From Zasmidium citrigriseum (Eukaryota; Ascomycota; Dothideomycetes; Mycosphaerellales; Mycosphaerellaceae), in the NCBI GenBank assembly GCA_002786025.1, contig NHNW01000038.1:124001-188000 (forward strand): a stretch of 64,000 nt of DNA, written 5' to 3'. This document shows, piece by piece, positions 1-64,000 of the stretch. A model generated the notes under the pieces. The model was given only the letters and a program-made list of their open reading frames with translations. It had not been told where the DNA came from and ran no database searches. Every line of letters starts with the position of its first letter. Within the stretch, counting starts at the first letter, position 1. The translations under genes and the position numbers were made by a program.

Positions 1-3000
1 CATCCGGCGGTGGGTGCGTTTGCGCGAGACCACGGGGAGTGCATGTCTCTGGCAGTCTCACAATGGCCAACCGTAGAATGCCCAGCGAATCCGATCCAGC
101 AGTCATCATGCCAGTTGCATGGCGCGGCCATCTCTCCCCGTCCAGCTTCGACTGTTGGCTCGGGGCCAGGCCGCCGCCTCGTCAAAGCAAGAGATGGATA
201 GGACGGCGCAGGGTGAGATTTGGATTGCGCCGTGGTGGTACTAAACTGGCGATCGTTGTTGCATGGGAAAATTTCTTATCGACATGCCGTTTCGGGGTGC
301 AAGGAAAAGGTTCAGGATAGAAAGGAGTGGAGGCGTTGAAGAGATGGGCGCCCAGGGAGGCTAACCGCATGCATGTGAGCAGCAGATTGAATCCTGCTGC
401 TACGCTACTACTTTGCAGCGCGATGGCTGGCTCGCTTGACCTCGCTGTCGTCGTCGCACGCTGGCTGGGCCGAGGGGCAGCGAATGGGACGGCGGCGTGC
501 GTGCCGGCTGGAGCAGCACGTACGACACGAGTAGCGGGCGATGATGGGCGATGGAGGAGGTGGATGGTGGATGGGCTGTCGCTGCTAAACTAGTCGTGCC
601 GCGCACCGCAGACATGCCCATCGTCGTGTCATCATCGCTGCGCTGCTTCCGCGATGGACGCAGATGCTGGCGGCGGCTAAAGGCTGTCATGCCGTTCGCG
701 ACGCCTGCGGTGGTGCGCGCCGGTGGAGTGCTTCATCTGGAGTCTGGACGGGTGAGGAGAAGCGCGGTGGGCATTCGTCAGCGCTTGCCCGCGAGTCTGC
801 CTCCATCGCTGTACAGTCGACAAGTACTGCTCCGACACCCGCCCAAGCACCGACTCCTCGCCAATAATCGGTGCCACCCAGCAAGGTTGGCCCCTAGCGC
901 GTCGCGGCCTGCGTTGGACGAGTGCACATCGCCGTCGTGATGCTGCGTGCAAGTCGCTGCTTTTGCCGTCCATCCACCTCGCCCTGAGTCGCACCGCTGG
1001 CATCAGATGAAAGGACCGAAGCTGTCGCCGGTCCCATCACATGTGCGCGCAATCGTGCCGTGGCGCAGCCTCTACTCCCCTGTCGCCGACTCGCCCTGGC
1101 CAAACCCGCGTGTGACGGACAGCGCGACCGGGGCCTCCAGCGCCCGCCAAGTGTGCATCCTTTGCGTTTGCATCCTCCGTCGTTGGACATCCATCCCGGC
1201 CACCACGTTCGTGTCCTGGCGAGCACAGTCTCAAGCAAACCCGTCGGAGAACACTTGGATCAGGATGGCCGTCTGGCCCCACGCGCGTCTCGCTTCGCAT
1301 CATTGTATCGGCGTCATCTAAACGCCTGCCATGCCCGGAACTATTGGATGACCTTCATCTCGTTATGCCTGCTGCCACCTGGAAGCTTCCAACAGGCTGC
1401 CGATATGACCTCTCATCACTGCACATCGCCAGTCGCGGGCAGAATCGTATCATCAACCTTAATCGCTGCAACAGCTTGCGGCGTTTGCCTTCTCCTCGCG
1501 CTGAGTTGGTCTGGCGGGGACTATCAAACTGGCGGTCAATCGGAGGAGGCCTCCTGCAGCACGTTTGACCCTCACGGCAGTTCCATATGTACCTGTGTCA
1601 ATGTACTTCGCCGGGCACGACTTTCTGCGGTCAGGATGGCTCCACTTGAACAGATGAACTGCAAATGCCACACTCGGCTTGCCGCCACAGCTACTCCCAC
1701 CATCTCTGCATGTCGTGCGGCGAGGCGCTCTTTGCTGGTCGGCTGCACACGGATTACCGCATCCCAATGGACTAGGTTTCGCCGGCCACATCCAGATACA
1801 AGTGCGACATCCAGCGACCGGCCTCTTATGCATCGACCCTGCAGCGTCATCTGGCTGTTCCTTTCAATCACCCTCCACACCAGCCGCATCGCGCTGGGGC
1901 TGGATACGTGCTATGTACTAAGCGCATACTATTGCATCACCTGCGGCGCGGTCATCTGTTGATCGTGTTCAACAACAATTATCGAGCCATCCGCCCATCC
2001 AATCCATCCAACGCGGGACGCCATATCTGTGGACACGTATTGCAAGGCTCCCGGCACCAAATATTCTTGGAAACGGCTTCAATACATTCCCTGTATTTGC
2101 CACTCAGACCGTGCATCTGCAACTGCTGATGGTGATGTCTTAGTGCGTGCGTTTGGCGAGAGCTGTGCGGATCCAATCCTGCTTCAGCTGCAATTCGTAA
2201 TTGCCCCGTCCAGAGGCTTGGATAATGGCGTGAAAGTATGCCAGAAAGTCAGCCCACGGGAAATCCTCGGTTCTGCAGAAGTGAATTCTAGTAGCGAGAA
2301 GGAGCTTGGCTCGGCTGGTTGGAACACCTCCAAACATGCTCCATCCGCGACCTTCCTAGCCAACTCCACCTCATCACCGCTATCATGTAACGTCTTCCGG
2401 TCTCATCAGCAGCGACACCCCGTACTACCGGACTCCAACAGCTGCCGCACTCGTCGTGGATTCAAGCTGGCTATCGCGCAAACTCAATCTCAGCATCTGG
2501 GATCATGTCCGTCTTACTCTTGGCCGGGCTCCGTACTCAGCTTCTCGCTTTGGGACTGGCCATGCCTATCTACTTTGGAGTCAAACTTTGCTTTTTCGCC
2601 ATCTTTGGAAGGATGCCTGGTATCCCTGTCTGTCTTTGCTGAGTAGCATTTTATCGGCGTGGTGCATCACTCGAAGCCACGGGGACCGATCAAGTACATC
2701 TGTTCCTTGAGTCGAATGCCCGCGGATCTCACAGGAGCAGCGCTGTCAATCGCACCAAGTCCATGACGAGGATGACCAATTATCTGCCTTTTGGATTGCC
2801 ATCGAGTCTCTCATGAACACTTGACTTGGTACGTCTGAACCTTTGTCGAAGTACAGTGACCTGTTGTCATAAGTCTACGACCTGGTTCCAGATGATCCGG
2901 GATATGGTACTTTTCATCGAATCTACATATCGAGAACCTTGCCTCTACTGGTCTTGCGTATTGCCCGGGTATTTTGGTGAACCCAGCTCGGCTATGCCCG

Positions 3001-5077
3001 ATATTCTCTACCGAGAACAGACATCCTATCCAACATGGATGAGATTCATCAAACACGGGTTCGATAATTCGCTGCATGGCCTGACATCGGTCTTCAAGAT
3101 CACGTCTACTACTGTACGAGAGCTTGCAATTAGGCATCGACGGTACCGGGACAACCATGGAATTGTTCTGCCCGCGCAGGCTTGGCGGCTACAACGATAT
3201 TTTCCATCTAGCTTTTCTGTTCATCATCAGGCGCAGATGAGCCGCCACTTCGCCATGGCCTTTCGTCACACGGTCACAACGCCCGCGCTGTTTCTTGAGT
3301 GGCATGGAGTTTGGCGGTCTCGATCCTGTCTCACTATTCAGTATCTCCTGAATCACCGGGATTCTCCATTTCGATGGCCATGGCGGAGAATTCGTATTCC
3401 CCGGCGAAGCTGATCAACGATGACTGCTGATTTGCTTTCCAGTGGCATCCTTCACCACCATGGAACAAGAGAAGTTGGTCGACCGATCACCGGCTTTTGT
3501 GACTCCTGCATCACACGCAATCGTTGTTAACATCATCAAGCTCGACGACGTGCGAAGTTGCCCGATGGCCCTGCTCGTCTCTCGTCACCATCTCATCAGC
3601 CAACAGATAAACGCTGTTCATGTGCGAACCCTTGTTTCCAAGAACTATTGTCTGCACGCTTCGGAACCGACATGCAGACAAACGTATTCAACATCGTTGC
3701 TAGTCAATGATACCATGCCTTGACTTTGCCACAGACTGGAAGGATGCTGCAAAGTTTCGCCAACTCATTTCCGGTCCGTGTATCTCTAATGCTATTGCAA
3801 CGAGCTCGTGGCAGTTCGAGCGAATCTAGATACATGCAAGTCTCCTTTACCACTTCAGACGAGCAGATGGGTTTGAGAGCGCTGCGCTGCAAGTTCAGCA
3901 TACGCCCCATGTGGTGGTCAGAGGTAGACAAAGGAGAGACCGAATCCACTCCTCTCTTTCTCAGGTGTCTGGTCCCAGACCAGCGCAAGTGCCACCTGAA
4001 GATCTCGCACGTCGCTCGCTGGAATCCTGCTTCTTACAGCCGATGATCGATAACACAAGCAATAAAAGAAGAAAGTTCTTATCCTCTCGAGCCGTGGTCT
4101 CCAGCATCGCAGGCACCATCTTTCGGACGCACCAAGGGGGCAGCGAAGGTGAGTCGCGGCGTGCACAGCAGGCCACAGCAGACTCCATCCTTCCGGACTC
4201 AGCCCTGCACGAAGTGCGTAGGAAAGGGATCCGCCGTGATCAGCGGGTACGAGGCTGCGACAAAAAACCCTTCTGCCAAAAGGGAAAAAGCAAGCCAAGG
4301 ACCTGCCTCTGACCGCACATTCGGTAGGCTGCTCTGAGACGCTCGGTAGGCGTTCTGAGTCCGGCGTACACAACACTTGCAAGTCAGAGGCAGATGAGAA
4401 GAAGAAGAGAAAGGGGGATAGAGGGGAGAGATGGAGAGCTTTTATAGCTTGCTCTTCACCTCCCCCTACCTCACATCTGTGGGCTTGTTGACTTGGCCTA
4501 GACGGTTGCGTGACTGCCTTTGGACCGACCACGAGTACCTCTCCAGGGACATGCGTCGTTGCAAGCCAGCGGCGATGCTGCTATCGTCGTGATCGTTGAT
4601 GCAGAACGTCACGGTGGCGGGTAAGGGCAATCTTCCTCACTCTCATCCTGCATTTCTCTTTTCTCTGGCAGCCTTTCCCTTTTCCTATCTCGCACGTCCA
4701 GTTTTCAATCTGTTGATCCGTGCACTTCTTCTTTGTTCGGGCTAGAGGTCTTGCAATTATCAATCCATGACCGAAGGTAGCAAACGATCAAGAGATACAT
4801 GTCGATGACGGTCTCGCTGGCAACCCATAGGGTGCGACGGTGAGCAGTGAAATTAGTTCAGTCTTGAGCTGGTCGTTTGTAGGCTTTTTTTCATGATAGA
4901 GAGCGATTCAGCCGTGTACATATGAGGAGTGGACATCTTGTGAATGGTAGCATTTGATCTGTTCAGGAAATCAATGCATCTGATAGTGCCAAGCCATCCC
5001 GCGGCTCTTCCCGCGCGTCGCTGCCTCTTCCATCCCGAATCTTGAATCTCAAACATCCGAACATCACATCCATCGCC
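1..5077. other. Gene-poor region, no supportable gene
   Basis: I see no coding region I can support here. Open frames reach 300 codons (1060-1962, plus strand), but they lack recognisable domains, have composition like random translation (rich in Arg, Ser, Pro, Cys, His), and compete with similar frames on both strands. The first 1.2 kb is GC- and CpG-rich. The last 300 bases form the promoter and leader of the ribosomal protein gene that follows. The stretch could hold a long non-coding RNA, remnants of an old element, or the regulatory region of a gene lying left of the window. Confidence 0.6.
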
Positions 5078-6055
5078 ATGCCGCCACGACTCCAGCTGCT
5101 CAGAAGAGCAGCGGTCACGATCCCGACTCAGCAAAGCTATCAGCCTCTCGCACCGTTTCTTTACCCCTTCCTCAGCCAGCAGCAGCGCTCGGCATCTATC
5201 CTTTCCTCCCTATCCGACACCAAAGGCGCGTACAATAAGAGAATCAGGAGAGGACGCGGTCCGGCCAGTGGAAAGGGAAAGACATCGGGACGTGGTCATA
5301 AAGGTCAAAAGCAGCATGGCAAGGTGCCTGCGGGATTCAATGGTGGACAGACGCCGGACTGGGTGGTTTCTGGCAAGAGGGGATTTGATAACCAGTAAGA
5401 AGGATGATATGGTGCAATGCTGTGATATACGTGCTGATGATTTTGAAGCTTCTCCGTGGATATGAGCAAGGTGAACTTGAACCGCATACAACTATGGATC
5501 AATCAGGGACGCCTGGACCCGACCCAGCCTATCACCATGAAGGAATTGAACAAGTCGCGCTGCGTACACGGCGTGAGGGATGGCATCAAGCTACTCGCTC
5601 GCGGAAAAGAGGAATTGACCACACCCATCAACATCGTTGTATCCCGAGCCAGCGCCGAAGCCATCGACACCGTGGAAAAGCTGGGCGGCACAGTCACCAC
5701 CCGCTACTACACCAACTTCGCCATCAAGAAAATCATGAGGGGTGAAATGGACCCAATCCACAGTCTACAATCACGCATCTCCATGTCGCCGGAGTCCCCT
5801 GAAGCTGCCGAGGAAGCCGCAGATGCAATGGCAATGGACAGGAAGAAGTACAGGTTTAGACTACCTGACCCGACCAAGAGAAAGGACTTGGAATACTACC
5901 GCGACTCGGCGCATCGGGGATATTTGAGTCATCTTGTGGAGGAAGGCCATGGCCCGAGTTTGTTCTTCAAGACGCCTGGCGCCGGAAAGAAAGACAGCAA
6001 GAAGGCCACCGGCAAGGCGAAGAAGCAACAGCAGGCGACGAATAGGCTCTGGTAG
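5078..6055 (+). CDS. MRPL10: Mitochondrial large-subunit ribosomal protein uL15m
   Basis: Structural protein of the mitochondrial 54S ribosomal subunit, orthologous to bacterial L15. There are two exons, 5078-5394 and 5449-6055, with a 54-nt intron (GTAAGA donor, GAAG acceptor). Splicing gives 307 residues and restores the conserved stretch [16 protein letters not shown]. The N-terminus is basic, Ser/Gln-rich and lacks acid residues, as expected for a mitochondrial presequence. At about residues 50-90 comes the glycine/arginine-rich L15 signature ([20 protein letters not shown]). The central domain ([15 protein letters not shown], then [22 protein letters not shown]) is the usual L15 fold, and a lysine-rich fungal extension follows. 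The start is the first ATG giving a presequence, in context CGCCATGCC. The family assignment is firm; mitochondrial location is inferred from the presequence and extension. Confidence 0.93.
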
Positions 6056-6539
6056 ATGTATTTGTATATTCATGTGTACAGAAGTATTATCGTCAAGCCC
6101 GCGGTGCACGATTCTCAATGACTATGTTAGCAATCGAAGCATGTCCCTCAGAAACGCCCTTTCATAGCCGCTCAGTCGCTCGATCACGCCATATAACATC
6201 GAATTTGTGCGAGTGAAGAAACAAAAAAACTGTCTGCAGCTTAAAGCCCACGAATGCATTGGGAAAGTGCAACCATCTAAACGACGATAGCGTGGCCTCC
6301 ATAGCCGCATATCGGCCCAGCTATCAAACGGTTGGCCGTAGCCATTCCCCTTACAAACATTCCTTTTTGCTAAACGGTACGGCCAAGACAGAGGTAAAAA
6401 TATAGAGAACAGTGGTCGGAGAATATCTCTCCTACGCGATCCTTTAAAACTCTCTTTTTCTTGACATTCACTCACTCTCCAAGGTTTCAACTTTAATTCC
6501 CATCTCATCCCTGGCGTTGCGACGCGCTGATTGGAAGAG
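6056..6539. other. Intergenic, 3' end of uL15m and promoter of DUF1275 gene
   Basis: Tandem spacing of about 480 bases. It should contain the uL15m 3' UTR and the promoter of the next gene. I see no further coding signal. The minus-strand open frame across 6122-6607 has no family features. Confidence 0.5.
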
Positions 6540-7491
6540 ATGTCCGAGGCGGCTTTCTCACCTTCACCACACCCTGCTGGGGACCGGCAAAAGGAGAGTG
6601 CGACCATTGAAGATGGAATTCAAGATGAGAAAGCGGGAGTGATTGCACGAAAACCGGGACTGTTTTCACGAGCGAGGCTTTTGGGACCGGTGGGAAAAGA
6701 GCATGGCGATTGGGCGCTTTTGGCGTCTTGTCTTGTGACGGGGATGGTTGATGCTGCTGCGTTTACGAATTGGGGTGAGTCGTGCCTTATGTGTGATTGA
6801 ATCCAGGATCGTTGGCTGACGAGATATCGATGGTATAGAGGTCTTCGTAGCGATGCAGACAGGCAACACCGTAATCCTCGGCCTCTCAACAGCAGGCAAT
6901 CCCTCCAACCCCTACGGCTGGCTAACAACAATGGTCTCCCTGGCCTCCTTCCTAATCGGAGCCTTCCTCCTCTTCCGCATCTCAAACTACCTCTGTCCCA
7001 AAGGCCCTTCATCGAACCGTCTCTGGGCCGGAGCGATATTCTTCATCCAGGGCATCCTCATCCTCATCGCAGCAGCGCTCGCGACTCCGGCAGGTCTGAT
7101 CCCACAAGACCCTGCGCCGATCGGACGATATCAAGAGAAACCCGAAGGCGTGGTGCACAACGTTTTGATCGTGGCTCTGCTTCCGCCTCTCGCCTTTCAG
7201 AGCGGGATGCAGATTGCGAGTTCGAGGTTGATGGGGTTTAATGAGTTGCCGGTAAATGTTTTGACGTCGACGTACTGCGATCTGATGGGGGATTTCAAGC
7301 TCTTTGCCCTGAACAACGTCAAGCGGAATCGGAGATTGGCAGCTGTCATCCTCCTGCTGATAGGAGCCATCTCCAGCGGGTGGTTGATGAGGAGTTCGGG
7401 AGGTCTGGAGAGTGTCCTTTGGATAGCGGCGGGGATCAAGATCCTAGTGGGAATATCGATGTGGTGCTTTTTGCCGACGGCTGAAGAGTGA
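6540..7491 (+). CDS. DUF1275 (YoaK-like) membrane protein
   Basis: Integral membrane protein of the DUF1275 family; its substrate is unknown. There are two exons, 6540-6774 and 6839-7491, with a 64-nt intron (GTGAGT donor, TATAG acceptor). Splicing gives 295 residues and forms the family hallmark NWEVFVAMQTGNTVI. Hydrophobic segments can be followed from about residue 60 (LLASCLVTGMVDAAAF), then TMVSLASFLIGAFLLF, AIFFIQGILILIAAAL, LIVALLPPLAFQSGMQI, LAAVILLLIGAISSGW and a last one before the short polar tail, so six membrane spans are plausible. The first 50 residues are polar and presumably cytosolic. An in-frame TTG lies three codons upstream, but the ATG at 6540 is the natural start. It is convergent with the P450 gene, whose stop lies only 82 bases away. 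Confidence 0.88.
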
Positions 7492-7572
7492 TTCGAACGA
7501 CAGATACCCATTAACAGTATAGAAAGATAGATATAGAACGAGCGGGTGCGCGAAACGAAAGACTTTTGTGAT

Positions 7573-9130
7573 TCAGGCCTCTACCGGTTTACAGAACGCC
7601 CGCATGTGATTCGAATTGAAGTGTGGCGAGAAGCATTCCGTCCAAGTGACATCCTCTGGCTTGGTCCCGTCTAATCTGAGCTCGAACCGGCGAAAGAGGG
7701 CAGCAAAGGCCATGTATAGTTCACACATCGCTAGATTCTGACCGATGCATCCACGTGGGCCTTTCGAGAAGGAGACCAGCCACTTGTCGAGCGCGGCAGA
7801 GTCTGGGCTCAACCATCTCTCTGGCTCGAACTTCTGTGGGTCGGGAAAGATTTCTTCAGACTCGTGAACGAAGCGGATGCTCTGGCCAACGACAACACCG
7901 CCCGGAATATGCTTCCCACTGATAATCGCTCCTGTGGGCGGCACTACGCGAGGTAGGGGATAGGGAACGCTGGGAGCCATGCGAAGACTCTCCTTGATGA
8001 CGGCAGTCAAGAATGGCAACTTCTCGAGTTCTTCCACTTTAGGCATGTTTTTGAGATCTGGCCATGCTTCACGGACCTCAGTCCTCAACCTCGCTTCAAT
8101 CTCTGGACTCTGGAGGATGTGGTAGGCTCCCAGCATGACGGTGTTCCCAGCAGCCTCAGCACCACCGAAGAACAAAGCCATGCCTTCCTCATAGAGACTC
8201 TGCGGCGAAGGAACTCCGGCTGCCTTGTTGAGCTCCGGGTCGAGTAGGCGATGGTAGATGGTCGGGGTGCCCGTCTCCTCCAATAACTGTGGATTCTTGA
8301 CATAATCATTTACCTGCTTGCTCACCAGATCCTGCAGAATCACCCGCCCCGAGAAGTTGGGATCCGTGTGCTTGGCCAGCCAGGCAGGCATCCCGAACAC
8401 CACCTTCCTCAGCAGCTGAAAGTGAAGGAACGCAGGAAAAGCAGGCAGACTGGCATTCATCGCCACCAGGACGGGATAACGAAAACCAGGAGCTTTGGTC
8501 GCCTCAACGTCTTTGGCGAAGCAGTATGTCGTGATGCAGTCAAGACTGAAGGACTTCAACCCGAACAACATGTCAGAGCTCTCTCCGTGAGCGTCATTGG
8601 CGGCCAGAGCATCACAAAGGCGGTCAATGTGTTTGCTCACAATGCCCTGCATTTCGAAAGTCGCACGTCTGGAAAACATGGGGGCGAGGACGTCTTTCCG
8701 TTGTTTGGCTTCGCGGTACGTGAGGAAGCCGAAAGAGCTGGCATCTTGACCGAAGGAATGATAGAGTTTTTCTTCTTTGTCCCAGCGGTTGGTGTTGGAG
8801 TAGATCTCGTGGTAGACTTCTGGGCGGGAGAAGTGGAGCTAGCAGGGCGTTAGCCAGAAGTCTATCTGTGCTGAAGTGAATGCAACGTACCTCATTGACC
8901 CCGACGCGGACGACTTCTCCATACTGGTCGTGCAGCTCTCGAAGGACGTCGGTCCATTTTCTGTGCAGGAAGACGTCGTTCCAGCATTTAAACCATCCCG
9001 TGCACGCCGCCGGTGGACCGGGGAATTTGGCCAAGGGATGGAGTGCGTAGTTGTAGAATAGTGTCCAGAGGCGATGGACTATCCAGGCAAGCAAGAGGCC
9101 TGAGATGATTGTGGTGATGTTGAGGGCCAT
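7573..9130 (-). CDS. Cytochrome P450 monooxygenase
   Basis: Haem-thiolate monooxygenase, 501 residues, probably anchored in the ER by its N-terminal helix (TTIISGLLLAWIVHRLW), which is followed by the hinge HPLAKFPGPP. Exons are 9130-8891 and 8838-7573; the 52-nt intron has a GTACGT donor and TAG acceptor in phase 0, joining GVNE to LHFSRPEVYHEIY. Visible P450 motifs are the I-helix region FFGGAEAAGNT, the ExxR motif in KESLRMAP near residue 360, FEPERW, and the haem loop FSKGPRGCIGQ near residue 440 with the axial cysteine. The sequence style resembles fungal P450s related to trichothecene-pathway hydroxylases, but the substrate cannot be inferred. No synthase backbone gene lies nearby, so this looks like an orphan P450. 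Confidence 0.93.
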
Positions 9131-10030
9131 CGTGTGACTTTAGCGGGTCGTGTTGAGGCAGCGAAAGATGTTTGTGGCGGTATCTTCTTGATTCCTCCCG
9201 GATTTGCTTGACTTGATGGCTCGCAGTCGTGCACCTCATTCAGTATCGAGACTTCTCGAGATATGATGCCACGAGGGGCAAAGACGCAGTAGCGTGGTCC
9301 GACTGCAGTAGTGGTAGTCAAGCAATATGTCGTGCAGCGAACTCCTTAAAGGCCATTCATCGCACGCTCGAGACTTCGGCCGTACATCCAGATGTCTTCA
9401 TCACTCCGACAAGGCTCTCTCGTTCTTGCACCACTCCCGTCGGAGAGGCCGTGAGCTTCGAAGGTGGCATGAGGATGATCCCGGAGAGAGCAACATCCCT
9501 GACCAACAGGCCAGCTCCGAGTGCATGGCCACAGTCATCGACCCTCTGCTGAGATAATGAGCAAAGCCGTCGACAAGTGATCGAGGATACGAAGCGTGAC
9601 GAGGAAAGAGGAAGCCACGAAGCGTAAGGAAGCAACAAGGAAAGAAGTACTTACCCTCTGTTTCCGTGCAAAGGCGACTGGCTGCATCGCGAGTCATCAA
9701 CGCATGACACCAATCTATCCTCAGCATGTTCCAAGCCAACGAGGAAGACTAAAAAGTCAGTACGATTGAGATCATGACCACTTTGATCGTGATAGAAATG
9801 CATGCATTCTTCCCTCGTAAGCGGGCGGGTATCCGTTGATTCATTAGTAGCAACATCCATCTGAAACCCCTTTCCTCAATGCAATCTTTTCCCACAATGC
9901 CGTGCAATCATACATCCCGTTCGCCTCGCTAAAAGTCAACAAAAAGCAGAGCCTCCCCGATCCAGGTAAAGTCCATGTAGTCCCGCATGCAGTCATCTCG
10001 AGGATATCTCATGAAAGTTTGTTCCGGCAT
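9131..10030. other. Intergenic, P450 upstream region
   Basis: Nine hundred bases holding the P450 promoter and the 3' flank of the rhomboid gene, both on the minus strand. I see no gene, repeat or RNA signature. Short open frames on both strands have no family features. Confidence 0.5.
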
Positions 10031-11629
10031 TTACAAAAGCTTAGGTTCAAAGACCATCTTGGTCAGTTCCAACAAGTCCCTCTTGGAGGACGTGCCGTTC
10101 GTGGGCTGAAAGTTGAGATTACCAACATTGCACCAGTCGGTTCCCGACACCTTGATAGGGAGGCAAGACAGGTACTTGCACCAGGAGCAGCCGGTTCTCC
10201 ATTCGTAGAAGTTCTTCAGGAGCAGGATGAAGCCGATCAGGACAGCAATCAATGCTGCTGCTCGCACCAGCCACCAGACCCACCAGACTGGTCGACGTTC
10301 CTTGAAGAAGCCAAGTGGATTCTTGACGAAGCTCTTGATCCCTTCATTGCGGCCATCGTCTTGGCGAGAGAGGTAAGAGTATTCGGCCGGATAGGTCTGA
10401 GATGTGCGTCTCGCAACAGCAGTCGGCGATCGCAGAAGACAGACGCCCAGCACCAGGCCCATCAGGAATCCACCAATATGTGAGAAGTTGTCCAGGCCAG
10501 GCAGAAGACCGAGCACGAAGGCAATGCAGATGTCCAAGATGATGAAGAGAAGGTCTTTGATAGGGCTCTTTCGTTCCCTCCAATTGTAAAGCAGGTCGAG
10601 TAGGGTGATAGCCAGGATACCAAAGAGGCTACCAGAACAACCGGTCGAGGCAATACCCGTCGCGGCGAAGTTGCCTCCAAGAACGAATCCAAAGATGCCC
10701 GCGGCGAAGTAGAGAATGGCGAAGCGAATGCTGCCAATCATCTTCTCGACATCACGAGCTAGTGTAAGCTGCAAAAGCAGATTGAAGCCGATGTGGATGA
10801 TCCCGGCGTGTAAGAAGATGGGAACGATGAATCTCCACCACTGGTCTGGTGCTGGCTTGTCATCGATGCTGCCGTTGACGTGAGGATTGCGGTCTGCGCT
10901 GAATCCACACAGGTCTGAAAGCTGGCAAGTAACGCTGTCTCCTGTTGTTGCGGTAGCGTTGGGGCAAGGCCAGGATATCTGTACACTGCTGTTCTGTACA
11001 CCTGGCATCGTGTGCATGCATGGCTGATATCTCGCGCCCATGTTGATGAGGACGTAAGGCGAGGGGCCAATCATGGGGTTGAAAGAGGGCTTGATCTCAA
11101 TCGGGGATCCAGTCAAGACGCCTGGCACAATCATTAGCGCATGGTGGTATTGGCTTTGTTTCTCTTCCTTACCATTTTTGATGATCTCCGCAAGGAACAC
11201 CACCAACTGTACAAATGTCAAGACAAACACGACCCATGTAATCTTTCCTTTGAACCAGCCGTCCTTGGTTGCTGGCCGCCTTCTCTTTCTTCTGGGATCT
11301 GCATCTCTTACGAAAGGATCGTCCTGCTCGTGGGGTAGGATCGGGGATACTGTATGCGTCGAGTCGTGCTTGGGTTTGCGGCCGTTTAGCGGAATCGCAT
11401 TCCCATCGTCGAAAGGATCTGGATCGTCATGTAATCGGCCACTGGCTCCTGAATACGACTGAGCGGGTGTCTGGTGCGAGTAGGCATGGGCGCCATCGTC
11501 AAAGGGCGACTGTGAAGGCAGAGGCGGCAAAGGTGCGCCGTGTCGGTCTGGGTAGTCGTAATCGTGGTAGGGATTGGCATGGGTGGTCGGCTGCGAGTTG
11601 TACGAGGAGTAGTAGTCGTTGGCAGCCAT
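10031..11629 (-). CDS. Rhomboid-family intramembrane serine protease
   Basis: Polytopic serine protease that cleaves within membranes. The N-terminal 125 residues are a Tyr/Pro/Ser-rich cytosolic tail, then a basic stretch (RKRRRPATKDGWFKG) precedes the first membrane helix. The catalytic serine sits in GCSGSLFG near residue 311, and the catalytic histidine in NFSHIGGFLMG near residue 363. The loop motif HAGIIHIGFNLLLQ and the family stretch FNPMIGPSPYVLINMGA are both present. The ATG at 11629 is in a strong context (GCCACCATGG); nine upstream in-frame codons begin only with TTG. A 51-nt intron (11172-11122, GTAAGG donor, GCTAATG branch, CCAG acceptor) is open in frame and easily missed. Removing it joins EIIKNG directly to VLTGSPIEIKP, as expected for the family, and gives 515 residues. 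The C-terminal region has a further hydrophobic helix and several cysteines. Confidence 0.9.
   Translation of the reverse strand: MAANDYYSSYNSQPTTHANPYHDYDYPDRHGAPLPPLPSQSPFDDGAHAYSHQTPAQSYSGASGRLHDDPDPFDDGNAIPLNGRKPKHDSTHTVSPILPHEQDDPFVRDADPRRKRRRPATKDGWFKGKITWVVFVLTFVQLVVFLAEIIKNGKEEKQSQYHHALMIVPGVLTGSPIEIKPSFNPMIGPSPYVLINMGARYQPCMHTMPGVQNSSVQISWPCPNATATTGDSVTCQLSDLCGFSADRNPHVNGSIDDKPAPDQWWRFIVPIFLHAGIIHIGFNLLLQLTLARDVEKMIGSIRFAILYFAAGIFGFVLGGNFAATGIASTGCSGSLFGILAITLLDLLYNWRERKSPIKDLLFIILDICIAFVLGLLPGLDNFSHIGGFLMGLVLGVCLLRSPTAVARRTSQTYPAEYSYLSRQDDGRNEGIKSFVKNPLGFFKERRPVWWVWWLVRAAALIAVLIGFILLLKNFYEWRTGCSWCKYLSCLPIKVSGTDWCNVGNLNFQPTNGTSSKRDLLELTKMVFEPKLL
11122..11172 (-). other. Stopless in-frame intron in rhomboid gene
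   Basis: The 51-nt segment has GTAAGG at its 5' end, GCTAATG as branch site and CCAG at its 3' end, and contains no stop in the reading frame. Retention would insert 17 residues directly after the first membrane helix. Confidence 0.8.
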
Positions 11630-12700
11630 GGTGGCCGAGGAAGTGGTAGAGGACAAAGCTAGGAGTTGTTCGACCGGTATGTACTTGGTATATGTGCAGA
11701 AGCTGTTTGTCGTTTGGAGTCTTCGGTGCTTGCGTGTACCCCGGCTCGTATGAAGATGGTCCGTGGACTAACGAGTGACGTTGGCGCAAAGCGGCTTCGA
11801 GAAGATGCACGCGCGTGGCCGTCTTGGCTGTCTGGATCGTGTTTCGAGCGAGTGTCGAAGGTGCAGTGGCTACGGGTACCAAGCGAAGGTGATGTCGACG
11901 GGAGGACGACGGCGCATTGGGGCAGACAGGCTGCTGATGGTGAGAAGACCAAGGCAAGGCTCGCGATTTTCCTGATGGCGATGCCCTGCCGTGAATAGCA
12001 CAAGGAACTCCGAAGTCAGATGTGCAGTGGCTGTGCCGTCCAATCAACATTCACTCTGCCTGCAGGGATAGCGCGTCGCAGTGGCTGCAACAATGGACCT
12101 CGTCCGTTTCATCGCTCCTCTGTCTTCTTCAATATGTCCACACAACAATGCCACAATTCAGCCCGGACGAACAAACCCTTTGGACGGGACACGACCACGG
12201 TGGGCCTCTTCGTCCTCTTGACCACGCATTCGCTCCACAGCCCCTAGACCACAGATATCTGTACGGCTGAGCATCTCCTGACCTTCGGGAGCCTGGCGAG
12301 GTGCAGGACGCCGCACATACGCCTTGATGCCCTGTTCCATTTGGAGACACGGCCTCAGTCACGAGCGACGAGACGGCTGGCTTCTCCTTCGCATCGTGGA
12401 CTCATCTGACGGCACAGCGTCAATAGTAAACGCGATTCAACAACCCACTAACTTGAGGTCTTGAATTCACGAAGGAGAGCTCTACCCATGCTACACAGCA
12501 TTGAGGCTGAGAATATACCCTCTCCACCAGCTAAGCGAACTTCAAGCTTCCACATGCATTTGTTCGTTTCCACAGTCTGATGGACGAAGTCCGAGACTCG
12601 AGGAAAAGCCCAACTTGACCGGAACCTGCATCTTGTCACACTTTACGTATGGTCAAGAGCAGGCGCCCAGGCGTGGTACAGCTTTGTAGCACCAGCAGTC
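11630..12700. other. Intergenic, divergent rhomboid and HET promoters
   Basis: About 1.07 kb between two divergently transcribed genes. It should hold both promoters. I see no convincing coding region; overlapping open frames on both strands have no conserved motifs. Confidence 0.5.
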
Positions 12701-14224
12701 ATGCGACTAATCAACGCCAAAACGCTTCAACTTGAAGAGTTCATTGGAGATAGAATCCCACGGTATTACATTCTATCTCACCGCTGGGGCGGTGATGAGA
12801 TTACCTACAAAGACTTCATCAAGGGACGACGAAAGGAGTCAGAGGGATATCAAAAGATCCTCGCTTGTTGCGCATTCGTTCTCCAATGGCACGAACGGGC
12901 CGCAACGATGGGACGAAGCTGCTACGTATGGATTGACACATGCTGCATCGACAAACGCAGCAGTGCCGAACTCTCCGAGGCGATCAACTCGATGTACTCT
13001 TATTACTGGAGAGCTGATATATGTTTCGCATATCTGTGCGATGTGGAAACAACCTCCATTGTCCGCGCTTCTCCCCAAGATCACGAAATTGTCATGCCGT
13101 CGTTTGGCCCAACAGCATTGCCTTTCGCGCCTTGGATGCAAGAGATGGAAAGCCGTCTAGCTCGTTCCTCCTGGTTCACAAGAGGCTGGACTTTACAAGA
13201 GCTGCTCGCGCCCAGAGTCGTTGTCTTCCTGGATTGTTGCTGGTCTGTCATCGGCAACAAGCAGGACATTGTGCACCAAGACGATGGCGCGACTCTGAAT
13301 CTCAACAGAATTATTGTTGAGACTACAGGCATTGACGAAGCGTACCTTCGTACCAGAGGACTCATACGCACGGCGAGTATTGCTAGGCGCATGAGCTGGG
13401 CTGCACGCCGAAACACAACCCGGATTGAAGACATAGCGTATTGTCTTTTGGGCATATTTGGAGTCAACATGCCCCTTTTGTACGGAGAGGGCAAACTGGC
13501 CTTCATCCGGCTGCAAGAAGAGTTGATCCGAAAGTCTACAGACCAATCTATCTTCGCGTGGTCTGCAACAACAGAGAACCTACGTTCCATTGGACCTGGC
13601 GTCAAGAACTTCTTCACTACAGGAATTCTGGCTCCATCGCCTCTCAATTTCCAGGACTGCGCGGGAATTGTTCAATTGGAGAACGGGCCCGCTGTCAGAC
13701 CATACGCGATCACAAATGCTGGACTTGAACTATGCACGACAGTGAAACGAGTGAGCGGTCCGTACATTGTTGCCGACAATTCGCACCTCGTGTTTACCAC
13801 TAGGCTAAATTGCATCTTTGAAGAAGACGTCGAAGAAGAGGCCGGGAGTGAGACCGAACAGATGGCGGATGACTCCCACATAGAACCAAAAGCGGAAGGG
13901 AATGGGCTCAGCATTCTCTTATACGGGACCGTGTTACCCACCGATGCAATTCTCACTGGCTTCTCCCGTCTACACCATGTTCCCAGAGAGTTTCTCGAAG
14001 AAGATGTCGGGGACGGAGCTATGTCTGATGCGGCTGAGGTCTCAATGGAGAATACAACCGACGAGACCGAGATCACAAGAGTGGAAGAAGATCCCGACGA
14101 GCTCGAACTTGAAGTCAAGACCTTCTACATTAACCTGACGTCAACGCCACATGCGAAGTCGAAGAAAAGGGTTGGGCCAATCAACGTCCCACCGTCAACG
14201 GTCACCTTTACAGGTCGCCTGTAG
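12701..14224 (+). CDS. HET-domain (heterokaryon incompatibility-type) protein
   Basis: Single-exon gene for 507 residues. The N-terminal HET domain is complete: it starts with the typical MRLINAKTLQLEEF, followed by YILSHRWG (residues about 22-30), CYVWIDTCCIDK, YSYYWRADICFAYL and SWFTRGWTLQELLAP (about 160-175). The conserved second block RIEDIAYCLLGIFGVNMP, with YGEGKLAFIRLQEEL, follows at about 245-285. The C-terminal 200 residues are less conserved and include an acidic stretch (EEDVEEEAGSETEQ). I see no NACHT, ankyrin or WD repeats, so the protein is HET-only rather than HET-E-like in architecture. Family knowledge: HET domains trigger a cell-death reaction in non-self recognition between hyphae, and most family members have no assigned function. 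Absence of introns is common in this family. Confidence 0.93.
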   Translation: MRLINAKTLQLEEFIGDRIPRYYILSHRWGGDEITYKDFIKGRRKESEGYQKILACCAFVLQWHERAATMGRSCYVWIDTCCIDKRSSAELSEAINSMYSYYWRADICFAYLCDVETTSIVRASPQDHEIVMPSFGPTALPFAPWMQEMESRLARSSWFTRGWTLQELLAPRVVVFLDCCWSVIGNKQDIVHQDDGATLNLNRIIVETTGIDEAYLRTRGLIRTASIARRMSWAARRNTTRIEDIAYCLLGIFGVNMPLLYGEGKLAFIRLQEELIRKSTDQSIFAWSATTENLRSIGPGVKNFFTTGILAPSPLNFQDCAGIVQLENGPAVRPYAITNAGLELCTTVKRVSGPYIVADNSHLVFTTRLNCIFEEDVEEEAGSETEQMADDSHIEPKAEGNGLSILLYGTVLPTDAILTGFSRLHHVPREFLEEDVGDGAMSDAAEVSMENTTDETEITRVEEDPDELELEVKTFYINLTSTPHAKSKKRVGPINVPPSTVTFTGRL

Positions 14225-16036
14225 CTTCACAGTCCAAAGAGCACGAGCAACAAGCTTCATTTGCGCGCGGGACAGGGTTCGGATGCATCACGATGATGGG
14301 ATTTGCCCAGGCAAGAGCTAAGGAGTCTGGATACCATCGTTGACGACGACGCTCCTGCAATGAAAGCTTCACTGGGGACACTCTCTTTATCTCTCGCCGC
14401 AGCCTCGATGTCCATCTGAACGGGAATGTGCCAAATTCTTCGCCCCGTTCGAATCGGTTCTTCGGGAGGATGTTGTGACAAGAGCGGATTGTTCCTATTG
14501 CACTTGCTTCCTCGTTGTCATTGCAAGCTTATCTTCCGTTCTTCACATCATCCCCTCTGGATCTCTTATGCCTCCTGCTCTTCAATGTCTTCTCCTGCTA
14601 ATTCATACCAGGCGCCAAACAACCGGGCTTTGGGACTTCCGACACGAATCGGGTCTTCTGCGATCTTCCACGAAATGGCGCCAACTATGGCGTAAGTTTG
14701 ATGGATCTGACAGCCGTTGGGCGCCACAAAATGGTGGTGAAGCAAGCATGGCGCGCCTCAAGCGTGAAAACCTGAGACACGCAGTGCATGTACGAAAGGC
14801 CTGGAACAGTATCGTCGACAGGAGCTGTCATATTCTTATTCAGGAATGGCAGTCCGATGTCGAGGCTATGTTCAAGGCCGCCTTCTCTCGAGCCATTGAC
14901 GAGCAAGGAATTGGGGTTGTGCTATCGACACTAGCTATCGACACTACAAGTCTACAGTACATCATGCAAGCTGGCGACGAAGGTGCACATCGAGCCTCCG
15001 ATTTCCAGACCAATCCCGCTCGGATGCGAGCACGTGGGACGCAAGACGGACTTGATCGCGTGTAGTCGAACCTTGGTACTGGATCGCTGCTTGCCGGCTG
15101 CCGAAACTTCGACCGTTTGAAGCCACCACATCCCGAAACGGACTTCATCTGGGAAGCGCTTGCCAAAACTTGCCGTCCTGCCTGCCTAACCGGGCCTTAT
15201 CAGGAGCAAGAGAATTTCGACCGTCGTTGACGCACTTTGTCCGCCCGCATCTTGACGACATCCTGCAGAACCTCTACCAGCCTCATCTCTTCGGGCCCTC
15301 TCCTTCACGTGCTGTCGACCTAGTTTTGATCGACTACGACCGCCATGAACTTACTCAGCTAGTGCCATACACCCACATCGCCGTCTCGACCCGAAGCCGG
15401 AATACTGCGAGATGCTGCAGCTCTCCGTGTGACAGACGCTCAGCACTATCAGACTTCGACACATGCACACGGCGGCAGCTTCAAAACCTACTGGCAGAAC
15501 GTCTCGATATGCTCAAGTACACTAGGCGTTTGCTCCGTCAACCCGCCATGCTCGACGATGTTAAAGTCAAAGGACAAGCTTTTTACACATGGCACCCTCC
15601 GGCTGCCGCTGTCGTTGTTGACAGGACCGAACGAGCACCACGTGCAGCCACGTTTTCCTCAATTGATCGAGTTGTCATATATGAGGCGGCGCCCTGGACT
15701 GAGGAAGCAAGGCGGCTGCGAAATAGTCTGTTTTGCTCGCTACACATGTCCTGAATTAACCGATATGGCTTCAGGATCTTGTGCCAAGGCGCTGCAGACC
15801 GGCCGGACTGCCTCTGCAAGATGGGCTTGTTGCCGCCGAGCCCTCTCTCGATCGTTGCGATAGCATGATTAGCTGCATCGCTTCATACACGTGCAGATGT
15901 AGCCCCGGGCAACCACGAGGAAGGAAGAATCGTAAGTACAAAAGAGGCTCCCATCCGCGGATGTTGCAGATCTTTTCCTTTAGCAAGCAGTTCAATTCAT
16001 TCGTTGCAACTCCTCTATCCTCTCGGGAGAGCCAAG
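14225..16036. other. Intergenic with possible degenerate coding remnant
   Basis: 1.8 kb between the HET gene and the secreted-protein gene. Most of it shows nothing, apart from the coding-like stretch listed separately at 14748-15754. The last 100 bases are the leader of the secreted-protein gene. Confidence 0.5.
14748..15754 (+). pseudogene. Possible degenerate gene remnant of unknown family
   Basis: One frame from an ATG at 14748 runs 105 codons to a TAG at 15063-15065. Its composition is protein-like (for example KAWNSIVDRSCHILIQEWQ, FSRAIDEQGIGVVLSTL). Downstream of that stop the same frame remains protein-like (PPHPETDFIWEALAKTC). The register then appears to switch to another frame, open to 15754, with stretches such as HLDDILQNLYQPHLFGP and LQNLLAERLDMLKYTRRL. 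I find no intron that would join the pieces cleanly. This could be a broken gene, a gene with splice sites I failed to find, or chance. No family is recognised. Confidence 0.2.
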
Positions 16037-17828
16037 ATGGTTGCCTCCAAGCTCGCCCTCCTCTTGCTGTCTGCCTCAGCGGCACTTGTCACTGCTGACG
16101 AGCCTCAACTCGACATTGCCGCTGTTGCTGAGGCTGGTGCTCCTCCGTAAGTACATCCCTGACCAGTACCTCATCTGAGACATTTACTGATACTAGTCCT
16201 GGGCGTTAGACAGCCTTCCAGTAAGTTCAATGAAGAAAGACCTCTCTTCTCAATGCCACATGACTGACATTTGCATCTAGTCGCCACCAATGTCGCAGCT
16301 CAGACAGTCGTCTACGACCCCAACAAGGCCAGCGCCCAGGCCGCCGCCTCGCAAAGTGCTCAAGCTGCCGACGATGCTGATGGCTCATCCAAGGTGAAGC
16401 GTGCCCCTTGTGATCCTCAGCAGACCGGAGCCGGACCTGTTCCTAGCCCAGACACTGCTTCCGCCTTCAAGTCCTACATTCCATTCTCTGCCTCTGCCAG
16501 TGCGGTCCCTGTCCCCACTGGTTACAACCAGGCCTTCAGGAACCTGGACGGCATGAACAATGCCCTTGGATACATGGGATTCACGCTTATGGACTCGTAC
16601 GACTCGAACCTGTGTGCTAGCAAGTGCAATGCTATCTATGGTTGCAATGCTTTCAACATCGCGTTTGAGCGTTCGCCATCCAAGGATCCTTCTCTATCCG
16701 GTGGTGCTTGCGAGCAGCCACCGACCACTACTCTGATCAAGTGTACGTCAGAAAAGCCCGAACAATGTGATCAGGTAGTAACGTGCGAATAGGTGTCTTC
16801 TGGGGTGGCCCAGTGACCAGCGGCAATGCTGTGAACCGCGGCCAGTGGCGTAACAACTACCAGGTTGTCATTGCTGGCAGCAACGGCTATGTCAATCAGT
16901 CAGTCGACACTATCGCTGGCTACGACACTCCACACTACCTCCAGAACAATGCCATATCTGCTCCGAATGACTGCAACGGTGCCAGCACCTACATTGGCAA
17001 CCAGTACTGGAATGATGGAAAGCCCTTCGATACCAGACGCTGCAGCGCAGCTTGTCAGCTACCCCTTTATATGTCGCTCAAGAACTGTACTGACGAGCCT
17101 TGCAGGCACCGCCCAGACCAGCGCAAACCCAAGCACTCCTTGCCGCTTCTTCAACACCTACATCATCAATAAGGGCAACCAGCCATTCGGCCAGTACTGC
17201 GCCATGTACAGTGCAGCATACGTAAGTCCTTATCACCTAACCTCCTTATCGACCATCCACTGACCACCTTCCAAAGGCCGACGGCAACGCCACCGTCTCC
17301 TCCGTAACCTACAACAGCTCGACATACACCGTCTCGTACTCCTATTCTTACACAATAACCCCCTACACCTACACCTGCACAAAAGCCCCAACCTCCCTAA
17401 CCTGCACCAACCCCGGCGCCTGCGGAACCTACCACGTCTGCCCAGGCAACAGCAACAGCGACTGCATCTGCGGCACCGACGTCTCCAACAACAGAGTCTG
17501 CTTCCGCGGCTCCACGCCTTGCTCTTCGCAAACCTGCACGAGCAATTCTCAGTGTCCGACGGGTTCGATTTGTCTCAACGCGAACAGCTGCTGTGGGACT
17601 AGTGTGTGTGCCGTGTGGAATACTTGTACGAATACGCAGAGTAAGCGGTGGATTTTTAGGAGGAGGGATGTTGCTACTGTTGGGGGGAGTGTTAGGAGGC
17701 AGGATGATGGGAGTGGTGATGGGGCTGAGGAGGAGGATGTGTGGACTGCGGCGCATATTCCTGAGAGTATGCAGGATGGCACTTCTTCGGATGATGGTTC
17801 TTCTGGTGACGATGACGGATCTTCGTAG
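16037..17828 (+). CDS. Secreted cysteine-rich protein, six exons
   Basis: Predicted secreted protein of 503 residues with no assigned function. Exons are 16037-16146, 16210-16220, 16281-16742, 16793-17053, 17106-17221 and 17277-17828; all joins keep the frame. Residues 1-20 (MVASKLALLLLSASAALVTA) are a clear signal peptide. A dibasic site in SSKVKRAP near residue 78 would suit Kex2-type processing. The central part has a PAN/apple-like look (LGYMGFTLMDSYDSNLC, ASKCNAIYGCNAFNIAF) followed by CVFWGGPV. The block CRFFNTYIINKGNQ precedes QYCAMYSAAY. The last third is rich in Cys with Thr/Asn, ends the Cys pattern at CCGTSVCAVWNTC, and closes with a basic then acidic tail. I recall similar architecture in fungal hypothetical secreted proteins resembling fruit-body-specific protein A, but that name is tentative. 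Exon 2 is only 11 nt and the exon 4 donor (GTCAGC) is weak. Confidence 0.82.
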
Positions 17829-18067
17829 AGTTGTTGACTGTCGATGACTTACGGCCTTGAGGATAGCTTGATTGCGTTTGTATTTGAGCGAGATAGATTA
17901 TGATGTACATATCTCTTCGTCGAATCGATCTGTGGCTACGAGCAACGTGAAGGTACCGAGTACATCAGTCGTCCAACTTCATGCATAAATCTGTCGTCTA
18001 CATCCTGCCTCATATCACATCAATGGCTAACATCAACAACGTTCATCCCACGCTACACCACCCCTAT

Positions 18068-19860
18068 TTACATGGTATATCTGAAATGCGGGTTCTGCAA
18101 ATCGGTGCAATTCTGCTCTCCCATCTCCCTCCCAACCCTCTCCTGCTCCTCCTTAGTAATCCCACTCGCGACAGCCGCCTTATCCCTCTTCCAGTTCTGC
18201 CACACGTAGTACAACCTCCACGAAACGATAAGCACGAATTCCATTCCGAGGCACACGCACGAGCCAATAGTGCCGGGAATATATCGCGGACCATCAACTT
18301 CCTTGAAGATCTGGGAGCCGCACATGTTGCCAACGCAGTATCCGATGAAAGTTGCGGAGGAAATGATGGTCTTCTTGGTGCGGCCGGCGACGTTGGAGGG
18401 AATCAGTGTCCATGCCAGGAAGAGAGCCAAGACGAATGGCACCGTGATGAAGTACATTCCCCATTTCGTCCATTTGTACTCTGGAGTGTTGGGTAGGAAG
18501 GACATGGCCAGGAGTCCGACGAAGGGAGGAATGCATGCTGCGGCCATGACGTACATTCGTCGGTTGGGCACTTTGCGGGTGTAGAAGCCGACGGCGACGA
18601 AGATGAGGACGGACATGACGGATCGGGGGATCTCGACCAGGAGGACTTGGAGTTCGGTGAAGCCGAAGTTGTTCATGATGATTGAGCCGAATGTCGTCAG
18701 TCCTCTGCAAAGTAGTTAGCTTTTGGTTTAAGAATTGAATTGTTGGCGCATACCCATTTGGCACGGAGGAGAGGAAGGCGTTGACCATGCAGAAGTACAG
18801 TTGAGGATCCATAAACGCCTCGCGGACTTGTGGCCATGACCACTTGACCCCTGTAACATCGCGGCCGGCCTTGTTTTGAACGATTCGCGATTGCCTGCAA
18901 GAGACTGTCAGTTCTTGATGTGGGATCTGACATACGTGTGCAACTCACGCAATAGCCCGCTCCTCCTTGTTCAACCACCTCACCTCCTTCGGACTTCCCA
19001 GCAGCCAAAAGCAAATCAAAGACAGCACAACCGTGCACGCTCCCAGAAAGAGCGAGATGCATCGCCATGGAGCGAGCCCGCCATACTTCTGAGCGTGGGC
19101 TCCGATGCCGTACATGCTCAGATTTCCAATGATTCCAAAGCCGGCGTTGGCGGACTGGAAGAACAGCGCTCGGGCAGAGTGTTCTTCAGTCCGGTACCAG
19201 GAGCCGATGACGAGCACGAAGCCTGGGCTGATGGTGCATTCGAAGAAACCCTGGAGGGCGCGGAGGGCCATGAGGTGCGACCAGTTTTGGGCGGCGCCGA
19301 TGCAGGTGACGCAGACGCCTAAGAACATCAGTATCGATGGCGTTGGAAAAGCAGAGGATATAGGTCCTTACCCCAGCAGAACATATAGATGCTCAACGAT
19401 TTTCCCAATGACCACCTCTGCAAGAGAAAGTTCGACGGGAACTCGCCGCAGAGATATGTGATGTAGAAAATGGTTGTCAACCAGCTGTACTGTTGTTTGA
19501 CGAGGTTGGTGTCTTCTCGAAGTCCGAAGATTGCTTGGGTTCCAAGTGAGGTCTTGTCGGTTTGTTGGATGCCATAGCAAAACCACATCAGAGGGAGAAG
19601 GTATCGATCTGTGTGTTGTTGTTAGCATTAAATCACATTGACTGCGTTGAGGTGTCCGTACCAATCTTCCTCAAGACTTTCTTGTATTGCTCTGGCGTAT
19701 AGTCCCCTTCAGCGATAACATCGACCTCGCCCTCCTTCTCCGAAGGCACCAGCTCGAGATCAGTGGTGACCGGCACCTTCTTCTCATCTGCAGACGGCCG
19801 TGGAACGTCAATCGACTTCTTAACCTCGACGGGAAAAACGACCTCTGGTGTCGACGCCAT
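18068..19860 (-). CDS. MFS transporter, anion:cation symporter (Dal5-like) family
   Basis: Plasma-membrane major facilitator of 527 residues, likely moving a small organic anion or vitamin-like solute; the substrate is not deducible. Five exons (19860-19662, 19608-19372, 19318-18949, 18894-18754, 18704-18068) are joined through four introns of 50 to 55 nt, and their summed length is an exact multiple of three. The polar N-terminus of about 65 residues is followed by the family pattern DRYLLPLMWFCYGIQQTDK, LTTIFYITYLCGEFPSNFLL, RALQGFFECTISPGFVLVIG and SWYRTEEHSARALFF, all characteristic of the allantoate/nicotinate permease group. The second half contains NNFGFTELQVLLVEIPRS, AGRTKKTIISSATFIGYCVG and NMCGSQIF. 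The start at 19860 (MASTPEVV) was chosen because the upstream in-frame extension is short and atypical. It is convergent with the secreted-protein gene (240-base gap). Confidence 0.93.
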
Positions 19861-20939
19861 GGTTGGCCAACGCGATAGCCCAGAACGAAGACAATAGACC
19901 GTGCGTAGGACCTTGATGAACAAACAACAACTTTTTATGAGCTTTTGAAGGAATCGACTCTTAAACTTACATCCGTAGTTGCAGTATCAATGCCCAGACT
20001 TCCTGCAGATAGGCGGCCAGCATGCCGAAGCAGCCAAGACCAAGGCCTATCGCTATAACAGATCGACCCTCTTCCCTCGTCCGAGAGATGCTCGCCACGA
20101 CGGACTTGCATGGCAAGTTCACATGAAAGGGTGGCAATGTAACGCCAATCTGTCGGGAGATAAGGATTATGTGCAACCTCTTTGGCCGCTTCTCGGTCAG
20201 ACAATGAGGGGTTGAACGACCATGCCTGCCATCTTTCTCGATCCCAACCTTGGCGTACGTTGTGCCTGATTGGCGATGTCAAGGACGTTTTATCAGAATG
20301 TTGCTTTGGTTTGATGCGACGATGATCTCGAGCTCTCGATAACGCATGAGATAGGACGTCTAGGCCCGCGGGAAACGTTCTTGGCGCTCAATGCCTTCAA
20401 TGATACCGAGGGCTTCTCCACACGTTGAATGCATCCTGGCATACGGTAATTGTGAAGGTGTCTCGCGGCACAGGTGGAGGTCTGTAATAGAGAGGCCGGG
20501 TAGATGAGGGCAACGGGGCGATCCGGCAGAGGGAGAGCGGCGAGACACCCCTTAGCGGCGAAATTCTCCGATTGGAGAAGAGTTCAATGTCCGTCCATGT
20601 GATGAACGATCTTGCCTTGGTCAAGATCTGTTAGCATTCTTGTACTTGTCTTCGAGCCATCGGTGAAGTGATGACAATAGCCACGGACTTAGGAGAGGCG
20701 TCCACTCGGCGACTTATGAGAACCATCTCAGTAAGCCTCGCTTCTCCGCCAAGCGAGTACTCAAGCGAGAACTAGGTGCGGTGGTCTCTCGAAGGCGGAC
20801 CATACATTTGTAGAATTCTGATGTCGAGTGACCAAGGTGAAGAGCGAGCTGAGCGGCATGGTTGATATAAAGAGGTCCAAGAGGTCTGATTCTGAACTGT
20901 TTAATTTCCTAAGAACAAGTCAACCGAAGGACCTCAGAT
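19861..20939. other. Intergenic, divergent MFS and oxidoreductase promoters
   Basis: About 1.08 kb between divergent genes. Apart from the TATA box near 20866 I see no defined element and no coding region I can support. Confidence 0.5.
20866..20871 (+). promoter_or_regulatory. TATA box of oxidoreductase gene
   Basis: TATAAA in the context GTTGATATAAAGAGG, 69 bases upstream of the ATG at 20940. It is a good match in position and sequence to a core promoter element. No experimental support. Confidence 0.5.
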
Positions 20940-22026
20940 ATGGCGAAGAAGCTTGGTATCGCAATCATTGGCAGTGGTGGGCAAGTCCTTGAAGAGATTA
21001 TTTGTGTCACAACTGTTGACGACTCTAGGTATCATCGTCAAAGACGAGCACCTTGCCGCAGTCCAGGCATGCGAAGATCTTGAGTTGAAAGCCGTCTTCT
21101 CGAGGACGCTGAAGTCTGCCCAAGCCGTGACAGAGGGATTGCAAAGCGTGGATCTCTACTCACAGGACTCTGGCCCATCCTATGACGAACTGCTGGCCCG
21201 CCCAGATATCCACACGGTCATCATTGCCCTGGCAATACCAGTCCAGCCGCAGTATATCAAGCAGGCACTGAACGCTAGGAAGCATGTGTTGGCCGAGAAG
21301 CCGCTGGCAAAAGACGTAGCCACAGCAGTCGAGCTCCTGGAGTGGTACAAGAAGAACGTCGATACCACCAAAGTCAAATTTGGCATCGCTGAGAACTGGC
21401 GTTACATCGGCGTCTTTGGCAAAGCAGCCGAGGAAGTCAGCCGGTTTGGCAAGATCCAGGCGTTCAATGCGAGGGTTCATTTCTTTCTGCATCCAGGGGA
21501 GAAGCACACAGTGACAGACTGGAGGAAGAATCCTGAATACCAAGGGGGCTTCTTGCTAGATTCCGGCGTCCATCTTGTTGCCAGTCTCCGTCGTATCCTG
21601 GGAAACAATGGGAAGATCCAACGATTGTCGGCTTTCGCGACTTCGCAGGCTAAGCACTTGCCTCCAACAGACACTGTTGCGGCCACTCTACAGCTTGCCA
21701 ACGGGTCGGCGGGGACGGTCTCGATCTCATTCGGCAGCACGTTCTTCGATGGTGAATGGAGTGTAGCTTGTGAGGGCGGCACCGTCAGAGCGAATGTCTT
21801 TACTTCTGAGCTCAAGACGAAGCCATTCGGTGGAGAAGAGAAAGTATCTCGTATGCCCGATGAGGTCGGCAACGTCAAGCAGGAGATTGCGGCTTGGGCT
21901 AAGGGCATTCTCCAAGATAGAACCGAGAGTCGTCTAAGTCCAGAAGAGGCGTTGGCCGACCTCGAGATAATCGAGGCGATGCTCGCTAGCCGGGGCAATG
22001 CGATTGAGCTCAAGTATCAGCTCTAA
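20940..22026 (+). CDS. Gfo/Idh/MocA-family NAD(P)-dependent oxidoreductase
   Basis: Predicted sugar- or diol-type dehydrogenase of 344 residues. A 37-nt first exon (20940-20976) joins an exon at 21029-22026. The 52-nt intron uses the weak donor GTGGGC and acceptor CTCTAG. The join produces the Rossmann signature GIAIIGSGIIVKDEHLAAV, so it is well supported despite the donor. The family EKP motif is visible in AEKPLAKDV near residue 101, the following ENWRY is the usual second block, and GGFLLDSGVHLVASLRRI forms the substrate-binding half with the conserved D-x-x-x-H. Without the first exon the protein would lack its nucleotide-binding loop. Its substrate is unknown; dimeric dihydrodiol dehydrogenase-like enzymes are the nearest group I can suggest. 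Confidence 0.9.
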
Positions 22027-22141
22027 AAAGGAGTGGGGATCTGGTTCAATCCAGGGAAAGTCAGTGTCTTGTGCGATATCAAGATCAAGTCTGAAGCCAG
22101 GAATTTCAAACGGACCTTCACATTGCTCTTGTCGAAATCCC

Positions 22142-23621
22142 TCAACTTGCAGAAGCAGCCGTCGCACTCTCACCATTTGCTGAGGAGTCATTTAAAGTGA
22201 GCTTCTCAACATCCACAGCAAGAGGGTCCGTTTCGCTCGTAGCTTCTTTCGGTCCTTCGTATCCTGTAGGAGGTAAAGCCCATTCGGGGAGTGGTGTTTC
22301 GTAGCTCCATTTCCCTTCAGCACATTCGTACTTCCGCGCGTGAAGATAGATGCCGAGTTCGTGTGAACCAGGGTCGCTGTAGAGTGGTGTTTGACACACA
22401 TCGCAGAGCTCGCCGGTCATCTTCTCGGCCTTCTTACGGTTGTACTCGTCGACCATTTCGTCATGATATGCCACAGCTTCAGCCACCTCATCCTTGCCCA
22501 TCCGTGACAGTCGGCTGATGATGTCTTCGTCGTCGTCCCCCGTACTAGCTGCCTTCCCAAGATCCTGGCCAAAGACGCGCTGGTTGCTGTAGATTGGATC
22601 GTTTGAGATAGGATGGCCCAGATACTGAAGGTGTACGCGAAGCTGATGAGTTCGGCCAGTCAAAGGTCGACATCGCACAATGCTATAGCCCAATGCATTG
22701 CCTTTGCCTGGAGGATAGTACGCAAGTCGTTTGAAGACCGTTCGTGCTTCTTTGCCATTCGCTCGGACTCGATTCAAACCCAATTTTGGCGATATCTGCA
22801 GAATCGGTTGTTCGCAGACAACATCACCTTCAGGAAACTCGCCTTTCACTCTAGCCACGTACTCCTTGCGTATCGTTCGGCCCATGAGCTGTTCGGTGAC
22901 GGCTTCGGCTGCTTTCTTGTGCTTTGCAATGAACATAACTCCACTCGTAAGTCTGTCTAGTCTGTTGCAAGGAAGTGGGTTCCACTGGTGTCCTCTTTCT
23001 GCTCGCATGATCTCAATGACTGAGTTGTAGTTGTACCGTCCAGCTGGGTGCACAGGGACACCTGCAGGCTTGTTGATAATGATCAAGCCGTCGTCTTCAT
23101 GGACTATTCCAATCGGCTGCGCAGTGACAGGAGGCTCGTGTCGATGGAGAGTATGACTGATAACATCGCCGTTCTTGACCGTCGTCGAGGTAGATGGAAC
23201 AGGATTGCCGTTAATGTGAATGGCGCCACCTTCTATGGCATCTTTCTGAGAGTGTCAGTCAGGGTCTGCCCACAATCTCTCCTATTTTCCCTCCACATAC
23301 ATAGTACTCAACCGGCCGATCTCGAAACTCGTCTTTGAAGATGTCCAGAATCTCCCTGCCTCTCCATCGCTCTTTACAGTACGTGTTGTACGTGAAATGA
23401 TATGGTGCAACTCTTCTCAGTCCCTCATCAAGGATATACGGTCGCGGCCATGGATCGCAGGGCGTAGTGACGACTTTCGGGGGAGGCCCGAGAATTTCTG
23501 GCTCTTCCTTCGGCTCTTCGACTTTCGTGACGGCCATGCTCGATGCTGGGATGCGCCCGCGACGGATCAGATATTCCAGTACTCGCGGCGACGGCAGCAG
23601 GCGGACTGGCGATCCTCTCAT
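22142..23621 (-). CDS. RluA-family RNA pseudouridine synthase (Pus9/Rib2-like)
   Basis: Converts uridine to pseudouridine in RNA; the closest yeast relatives modify tRNA position 32. Exons are 23621-23301 and 23245-22142, with a phase-0 55-nt intron (GTATGT donor, CTCTCAG acceptor), giving 474 residues. The N-terminal part carries an S4-like segment (HINGNPVPSTSTTVKNGD). The catalytic block NRLDRLTSGVMFIAK with the active aspartate lies near residue 199. RPLTGRTHQLRVHLQYLGHPI is the second conserved block, and the C-terminal stretch with CDVCQTPLYSDP and IYLHARKYE is typical of fungal Pus9/Rib2 relatives. The deaminase domain found in Rib2 is absent. The start is uncertain: MAVTKVEEP at 23537 is an alternative, while the longer basic N-terminus could be a mitochondrial presequence. 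Confidence 0.9.
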
Positions 23622-23995
23622 GAGCTTGCACGTGCAGACAGTATGTGTAGAGAGCTCGCGGTGAAGAGCATGTGATTAGTAACAGGGATGACTTCGCCCT
23701 TGCAGAAAACGGTTACACGTGCGCCCTTGGCACGATGACGCGCTTGTTCCTCGTGGATCGGCAGGCGCGTGGCTGTGCTCTCTGGCGCCAGCTCACTGCC
23801 TCAGCTCCAGTCCATCTTGCAGAACCACCGCAGCTGAAGTGAAAGCGACTCTCCTTCAAAAGACGCCCCCAATCCCCACCTGTTCCCCGACACTCACACT
23901 TCAACTGAGCCATTGAAACCTCGTTCAGACTCATCGTCAACAGTCGCGAATATGGGAGTGAGTACAACCACCCCGCCAATGCCCCGCCTGACATC
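23622..23995. other. Intergenic, divergent promoters
   Basis: About 370 bases between the pseudouridine synthase and the von Willebrand A gene. They hold both promoters, and no element stands out. An ATG at 23952 followed at once by a GTGAGT-like donor suggests a possible leader intron for the plus-strand gene. Confidence 0.4.
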
Positions 23996-26124
23996 ATGGG
24001 CAGCGGCATCTCAGAGAAGAACGTGAAAGCTGACAACAGTGGCAACCAGCTCGCCTCAAAACTCGCAGCAGCTCAAGGCGGTGCCAGTGCAGTTGCAAAT
24101 TATGGTGCACCTCCTCCCGGTGGCCAGCAGCCAGGTGGACAGCCAGGCGGCTATGTGAGTGCACTCTAAACGAGAGAGCGTGACGTTTGCTGATGATTTG
24201 CACAGCCTGGCCAGCAGAGCTACCAAGCCTACCCGGGTGGCCAGCAGCAGCGCCCTCCACAGGTGAGTGCGCCGGCTTTCTCTTTCTCTTTCTTACATCA
24301 TCCACGCCATCCTTTGTGACTGCTCTCTCTCTCCTGCAACAACATCGACCCCGCCATCACATACGCGCATCTGGATCCGGAGACATGCCGCTAGCTTCGA
24401 GACTCGCGGCTGGAGGTCAGGGCCCGCCCTCGGCCGTTCCTGCGCCGCTTCAGGTCGGAGGGTACCAAAATCAATATCAGCAGCCGAATCAAGGCTACCA
24501 GTCGCCGGCGCCTGGAGGCTACGGATCGCCTGCACCTCAGAACTACTCGCGCCCACCTCCGCCGCCGCCGAATCGCCCGCAGGGTAGTCCGTATCCAGGT
24601 CAAGCACCTCCATACCCTCAGGCTCAGCCGAATAGTCCATACCCACCTCAGCAACAGCCCTATAGTCCGGCGCCATACCAGAATCAACCTTATCAGCCTC
24701 CTCAAGGACCGCCTGGATACGGTGGATATGTTCGTGTCTTGTGGCGTCGCGTTATCCGTGAATGAGCATGACTGACATGTGATTGCAATAGGGCGGCCCA
24801 CCACCACCTGGCCAGCAGCCTCAAGGCTACGGCGGTCCTCCCCCAGGCCAGTATCCTCCTCAGGGCCCACCCCAGGGTCAACAACAATATGGGGCCCCAA
24901 TGGGCGCGCCGATGAGCGGCCCACAAGACATTGCTGGCTACCAGCGCGAGCTTGAGAAGGCAGTGCAAGAGAAGAACCTACACAGATTCTACGGCCCCGG
25001 TACACCAGGCGCCCAGCGTCTCCCTCAGATTGCTCAGCGCGCTGCGCAGGCAGTGGACAGACTCTGCCAAGCATGGCGAATTCAGAAGGAGATCGCGAAC
25101 GATATTGTCCGCCTCGCTCTCTACGATGTCGTCATCTACGTTGACGACAGCGGCTCCATGTCGTTCGAGGAGAACGGTGAGCGCATCAAGGACTTGCAGC
25201 TTATTCTGCAGCGAGCCGCCTTCGCCGCCACGCTATTCGACGACGATGGAGTCGAGATCCGCTTCATGAACGAGGATCTCCCGGTCCAGGAAATCTCAAA
25301 CATCCGCAGCGAGCAACAGATCGAACAAATCCTGGCTCGCAAGCGCTACAAGGGACTGACGCCGTTCGGCACGGAACTTCGCAAGAAGGTTATCGACCCT
25401 CTCCTGGTCTCCAAGCTCAACAGTGGCCAAATGCAGAAGCCTATGCTCATCATCAGCATCACGGACGGCCAGCCAGCCGGTGAGAACCAGAATACGCTTG
25501 TAGAAACGGTGCAGTATGCCTGCCAGGCCGCTCAGCGTTCTCAGTACGGCCCAGGCGCTGTTGCGTTCCAGTTCGCTCAGGTAGGCAATGACCAGAAGGC
25601 TACTGAGTTCTTGGCCAAGTTGGACAACGACCCAATGGTCGGTAGGGAAGTGGACTGCACCTCGAGTAAGAAGATTGCCTATCCCCGCGACAGCAAGGGT
25701 CACTGTGCTAACGATGACTGTGTTAGACTTCGAGAACGAATCAGCGGAGATGGCGCGAGCCAATCCACCAGTCGATCTCACCCCTGACCTCTGGATGATC
25801 AAGCTCATTCTTGGAGCTATCGACCCTAGCTACGACACCAAGGACGAGAAGACTCACATGGCCCCTGGCATGCCACAAGGCGGTCCGCCTCCGGGCCAGT
25901 ATGGGCAGCCAGGCGGTTACGGTCAGCCGCCTCAACAGGGCTATGGCCAGCAGCAGTACGGAGGTCCACCGCCGCAGCAGGCTTACGGACAGCCACCTCA
26001 GTATGGTCAGCAGCCACCTCCAGGCCAAGGTCCGCCTGGCGGCTACGGCCGTCCACCACCAGGTCCCCCTCAGGGCGGCGGCTATCCGCCGCAAGGAGGC
26101 TACCAGGGCCCTCCTAGATACTAG
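23996..26124 (+). CDS. von Willebrand factor A-domain protein with Gln/Pro/Gly/Tyr-rich ends
   Basis: Protein of roughly 600 residues with a central VWA domain and low-complexity flanks. Supported exons are 23996-24154, 24206-24262, about 24421-24729, 24792-25665 and 25727-26124. The third exon may start upstream, since PLASRLAAGGQ before 24421 echoes exon 1. The N-terminus MGSGISEK fits the N-myristoylation pattern (Gly2, Ser6). Residues up to about 240 are repeats of Pro, Gly, Gln and Tyr. The VWA core starts with DVVIYVDDSGSMSF near residue 290, the MIDAS DxSGS, followed by LQRAAFAATLFDDDGVEIRF, GLTPFGTEL and MLIISITDGQPAGE. After NFENESAEMARANPPVD and LILGAIDP the tail returns to GYGQPPQQGYG-type repeats. 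The role is unknown; a metal-dependent protein-binding scaffold, possibly membrane-tethered or condensate-forming, is an inference. Confidence 0.82.
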
Positions 26125-26666
26125 TCGGCCTCTCTACGTACGAACCAGAAAGTCTCCCACCTTGTAAGGAACGGCAGAAGCAGATACCCATACTCTAAGC
26201 TTGGAAAGGCAGAAGGTCATCATCAATGAAGAAGGGCTAAGCAGTCTCGCTACCACGGCGAGATCATATGGGCAGTATCATAAAACATGAGCCTAGTCTG
26301 TAGTGCAAAAAACGAGAATATTATATCAGCGATCATCAACTCCGCTCCGTGTACCTTGTCCCATCCATTGAAAGTCAAAGATTGGCGCTCTCGACAGACC
26401 ACACAAATCTAAGCGATCGAAGAGCTTGTCGTACTCTTATCACATGGTGACAAAACTTGGAATGGTTCCTGTCAGGCTACAGAATGTCTATAGCTATCCC
26501 CAACTTCGTCGTTACGGACTGAGAGTGCAAAGAGCCTGTCAAGAGCTTCGAGCTGTGTGCTGTCTCGGAGAGAGCTAATCTTCCTAGTCTCAGTGGAACG
26601 AGGGCAATGCTCATGGACTCATGAGAAAGGGGCATGTAAGTGAGGCATGTCTCAAGCAACTCTACA
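26125..26666. other. Intergenic between convergent genes
   Basis: About 540 bases holding the 3' UTRs of the VWA and acetyltransferase genes. No other feature is seen. Confidence 0.5.
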
Positions 26667-27347
26667 TCACTCGCTTATCGGCTCACGCACCATGCAGTAC
26701 AAGGCGATCGCATCGCCGCTGTCATCACAGGTCATCTCCTTTGCTAATCTGAACCCCATACGTTCATAAATCGCCATGTTCGGCTCAGCTCTGCTACTCT
26801 CGAGATAGCACTTACGACCCTCCTCATCCGCCTTATCGGTGACCTTTTTAAACAACAGCTTGCCGATTCCTTTGCCTTGGGCGTCGGGTGAGACTGTAAC
26901 GATGTTGCAGAAGTAGTACCCCTTCTCGTCCGTCCACAGCTCCTTCTGTGCCTCAGCCTGGGCAGCTTTCCAGATATAATACCGCTTCACATTGAGCCCT
27001 CCACGACCATACCACAGGTTCATCTTGACTTGCTCGAACCAGAGCCACCAGCTTCCCCAGTAGTCGCTCCAAGTCCGAGCCTCGGAGAAATTGCTAGGGG
27101 CCAACCAGCACGCCACGCCTAGGACGTTGCCTTCCGGATCATCGCTGTCCTTTGCTACGTCGAAGATGGCATGCGACGTACCCCATCTGCATCTTATGCT
27201 TAAGCTGACGGAATTTCGTTTCAAGGAGAAATTTTGGCGGTCGTTGAAGACCCAGTGATTGTAGGGATCTTGGGCAAAGGCTTCTTGGATGCATTTCACG
27301 GCTCCGGGGATGTCTTTCTCGGTGATGGGTGTGACTTCGATCGGCAT
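26667..27347 (-). CDS. GNAT-family N-acetyltransferase
   Basis: Single-exon gene for 226 residues. It has the GNAT acetyl-CoA fold: the N-terminal VTPITEKDIPGAVKCIQEAF helix region, the central SDDPEGNVLGVACWLAP strand with a following amphipathic segment, and the acetyl-CoA loop VSPDAQGKGIGKLLFKK (Q/RxxGxG/A variant QGKGIG) at about residues 152-170. It is followed by CYLESSRAEPNMAIYERMGF, the usual last block. The stretch LKRNSVSLSIRCRWGTSHAIF is typical of fungal members that act on small molecules, but the acceptor is unknown. The start is the first ATG of the frame. The gene is divergent from nothing nearby and lies tail-to-tail with the VWA gene. Confidence 0.88.
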   Translation of the reverse strand: MPIEVTPITEKDIPGAVKCIQEAFAQDPYNHWVFNDRQNFSLKRNSVSLSIRCRWGTSHAIFDVAKDSDDPEGNVLGVACWLAPSNFSEARTWSDYWGSWWLWFEQVKMNLWYGRGGLNVKRYYIWKAAQAEAQKELWTDEKGYYFCNIVTVSPDAQGKGIGKLLFKKVTDKADEEGRKCYLESSRAEPNMAIYERMGFRLAKEMTCDDSGDAIALYCMVREPISE

Positions 27348-27896
27348 TTTTGGTGATTGTTGTCAGGCTTCAGTGACAGAATACGGATGTGACTTGTGAG
27401 TGACAGGAGACATCGCCTTTGCACGAGCTGGTGTGACTGAAGGCGGCGAGATCCGACGTGAGGTTCATCACGCTCGAAAAGACTGCCAAGAGCGCAGGTG
27501 TATCCACGCTCCTTCTTGCGCTCAATCGGAAAGATCAGCTCTCTCCCAACCAGCACGCAAGTTCAAGCTCTCGAAGGCCTTGTTCTACCCTTCGTCCTCA
27601 GCGTTAAAGCTGGGGATTGCTGCGAACATATTCTAGTCTGACCCATTATTGAGTGCCATCACATGCTCCGCCCATGGTCATGAAGCCAACGAGTGTAGGC
27701 AGCATTGAACAATGGAAGCTTCGCTCACTTTAAACACGAAGAGAAAGAAGTATGAAAGTTAATCAAATCCAAGCCAACCCTGCTGCGGGCTGGGTCAATC
27801 AATCCATTACTCCAAGTCGCTATGATGTTAACCTCAGGGGGTATCAGTATCAGTGGGTGATTATGCGGCCACGCCGCCGATGAGCAAGCTCCTTGA
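27348..27896. other. Intergenic, acetyltransferase promoter
   Basis: About 550 bases between two minus-strand genes. They hold the 3' flank of the CCCH gene and the acetyltransferase promoter. No other feature is seen. Confidence 0.5.
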
Positions 27897-30127
27897 CTAC
27901 TCAAAGTCTTCCGGACGCAAGATCTTGTCAACGACAGTATCCATGCCGTGCATCTCATTGGCAAAGCGGCAGTTATGGCCATTAACGCAAAGGACGCCTC
28001 CTTCCGGTTTCTTGGGATAAGGGCAGTGATGTCCGTAGATGCAGTCAAACTCGGTGCATGCAGTGCCCTTCTTGCAGACCGTCTCGCGGGCGACGACGCG
28101 CAGCCACTTCAACTCCTCGCTGCTGAGCTTCGGCTCGTGACGATGCGGGCAAGCTCCAGAGCCAGAGGAGTGGTGGCAGCAGCCGCGACCGATGTAGTGT
28201 TGGTTGCAATATTTCTGCTTCTTCAGCTCAAAGACCTTGTCATGATTGTAGTCCATCGGAGCGTCGATGCGCTGGCCGAGCTTGTTCTGCCGGACGACTG
28301 GACCGGTGATTTTGGTCTCTTTTGGTGCTGCTGGCTTCTGAACAAGGTCCTTGTATGGGAGGTGCGATGATGCTCGAGCAATGTTGGCCCATCCACCACC
28401 GCCGCCACCATTGCTACCACCATTTGTGGTCACCGACGGTACCTCCGAGAAGACACTTGATGAGGCATGCGAACTGGTGCGAGTCAACTCGGCGCGGAGA
28501 GAAGGCGCTGGGCTGGGCGCAGCTGTTGGTACGACGGCCGGACGTGAACTGTATGGCGATTGTTGCGGGGTGAAGACCCCGCTCTGGGGATTAAATTGGT
28601 TTTTGGAGTCCTTGCGAGGCAACTCGGTCTGGATGTCGGCGATATTGGGAAGAGGCTTGTGAGAGTCGCGGAAAACGCCTTCGAGCTTCTTCTTGCCGAA
28701 AGGCATGTTCGCCAATTCTTTGTTCTCAAAGGGCTCGAGCTCCAGCAAGGTCAATCGGTCCTGCACCTTTGCGTGGTGTCAGTAAAGTCGCGGCTATTGG
28801 GAAGGAAGGCTCGACCATACCTCTACATCGTCGACGTATTCTCCAAGCATCTGCGAGAAGGACCTGTCATTGCCGCATCCAACAATTACTTGATGGGTTT
28901 GGTAGTTGTAGGCGTGATAGTGCAGCTCAGCTGTGACGGAATTAGCAGATGCAAGGCAGGGCGGATGTTGTTACAGGCTTACCTTTCATTTTCGTGATGA
29001 CTCCGTCCGATGTACCGCCAACGTCCACAAAGTCGAAGAGACCGCCATTGCCGCAATTGAAGCCTTGGACGAAGGACTCTGTGATGCAACAGTCAGCATC
29101 AGTAGAGGAAATGCGAAGAAACGAGCCGAGATAGTCGCAGACGAACAGTCCGGTGAAAAAGAAAAGACTGCGATACTCACCGAAGACGTCCGTGGAAGGG
29201 ACGAGGTTAGCTTTACGACACTTCTCGGCCAGAACTTTCACGTTTGCGAACACGCGCACGACAGCGCCGTCGACAGTGACATCGGGCCAGCCGCTGGCTG
29301 CCCACTCCATCAGCTTCTCTTTGAGGACATCTGCAGCTTGCTGGCCGCCCTTTGCGCCCTGCTTGAGCAGATAACTCTGGAAGACGAGGGAGTTGCCGTC
29401 AACTAGCAGGACCTGCGCCATACATATCAGCCAAAAGTTCGAGCTGAATGCTCCTTGGACATATGAGCACATACCATCAGAGCCCGGCGATTGAGTATCT
29501 GTGTCAAAGTTTGGACGATGGCTTTGTAGTCGATGCCATTTGGAGCAAGTTCGTGGGCAAGGGTGTCATTGCGCACTTGCAGCTCGTTGCATTTGTCGAG
29601 GAGATCCTCCAGCAGAGCATCTTTCATGCTCTCCGTACTTCTGAGCTGGTTGTAGCGCAGACGTAAGTTTGTGAGGTTGTTGTTTTCTCTGTGAATTGTC
29701 ACGTTAGAACTGCTTCTCATGAAAGGCGGTGTAGCAGCCTCAGTTCTGCCGCAGTCGCTGCCGCCGCCACTCTCATCACTCTGAATACAGATAGAACTGA
29801 CCTGACTGGCGAGGAGTTGCAGTTGGCTGGAGTGCGAGTGCCGTTGCCATTACTGACGGCGCGAGTTCCGATGGCACCAAAGCAGTTGCTGTTCGCGCTG
29901 CCGTTGAGATGGCCGTAGGCAAGCCCGTTTGGCGAACCCGCCAGGGAGCCGCTGCGACGTGGCGTGCCGATGGGATCCAGAGATGACATTCTGTTGGCGC
30001 CGATGGAATCAAGGGCAGCAAGTCGATTTACACCGATAGCGTCGAGGCCGGCGGTTCTGGGCAAGTTGAAGCCAGGTGGGGCATCAAAGTCCGGCATCGA
30101 ATCGCTGAGCCAGTCTGGCGTCGGCAT
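27897..30127 (-). CDS. Tandem CCCH zinc-finger protein
   Basis: Predicted nucleic-acid-binding protein of 615 residues from six exons: 30127-29802, 29688-29475, 29412-29181, 29078-28983, 28930-28821 and 28766-27897. All joins are in frame; the first intron (113 nt) has the least certain acceptor. The N-terminus contains three copies of an LDxIGxNR-like unit (LDAIGVNRL, LDSIGANRM, LDPIGTPRR). A coiled-coil-like segment comes next (DALLEDLLDKCNELQVRN). A conserved fungal domain starting VLLVDGNSLVFQSYLLKQG and running through GLFDFVDVGGTSDGV fills about residues 180-325; I recall it as a DUF paired with tandem CCCH fingers, but do not assert the number. The C-terminus has Cys/His clusters from YCNQHYIGRGCCHHSSG, then KKGTACTEFDCIYGHHCP and GVLCVNGHNCRF. 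A Ser/Pro/Gly-rich linker separates the two. A role in mRNA or DNA binding is inferred. Confidence 0.86.
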
Positions 30128-31347
30128 GTTGTCTGGTCTGGATGCAGAGGTGCAGTGAGGTTGATGAAGGTCGGTGGTGGTGGCAGCAGTGAGGGTGAAG
30201 TCAATAATTTTTTTATGGCCGGGGATGCTTGAAGAAAAAAAGTCGAGCGGGCGGCGGGTGGTGATTTTGATTCCAGTGTGGGTGACGCGACTGTCGCGTT
30301 CTGAGCTGTGAATCAGGCTGATTCACTACGCTGCGAGTGGGTTGCGGAGGGAGTAATGTCTTTCGAGCGGATGGCGACTTGCTGTTGCGGTTGTCTTTAA
30401 TGCAAAGATGCGCTAGTCGACGGCGCGGCAGGCTGCACGGACTCTTTTTGAGAAGCGACAAACGGGGAACAGCGTTCTTCGCCTGAGTAGCTCGTCTTCC
30501 GCTGCACCTAGCCTTCCGTCAACCAGAAACCTAGCCCTCAACAGCGCGATGGACTGCGCGCAAGAGACAGGCGTGCCCGCGATGAGCTGTGTGCGGTGAA
30601 AACGGGCCAGTTCACCGCATATGCAAGTCCCAGCGACAGGTCACAAATTGGGCTCTTGGCTTGGCGCCAGCGGAGGCCTTGTGCGACGGAAGACGTGTTC
30701 AACCGGATGGCAGTGGCGGCCAGGCGCTGTCTCTGCGCGGTATCGAGATGCGAATGGAGGTGGCCGTCGCCTGGCAATCGAGCTATCTCGGCTCACGTGC
30801 TATATCACGGCTTCATCAGTGTGTCTGTCAGCCAAAAGCTCGGGTCGCGTGATGTCAGTCTGATGTATCGCTACCTCGAATCAAGCACACCCAGGGATCA
30901 GTATAGCAATTTATACTATCCGCTGCTATGAGACTGATTCTACAGCGCAAACGCAGACGCACCCCCAGGCGCGACTCGCCCGCGCAGTAGGCGCCTCGCA
31001 GTGACTCAGTGAAGAGGCCGCTTGCAATCCTACGCCCCAGGGCGCCTATGCTCCAACCTACCGCCCATCACTGCGTGATCGCTGCGGCAAAAGGTTTTCA
31101 TGCTAACCGCTCGATTGCTCCAAGTATCTCTGAATGCAGCGTATCAGTAGCTTTCCGTGATTTGTGTGACCGTAGAAGCACCCACAGTCTACGGGAAATC
31201 CTAGCTTTGTGCGCGCTCGTCCCATCTCAGGTGATTGCTTTCCTGGTCATTGGGACCTGCCAAGACGTCTGATGCTCCGGTTTCCGGCCAATGCTGGCGA
31301 TCATGTATCGTGAATGTATCGTGTATCGCGTACCTCTGAATCTCCTC
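30128..31347. other. Intergenic, CCCH gene promoter and HNT3 3' flank
   Basis: 1.2 kb without a supportable gene. The 100 bases just upstream of the CCCH start contain a short T run and G/T-rich leader sequence. Open frames around 30590-30930 overlap in several registers and look like chance. Confidence 0.5.
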
Positions 31348-32188
31348 TCACTCCGTCTTCGACTCTTCGAACTCCTCTGCCAGATGCTCTTTGAGCTTGG
31401 AGATCTTGTTCCCAAAGTTCTTCCCGCATCTCCAGCAATGCATGTCCGCCGGAAAGTGCTTGTAGTTGCGACGATGATCGTATTCCGGTAGAGGGAACTG
31501 GTCCAATCCGACGAAGAAGTCCGTGTTGAATGAAAGGTAATGGTTCGTCTTCTTCATAGGTTCACTGACCATATCGCGGGTGAGCACATGGATGTGCAGA
31601 TGGTTCATGGACGGGTTGGCGTGGATGCCGGACATGACATCTTTAGACCAGTCGCGGCCTGGTGGAAGTTCGTCTATGCATCGTGTTAGAAGCCATCCCA
31701 ACTGATCATCTAAACACTGCACAGCTAGCAAATCTCAAGCTCTTGCAAGGCTGCGTGAGGTGCTCCATTGCGCATTCCCGCATACGTTGGAGATACTGAC
31801 CTGGGATATCATCCGCCTCCATGGCCTGTATTCTCTCTTGCTCCTTCTTCGAGAACTTGCCCAGCTTGCGCCTGAGCTCCGATGCAACCATCTCGTGTAC
31901 CTTCTTCAACTCTTGTCTACAGTCCTCGAGGAAATCTGGATCGTCAAAAGCCTCCTGCGGTCGTAGTACGTTCTTCGATGGATCTCGAGGGAGAATGAGG
32001 ACATGGATCAGCGACTTCGGGAACAGGTCGTTGATCACCGTGAACTTGTCGTTGAAGTATATGACGCGGGTACTGGGAAAAGAGGCTGGATCGACAGTGT
32101 ATGCGGCGAGTCCGTCACGGCGGGAGAACAATGTTTGTTTGGTGGGGCCATCAGTCGAGGGCGGGACTGATTTCTTCTTGGGCTTCAT
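31348..32188 (-). CDS. HNT3: Aprataxin-type DNA 5'-adenosine monophosphate hydrolase
   Basis: Removes 5'-AMP from abortive DNA-ligation ends. Exons are 32188-31801 and 31673-31348, with a 127-nt intron (GTCAGT donor, GCATAG acceptor), giving 237 residues. The histidine-triad domain begins at FSRRDGLAAYTVDP, with VIYFNDKFTVINDLFPKSLIHVLILPRD split into two clear strands, and the triad MNHLHIHVLTRDM sits near residue 153. The C-terminal zinc finger follows: CWRCGKNFGNKISKLKEHL with Cys-x2-Cys and two later histidines. This HIT plus zinc-finger order is diagnostic for aprataxin/Hnt3. The annotated start MKPKKKSVPP is short at the N-terminus compared with many fungal homologues, and an upstream exon-like segment at 32251-32362 is discussed as a separate feature. 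Confidence 0.92.
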
Positions 32189-32192
32189 GATT

Positions 32193-32362
32193 TCTGTGAC
32201 TTTTTATCATTATCAGACTCTGACAGAACAGTAAAGAAATATTCTCGTACAGGCATTGGGCTTCTCCGATGGCGGAAACTGCTCGATGGGCTGCTCGCCC
32301 GGAGCAGCTGTTCCTGAGACATGCTCCTCCAAGTCATCCGCCGTCGCCCGGTCAGAGGCCAT
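32193..32362 (-). other. Upstream exon-like segment of HNT3 ending in TAA at the splice join
   Basis: An ATG at 32362 opens 37 protein-like codons (MASDRATADDLEEHVSG to EKPNA) up to 32251. A 57-nt intron-like segment follows, 32250-32194, with a GTACGA donor and TCACAG acceptor. Joining leaves T plus AA, a TAA stop, followed in the same frame by ATC and then the HNT3 ATG at 32188. It may be a spliced upstream open frame or a lost N-terminal exon. Confidence 0.4.
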
Positions 32363-32695
32363 GTTGCGTGGAAGCGAATGGAGCGCTCTCGCGAAGCGCA
32401 TAGGTGGCCAGACACACGGATGTTTCGTTGCTGCGCCGAGACATGTGAGCATTAATGTGAATGCTGAGGGGTGGGGAGTGTAAGAGTCAACACAACAAGG
32501 AGGGGACTTAGGTGGGGCAAGTGAATGGCTGAGCCGGAGTTGGCCGACTTGCCCGGCAGTGCACGTGCGAGGGCGCCCTCTTCGCGACTGAGAGTGAAGT
32601 GAGTGAAGCGATCTACAAACACCTGCGCTTTTGTCTTCTGCCTCTTGCTTCTTGCGCTGACCATGCTCCTACACCCTTGATCATTCTTGGATATC
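32363..32695. other. Divergent promoter region of HNT3 and DUF4211 gene
   Basis: About 330 bases between the upstream HNT3 exon-like segment and the DUF4211 start. They presumably hold both promoters. No distinct core element is seen. Confidence 0.45.
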
Positions 32696-34771
32696 ATGCC
32701 TTCGTCCAAGGCCGCCCGCAAGAAGCAGGCTCGCCTGTCCTTCACGCCACTACCGAGCTCCTCACCAGCTTCCAAAGACTATCACAAACAAATTCGAGAT
32801 CGCGCCGCAGCCGTGACGCTGGAGGGTACGCCGCGCTCATCCAAATATCGCAAAGTACGCGACGATGACAGCGACTTGGAAATACTCCCCTCCGACGAAC
32901 CATCCACTATGCCGACCCCTGCTGCTTCGCTCCCAATCCCCGCCGATGTAGAAGAGATCGATAGCGATGATCAGCCAATACGACCGTCTCAGCGCAACAA
33001 AGCAAAGTCACAAGCAAAGAAGCGCTCCAGGCAGCAAAAGCTTGACTTCAGCAGCTCAAGAGATCCAAATTCATTCGACTCTCCCGTGAGACTACCTTCC
33101 TCTTCAGTGCGCACCCGCTCGTCAAAGCCAGGCATGTTCAGCTCTCAGGCACACGGCTATGCCTATGACACGTCCAGCGACGAGTCGAATGCCTCTGACG
33201 TATTGCCATCACCGCGCAAGCTTATGAAGAAGTCGAAGAAGTCGCGGAAAGGCAAAGGCAAGGAGAAGGAGAAGGAGGTTGATGAAGTTGTTATCGAAGA
33301 AGATGATGATGAAGACGAGGTCGCCGTTGCACCCCGACGTGTCCCGCAAGTACAACAGATAAGCGACGACGATGATGACGACATGCCAACGACCGCCGGA
33401 AAGAAGCCTCGCAAGCGTCGACGACCATCCAACGACAGCTTCATCAACGATTCACCACCGGCCGCGCCAGAGAGCGACGACGATGTGATTATAGTAGGAC
33501 AACGATCGAGAAAGCGGGCACGGCAAGCCACTGAGAGCGATGATGAGGAGGGAGATGACGAAGACGACCTTCCGAAGACACCATCAAGACGTCGGCTTAA
33601 GCGTCCGAGGAAAATGACGCAGCAAGAGCAAGATGACTTGGCGGACGATCTCGACTTCTTGAGACCGAGCAGCGAAGACGACGAGCCTGCAAACAAACCT
33701 CGTGGGAGTCAATCCACGCAGAAGAATGCGAGACAGCAGGCTTTGGAGAAGTTGAAGCGGATGAGATCAAGCCAGATGCCGCAAGTGGACGAAGACGAGC
33801 AATATGAAGAGCAGGCTGAGCAGGAAGAGCAAGATGAACTGTACGATGATGACGATGATATGGTTCCTGAGGTCGCCAGGGCCCGACAGATGTTCACGAA
33901 GGACGACGATGACGATGGCTTCGTAGAGGAGGAAGACGAAGAAGGCCCATTAGGTGTACCGGAGGGTGTGCCCTTACAATTCACCCGATATGCCTCCATG
34001 AAGGCAAAGGAGCTCTTTGAATATGCCGTGGAGTGGATGGTGCAGAAGAAGATCAATCCAGCTTTCCGCATGAACGATGACATCTATGAGTTGACGTTCA
34101 GAAAGCTGAACGATGAGGTTAGCGGCCTGGCCGACTCCAAGTTCACATCTGCTGCCTGGAAGGCAGATTTCACTCTGGCGTTGCGAGCGCGGCCTGAGAT
34201 CGCCTACGACACCATCGATCGAAATTCTGCGGAGCACTGGCTGAGGGACCATTGCGATGCATGTAACAGATCTGGACATCCAGCCACCTGGCAGATTCAA
34301 TTTCAGGGCAAGCCATATCACAACGAAACTCTCGAGCCTGTCGCCAACGAGGATGAGGATGAAGGCAGTGACAGCTCTTCCAGTGACGACGAAGACGACG
34401 AGCAAGGCAACGATAAGGACGACGAGCCGGACTGGGACGCTGGCGGCCGCGAGATACCACCAGTCCGCACCATTTGGTACGTCGGCAAGTTCTGCAAGTC
34501 GAACGCCGAGACCGCGCATGGGCTCCTCCACTGGAAGCATCACCTCAACGGCTTCGTTGAATCCTATTTGGAACAACGTGGTTACTGCACGGCCGAGCAG
34601 TTGGTCAAGAGAGATAGGTGGAACACAAAGAAGCGGAGCAAGTACGCCAATAAGATCGTTGATGCGATGAAAGCGGAGGGCGAGGTCAAGCAGCTCTGGA
34701 AGCTGTTTAGGGACAATATCGATGCGGCAAGGCACTCGAAGCAGGGAAGATATGCACCTGGCAGTCCTTGA
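32696..34771 (+). CDS. DUF4211-domain nuclear-type protein
   Basis: Single-exon gene for 691 residues. The first 430 residues are low complexity: basic clusters (KKSKKSRKGKGKEKEKE, KKPRKRRRPS) that look like nuclear localisation signals alternate with long Asp/Glu and Ser runs. The N-terminal stretch ARKKQARLSFTPLPSSSP resembles a short interaction motif seen in chromatin and replication proteins, but this is only an impression. The conserved C-terminal domain starts at PLQFTRYASMKAKELFEYAV and includes HWLRDHCDACNRSGHPATW (a Cys-x2-Cys plus His pattern that could bind zinc) and TIWYVGKFCKSNAETAHGLLHWKHHL; this matches the fungal DUF4211 family. The acidic insert DEDEGSDSSSSDDEDDEQ lies inside the domain. 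The function is unknown; nuclear location is inferred. The start is the ATG at 32696; the frame upstream begins only with TTG. Confidence 0.9.
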   Translation: MPSSKAARKKQARLSFTPLPSSSPASKDYHKQIRDRAAAVTLEGTPRSSKYRKVRDDDSDLEILPSDEPSTMPTPAASLPIPADVEEIDSDDQPIRPSQRNKAKSQAKKRSRQQKLDFSSSRDPNSFDSPVRLPSSSVRTRSSKPGMFSSQAHGYAYDTSSDESNASDVLPSPRKLMKKSKKSRKGKGKEKEKEVDEVVIEEDDDEDEVAVAPRRVPQVQQISDDDDDDMPTTAGKKPRKRRRPSNDSFINDSPPAAPESDDDVIIVGQRSRKRARQATESDDEEGDDEDDLPKTPSRRRLKRPRKMTQQEQDDLADDLDFLRPSSEDDEPANKPRGSQSTQKNARQQALEKLKRMRSSQMPQVDEDEQYEEQAEQEEQDELYDDDDDMVPEVARARQMFTKDDDDDGFVEEEDEEGPLGVPEGVPLQFTRYASMKAKELFEYAVEWMVQKKINPAFRMNDDIYELTFRKLNDEVSGLADSKFTSAAWKADFTLALRARPEIAYDTIDRNSAEHWLRDHCDACNRSGHPATWQIQFQGKPYHNETLEPVANEDEDEGSDSSSSDDEDDEQGNDKDDEPDWDAGGREIPPVRTIWYVGKFCKSNAETAHGLLHWKHHLNGFVESYLEQRGYCTAEQLVKRDRWNTKKRSKYANKIVDAMKAEGEVKQLWKLFRDNIDAARHSKQGRYAPGSP

Positions 34772-34899
34772 AGTAGCAGAAGGTCTTGAAAGTGGGAATC
34801 CAGACGAGGGAGCTACAGCAGATCGTAGGTATCTTGTACTCTTGACGAGCCAACGCTGACGAATTGACGACTACATTACTCCTAATGACCATACCCTGC

Positions 34900-35790
34900 T
34901 CATACAATCACCTCTGGCTTCTCCACCCTCGGGAAACCCTTCAATCCCAACCTCAGCAATTGCTGCTCCTCGATCCCCGGCCTCAACTTCTCCAACTCAT
35001 CCACATCCCAATGCGCCCACAAGAACTTTCCACTCGTCCAGCTGGCCGCCGGACTGGCCAACCAAACCGCGAATCCACTCGGCAGACTCATATCGTCGTG
35101 CGAAATCGTCATCCCTGACTTGTCGTTCATCTCCGTCTCCAACACTCCAGGATGCATCGACACGACGCGGACATCTGGGTTCTCGGCCGCCAGGTGCGTG
35201 ACGACGTTTCCTTGGCCCATCTTCGAGGCGCTGTAGGCGGAGTACGTGGGAAAGACTTCGTGCGCAGCGCCGGTGTTGAGGGAGATGAAGACCGGATTCT
35301 TGTCGTTCTTGTACTTCATGAACGCGCGGAAGGTGAGTAACGTGCCTTTGATATTGACCTCGAAAGCCTTGAAGTAGTCATCAATATCCGCCGTCAATGC
35401 TGGACCAGGGGCGTTGAGGTAGCCTGCATTTCCGACCACGACGTCGATGAGACCGGCTTGTTGGGCTGTGGACGAGAACGCTTTGTCGAGGGCTACTTCG
35501 TCGACGATGTCGGTTTTGAAGGTGAGGATTTGGGAGGAGCCCGCGGCCTCGAGTTCTTTCTTTGCTTCGAGGAGGACGTTTTCTCGTCGGCCTAGGATTG
35601 CTACTGCTTTTGCGCCGGCGGTCACGTAGGCTTTGGCGATGTTTTTGCCTACACCGAGGCCGCCGCCTGTCACGATTACGACTTTACCGGAGGCGGAGTT
35701 GGATTTGTTTGTTGGGTCGATGGCTGGGTAGACGCTGCGGTGAATTGTGTTGGTGAAGGAGGGGAATTCGAAGGTCGTGCTTGGAGCCAT
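34900..35790 (-). CDS. Short-chain dehydrogenase/reductase
   Basis: NAD(P)-dependent oxidoreductase of 296 residues, with no intron. The cofactor loop is VVIVTGGGLGVGKNIA near residue 37 (TGxxxGxG). NAGY follows the fourth strand, and the catalytic YSAYSASK (YxxxK) lies near residue 183 with Ser in FISLNTGAA. Next come VRVVSMHPGVLETEM and the C-terminal WTSGKFLWAHWDVDEL, which is characteristic of a common fungal SDR subgroup starting FEFPSFTNTIHRSVYPAIDP. The frame extends upstream to an ATG at 35871, adding 27 Gln-rich residues; I prefer MAPSTTFEF at 35790 because family members start there. The substrate is unknown. Confidence 0.9.
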   Translation of the reverse strand: MAPSTTFEFPSFTNTIHRSVYPAIDPTNKSNSASGKVVIVTGGGLGVGKNIAKAYVTAGAKAVAILGRRENVLLEAKKELEAAGSSQILTFKTDIVDEVALDKAFSSTAQQAGLIDVVVGNAGYLNAPGPALTADIDDYFKAFEVNIKGTLLTFRAFMKYKNDKNPVFISLNTGAAHEVFPTYSAYSASKMGQGNVVTHLAAENPDVRVVSMHPGVLETEMNDKSGMTISHDDMSLPSGFAVWLASPAASWTSGKFLWAHWDVDELEKLRPGIEEQQLLRLGLKGFPRVEKPEVIV

Positions 35791-36803
35791 TGGGTTGGAG
35801 TCTTCTTGAGTATTGTCAAGTGAGTCTGGAGTGTGTTGCTGTTGATGGCGCTGCTGATTTCTTGTTATCATGACAACAGGGCCTAGCTCGCTCTTAAATA
35901 TTTCGTCCCAGACATGGCCACTTTCGTGATCAATATCCTTGGAAAGTCATCATCGGACCCTCAGCCGTTCTCACGAGCAATCTTGGCCATCATCCGCAGC
36001 CTCAATTCGCAGACTGACAAACAATAGCCTCCACGGACCATGATTAAGCAAGACGTCGGCCACAAATCAAACTGACGTCGGTTCTTTGTTTCCTAGCGAC
36101 CACCACCTTCCCGCTTGAAGCTAGTTTCAGGCCCTCTTCAAAGTCTGATGTGTAATCCGAGGTCCACAATTCAGGGCGGCCTTATCCAGAGCTGAACAAT
36201 CGCAGGGCTCAGTGTTTCTTGGTGTTTCCGGAAGAGCTGAGATATCCGTTGAGGGCTGAAGCAGAAGGTGCTGGTGCGATGGAGAAGCTGGTGTCGCACA
36301 GCATCGTCATCCTCACGAACTTCATCAGCCTCGGAGCCGTCTTCGCGATACTCGGGTGTGGCATTGGCAAGGTTCTCAAATTTTCCCATCGCTCCATCAC
36401 CAGCGATCAAAGCCATCGGAGGTGCGAGGCGATGTTTCCTGACGAGGACCACGATGCTTGCATGTAGCCCATGATGATTGAGGCAGAACAGCAAGAGCAG
36501 CGACCGATGAGGAGAGTGGCATTGCGCGAGATCACCGGGCATGGGACAATGATGTCTTCAAGTGTTGAGGTTTCGGTGAGAATGAAGTGAAGAAGAGGTC
36601 ATGTTGAGGTAGGTGCGACTGCATCTCTCCTTCCATCTCTCGTCGCAGTTCGGGACAACCCAGCGTTTTGCTCCTTCTTCGTCAGCTTTCTTCCTTTTCG
36701 AAAACAACATGCCTCTCATTCCGACGTCCTCAAGTCATTGCGCTCCTCATTCTGCTTTTCCGCCTTAATAGCGCACTGTTCTGCGTCTCCCGAAGCCCAA
36801 GCC
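35791..36803. other. Intergenic, divergent promoters
   Basis: One kilobase between the SDR gene and the unknown gene at 36804. The minus strand at 36209-36470 is open in two frames with fairly protein-like composition (for example GKFENLANATPEYREDG), but I cannot link either to a family and the overlapping frames argue for chance. Nothing else is seen. Confidence 0.4.
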
Positions 36804-38440
36804 ATGCCGCAACCACAAGAAGACACCAGAGCCGCCCAGTCCACCTCCATTCGACCGACTCGCGAACACATTGCTCTTGCAGCCGCCTTAGTAAAGTCGA
36901 AGCCCTACGGGCTCTCCGTCAGAGGTACTTGTATATACACTGGTTCGGGAGGACCCCGCTGACCAGGCCAGAGTACATCGGCTTTCTCCAGCAGCATATT
37001 GCGAAAGGCAGGCAGCAAGACGCCATCAGTTCCAAGCACCAGCATCTCGATAGATCCGCATACTGGCGCTCTCAATACGAACGAACAAGACACGCACTCA
37101 AGGAGGCCGAAGATCAGTCTGTGAACTTGCGCCGGGAGATCGAATCTTTGAAGGGCAAGCTCGATAATGTCAGACCGGCGACCGCATCCAAGAAGCGGAA
37201 AAAGCAAGACGAGGACACGATCGCAGTGCCACGTTCACCGAAAAGGGTCAAGCGTGCTGCTTCGCCGACCAGGTTCGCTCCGTTGGACATCGCGGTTGAA
37301 GAGGATGTTGGCGCAGCTGGTCAAAGTGGTAAGACTTGAGGTTGTTTTGACTTCTGACAGAGACTGACGTCTTCAGGCAATGACCTCCTGCGCAGCGTCT
37401 TCGAGATTCACGCTACCGTCAAAGTCATTGGCAAGACCGACACGACCAAGCTCGCATATCACGTTGTCAAAGCAGCTTCCTCGATTACTGATATCGTCAA
37501 GCAAGACATCGAGCATTGCCTTGCAACAGAGACCTCAAGCGGGGGTAATCTGACAAGCACGTTGACTGTTGCCGGACGGGCGGTGGCTTCAATCTTTGTC
37601 GGCTTCAACAGGCTCTCCAACGTTCCCGAAGGCAGCGTGATCCAAGGCAAGGCTGTGCACGCTATCGTCCTGATGTTCAAGGAGATTCTTTCCGAGTTCG
37701 AATGGATTGCATCGGCCGAAGTTGAGAAGGCAGAGAACGAGACTCTCAAATCGAAAGGCAAAAAGGCATCGGCCAGCAAAGGCAAATCGAAAGCCAAGTC
37801 GACCACGATCCAGGAGTCTCCTGCGCTCGCCATACTCGCGGCGTTCTTGAAGAGCATCATCAACATGCTTGACCCAAAGGTCGATAGCAACAAAGCGTTG
37901 TTCGAGGGTATTGCTTACTGCGTGATTCACCGACTCGGTAAACGCCTATTTCCGACGGTCTTTGGACATGCCCGAGCATCCTCTTTGGAGGCAGAAATCC
38001 TGCAAAGTAAGGGCGGCGACGTAATCGAAGACGACGATGCGACGTCACCAACGCAGGAGAAGGAGCAAACGCACAAGCAGATCAAAATCGAAGCGCCATA
38101 CCTCATCCACCTGTTGAACACGATCATGGCCATTGCTCCGACCTATCTTGGGTCCACCATGAGCACTCGGACTGGAAAGCCAAAGCAAGCAAACAATAGG
38201 GGTTCGATGAAAGGAGCCCTCGCCATCTCAGCGAAGGACTGTCTGCAAAGAACGCTCGTAAATGCTATCTTTGGAATTGAGGGCATCGATGAGAATGATC
38301 CGTTCATGGACTGTTTGAAGATGCCTCTACTGGGCACTGCAACCATTCCAATGCCGAAGGTGAAGGAGCAGGAGGTGGGTGAGTGGTTCAAGGGGGAAAT
38401 TTGGCATTTGTTGGGTTGGGAGATTCTTTCGAAAGACTGA
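36804..38440 (+). CDS. Unrecognised coiled-coil protein
   Basis: Three exons, 36804-36924, 36972-37328 and 37377-38440, give 513 residues. The introns are 47 and 48 nt (GTACTT/CCAG and GTAAGA/TTCAG), and the frame is conserved through both joins. I do not recognise the family. The N-terminus (REHIALAAALVKSKPYGLS) is helical. Residues about 65-110 look like a short coiled coil (RTRHALKEAEDQSVNLRREI), followed by a basic cluster ASKKRKKQDED and RSPKRVKRAASP that resemble nuclear localisation signals. A mostly helical region of about 330 residues follows, with a Lys/Ser insert (KGKKASASKGKSKAKS) and an acidic linker. The C-terminus EVGEWFKGEIWHLLGWEIL is rich in Trp and well structured. A nuclear role is inferred from the basic clusters only. 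Confidence 0.8.
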
Positions 38441-38827
38441 AGTATTGTGATCTATGTGTCGTGGAATGGGCTCGCTGAAGATGTGAATGTCTCTCGGATT
38501 GTATCTATACTATGTAGTTCTCGCCTGAGCATTCTGTCGACTCCGTTCGTTGTCGTGGGTGGTCAACAATAAGATGGATAGTACAATATGTCCTTTGTTG
38601 GAGAGCTACATGCATCATGGATGTGACGGTTCTCTCGTCCACTTTCTGTCTCATCAGTAACCACCCACATGTGGAGCACTCTTTGAACAGTTGCAAAAGA
38701 GGTCAAAAGGTCCACCATACGATCGTTGCAATCCATGTGCTTGGAGAGCCAGACGACCCATTCATGGTCACATCAACGATTGTGCAAAACATACATATTA
38801 CTCTTCGAACCATGGTCCTATGCTTAG

Positions 38828-38925
38828 CAAAAGGGCACAGTCGTCTTCTTCTGAGACCTATGTAGCCACAAACGTAATCCCAGCCCCAAAAGTGAAGCCC
38901 TCACCCTCTTCTAACGATAGTCCCT
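38828..38925. repeat. Diverged direct repeat, copy 1
   Basis: This stretch shares blocks with a second copy at 39003-39100: GCACAGTCGTCTTCT, then ACCTA-GTAGCCACA, then CCCAAAA-GTGAAG. The order and spacing of the blocks are the same in both, and the offset is about 175 bases. Identity is clearly above chance but imperfect, so it is an old duplication or a pair of related element fragments. Confidence 0.6.
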
Positions 38926-39002
38926 ACCAGCTTCCAAAGTCACGTTAACGATCCAACCAAAATTACATCTTCTCGCACTTTTACAGCCTTCCAACGCCTA
39001 CG

Positions 39003-39100
39003 AAAAGAGCACAGTCGTCTTCTCTTCACACCTACGTAGCCACAGATTCAATGCCAAGCCCAAAAAGTGAAGTATTCACCCCCCCAATGACAATAGCCTC
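39003..39100. repeat. Diverged direct repeat, copy 2
   Basis: Second copy of the repeat at 38828-38925, ending about 80 bases from the 3' end of the tRNA-Gln gene. It shares the blocks GCACAGTCGTCTTCT, GTAGCCACA and GTGAAG in the same order. Confidence 0.6.
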
Positions 39101-39170
39101 AACCCACCATATCTGGCCATAACTTCTCTCCCAGTGCTCGAGTCCACGCCAAAAATACCGCAAACGATGC

Positions 39171-39175
39171 AAAAA
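39171..39175 (-). terminator. RNA polymerase III terminator
   Basis: A run of five T residues on the minus strand, beginning five bases after the tRNA discriminator base. This is the normal distance for Pol III termination. Confidence 0.7.
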
Positions 39176-39216
39176 GTATGAGGTCGTACCCGGAATCGAA
39201 CCGGGGTTACCGGAAA

Positions 39217-39230
39217 GCGAATTGAGAATT
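39217..39230 (-). other. Canonical tRNA intron (about 14 nt)
   Basis: After the anticodon CTG and A37 there are 15 nt before the 3' anticodon stem TCCGG. That equals a 14-nt intron plus nucleotide 38. Position and size are normal for a eukaryotic nuclear tRNA intron. Exact ends are uncertain by one base. Confidence 0.65.
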
Positions 39231-39238
39231 CAGAATCC

Positions 39239-39309
39239 CTGATACCGATGTTAGAATTTTTGTTCTTGTGATACCAGCTCATATGGCTGTGAAAGGCTGC
39301 GGGACTCAC
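39239..39309 (-). other. Spliceosomal-type intron inside the tRNA anticodon stem
   Basis: This 71-nt insert separates tRNA nucleotides 28 and 29. It begins GTGAGT, has TTCTAAC as a branch-site match with the branch A 12 nt before the end, and ends TATCAG. These are the same signals used by the protein-coding introns of this window. Precise removal restores the anticodon stem. The boundary could shift by one base because G is present at both ends, but only this placement gives GT-AG. The eukaryotic tRNA endonuclease normally cuts next to position 37, so it should not remove this insert. Confidence 0.8.
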
Positions 39310-39337
39310 GATGTGCTGACCGCTACACTATACAACC

Positions 39338-40141
39338 GTGTGCGTTGCAAGCTGTGGAAGCTGTGTTTCAAACTAGCCACTTGATTGGTGGTCGAGAAAA
39401 TCAAATCTAAATATGATAGCGAAATTGAGGGTCTTGGCGCGAGATGGACAAGTCCGGCTGCTTTGACGACGTAGAAAAGACCAAAGAGAACACACATGCA
39501 AATTATGGGCAGGATCAAACGTAAGTTGAAGTCGTGGTGCCATGATATGTTAAAATTGGGGTCCAAGTTGTGAACGAAATTGGGACGTGAACACCGACTT
39601 TGATCAAAAGATATGTACACTACGACGAAGCCAAGCAACTTAACTTTCATACAAATCGATCAGAAAGTCAAGAGCATCTCTGTTTGTTGAAATATTCAAG
39701 GCCAAAGATGATGAATATCAATGGATGAATGCCAAGACTTTGGACTCCTCCAACGTTCCTACGTCAACGACTGTGAAAGTGGGCAGCGAACAATCAATCG
39801 AAGGACGAATGTAATCCTCAGGAAGACCTCGCTATATACACACTCGAAGCTAAAAGTAATAATACCTTCAAAGAGAAACACTCCTTCCCATGCCGTTTCG
39901 GCCGTACAATCGTACAGCAGCAAGACCCGATTTCGAAATCAAACAATGAGCCCCGTAGGACAATCGAAGTAGAAGTCCTTTACACCCTTTTGCCTTGCTC
40001 TCCCTTTTCCCAGTACTGTTAAACGAAACTCCGAAAGGGTATCACGAGAAGAAGCCTGTCATGCCTCCCAAGGTATTCCTCTCCCCTTCCCCGTGCTATG
40101 CAACAAAACAGACAAACAAACAAAAAAGAAATTTGGTGGTT
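39338..40141. other. Intergenic between FMP27 3' end and tRNA-Gln
   Basis: 800 bases, AT-richer than the rest of the window. They contain the FMP27 3' flank and the 5' flank of the tRNA. I see no gene. The minus-strand open frame 39306-39650 overlaps the tRNA and has no family features. Confidence 0.5.
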
Positions 40142-43100
40142 TTAATCTCTCAAACGACCAAGGAGCTTTTGGGGCCCGAGAAGGAGCTTGCTCTTCCGCT
40201 TCGTGTCTTCTGTGTCTTCGGCTGACGCCTCGCCGGCTTGACTACCGTTCATGGAGGCTTGGGTGGAGGACTGGCGTTGTCTCAAGCGCTCGCCGAAGCC
40301 AGACAGATGTCTTGTGATTGAAGTCGCTCGTGTGCGTGAGTGCTCATTATCGGCGGGTGCCAGTGCACGAGGGAGTGGCCGGGGAGTCGACTGCGGCGTG
40401 GGCTGCTCGCTGGAGGAGCCAAGGTGACCGTTGCCAGCCATGGGATACTCTCCCTCCTCGGAGATTCTAATCTCTGGCATTGAGTCCGATGGCGAGGTCG
40501 AATAGCTGATGGTCCTACCAAGGCTACTGCTAGGCGGCCTGGCACTAGAAGGCCGGCCAGAAGGCTCGCCAGAATCCAGCAAGCTGCTTGTCTCGGAGCT
40601 GTTGGTAGTCTTGACCTGCCAGTCGGCTGGGCCGGGTAGAAGTCCAACATCGCTTGGGTTCGGGCTCATGAAGGTACTCTTGTTCGCCAGCTCCCGTAAC
40701 CGAGACTGCTGTTGGCGGCTCGGCTTGTGGTGACTGAACTTGTTGCCGACGATGGCGCCTGCATGGCTGATCAAGGCGCGAATGACGTCCTTCTTGAGCT
40801 GCAGAGCGAGGTCAAGGTTTGACCATGTCTTGTTGCGGTACTCCAGTGTTGGCATCCTGAAAACGAGATCGTGCACGTCTTCCAGATTGCGCTTGCCTTG
40901 GCCTTTGTAGGACAAGCAGAGCACCATACTTGGGATCTTGACATATGCCAAAGTCATGTAGTTTGAGGCTCTGTTCATCATTTGCGTCAGATCGTCGGAA
41001 GGACCTTCCTTATCCTTGTCTTTGTCCTTCTTCTTTTTCTTGTCATGACTGTTTGATCGATGAGCCATGAGCCTTTGGTCAAGGTCGCCATTGCTACCAT
41101 CCCTGCTGCGCATGGTGTTGAGTGAGCGTTCGCTCGGTGATCGCGACATAGGCGTCAAGTTAGTCTGCGACAATGCTTGTCGAGATGCCAATGCCCGATT
41201 GCTGGTGCTTTGCTGAGACTTGTTCGAGTGCTGGAAGATCGTGAACCCATGCAGTCCAGAGTGGTTCGCGTTCGAGATGCCCAGGCCTCTCTGCTCGCTC
41301 TTCTTCTTTTGCTTGCCCAGGTGCAGTGTCGGCTTGAGTCTATGCTCAAGAGATCCTGGCCCGTTGCTATCGATGTGATTAAGGTCTCCGTCCTGACTAC
41401 CAGTTTCGACGACTGACTGAGAGTCTTGCTGATCATCCTCGTCTTCCTCTTCTTGAGTCGGTAGCATGTTCTTGACCATGAACGGCGAGAAGCCGCCACC
41501 ATCGAATGCATTGCCGCCGACCCCCGGGAAGATGTACTCGAAGAGCTTCTTGGCTACGTCACGTTCGACCTGCAGCCTCAATGGGACGAGGTCAATCTCG
41601 AAATAGTCGACAACAGGAATTCCAGCAATAGCTTCGAGCATGAGCCAGTGCACGCGCAGCATCTTGGTGTTCCCAAGCTTTCGACCACCTCTAGTTTCGT
41701 CAGTGAACGGCGCAATGATCTCAGGATATAGAGCATCGTTGAGCAAGTTGTAACCATTGATCCGGTCAATCTCAATGCTGTTGTAGTTCGATCCGTCGTA
41801 GTTGTCCGTGCGGTCAAACGACGCATTCTTGAGCTGCATTTCCATGAGCGACTCGCCCTTGTCTCGGATGAGATGCCAGGCAATCTCCTTGGACGTCATG
41901 TTCAAATGCAGCATGCCGGCTGAATCATCTTGCCCTCGAGGGTTCTCTGCGTGTTGCTGCGATGTGGTAATGGCCTTCATCATGAAAAACAATTCGTCCT
42001 CGCAGCTGGCCAGATCCTGATCAACTTGAATGCGGTCCTTCCATCCCTGTCGGTCCAGGTACTTCTCGTTCACCTGGAAGTGCACCTTGATCTCCTCAAG
42101 CTGTCGAATTCGTTCCTGGAGCATCTGAACCATCTCCGGCGCACCAGACAAGTCGCTGAAGTCAGACGCCAACATGATCTTCTCAAGACGCTCACTACGC
42201 GTCTTTTCAAGTGGCTCATTGTAAAGCAACAGGTCCATGACGATGATGTACAGTGCGAAATACTGAGAGGAGTCGCAGATGGCTCTGAAGTGTGGAAACT
42301 CGAGCCAGACGTGATCCATCCGGGTCTCAGCTTCCTCGGCACTCTCTGCAGTCTTTGGGTCTCCTCCAGTGACATCGTCGTTGTACTTGAGGCGAAGTGT
42401 ATTGTACTTATCGTAACGGAGACTCGCTGATGTCCGATGGACGACACGATTGAACCCATAAGGATTGGTCTGGTACTCGAACATGATCTCCATGGGCACC
42501 CATGGTGGCCAGTACGTTCCCGCCTTGACACCGTAGCGATTGGCAGAGTAGAAGTGCAAGTACTCCGTGGAGAAGCTCTTAGAGCTGGTGACGAACATTT
42601 GCAGACTGTCAGCGGCAGCATTGAAGCGGCGTTGGACGAGACCGCTGACATCGTCGTCGACCTTGTCCTTCTCCATGATTTGCACAACCTTGAGTTGCAT
42701 GCCCTTTGCTGTGACCAATACGGCAGACCTCGCGTTCTTTTCGCTTTGAAGTTGCACTTGAGGAGCGATCAGACGGAAGTGGTAGGTGTTCAGCGGTGTG
42801 AACTCGACAGAGATCTCGTCGCTTGGGCCTTCGGCGCTCTTGCCCGTATCCCATCTTTCTGCAACAGGCTCATCCGCATCAACGAAGCTGCGGCCATCGC
42901 GGAGGAGTTGATCAATGCGATCCTGCACTGTTGCCTCATCGTCCACGTCCGGCGACATGGCGCTATAGGTTGTCGTATTCGATTTCTGACGAGTAGGCGT
43001 GGAGGTTTTGGCAGCCTTCTCCCTCTCCTCGAGGATCTCAAGGATGAATTTGACGGCTCGCCGAGACATGTAGTAGACGAAGCCACGCCGTTGACCGTTC

Positions 43101-46100
43101 TGATGGATATACCTTAGAATGATGTTTCGCAACGAGTTGTTCCACTTGATTTGAGCATTGTGCACAATAAAGCGGTTGTTGAAATCACTCGTGTAGTCTG
43201 CCAGCGGTGCAGCATCCAGGTGAATGTGATCTCCGTCTTGTCGTCGAACATTCTCGTGGGCCTCGAAGAACTCCTCGCTGGTCTCCAGCTCGGGCACTGC
43301 AGATGGGTCATCCTCTTCGAGACGCCTTTGCAAGTCATGCAAGATCTTCTCAAGCAACTCGTGCTTCTGTTGCAAATGTTCAGAATGGGATCGTAGCGTA
43401 GCCAGCTTCTCGTCAAGATGCTGTCGATGAGCCTTGTCTCCTGAGGTGTCTCTGACAACCTTGAGCTCTGCCTCTCCCACCGCCCGGACATTCTGTGCCT
43501 GTTTCTCCTTGATGAGCGCGAGGCGCCTTTCAATGAGCTCTGCCTGCACTCGTCTTGGATCATTCTTGGCTGACATGACGCAGTAATGTGTGGGTTCGTC
43601 TCCAAACGGACTAGTCCTTGATGGATCGCCGGCGATGGTACCGTTGTGGTCGGTTTGACGGAAATAGGTGAATCTAGGTGCAAAACCTAGCGGTAGGATC
43701 TTTGTTTCTGGGTCAGCTTCGGCAGGCAGTGTCCAATCAAGCTCCACAAAGTCGTCCATATCAATCCAGCTGAAGTCATTATCAGGTATTTCGAACTTGG
43801 ACATGTCGACCAAGGGCGTCTGGCCTTGGAGCGATGCAAGAGTATCATCATTGGCTTTCTCGATATCCTCGGCACTGGTACCTTCAATGTTGGCAGACAA
43901 GGCACGCAGATCAGCGGAAATGAAGTCGAGCTGAGCCTGATTGATCCGCATCCCACTCGTCTGCTTCGCACGAGCGCCTTCGCGACCCTTCAAGTCGAAA
44001 TGCTCCCTACGCTGATGTAGATCGAGCATGAAGCTGTCCAGTCGCATCTTCAGGCCCGTTGCAGTCACCGATTGCGCAGCATAGTCTTCCGCGTCTTTGT
44101 GCTTGTAGACATGGCTGATGTACAAAGGCGACAGAAGCAGATTGTACTTGATCGTGGCCATATGCCGACCGAACTTCTTGCTCTTCTTCTCGGTCACGCC
44201 CCAGAGTGGTCCTTGCCTGATAGGCAAAGACATCACGCCAGAGAACATGGACCACCAGTTGAAGAAGTGGGAGAAGAATCGTGGCGTGAGATGCACCGAG
44301 TTGTAGTTGTTTGACGGCTTCAGGTTGGACACTGACCAGTCTCTGTCGTGCGGCGCAGATACGGCAATTGACATGTGGATGTGATGACTTCTGAAGCCCC
44401 GGTATGCATCATATTCTTGACCTTCCGGGCCCTTCGCAAAGTCTGGATGTTTTAAGACCACATCGTAGTGTGGTTTGAAGTCGAAAGTTCGCTTTCCATT
44501 CGGCAAGTCTCGCTCGAACATCAGTCCAGCAAGCCAAGTGACCTTGCCAGAAAGCTTCATGACCACTTTCTTGAAGACAGCGTCCCGTCCAGAATGGCTT
44601 GAGCTTGTAGACGTACTGGCATCATCGTGCTGTTCCGCCTGCTGTGATCGACGGGCATAGCTGTTGAAATCTGGCACAGCCAATATGTACTCGCCACTGT
44701 CCACTGTCATGAACTTTCGTGGATCTTTGTCTTGAGCAATGTTCCAATTGACATCGTTTCGCCACACCATGACTAGACCAGCGCCAATTCCAGTGACGAC
44801 GTACGGATCGCGAGAGCCTTTCAGTACCAGATGCACGTCGCCATCTCCTTTCCAGGAAACATTGACGCGAGAATGGAAGGCAAGCCGGATCTTGTCCCAG
44901 AAGCCCACGCGATCAGAGGGATCCACTGGGGGCTTGGTGAAGCTTTCCAGCACTTGCATGGTATCTTGTATCGCAGGCTGGTATGAAGTCGACCATGTAA
45001 ACTTCGTAGGGTTGTTGGTGTTAATCTCCATCTTGATGTCCGAGTACGTCTTCACCGCCGAGATTGTGCGCCGTACATCGATTGCGAACCCTTTTCCGGA
45101 TCCATCTGCCATCTTGTCAGGCGGCACAACCTCGACCTCGACACTCCTTTGCGACTCCACGTCTCTGAACTCTTCTGCAATCACGAAGTCTGTCCGGAAA
45201 GAAACAGCTGGCAGCCGTGGAGATTGACCGTTGCCCAAAGCCGGAATGTGCAGCAGCGGCAGAGGATAGTCACGAAGCTGGAAGCGCGCCTCTCCCATAG
45301 TGATGTGGAGATTCATTGGCAACAACAGTCCGTACTTCATGTCCTTCGGCATCCCCTTGCCCACGTTGTGGAGAAAATTGGGATACTCCTCGACGGGAAA
45401 GGAAGGCTTATCGACGGTGATGTTCAGATCCATAAGGGCAATGACCATGAGTCCTGGTCGCCGACTCCAAGCCAAGATTGGCTCGTTCTGTTCAACATCT
45501 GCGTCCACATCGTCGAGCATACCAAATAGGCGTCTTATCTCGCGAATTGCCTGGCCTTGCAGGTGTTTGGTGCGATCGATCCTGTTCTTCCATGACTGGG
45601 CATTGAGATGGTTAAGTCTCTCTCGCGCCTGTTCAACGGTCACAGCAGAACCTTCACCCAGCCCACATTTACCTTCAGTGTCGTACCGCATCCTGTGACG
45701 CGAATGTCGTTGGTGTGTCTCTGGAGGGCTTGACCTCTCCCGCCTCTGAGCAGAGTGGCTGCGGCGACCACTGCTGCGCGTCGGCCTTGTACGAGATCTT
45801 GAACGATCCAGCTGTGCAGACTGAGCACGCAACCTTGAACTGCCTTTCTTTGCCTCGCGGGCAAGTCTTTTCTCCTTTACCTTGAAGGCTTCCTCACGCG
45901 CGAGTCTCTGCTTCTGCTCCATCAGACCAGCTCTGTAGATCGCACCTAGCTTCCATTCGAAGTGGCTGTCTTCGATGTCAAAGATGAATATCTGACTCCT
46001 CAAGGTAATGCGAGGTACATGCTTAGGACCCTCGGGTTCCTTAGTGAGAATGTATTCGTTGGTGCCAGTCAAGAAGTGATGCTGCAGCTGCTTCGTGGTC

Positions 46101-49012
46101 TTGACAATGTTGGTAATGTTGTCAAAGATGGTGTGTACCACGAGAGAGTGAGGAACCGAGATTCTGATGGCCTCGGTCACCACGTCAATCGACTTCTCAT
46201 GCACACTGTGCTTGCCAGCCTTCCGCCGTAAGTCTCGCAGATCAAGACGGAGGGTCTTGATCGTGATGATTCGACTCCATGCAGACTTCGTAGCTGGTGC
46301 TCGTGCGTACATTCGAGCGAGCTGCGTGCGCACGAAAGGCGTTGACCACCGATGACGACCGCATTCAAGTCGGAAAACATGAATCATCATGGGCGGATCT
46401 GCAGGCATCTTGCCCTTGATCTGCAAAAGATTCGTCTTGAAGTCGATGGCTGTAATTTCCCGGCTTGCAATCTCATCTAGAGTTGGATCAGAAGCTGATA
46501 GACCCATGCTCGAAGTCCTGTGCAAAGACGGGTTCGGCTCCTCCTTCTCATGCTCCAGGAAGGTCTTCTTGATCACCATTGCAGCCACTCCAATCGCGAA
46601 GTGATTGTACAATGAATACTGAAGCGAGATGCTCCTAGCAAAAGAGTTGATGTGGAAGATAGGCCCATGGGCGTCGGTCGAAGTAGTGAAAGCAATCTCG
46701 AATCGTGGCAAGGACATGAAGGATTCGGGCTCGGAGTCCTCAATAGAATCAACAATGAGACCCTCTAGGTTCTGTAGGTGGAACGTAAGGCGACGACCAT
46801 CTGCGAAACTCTGGTATCGCTTCTTTGGCGAGGTTTGCTCGGCAGGCTTTGCATTCTTCTCCTTTGCTGGGGACTTGGTGATGGATCTGCGGCGTCCAAA
46901 CACGTCTTGGTGGTGAATTTCCTCGCGCTGCGCCTTGTATTCAGTGGTCCAACTCTGTAGTTGCAGGCCGAACCCTCGGGTATCCTTCGAGACCTGGTCA
47001 TCCACGCCAGCCAGCTCAAGACCAAAATCAGAGCCCTCAAGCCGCAGTTGCTGCAGCCACGCTGGCATCTTCCTGAGGAAACTGGCTTGCTTCTTGCTGG
47101 TGCCGTCAGGTCGCGCGAGCACATTCCGACGGAATTGCTTGACAATCTGCCGCACGCCCTCGCAGATGTCGGGGCGGACCAGGAAGACCGTAAATGTCTG
47201 TGCTCGGCCATTAGCTATCACAGCAATGTCAGGCAGAGCGTTGACATCGACGTGGACTTCGACAAAGTCGCTGTGCAGAAGATCATGACGGTCTCCTGAA
47301 GCTGTTTGGTAGTATAGGCGATGTCGCGAATGTCGATAATATGAGTTCAAGCTGTAATGTGTCTGGCCGTCGGTCGCATGCGAGGATTCACATTCAAGGG
47401 CAACGGAAGATACCGAGGAGATGAGCAAGTCAAAGTCGTCGCTGGCGGCGTTCTTGTCCATGGGCGGTAACGAGATTCGTAGCACTGGCTCCTGGATTGA
47501 GATTTTGACATGAGCTTTTGGCAGAAGTTGAGAAATGAGTTGATGATGAGCGGAAGCCTTTCGCCGGCGGCCACTTCCAGAGCGTTGCTTCAGCATCTCT
47601 CGAACTAAAGGAAGATGCTTCGGATCCAGATCCACAGAAGGAGAAGTGCATACAAGATTTGCATACAGAATGTTCGTATTCCGGTCGTCTGGATCATCAG
47701 CTCTCGCGTAGTGGATTGTTCGAGACGGAAGGGTTGTCTTAACCGTTGCCGTCACCATAGGCACATACAGCATCCGTTCTGGGTGCTCATGACCATCATC
47801 GATACCCGCAGAGATGGCGATTCCGGTCAAGAGCGCTTGATGCGCGACGTCCTTCGTAGAAAAGTACATTCTATGTGCCGGGCTCTTGGGATCCAGTCGT
47901 AAGAGATCCAGACCAAGCTCCTTCATGGCAAAGTTGAAGTAGACGTCCTTGCCTGCGTGCCCCTTGACATCAAGCTTCCTTGACAGACCAACGAAGCCGA
48001 TGGCGAACTGAACCTCCTGAATTCCGCGCAGGATAGAGGCTATGAAAGCTCTCGAATCAGAGACCGTGCGGACAAGACTTTCATCCGCACTACCTGGTTT
48101 CTCAAGCTCATGTGCAACATCTGCGAAAGACACATCAACTGGGGCAGTGTCGGCTTTAGGATGAGCATATTTTCCACGGAGCAGGTCTGCGCATTGCTTT
48201 GCGTATTCGAGATCATCGTAAGGCACGTTCAATCGGCCCAATTTCCAAGCAATGGAGGCATCACGCAGACCCTCACGTTCCCGGTGCAGCATTCCATGGA
48301 TGTTGACCGTACAGTAATCGAGGACTTCGGTCGATTCCCTCCCTTCAGGCGTGAAAAGGACACTTCGCACGATCGATTTCCACTCGGCAGGGCATTGCAT
48401 CTCGGGCCTGTGCTTGTGATGCTGAAACAGTCTGCTGCGATCCACTGTCTGTCTCCTAGTGTCCACTGAAAGGGTGATACGCTCCAACCTCATCGACCCT
48501 ACGCCCACGATGTCGATTGTAATTGCAGTCGCTATCAGGTCGATCAACCGAAGCCAGCTGATCTGCCTGTGGAGTCTCTTGATCTTCTCCTTGACCTCCG
48601 TGAGCTTCCGCCACAACTTCCCATGTCCGTCCGCGTCTTGCTGGTCGCCAGGTGTCTTTGGGCGAGGTTGTCCCTCATCTTTCGTATCTCCATTGGCATT
48701 CTCAAACCCTCCATGTTTTGCCCTCCTGCCTTCATCCAAAGCTGTCAGATCCACCGTCACCACCAGCTCTGTTATCACCAAGCTACACCACGTAGGAAGC
48801 GCAAAGGTCGGCCGGTGGACGGACAGGCCAACGCCGCGGATGTTGACCTTGATGCCATGGCGCGGGGAGAAAGCGATTCGGCGGAAACCCGTGTAACCCA
48901 CTCGTTGGATGGAGACGCCGGTGACGATGCGCAAGATGGCGAAGATCACAAAGGTGAAGAGGTAGCCGACGACCACGACGCCCAGCAGGAAGGAAACGGT
49001 GGGTATAGGCAT
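40142..49012 (-). CDS. FMP27: FMP27/Hobbit-type bridge-like lipid transfer protein
   Basis: Giant protein of 2956 residues encoded by one uninterrupted 8.87-kb exon. It belongs to the FMP27/Hobbit/KIAA0100 (BLTP2) family: long hydrophobic-groove proteins that bridge ER and plasma membrane and are thought to move bulk lipids. Residues about 5-30 (VSFLLGVVVVGYLFTFVIFA) form the N-terminal ER anchor. The GFWDK signature is at about residue 1369 (SDRVGFWDKIRLAFHSRV) and the WPPW signature at about 2166 (TYWPPWVPMEIMFEYQTNP). The Apt1-like C-terminal region, with KNMLPTQ and GVGGNAFDGG, follows. Basic and Ser-rich inserts occur near residue 1080-1150 (RSRSRTRPTRSSGRRSHS) and near the C-terminus, where Ser/Pro-rich tails (SSLGRTISYSTSPSDS) dominate. 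A heptad-like segment (RSHSEHLQQKHELLEKIL) lies mid-protein. Length agrees with fungal orthologues. The start is the first ATG, directly before the anchor helix. Confidence 0.95.
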   Translation of the reverse strand: MPIPTVSFLLGVVVVGYLFTFVIFAILRIVTGVSIQRVGYTGFRRIAFSPRHGIKVNIRGVGLSVHRPTFALPTWCSLVITELVVTVDLTALDEGRRAKHGGFENANGDTKDEGQPRPKTPGDQQDADGHGKLWRKLTEVKEKIKRLHRQISWLRLIDLIATAITIDIVGVGSMRLERITLSVDTRRQTVDRSRLFQHHKHRPEMQCPAEWKSIVRSVLFTPEGRESTEVLDYCTVNIHGMLHREREGLRDASIAWKLGRLNVPYDDLEYAKQCADLLRGKYAHPKADTAPVDVSFADVAHELEKPGSADESLVRTVSDSRAFIASILRGIQEVQFAIGFVGLSRKLDVKGHAGKDVYFNFAMKELGLDLLRLDPKSPAHRMYFSTKDVAHQALLTGIAISAGIDDGHEHPERMLYVPMVTATVKTTLPSRTIHYARADDPDDRNTNILYANLVCTSPSVDLDPKHLPLVREMLKQRSGSGRRRKASAHHQLISQLLPKAHVKISIQEPVLRISLPPMDKNAASDDFDLLISSVSSVALECESSHATDGQTHYSLNSYYRHSRHRLYYQTASGDRHDLLHSDFVEVHVDVNALPDIAVIANGRAQTFTVFLVRPDICEGVRQIVKQFRRNVLARPDGTSKKQASFLRKMPAWLQQLRLEGSDFGLELAGVDDQVSKDTRGFGLQLQSWTTEYKAQREEIHHQDVFGRRRSITKSPAKEKNAKPAEQTSPKKRYQSFADGRRLTFHLQNLEGLIVDSIEDSEPESFMSLPRFEIAFTTSTDAHGPIFHINSFARSISLQYSLYNHFAIGVAAMVIKKTFLEHEKEEPNPSLHRTSSMGLSASDPTLDEIASREITAIDFKTNLLQIKGKMPADPPMMIHVFRLECGRHRWSTPFVRTQLARMYARAPATKSAWSRIITIKTLRLDLRDLRRKAGKHSVHEKSIDVVTEAIRISVPHSLVVHTIFDNITNIVKTTKQLQHHFLTGTNEYILTKEPEGPKHVPRITLRSQIFIFDIEDSHFEWKLGAIYRAGLMEQKQRLAREEAFKVKEKRLAREAKKGSSRLRAQSAQLDRSRSRTRPTRSSGRRSHSAQRRERSSPPETHQRHSRHRMRYDTEGKCGLGEGSAVTVEQARERLNHLNAQSWKNRIDRTKHLQGQAIREIRRLFGMLDDVDADVEQNEPILAWSRRPGLMVIALMDLNITVDKPSFPVEEYPNFLHNVGKGMPKDMKYGLLLPMNLHITMGEARFQLRDYPLPLLHIPALGNGQSPRLPAVSFRTDFVIAEEFRDVESQRSVEVEVVPPDKMADGSGKGFAIDVRRTISAVKTYSDIKMEINTNNPTKFTWSTSYQPAIQDTMQVLESFTKPPVDPSDRVGFWDKIRLAFHSRVNVSWKGDGDVHLVLKGSRDPYVVTGIGAGLVMVWRNDVNWNIAQDKDPRKFMTVDSGEYILAVPDFNSYARRSQQAEQHDDASTSTSSSHSGRDAVFKKVVMKLSGKVTWLAGLMFERDLPNGKRTFDFKPHYDVVLKHPDFAKGPEGQEYDAYRGFRSHHIHMSIAVSAPHDRDWSVSNLKPSNNYNSVHLTPRFFSHFFNWWSMFSGVMSLPIRQGPLWGVTEKKSKKFGRHMATIKYNLLLSPLYISHVYKHKDAEDYAAQSVTATGLKMRLDSFMLDLHQRREHFDLKGREGARAKQTSGMRINQAQLDFISADLRALSANIEGTSAEDIEKANDDTLASLQGQTPLVDMSKFEIPDNDFSWIDMDDFVELDWTLPAEADPETKILPLGFAPRFTYFRQTDHNGTIAGDPSRTSPFGDEPTHYCVMSAKNDPRRVQAELIERRLALIKEKQAQNVRAVGEAELKVVRDTSGDKAHRQHLDEKLATLRSHSEHLQQKHELLEKILHDLQRRLEEDDPSAVPELETSEEFFEAHENVRRQDGDHIHLDAAPLADYTSDFNNRFIVHNAQIKWNNSLRNIILRYIHQNGQRRGFVYYMSRRAVKFILEILEEREKAAKTSTPTRQKSNTTTYSAMSPDVDDEATVQDRIDQLLRDGRSFVDADEPVAERWDTGKSAEGPSDEISVEFTPLNTYHFRLIAPQVQLQSEKNARSAVLVTAKGMQLKVVQIMEKDKVDDDVSGLVQRRFNAAADSLQMFVTSSKSFSTEYLHFYSANRYGVKAGTYWPPWVPMEIMFEYQTNPYGFNRVVHRTSASLRYDKYNTLRLKYNDDVTGGDPKTAESAEEAETRMDHVWLEFPHFRAICDSSQYFALYIIVMDLLLYNEPLEKTRSERLEKIMLASDFSDLSGAPEMVQMLQERIRQLEEIKVHFQVNEKYLDRQGWKDRIQVDQDLASCEDELFFMMKAITTSQQHAENPRGQDDSAGMLHLNMTSKEIAWHLIRDKGESLMEMQLKNASFDRTDNYDGSNYNSIEIDRINGYNLLNDALYPEIIAPFTDETRGGRKLGNTKMLRVHWLMLEAIAGIPVVDYFEIDLVPLRLQVERDVAKKLFEYIFPGVGGNAFDGGGFSPFMVKNMLPTQEEEDEDDQQDSQSVVETGSQDGDLNHIDSNGPGSLEHRLKPTLHLGKQKKKSEQRGLGISNANHSGLHGFTIFQHSNKSQQSTSNRALASRQALSQTNLTPMSRSPSERSLNTMRSRDGSNGDLDQRLMAHRSNSHDKKKKKDKDKDKEGPSDDLTQMMNRASNYMTLAYVKIPSMVLCLSYKGQGKRNLEDVHDLVFRMPTLEYRNKTWSNLDLALQLKKDVIRALISHAGAIVGNKFSHHKPSRQQQSRLRELANKSTFMSPNPSDVGLLPGPADWQVKTTNSSETSSLLDSGEPSGRPSSARPPSSSLGRTISYSTSPSDSMPEIRISEEGEYPMAGNGHLGSSSEQPTPQSTPRPLPRALAPADNEHSRTRATSITRHLSGFGERLRQRQSSTQASMNGSQAGEASAEDTEDTKRKSKLLLGPQKLLGRLRD

Positions 49013-49735
49013 GGCGCATGCGCCATCAGAATTATGCGCGCCGGCGCAGAAGACTGGTAGGGACTCGTACTGTCGTTCGCCGTGTCATGCTCGTTCGAAA
49101 TCGTGTGTGACCAGGGCGGTTGGTGGTGTTCTCAGAGCTCAAAGAAGCAGATTGGAATTCGGGTGCCGGTTCTGGTAGCGTGGTTCGAGTCGGGGCTGGA
49201 GAATGGAGTGGCGATGATGAAAGAACGGGCTCTTGGCCGCGTGAGCGCAATGGGCTGAGGGCAGATAGCACCGCGAAGGAGTGAGCGGCTACTATCGCAG
49301 CGGTGGTGGTGAGTTATTATGCAGAATGATGCCGCCCCAAAGGTCCGGATGCAGCGGCGACGAGTAGTGGGAACGGGACATTAGTGCCGTTCGATCAAAT
49401 GGATCAATCATTGGCTGTCTACAGCTACCTATTGCTACGGAGGATGCGAAGAAGCTCCTCAAACGAGTACAGTCATTCCTCTGTAATGCCACAGCCCAAT
49501 CTACGCACTTTCGAAGCTGCAGTCCCCTCCGTCTCGTAGAAGGTGAAGTGCATGGATGTCTCGTGTCTCGCTCGACGGCAAATGACGCACAGGCGCTCGT
49601 GCGTCAAGCTTCACTGAGCGCCACTCTTTTGCGTTAGCCGGATGCGTGGGTGAAGACTCTCGAGCTATGCATCCGCGGCGAGAAGCACCACATGTTGCAC
49701 ATCATTTATGCTGATGCGTGTTGTGGCAGTATCAG
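49013..49735. other. Intergenic, FMP27 promoter and CSN5 3' flank
   Basis: 720 bases with no supportable gene. They contain the FMP27 promoter and the end of the CSN5 transcript. No core element stands out. Confidence 0.5.
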
Positions 49736-50860
49736 TCATGAGCCCTCTTTGGCATCTGACATCTGCGTGTCGGCGCCGTTGGCTTCCAGCTCTCCAGCAG
49801 CAGCTTCGACCTGTGGCGCACCGTTTGCGAACACCCGCTCCTTCACCATAGCTGCCATCAAACCAGACTTCTCCTCGCTCGCAATCTTCTCAGCTGCCTT
49901 CACTACCTTCGCCATCTGCTCATCGCCTCCCTTAGGTCTGCGCTGAGGTCCGAGAGGTATGTTGCGCTGCTTGGCGTTCTCCTGAACCAGCTTCGTCTTC
50001 GCCGCCAGGTCCTCAATCTGCCGAGTGACATAGTCGTGATTCGTATCGAGTGGGGACGAGGAGAGCGTCTGGACCCAGTACTTGTTCCAGAGAGCTTCGA
50101 GGAGCTTGCTGTCGAGAGTGGACTTGAAATGCGAGACCTCGAGGGAGTAGTATCGGTTGGCGTGTGCCCCAAAATCCTGGGCCTTCGCCATGGGAACTGC
50201 GCTCATGCCCTCCGCGGCTGATTCTTGGCCGTCTGGCTTGTAGCCTTCTGGGTACGTCCGGAAAGCGCCTATCTCGACTTTGCCGGCGCTGATGGTACGG
50301 TGTGGGTCGATGACAACGGCAAGGAACGGATCGGAGAAGGACTGCTGAGTGTGCTGAGTAGTCACGTCGATGCCGGACAGCCAGCAACCGTAGCCTGGGT
50401 GACTGTGATACCAGCCAACGGCGTTCTCGAGCTGGCCCGACTCACGCGACTTCGACAAGAAGTTGATCATGTACTCGTTTGCCTCGTCTTGCGCGTTGAC
50501 TCTCGTCTCGGTTCCTTCGACTGGTAACCGCATCGCATCAGTGACGATGAACGTCTCGTGTTCCACATAGCCCAACATGAGGCCCATGACTTCGATATCT
50601 CCTCCCGAGCGAGCGTGCATGACCATCTTCACCAGTGCCACTGCCGAGATGCGGACGTATTTGAAGTGATGCGGATCCGTTCGCCATGGCTTCTGATCTG
50701 CGATTTTCTTCTGCTCGTCTTGATTGTAGTTGTAGAGGGCATCGCGGGTCGAGTCGACGAGTTTGACGGCGCTGTCAAGCTCTAATGGAGCTGTCAGTAT
50801 GAAGACATGGTAGCTTTCGGATCTCTGCCCTGACTTACCCCAAGCGCTTTGCGAGTCCAT
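49736..50860 (-). CDS. CSN5: COP9 signalosome subunit 5, deneddylase
   Basis: Catalytic metalloprotease subunit of the COP9 signalosome, which removes Nedd8 from cullins. The MPN+/JAMM motif is intact: the upstream glutamate in [15 protein letters not shown] and the metal-binding [14 protein letters not shown] near residue 130, with conserved [10 protein letters not shown]. The following [15 protein letters not shown] and [14 protein letters not shown] are family hallmarks. The first exon is only 22 nt (50860-50839). A 57-nt intron (50838-50782, GTAAGT donor, ACTGAC branch, TTAG acceptor) is open in frame, so a naive reading adds 19 residues. Splicing joins SAW to [15 protein letters not shown], as in other CSN5 proteins, giving 355 residues. 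It shares a 445-base divergent promoter with POL3. Confidence 0.95.
50782..50838 (-). other. Stopless in-frame intron in CSN5
   Basis: This 57-nt intron has GTAAGT, an ACTGAC branch site and a TTAG acceptor. Its length is a multiple of three and it has no stop in frame, so the open frame reads through it. Confidence 0.85.
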
Positions 50861-51305
50861 GGTCGGGGATTAGAGGATGTGTGTGTAAGAAAGGACTCTA
50901 ATGAGCAGCAGTTATCATACTTGGCCTTGGCCGCCGACACTCGATGCCTGAAGATGGAGGACCAGGCAGCTGTGGTGTTTGGAGGTTTGTTTGCGCGGCA
51001 GAGCTCAACAGCTACAAGGTCGCGATGATGTCACGTCTCAGAGTCGCGGAATGATCAATCACTCGCGGCGAATCTGCCTGAGGTGAAGGTAGAGGATTGA
51101 GAGTCGGTACTGGCAGGTCGATGAAGGTCGAAGGTGTCGCCGCAGGAAGATCGCCCCCACCGTCTCACATGCAGCTCGGGCAATTAAGCGGTGGCCCATG
51201 CGCAGCGCGAACGACACACGCTTGCTCTTTGGCGCGCGTCATCAGTCGCGGCTGCTTCTTTCACACAACACCGCCCTCATGACAATTTGATTAAACACCA
51301 CCAAA
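50861..51305. promoter_or_regulatory. Divergent CSN5/POL3 promoter
   Basis: 445 bases separate the two start codons. It includes TTTGGCGCGCG at 51228-51238, 68 bases before the POL3 ATG, which matches the E2F consensus TTTSSCGC. E2F- and MBF-type sites control S-phase genes in many eukaryotes, so a role in POL3 timing is plausible but unproven here. Confidence 0.4.
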
Positions 51306-54300
51306 ATGCCGGGCGTCATTGCACAGTCGCCGGCCAAGGTGCCGAGCAAGCGAGTCTTGCAGGACACCACCGCCTCCCGCCGCAACCAGCAAGCATCGCC
51401 GCAGAAGAAGAGGAAGGTGGAGGACTCGAAGCCGGCATTCAAGACTCCAGCAAAGCGAGGCCCCAATGGCAGTCTCTTGGGGTCTAGTCAGCCAAAGAGC
51501 CAGTTTGAAGAGGAGGTCTTGGAGAAGCTCACTCAGGATATCGATGCCCTGAAGGACAAGAACTCGGAGAAGGACCAGCAATGGGCACGACCCAGTCTGG
51601 ACGACTTCAACGAGAAGACGGATGACGTGTGCTTCCAGGCTATCGATGCTGAAGAAGGCACTTTGCATGGTGGCAAGGCTACTGTGAAGCTGTTTGGCGT
51701 CACTGAAGCTGGACATTCCGTCCTGCTCCATGTCACGGACTTCTTGCACTATCTTTATGTCGCGGCGCCCATATCATTCACGAAGAATGACTGTGAACCG
51801 TTCAAAATCTTCCTGGAGACAGCGATGGCCCAACATTCCGCAGCGATTCACTCAGTGCAGATGGTACTTCGGGAGAACCTCTACGGCTTCCAGGGCAATC
51901 AGAAGAGCCCATATTTGAAGATCACAGTCACAGATCCAAAGTACATCAATCGACTTCGGACCACAATCAAAGATGGCAATGCCAACTACAAGGGCATGTG
52001 GAAAGTTGCCGATGGCGGAATTTTGACTTTCGACAACATCCAGTACGTTCTCCGCTTCATGATCGACACCAAGCTGTCGGGCATGTCCTGGGCTTCGATC
52101 AACTCGGGGAAATACCATATGATACCGGAGCGAGACCGACAATCGACCTGTCAGATTGAAGCGTACTGCCACTATCGGGATCTCATCGCGCATCCCACCG
52201 ATGGAGAATGGCAGAAGATTGCGCCCCTGCGAGTCCTGAGCTTCGACATTGAATGTGCTGGTCGCAAAGGTGTCTTTCCGGAAGCGAACATCGATCCAGT
52301 CATTCAGATTGCCAACGTCGTGACGAGATACGGAGAGGAGAAGCCATTCGTGCGAAACGTGTTTTGCATGGACACGTGCAGTCTCATCGTGAACACTCAG
52401 ATCTTCGAATTCGACAAAGAAGAGAAGATGTTGATGGCATGGAGAGATTTCCTGGACGAAGTCGATCCTGATGTGATCATCGGATACAACATCTCCAACT
52501 TCGACTTTCCCTACCTATTGGATCGAGCGGCACACCTAAAAGTCGGCCGATTCCCGTTCTGGTCGCGACTGAAGAATGTCAAGTCTGTTGCCAAGGACAC
52601 GAACTTCTCCAGCAAGCAAATGGGCAACCGCGACACCAAGGCGACCAACATCAGTGGCAGACTGCAGCTTGATCTGCTTCAGCTCATCCAGAGAGACTAT
52701 CATCTCCGAAGTTATACTCTCAACTCTGTGTCAGCACATTTCTTGAATGAGCAGAAGGAAGACGTCCATCACACCATGATCACAGAACTGTACAACGGTA
52801 CGCCGGAGTCTCGACGTCGTTTGGCGGTGTACTGCTTGAAAGACGCCTATCTTCCGCAGAGACTGATGGACAAGCTCATGTGTCTGGTCAACTACACGGA
52901 AATGGCAAGAGTCACGGGCGTTCCGTTCAACTTCTTGCTTTCCAAAGGTCAGCAGATCAAGTTCATCAGTCAGCTGTTCCGAAAGGCTCTCGAACAACAA
53001 CTTGTTGTTCCCGATCTAAAGTCAGAGAGCTCCGACGAACAGTACGAAGGTGCAACGGTCATTGAGCCAACCAGAGGATACTACGACGTGCCTGTCGCGA
53101 CTCTGGATTTCGCATCTCTGTATCCCAGTATCATGCAGGCTCACAATCTCTGCTACACGACATTGTTGAACAGGAACGCAATTGAGAAACTTCAGCTGAA
53201 GAAGGACGAAGACTACATTGTAACGCCCAATGGAGACCTCTTCTGCACCACCAAAGTTCGAAAGGGGTTGCTCTCCCAGATTCTCGAGGAGCTGCTGGGA
53301 GCAAGAAAGAGGGCCAAGAAGGACCTCGCAGTTGAGACTGATCCATTCAAGAAGGCCGTCCTGAACGGTCGTCAATTGGCCTTGAAGATTAGTGCCAACT
53401 CCGTCTACGGTCTGACGGGTGCCACAGTGGGCAAGCTGCCTTGCTTGGCCATTGCATCCAGTACCACTTCCTACGGTCGTCAAATGATTGAGAAGACCAA
53501 AGAAGAAGTCGAGAATCGCTACACGGTCGCCAACGGATACAGCCATGATGCACAGGTCATCTACGGTGATACTGACTCCGTGATGGTGAAGTTCGGGCCA
53601 AACGATTTGGCAAAGGCCATGGAGCTGGGCCAGGAAGCCGCCGACTACGTCTCGAGCAAGTTCATCAAGCCGATCAAACTGGAGTTCGAAAAAGTGTACT
53701 ATCCATATCTTCTCATCAACAAGAAGCGCTACGCCGGGTTATACTGGACCAAGACCGAGAAGTGGGACAAGATGGACACCAAGGGTATCGAGACCGTGCG
53801 CCGTGACAACTGCCGCCTAGTACAGACTGTCATCGAGACAAGCTTGAAGATGCTGCTCATCGACCAAGATGTGCAGGGAGCTCAGGAGTAAGTCTTGCCA
53901 TCTCCTAATGTTGATGCCTAACTCTTGCCGAACTGCTGCTAAAATTGTCATAGCTATGTCAAGGAAACCATCTCAGAGCTGCTCCAGAATAGAATCGACA
54001 TGTCCAACCTCGTGATCACCAAGGCTTTAACCAAAGACGATTACGCGTCGAAGCAGGCACACACCGAACTGGCGGCGCGCATGAAGAAGAGGGATGCCGG
54101 ATCTGCGCCGGCTCTCGGTGACCGTGTCGCATACGTGATGGTGAAGGGTGCAGCCGGGTCCAAGGGGTACGAGAAGTCAGAAGATCCCATCTTCGTCCTG
54201 GAGAACAACCTTCCTATCGATACCAAGTACTACCTCGACAACCAGCTCGCAAAGCCACTGGGCCGTATCTTTGAACCTATTTTGGGCGAGAAGAAAGCTG

Positions 54301-54692
54301 GATCCCTGTTGACGGGCGAGCATACACGTGCCATTTCCGTGGCGGCTCCCACGATGGGTGGCTTGATGAAGTTTGCAAAGAAGACGGAGACGTGCCTGGG
54401 TTGCAAGAAGCCGCTGGTCTCGAAGGAAGAGACCGGCGGTGCGGTGGGAGAGGAGTGCAGACCCAGATTCGGCGAGCTGTACCAGCGATCTTTGAGCAAA
54501 GTATCGGAGCTGGAGGTGCGGTTTGCACGTCTCTGGACGCAGTGCCAGCGCTGCCAGGGCAGTATGCACAACGAGGTGATTTGCTCGAGCAGGGACTGCC
54601 CGATCTTCTACATGAGGATGAAGGCGAAGAAGGACGTCGAGGACGCAGAGAAAGAGATTGAGAGGTTTGATCGCGACGCCACACTGTGGTGA
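51306..54692 (+). CDS. POL3: DNA polymerase delta catalytic subunit
   Basis: Family B replicative polymerase for lagging-strand synthesis and repair. Exons are 51306-53887 and 53954-54692; the 66-nt intron (GTAAGT, CATAG) joins [15 protein letters not shown] and yields 1106 residues. The N-terminal tail carries basic Lys/Arg clusters ([10 protein letters not shown], a likely nuclear localisation signal). The proofreading exonuclease shows [12 protein letters not shown] near residue 312 and [14 protein letters not shown]. Polymerase motifs are [17 protein letters not shown] near 605, [13 protein letters not shown], and [11 protein letters not shown] near 753, which contains the catalytic aspartates. 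The C-terminus has the two cysteine clusters: CLGCKKPL...GEEC (CysA) and [19 protein letters not shown] (CysB, which carries an iron-sulphur cluster in yeast). Length and order match other fungal Pol3 proteins. Confidence 0.97.
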
Positions 54693-57213
54693 AGCAGCAG
54701 AGTCAGGAGACAGCATGTTGACATTTGACATGATCGAAGGGGATGCTTTCCATGCTTTCCCAAACGTGAGGCGCAACGATTTTTGTTTTGGTGGGATCCC
54801 GGCATGGCGGATACTTTGTGTTGAGAGAGTCGGGAGGCGACGGCGAGAGGCATCTGTACGACATGGTTTCTTAGGGCTGTACGGATCACCTCATCGATAT
54901 GACAGACAGTGCGAAGTATAAGGGCTATTTCCCAGTCATGTACAAGAGTACAATATGCAACGGCTTTTGAGTTTTATACAGAGGACCCCGGTCAGGGCGA
55001 GTCGTGCGCGAGCGTGTGGCGGCTTTTGAGGCTGTCTTGGGTGCAGTGGATTGAAACATCCATGTCTCACATCAACGACGATTATTGATGATGTGCAAAA
55101 CACACGTGTGTTTGATCCACCACGATGATGCAAAGCGTCGTCAGTTAGCAAGTCGTCGAACTGTTGCATCTGGTAACGGCCCTTATAGGGAGTGAAAGAT
55201 GAAGCTGTTTGAAAATAGCAGCCAACGTCGAGGATGTCGTGCAGCTCACCCCTGCCCTGCAAGCTCCCTATAGTTCACGTGACGGTCGTGTGTTCGCGCG
55301 GTGCGGCGCAGCGAGGCTTACACAAAGTTCAGGCGAAAGACGGCTGTACCTGGCGCTAAGGATGCGCGACAAGAGACGCACAGAGCACAGCTTGTCGATC
55401 CGGGAGTGGTGAAGCTGGCCTATGGCACGCGAAAGATGCGCAACACGGCGTTGAACGGCACATCGCTGGATAAGCGGGCGCTTGTTTGTACACCGCTCGG
55501 CGAGACTCTGTTCTCTCTGACGCGTTTTCTCGCTTGTGAGGCTGATGATGTGGTGGTGGAGGGTGCAGACGCGCTAGCGAGAGGAAAGGGAGGGAGCTGT
55601 TGCTTCACGCGTCTTGCTCGCTCTTGGTCCCTGGGTTTGCTCCTTTGGTCTGGTCTGCAGAAGGGAGAGGGAAAGCCGTTGGAGCATCCAGAGGGACGCT
55701 TGTCTCACGAAAAGGCAGCGGCGGACACGGCGTGCTGCGGTGGTCGAACGGAGGACGGACTTCAGCAACGAGGGGCCTGATGCTGGGGGCGCGGGTCCTG
55801 GTGCCCTGGGCGCTATCCTTACGATCGGGTGATGTAGCGCGTGTTGCTAGACGGGCAAAAAAGTAGTCGGGACAGACGGGCCATGGTGCACGGCAGCGTT
55901 GCGTTGTTGCACGGTCAGGACCCAGTTAGCCTTTAACGAATAGGAGGAACCCTGAGCGGGCGTTGGGTTGCCCGTTTGGGGCTCTGACGCTGTTGGTCGA
56001 TGTTGGCGACAGCCAGACCGCTGCTGGCGCTGGAGCGTCTGTCTGGACACGCTCTGGCTTTTTACAATCGATGGCCAGGCGCTGCGCAGCCGCGGACGGA
56101 GGGCAGGCCGGCGGCGGCGGCGAGCATTGAGCAGGCTGTGTTGCCGCGGACATGCTGCTCACGACTCTCCTGGCAGTGGTTGCTGCGCTCATCCGCCGCT
56201 CTCCGTGCGGGCAGGATGGCGGGCGTATGCTCGTTTCAGGAGAGAGGCAGCGTCGCTGGCCCCGGCTTGTCAGCAGGACGGGATTGTCGTTAGCAGCGCA
56301 CGCAGCGGTGGTAGGCGAGGCCATGGGCCAGGATGCAGCGGGCATACAGGCCAATCGGAGGCAGGCACGGCCACGAAGGGACAGGGAGCGCCTGGTCGCG
56401 CGCGGTGGGTGAATGTTGTGCGGGAGGCGCACGAGCCAGGTGGGCGTCCCGATTCAGCGTGCTAGCGGGCGCGCTATGTCAAGGGGGTGCGCTTGAGGGT
56501 AGGCAAGAGCGCGAGGGCCACCGCGCAGCAGGAGCGTCTGAGTAGCCTCTCCTCTCCTCGCTCTGAGTCCGTCGTCTCGTCACCGTCGTCCAGTCCAGCA
56601 GCAGTGCGCAGCGCCGGCGAGCCTGCCTGAGATTGAGATTGCTTCACCCGTCCTCGCTCCCCACTACTCCTACTATCTCATCACTACTCCGACACCACCA
56701 CCACCTACTACCTATCTTCATCTAATTCCTCGCCGCCCCGCCCTCTACAGCGACTGACCGCCAGCGCCGCGGCAGCCCTCCCCCAGCGGCCAGCATCATC
56801 ACTCCTTCTGATGCTGCGTCTCGCGCCTCTCCTTTGATCCAGCTTCTTTCACGAACAGCCTATCCGGCCGCCGTTCACTCTTTCCGGCGCCGAGTCGCTC
56901 TTTGGGCACCCCCCGACTTTCTTTATTCGCCTTCTCGCGCGCAGCAGCCGTCCGGATAATTCGCCTCACCAGCGACATCACGCCGACCACCGCCCGCATC
57001 GAGCCAGTGGCCTTCGATTCTCCGTCCGCCTGGCCGTCGGAGCCTGTGTATATCACAGCTTGTACCATCTCTTACCAATTCAGGCCTCCCCCGGTTCGCC
57101 AACTACCCGGCGAGGTCCTTCACGTCTCGGTTCACGACACCGACCAGGCTGCGCCACGACTCAACGAACGATTTCCTACTGTATCATCAACCGGCCGGCT
57201 CTGGACCGCCAAT
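54693..57213. other. Long intergenic region upstream of homeobox gene
   Basis: 2.5 kb without a supportable coding region. The first few hundred bases are the POL3 3' flank. From about 56540 to 57213 the plus strand is strongly pyrimidine-rich with CT and ACC tracts, as in leaders of long-5'-UTR fungal regulators. Before that, 55270-56500 is GC-rich and open in several overlapping frames on both strands without family features. Confidence 0.5.
56811..56837 (+). promoter_or_regulatory. Short upstream open reading frame of homeobox gene
   Basis: ATG CTG to TGA encodes eight residues (MLRLAPLL). After its stop no further ATG occurs for 376 bases until the homeobox start at 57214. This is unusually long for random sequence of this size and suggests a genuine translated leader. 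That the leader is transcribed is inferred. Confidence 0.4.
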
Positions 57214-59391
57214 ATGGCCGACGTTATGCAACCCCCTCAGCAGCCCCAATCAACGGGGCAGGTGGACTCCAAGCCCAAGATGGCTCCACCGCAACCCTCT
57301 GCAACGCCCTCCAACGCCAGCTCGAACAATGCCCGCCGGCCGCCGCGAAAGAGCACTCTGACGCAGCAGCAGAAGAACCAGAAGCGACAGAGGGCCACCC
57401 AAGATCAGCTCATGACTCTTGAGGTTGAGTTCAACAAGAACCCCACGCCAACCGCGCTCGTGAGAGAGCGGATAGCGCAAGAGATCAATATGACTGAGCG
57501 ATCCGTACAAATCTGGTTCCAGAATAGGTATAGAAGTTTGGAAAATGGAAATGTACCAGTGGTATGCTAACGTTTTAACAGGCGTGCGAAGATAAAGAAC
57601 ATCGCCAAGCGAAGTATCGAGAGTGGTGAAGACTGTGACAGCATTCCAGAATCGATGAGGCAGTATTTGGCAATGCAGGCATATGGCCCTGGAAAGGGTC
57701 TTCCTGCAACCATGCTGGGTCGCGCTGGCCCTGGATTCGGTCCTTATGGAGGCGGTACTCTCTGTCTGAACACCGACACATCTTCTGGAAAAGTCGTCAT
57801 CCAACATTTTCACTGCCGCTCGCTCTCCATCGGCACTTGGCGCAGAGTGGGCCAAAGCACCATGGATCTGGTCATCTTCTACTCTCCCGACAAGGCTTGT
57901 GTGACCTACTACATCAACAACGACTCGGCTGGCTACAAGATCGAGTATCCTTTCGCATGGATTAAGAACATCACATTGGAGCAGGGCGACGTCCTTGCCC
58001 CTGCCGAGGGCGCCTCGCAACGCTCTGGAGGACTCCTGATTGAGTTGACCAGACCACCGAAGTTCTACATGGACAGCTCTGGAAGCGGCGGTTTCTACGA
58101 GTGCGGCGATTTCACCGAGGACCAGCAAGCCAGCCAAGTCTTTGTCCACCAACTTGGAGGACCCTCCAAAGTTCTGAGTGGACAGCTTGCGAAGCTTGTG
58201 TCTCTCGAGGCATACCAGAACCGACACAATGTGTTCGACCCCAGCCAGTTCGCCGTCTCCGCACCCGTCTCTCCTATTGGACATCGTCCAGCGAGTCAGC
58301 CCAATCACATGATGCACCCGCACAACGGAATGAGCTTGTATCCTCCTCAGGACGCAACGGCTGGAATGATGGGACCTCCTGGACCACGTGGACACAAGCG
58401 CCAACGCAGTCGATCTGTACCTGTTGCTGTTGACTTCAACATGCTCAGAAACGGCCCAATGCCATCATTCTTGATCCAACACGAGGGACAGCCGCCACAG
58501 CAGCCAATGCAGGATCCAAACATTTTCGCCCCCATGCCACAGCACCAGCACGCCAACGGTCTGGCCCAGGGTCCAATGGGCCCTCACTTGAGCATCGACA
58601 CGTCGTCTGGCTTCAACATGGGCCTGCAATTCAATGGCTCCTTGTCCGCAACCACCGCCAACTCGCCAAGCGAATACGGCACTCCTGGCTTCTTCACTTC
58701 TGGTCCATCCGGCGAAGGCATGCAACAAGCACAGTTCAACTTCAGCAACAATGGCTTCCTTGCTGTTGATCCAGCTTCCATGATTGGCACGAGCAACACA
58801 CCGCTGTCCATTGCCAGCCATGGCGACCCTGTCATTGCCGACCACTCGCCGCCACTCAATGGCGTTGGCCGCAGCCAGAGTGCTGACATCTTCGGTACTC
58901 CTGGCGAAAGCTCGCAGATCAGCGATGAGGGTATCTACTTGTCTGAGTCTTTCAACAAGCAGATCGCCCTGCCGTTCCGAAGCCCCATCTCTGAAGATGC
59001 CTTTCACTCGCCAATGCCTGATGGCATGTTCAACTTCCAGTCGCCACCGGCTAGCGGACCAGATGGAAACATGAACATGCAAGGAGCACCGCAGATGAAC
59101 TTTCAAAGCCCATCGCAGGACGGAACGAACTACAACTCGCCCTCTCACCAAGCTCAGACTCACCAGGACAGTGGCGTGGCTTTCTCGACTCCATCGCAAG
59201 ATCAAGCTGCCATGTTCAACAGCCCGGACAATGGTATGCTCTACCAGGATTCGAAGATGTACTCCAGCCCAGGTCAGATGCACAACCTTCCGGACGACCA
59301 GCTCTTCCACCCAAGCCCGGCGAATCAGTTCGACATGCAGGGCCAACAGATGTTCTTTGTCGACCCGAACACCCTTGGACACCAGCAGTAG
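57214..59391 (+). CDS. Homeobox transcription factor (Pho2-like homeodomain)
   Basis: Predicted DNA-binding regulator of 707 residues. Exons are 57214-57527 and 57582-59391; the 54-nt intron (GTATAG donor, TGCTAACG branch, ACAG acceptor) splits the homeodomain inside the recognition helix and rejoins it as [12 protein letters not shown]. The homeodomain spans about residues 45-110, with [20 protein letters not shown] and [14 protein letters not shown], closest in feel to yeast Pho2. A conserved domain of unknown type follows at about 165-310 ([38 protein letters not shown]). The C-terminal 370 residues are Gln/Pro/Ser/Asn-rich with SPxx repeats, as in activation regions. Fungal homologues are reported to influence conidiation and growth, but no specific role can be read here. 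The start ATG is the first in this frame after an ATG-poor leader. Confidence 0.92.
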
Positions 59392-61038
59392 ACTTGTCAC
59401 TGCCCGAAACGCTCCGATTACTACCACTTATCGACGACTTGAACGGCGCCTAACGAAAGGCCAACACTGGCCACTAGTCTTTTGCGCATCGGCGTTCGAA
59501 CACCTACCCTTCGTAATATACCCAATACTTTTCGTGTGGATGGCTTATTTGTTGTATGTTTGGAGTTGATCTGTTTTACTGGCGGGGATCGGATTATGAA
59601 TCTCGTAATCTTAGTGTTTTCGCGGCGTTATACAATTCGCCGCAGTGCGAGCGTTTGGGCAAGGGGAGCTGGAGCACTCGGAAAGGTCATCATCATTTGT
59701 TTGAATCTGATCTGACGACGAATCAGAAAGATGGAGGAACTAAAACTCATCTCGAGCGGGAACCTTTGGGACTTGGATATAAGGACGGATGGAGACGGCC
59801 CCTTTTAAGAGGATACCCCCAAAGGCGCGAAGCGTGTTGCGTGTGTGGTTGCGAGGAATCAAAAACATCATCTGGGAAATATTCATAATCAAGCGGCCGC
59901 GAAACTGGCCGTGGGAGTGTATGGGGTGGGACTCAATTGCTGGTGTTTCCGTTACCTGGCTTTGAGAATGTAGTCTTTTCGAAAGAGAGCTACAGCACGC
60001 GATATATGCCTCTCGATATCGATCGCTTTGGATTTACTTGAAGAATAGCTCCGTTCCGGCAACGGAGTCGAGACATGCAGATTGGCGCCGATATGAGCTC
60101 TCGCCGTATGGAAAAAGACTGCAACTCTTTGCTCTGTCAAAAGTCAACCCCTTTTCTTTCTGTCTCGTGTCATCTTTGACCTTCACTCACCGACTTCGCC
60201 GCGATCGTCACCTCTACCTTGGTACAGGCGAATCACGAACCATCTGAGATAAGACTTGGTGGAATACCACGAACCCATATCCAACCTCACCAACAAGCAC
60301 TCGCTCATCGAGAACAGAGTTGATCGCCCACGGAAGCCCGGAGGCTTATCAGCGCCGCTCTCGCGCTACGGCACACATCCTGGCACCGCATCACTTCTGC
60401 AGCTGCCGCAAGCTGACTTCACGCTTGACGAAAAGGTGGCACGCGACACCGAGAACAGCGATGGCGGGGTATTGTACTGTCCATTTGATGGCCATGGGTA
60501 TGTGTTGAACAACGCGATACTGAAGAACACGATTCGGAAACCGCAAGAAGGGGGCATTTGCCAACCTCTTCTTCCTCCTCGGACATAACCCGATCCTCCA
60601 AGCCCAAAAGCAACAGTGGAGCTCTTCCTGCTATACCACTTAATCATCGTCACATCATCAAGCTTTCCACTGGTTTGCGGCACGCCGCGGAAGGACGTCT
60701 CTCGACAGCCAGACCTCACCTTCTGACTGGTCCGACTTCTGCATCTGCTCGCGTCTTCACCTTCTCTCATTCGGACTTTTCGGCCGGCCGCTGTGCTAAT
60801 GTCTGACCGATGCGGTTGGTGGTTGGTAAGTAGGGCGCTGGTGTCGCGTGCTCATCCATCGAGTGCCGGGTTCCTTGATGTGAGGTGAGCGAGGTTCGTT
60901 TCTTACTCTTTGCTATCTGATCTCTTTCTGCCTTGGAGATAAACACTTTGGTTGTGGTTCTTGAGCGGTTATTCTTGGACATTGGATACAACAGAGCATA
61001 CATCATCTCTGGACGAGGCGATCATCCAACGAACGAGT
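59392..61038. other. Intergenic, homeobox 3' flank and PAP2 promoter
   Basis: 1.65 kb with no supportable gene. Open frames at 60256-60588 and 60366-60770 overlap on opposite strands without family features. The stretch 60950-61030 is open in the frame of the next gene, so an upstream exon of that gene cannot be excluded. Confidence 0.5.
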
Positions 61039-62388
61039 ATGGGCGTCGGCGCATTCCTCGAGCCCTTGGTGGTGATATCTCTCCTCGTCGGCGGCACGCT
61101 CATCAATCGTGGCAAGAAGGAGGAGTTGAACAGTCCCATCTGGGCAAGCCACAAACGGAACGACAACAGCAGAGAATCCGGTCCTCCTAGTCCGACCAGC
61201 GAGGATGGACTGCTGAGTCCACGAAGTCGCGTATCAACATCAAACTTCCTGGGACAAGCAGAAGAGCCAGGATGGAGGAGACGAAGAGTAGGATTGATGG
61301 GCTGGCAGGCAGATGTCAGGTCTCCGAATACAGCGCAGTTCTCGAATCGACTGCTCAGTCGACTGTTGAAGAACTTTCCCTTCCTAGTCGAAGTCTGGTA
61401 CTGGGCTCTGATCTACTGGGTCTACCAACTCGGACGAGCCTTCACAGCAGTCACCCTCGTCCAAGGAACAGTCCACACAGCACGAAAACATGCCCTGCAG
61501 CTCATCCACCTAGAGAAACAACTATCCATCTTCTGGGAACCCAAGATTCAGCAATACTTCCTCCAATACCCAACCACAATGCACTGGATCAACAGGATCT
61601 ACTCCTTCATCCACATCCCCGGCACGGTCTTGTTCTTGATCTGGCTATACTACCTCACCATCACAGCCAACAAGTCTCCGCAACGCCATGAGATTGAGAG
61701 AAGCCCGGCTGGGGCGGCTTTGTATCAGGCTCGAAGGAGGACGATGGCGATGTGTAATTTGATCGCTTTTGTTGTCTTTACGTTGTGGCCTTGCATGCCT
61801 CCGCGGTTGCTGAGCGATCCGAATTATGATGGACCTGATGCGGTGGAAGCTAAGTCGTATAAGTTTGTGGATACGGTGCATGGGGCTGAGGGGGAGAGTA
61901 GTGTCTGGACGCAGAATAAGGTATGTTCATGGATTCGACGCCGGATTTCTAGGCTTGACTGACGGTCTTTGCAGTTCTGCAACCAGTACGCTGCGATGCC
62001 GAGTCTTCACTTCGGCTACAGTCTTCTCATTGGCCTCACAATCGCCTCGATCCCTCTCGCTTCTACCCAGGAACAAAGTCGCAGCTTCAGAGTAGGACGC
62101 TTTAGGTCCTTGAGCGCACGGAGATTGATGTGCATTGTTCTCGGATTTGGATACCCAGCCACGATCTTGCTAGCCATCATCGCCACGGCGAACCATTTCA
62201 TCCTGGATGCTGTAGCTGGCGCGATCGTTTGCGGTGTTGCTTGGAATGCGGAGAGGTTCTTGTTGAACTTGCTTCCGTTGGAGGATTGGTTCTTGTGGTG
62301 TTTGCGAATGCACAAGCCTGAAGTCGGTGTTGAGGTTGTCGCTGAGTGGGATGAGAAGTCTGGCAGGATGGATAGTCTCCCTAGGTGA
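61039..62388 (+). CDS. PAP2-type (Aur1/Ipt1-like) integral membrane protein
   Basis: Multi-span membrane protein of 431 residues with a PAP2-like phosphotransferase/phosphatase core. Exons are 61039-61920 and 61975-62388; the 54-nt intron (GTATGT, TTTGCAG) is phase 0 and joins QNK to FCNQYAAMPSLHFGYS. Membrane segments include an N-terminal one (LEPLVVISLLVGGTL), VWYWALIYWVYQLG, IPGTVLFLIWLYYLTI, CNLIAFVVFTLWPC, LLIGLTIASIPLA and CIVLGFGYPATILLAIIA. Catalytic candidates are the histidine in MPSLHFGYS near residue 302 and the His/Asp pair in ANHFILDAVAG near 367. These match the C-terminal motifs of the inositol-phosphotransferase-like PAP2_3 group. The substrate is unknown; sphingolipid or other phospholipid head-group chemistry is an inference. 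A polar, Ser/Pro-rich loop fills residues 30-90. Confidence 0.88.
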
Positions 62389-62484
62389 CCTGTCCTTCGA
62401 TAGAGACCTTCATAATACCAGTGTAGTACCAGCGTCTTGAGAGATCGATCCATTCGTGGCGACCTCTTAAACTCATCCCTATCC

Positions 62485-63150
62485 CTAACGATTCCCATTC
62501 GTCCACGCATCCCATCCCTTATCCCCACCCACATACCTCTCCTCATACTTCGGAATCTCCATGCCCACCGGACTCATCATACACCTCGCCAACCACTCCG
62601 CATACTTCCCATCCCCGACACTTCCCCAAACAACAACCTTTCCCACACCCCTCACCTCCTCAAACAACTTCAGCACAGAGAAATCGCAACTCCCGTACAT
62701 CGCCTGAAAGACCTCCAGCTCTAATTCATCTACTCCCGTGAAAGCTTCTGTAGCTTGGTTCGCTGAGAAGCGAGGGTCCGTATCGAGACGCACGTGGATA
62801 TAGAACTTGCGGATGTACGGTAGGAGTCGTGGGTGTGTGACTGGTGGGAGGGTAGCGCGGTTGGGTCGCGTGGAGAGGAGGAACGAGGGGAGGGATGTCA
62901 AGAGGGAATGGTGCGCCAGAAAGGTGTTCTCGCCGTAGAGGATGGGAAGCGTTTCCGTGTGAACTTGCTTGCAGGTGCGGAGTACGTTGGCGCAGAAGCG
63001 CGAGCTCTCCTCATTGTTCTGAATGAGGACCTCTTCCCAAATCGAGTTGCGTAGTTCGGCGGGGAGGGAGAGGAGACGAGAGTCTGGTTGGAGGGACATG
63101 GTGGAGAGCTCGATAGGATCTTGGTGTTGTTTGCGGAGGAGGAGCAGCAT
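62485..63150 (-). CDS. 2EXR/F-box-like fungal protein
   Basis: Single-exon gene for 221 residues. The N-terminal pattern LLSLPAELRNSIWEEVLIQ followed by LRTCKQVHTETLPILYGENTF is the short 2EXR/F-box-like domain very common in Pezizomycotina, whose function is unknown. The rest (LPYIRKFYIHVRL, TGVDELELEVFQAMYG, KLFEEVRGVGKVVVWG) fits the same family. An alternative start at 63099 (MSLQPDSRL) would trim a Leu/Gln-rich leader and is equally likely. It is convergent with the PAP2 gene, leaving 96 bases between stops. Confidence 0.8.
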   Translation of the reverse strand: MLLLLRKQHQDPIELSTMSLQPDSRLLSLPAELRNSIWEEVLIQNNEESSRFCANVLRTCKQVHTETLPILYGENTFLAHHSLLTSLPSFLLSTRPNRATLPPVTHPRLLPYIRKFYIHVRLDTDPRFSANQATEAFTGVDELELEVFQAMYGSCDFSVLKLFEEVRGVGKVVVWGSVGDGKYAEWLARCMMSPVGMEIPKYEERYVGGDKGWDAWTNGNR

Positions 63151-63832
63151 TGTGAGAAAGAGGTAGAGAGAAAAGGCAGACCTACGGGGTGATGTAGAAG
63201 GACGATGGTTTCACTTACTCCGGCCGTCCAGTGCTTCTGAGTCGCCTGATAAGCTCCGAGCAATGGGGAGTGGTGATGCGAAGCCATTGAGGACGTACCG
63301 CCCTAGCTCCTGCCGCTAGTGGGTGGAGATATGGTCCGCCGTAGAAGTGTCGTGATCCAACCTCACCTCAACGCCTGCTCTGTGGCAGAATGTACTGGGA
63401 TGCCGGTGACCGATTTGAAGGCTATTCGATGCTCGATAGGGCATTGTTACCGCTTGGATGTACATCGTATAGCTGGTTCGACAGTCAAACGAGGTCGGTG
63501 ACAAGTCCGCACTTCGCCGAATGACATCGTGGATCCTTCAAGCATCGTCAGCCGCTTCTTCTCCGTTTCCAGCTCCCTTTCGTAAAGTCATAGCAGCCAG
63601 GACGAGGAATATCCGCCAGTACAGTCAGAGATATCAACCGATAGGAGCCGTATCAGTCGATTTGTACCAGAGACACCGCAAAGACGCCGCACCCGCATCA
63701 ACATCGGCATTCGGCGGGCAGAGCCCGCGTGCTGTTCGTATCATCTTTACTCCTCGGTCTATCCCATGTGCATGGTGGTCCCGATCGAGACGAGGCTGGT
63801 GAGAAAACAGGACATCAAGATAGGGAGGAGAA
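63151..63832. other. Intergenic
   Basis: About 680 bases with the 2EXR gene promoter. An open frame at 63521-63802 (plus) starts MTSWILQASSAASSPFP and is Ser/Arg-rich, but shows no family features. Confidence 0.4.
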
Positions 63833-64000
63833 ATGCCGGTCCCTCACACAACATCGAAACGCTTCAAAGCTATAGGAACAATAGCCATAGAACCGCCGGA
63901 ATGCAGGGGCAAATGCACACACGAGTCGCTGTCTTTCTTGACACCCAACAGCCTGGTCGATCCGCCGTCGACTCAAGTCTCCGGCATCGACGCCACAGCC
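63833..64000 (+). CDS. Possible 5' end of a gene running off the window
   Basis: An ATG at 63833 opens 56 codons without a stop up to the last base. The start MPVPHTTSKRFKAIGTIAI and the stretch THESLSFLTPNSLVDPPS look protein-like, better than the competing frames. No family is recognised from this fragment, and it may be chance. Confidence 0.3.
   Translation, partial: MPVPHTTSKRFKAIGTIAIEPPECRGKCTHESLSFLTPNSLVDPPSTQVSGIDATA

Follow-up and report, generated by a model that had tools for sequence, protein, structure and literature searches.

Spliceosomal-type introns in the nuclear tRNA genes of this fungus are real, old and genome-wide, as is directly supported by the anatomy of the genes, the intron boundaries, the conservation between paralogs and the lack of uninterrupted copies in the searches made. 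Specifically, 28 of the 46 resolved nuclear tRNA genes are interrupted, by 42 such introns and up to three per gene. The tRNA-Gln(CUG) gene in the window (the whole 64-kb stretch of DNA that was analysed) has a 71-nt insert which, with a probability of about 0.93, would be one of these at least 42 introns, a spliceosomal intron of the U2 type within a functional tRNA gene, with the major spliceosome acting on Pol III pre-tRNAs. The first-pass annotation of this DNA had treated the matter as that of a single gene; the insert it pointed to is real, but the scope was too small.

The gene lies on the minus strand at 39181-39337 (157 nt). Exon 1 (39310-39337, tRNA positions 1-28) contains the A box (about 39320-39330) and is followed by the insert between tRNA positions 28 and 29 (39239-39309; GTGAGT...TTCTAACATCGGTATCAG), with its 5′ splice site GTGAGT at 39304-39309, its branch motif CTAAC at 39250-39254 (the A, at 39251, being 12 nt before the 3′ end) and its 3′ splice site CAG at 39239-39241. 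Exon 2 (39181-39238, positions 29-73) includes an ordinary tRNA intron of the endonuclease type, 14 nt long, after position 37 (39216-39229), as well as the B box GGTTCGATTCC (39192-39202), and the putative Pol III terminator, a T5 run, lies at 39171-39175. All of this agrees base for base with the insert, splice sites, branch A, 14-nt intron and T5 that had been described at first pass, and exactly as claimed there, 72 nt remain once the 71-nt and 14-nt introns are out. Neither ARAGORN in a standard run nor Rfam at gathering scores finds any tRNA in the 64-kb window. With introns allowed, ARAGORN makes a false tRNA-Gly(ccc) call on the unspliced gene; after removal of the 71 nt it reports tRNA-Gln(ctg), with the start as expected and the end within one base.

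Interrupted tRNA genes and their introns

The genome searched comprises 44.4 Mb in 148 contigs. Interrupted loci were drawn from the Rfam tRNA model, places with a B box or a B box plus T-run, similarity of genomic DNA to spliced tRNAs, and two patterns built on the branch motif, Leu-UAG and Asp-2 being the sole genes that came from a branch-motif pattern and by no other route. The Rfam tRNA model gave 43 matches among the best 63 of 1309 candidates; 17 of these, on contigs C41 and C51, were taken for mitochondrial by composition and clustering, and several of the matches outside these two contigs have cloverleaves that are long or broken. Three introns are present in the single genes for Gln-UUG and Arg-CCU, and two in the single genes for Thr-CGU, Arg-UCU and Pro-CGG, in each of two Asp-GUC genes and in each of two initiator Met (iMet) genes, both iMet genes found thus being interrupted. 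The two Ala-UGC genes have two introns and one, the three Lys-CUU genes one, two and two, and the two Gln-CUG genes one each. Interrupted genes were also found for Val-CAC, Leu-CAG, Leu-UAG, Ser-CGA, Ser-UGA, elongator Met and Gly-CCC (one each), Val-AAC (two) and Ile-AAU (three). The 18 uninterrupted nuclear genes are those for Thr-AGU (two), Thr-UGU, Ala-AGC (three), Ser-AGA (two), Ser-GCU, Tyr (two), Ile-UAU, Glu-UUC, Glu-CUC, Arg-ACG, Gly-UCC and Pro-AGG, together with L154, which is Gly-CCC according to ARAGORN. The Glu-UUC gene has a low cloverleaf template score (12.1), yet is called by both ARAGORN and Rfam. Outside both counts are L110 (called Val-CAC, with an odd anticodon loop), L095, L043/L145, L044/L104 and L029.

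No uninterrupted gene for Gln, Asp, initiator or elongator Met, Lys, Val or Leu was found in own-genome DNA and Rfam searches, and a 1540-nt query that combined spliced tRNAs with other fungal tRNA sequences returned just fragments, interrupted paralogs or known genes. Genes for Trp, Phe, Cys, His and Asn were not found either, with fungal sequences in the query for all of these except Trp, nor were isoacceptors such as Leu-AAG and Lys-UUU in these searches. Therefore, since only the best candidates were scored and several isoacceptors were not found, the absence of uninterrupted copies is strong but not absolute. Among eleven further T-loop/B-box candidates (L147-L157) there were zero interrupted tRNAs and one uninterrupted (L154), and the first 30 listed B-box places (L052-L081) gave one interrupted tRNA, L056. 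A pattern with an A box behind a branch site matches 13 places, against 23 in the reversed control, and three of the 13 are interrupted tRNA genes that were already known; a T-loop pattern matches 53 places, two of them new genes, against 82 in its reversed control.

The ends of the introns are GT-AG in 41/42 and GC-AG in 1/42 (GCGAGT); the latter, CAG|GCGAGT, sits in the initiator tRNA gene Met-i-2 (L135). The 5′ splice sites are GTAAGT (14), GTTAGT (5), GTAAGC (4), GTATGT (3) and others, including the one GCGAGT, with G at +5 in 40/42, and the 3′ splice sites are CAG (29), TAG (10) and AAG (3). In 41/42 there is a branch motif CTRAY, its A standing 9-15 nt before the 3′ end, and lengths range from 48 to 78 nt (50-61 nt in 38/42). 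Two mRNA introns mapped by eye in the window provide the comparison: that of the P450 gene (52 nt, GTACGT...GGCTAACGCCCTGCTAG) agrees fully with the tRNA introns, and that of the Pol delta gene (66 nt, GTAAGT...TAG) carries CTAAA close to its end, with CTAAC lying only about 30 nt from that end, so that a CTRAY at the usual distance is found in one of the two. The Pol delta ORF is 95% identical to Zasmidium cellare over 861 residues, and the P450 ORF 67%. Protein similarity places the fungus in the Mycosphaerellaceae, with Z. cellare the nearest relative that has a name, and speaks against a lichen-forming host; going by the P450, it is a species other than Z. cellare. The intron sites are distributed over the D-loop (7, plus 1 at its end), the T-loop (7), the T-stem or its loop-side end (7), the variable region (5), the 5′ (5) and 3′ (4) acceptor strands and the 5′ anticodon stem (3), with two after position 9 and one after position 26, in a tally that took Asp-1 in a frame one base off. 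The last intron of all three Lys-CUU genes (L133, L134/L146 and L144) is in the 3′ acceptor strand, and a long trailer, conserved among these genes and containing two small hairpins (CTTTCCTATGAAAGG and TCTGTCAAAGACAGA-like), precedes the T-run.

The catalytic core of a group I or group II intron takes up a few hundred nucleotides, and the inserts have just 48-78 nt; self-splicing is ruled out by their size. It is very improbable that they are ectopic tRNA introns that the tRNA splicing endonuclease cuts by way of a bulge-helix-bulge (BHB), as in archaea and some red algae. Although tRNA introns away from position 37 do exist elsewhere, the central 4-bp helix, the one element of the BHB that was scored, can form at only 4/45 inserts, and GT-AG ends with a branch motif at a fixed distance are near invariant, though the endonuclease has no need of them. 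Moreover, the same type of intron occurs in U6, a non-tRNA, and 0/42 junctions are at 37/38. The extra bases (2-45 nt) at 37/38 in 23/28 interrupted genes are the ordinary tRNA intron, its placement by the template being approximate. Searches for BHB motifs have uncovered many disrupted tRNA genes, as described in excerpts of PMC3978253.

Paralogs, empty sites and excision controls

When the 157-nt window gene was used as a DNA query against its own genome, in a search that passes over very common words, it matched two places only, itself and L002. The latter is also a tRNA-Gln(CUG) gene, and its 78-nt insert (GTTAGT...TACTAACATCGATACCAG) is likewise between positions 28 and 29; the tRNA-Gln(CUG) genes found thus number two, both interrupted at the same site. 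Between the two genes, 76 of 87 aligned positions are identical after splicing, and the T-stem has a compensated change (CCCGG/CCGGG vs CGCGG/CCGCG), while the intron cores (introns without their first 6 and last 20 nt) are 29/54 = 0.54 identical, against 0.48 when shuffled. The same holds more widely: in 13 paralog intron comparisons, 3 of them between U6 genes, exons are 78-99% identical and cores 0.41-0.68, with 0.44-0.50 in shuffled sequence; the cores above background are those of Lys-2/3 (0.68 and 0.59), U6-2/3 (0.59), Ile-1/2 (0.58) and Val (0.56). Between the iMet paralogs, two base pairs of the acceptor stem have changed, each with compensation (AGCTGAG/CTCAGCT to AGCTTTG/CAAAGCT). 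Conserved exons and compensated stems, with intron cores diverged, point to old introns in genes that have stayed under selection.

Paralogs also provide natural empty sites. At the point where Ala-UGC-1 is interrupted after GGGC, Ala-UGC-2 is continuous (GGGCGTGTAGCTC), and Lys-CUU-1 is continuous (GGGTTCGAG) where Lys-2 and Lys-3 are split after GGGT; each of the two iMet genes is without an intron that is present in the other, and likewise the two Asp genes. These sites fix the boundaries to the base, and they show that introns were gained or lost within one genome.

Introner-like elements are multi-copy families, with many near-identical copies per genome. The window gene matches only its diverged paralog; a recent introner present in many copies is thereby rejected as the identity of its insert. 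Even more doubtful than endonuclease cutting is the reading that these genes were recently struck by an intron-generating element and are now dead, with working tRNAs made from genes that were not seen. It can draw on the fact that only the best candidates were scored in the tRNA searches (63 of 1309 with the Rfam model) and on the introner-like elements of Dothideomycetes of the same family, a source of new spliceosomal introns in related fungi according to portions of PMC4457414 and PMC3510045, in whose main texts the word tRNA is absent. However, introns at the same site have cores at or near background with exons conserved and stems compensated, nothing in the genome but the paralog matches the window gene, and uninterrupted iMet, Gln, Asp, Lys, Val and Leu genes were not found in the searches made. 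The first-pass annotation had left two options, a fresh insertion that killed the gene or processing of the pre-tRNA by the spliceosome. The former is rejected, given the near-background core of the paralog's intron and the conservation of the spliced genes; the diverged intron at the same site in the paralog and the 28 interrupted tRNA genes strongly favour the latter.

The boundaries were also assessed by a scan that makes no use of motifs, in which the curated start and end were kept constant and a cloverleaf template gave a score to every possible cut of 30-130 nt. The real cut is unbeaten at 29/42 sites, and 24/42 are pinned by structure, having no better excision and at most 4 tied among 4185-9392. 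A GT...AG cut is present in the tied sets of all 24, with a background of 0.006 per excision, and CTRAY is in place at 24/24, against a shuffled mean of 1.0. The other 18/42 sites, mostly in the D-loop, the variable region or the anticodon stem, include 5 without a better cut but with more than 4 ties and 13 with better cuts, the Gln-CUG-2 insert having 337 that score better. The window's own site is among these unpinned ones: of 7473 excisions, 12 tie at 25.8, the real one included, and one scores higher (26.2). Structure alone is insufficient for the exact boundary of this insert, and its cut can be written in two ways, with a G at both flanks; one of the two gives GT...AG.

Excision by GTNNG...CTRAY...AG at 157 loci on both strands (419 constructs) produced end-to-end tRNAs at 34 loci, corresponding to 24 distinct genes. 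Four scrambled motif sets gave tRNA loci per constructs of 0/237, 0/284, 1/221 and 2/406 (3 loci from 1148 constructs). There is some circularity in the curated starts and ends and in the two genes found by branch motif alone. ARAGORN finds a tRNA in 28/28 spliced products, with the expected ends in 26/28; spliced Asp-1 is called Asp(GTC) with an end 3 nt too far, and its frame was shifted by one base after that call, its cloverleaf then scoring 23.8. For Arg-CCT, the call appears only once the third intron is excised. A standard tRNA finder misses or misnames the interrupted genes: on the 28 unspliced sequences ARAGORN makes no call in 20, a wrong call in 5 and a call with the right anticodon in 3. 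The least probable reading of all is that enough GT...AG choices would complete any tRNA-like sequence: Leu-TAG and Asp-2 do depend on the branch-motif pattern, starts and ends were picked with introns in mind and scrambled motifs yielded a few calls, but splice motifs played no part in detecting the other loci (by the Rfam tRNA model, DNA similarity, or a B box with or without a T-run), the yields of scrambled and real motifs are not equal, and GT...AG is among the at most four best cuts at every pinned site in the motif-free scan.

Pol III features and a proposed maturation path

A run of T5 or longer follows 27/28 interrupted genes, and Ser-TGA has a T4 within the 28 nt taken. No T5 occurs inside 31 unspliced genes. 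Within the introns, T4 is present in 2/45, against 5.9 in shuffles (8/200 shuffles are as low), and T5 in 0/45, against 1.4 expected, a value equalled by 37/200 shuffles and weak on its own. In flanks that are sometimes shorter than the distance given, CAATCA occurs within 60 nt upstream of 13/28 interrupted genes (1/28 downstream). A motif resembling CTCGAGT follows 9/28 of them at a distance of up to 200 nt (2/28 upstream).

Other genes of the Pol III type were also inspected. The first-pass annotation had cited U6 as a precedent for mRNA-type introns in Pol III genes, and this is borne out in the same genome: the three U6 snRNA genes found (L141, L142 and L143, at G000:C117, C72 and C59) are each interrupted at one common site (...GGCC|CCTGC...) by a GTAAGT...AG intron 56-58 nt long. 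They come from the best 47 of 2195 candidates, none of which scored above the Rfam cut-off, because of the insert or otherwise. The introns of L141 and L143 contain a B-box-like GTTCGAATCC, and the U6 intron of S. pombe likewise holds a B-box-like element. For 5S, 25/28 matches are full length and uninterrupted; therefore, not every Pol III gene is affected. Some further places lie near B boxes. By eye, L096, L097, L106, L118 and L119 are C/D-snoRNA-like units with a B box and a T-run downstream, and are possibly Pol III snoRNA genes. L105, L115, L116 and L117 form a repeated Pol III-like family with no recognisable tRNA, laid out as an A-box-like start, a GGTRACTATYAAA-like stretch, a B box and a T-run. 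A tRNA-like family comprises L110 (G000:C78:194335-195748) and places on C24, C70, C92 and C94; its members end in GGTTCGACTCCGG(T/C)GGT(C/T)AGCA or similar, five B-box matches are found in 1.4 kb of C78, and one member is Val(CAC) for ARAGORN, with an anticodon loop that looks wrong.

From these features we infer the following path. Pol III would transcribe the entire gene as far as the T-run, and the major spliceosome would recognise a 5′ splice site resembling GTRNGT, a CTRAY branch site and the terminal AG, so that the introns of 48-78 nt would leave as lariats and internal exons down to 10 nt, as well as tRNA end pieces down to 3-4 nt, would be joined. Only after this removal would the acceptor stem and the tRNA body fold, whereupon RNase P and RNase Z, and the tRNA endonuclease and ligase where a position-37 intron exists, would finish the molecule. 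The spliceosome probably acts before both end trimming and the tRNA endonuclease. Specifically, an intron splits the acceptor stem in eight genes (iMet-1, Ala-1, Thr, both Arg and the three Lys), in which RNase P and RNase Z would be without a proper substrate before splicing; the tRNA endonuclease measures from the folded tRNA body, and together with the split acceptor stems this makes it likely that the spliceosome comes first. Counting against the proposal, an intron splits the B-box sequence in 10 genes, and TFIIIC binding should be weakened there.

Known intron systems and implications

In the textbook view, tRNA introns are the enzyme-only counterpart of mRNA introns, and the mRNA-splicing machine is not used for tRNAs. 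The ordinary introns at position 37/38, cut by the tRNA endonuclease (TSEN), are in nuclear tRNA genes as are the inserts described here, and many genes have both; unlike the inserts, however, they have a fixed site and no splice-site consensus, and are removed by enzyme alone. Spliceosomal introns in ascomycete rDNA were reportedly described by Bhattacharya in 2000. They are also attributed to Rogers (1993) in a passage of PMC11782384, and like the present introns they are of the mRNA type in fungal non-mRNA genes, although rDNA gives Pol I transcripts. A close system is the U6 snRNA gene of S. pombe, whose mRNA-type intron (Tani and Ohshima 1989, 1991, as cited in PMC10484740) is spliced in fission yeast according to the same paper; U6 introns are a known fungal trait. 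Both are cases of a Pol III gene for a small structured RNA with a normal spliceosomal intron, but here the hosts are a large number of tRNA genes, in which the exons are very short and a single gene can hold as many as three introns, and most also carry an endonuclease-type intron. In 2017, sections of PMC5832005 named U3 and U6 as the only small structured RNAs known so far to be often interrupted by introns, a list that does not include tRNA genes; fungal U3 snoRNA genes resemble the tRNA genes in that both encode structured non-coding RNAs and have canonical splice sites, but their introns, by the same sections, are almost only in one stem-loop, whereas those of the tRNA genes are spread over the molecule.

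The class of intron is known, and the novelty lies in its being used in tRNA genes and in a requirement for it across the genome; no report of spliceosomal introns in tRNA genes was found in the literature searched, a search whose scope took in few subscription papers. One transcript class appears to use both splicing machineries, sometimes in one molecule. If confirmed, the finding would mean that splicing can be accurate even in short Pol III transcripts whose internal exons measure 10-15 nt, and it would offer a natural way to test if a cap or Pol II is required for splicing. It would also raise the question of how introns colonise structured RNA genes, by reverse splicing or by introners. 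Judging from the sequence evidence, it is quite likely that the spliceosome would be an obligatory tRNA-maturation enzyme in this fungal lineage, with iMet, elongator Met and all Gln, Asp, Lys, Val and Leu tRNAs made only when it has taken one to three introns out of their Pol III precursors, ahead of RNase P and RNase Z and alongside the tRNA endonuclease. Translation would then depend on splicing, and translation capacity would, if this is confirmed, be tied to the spliceosome.
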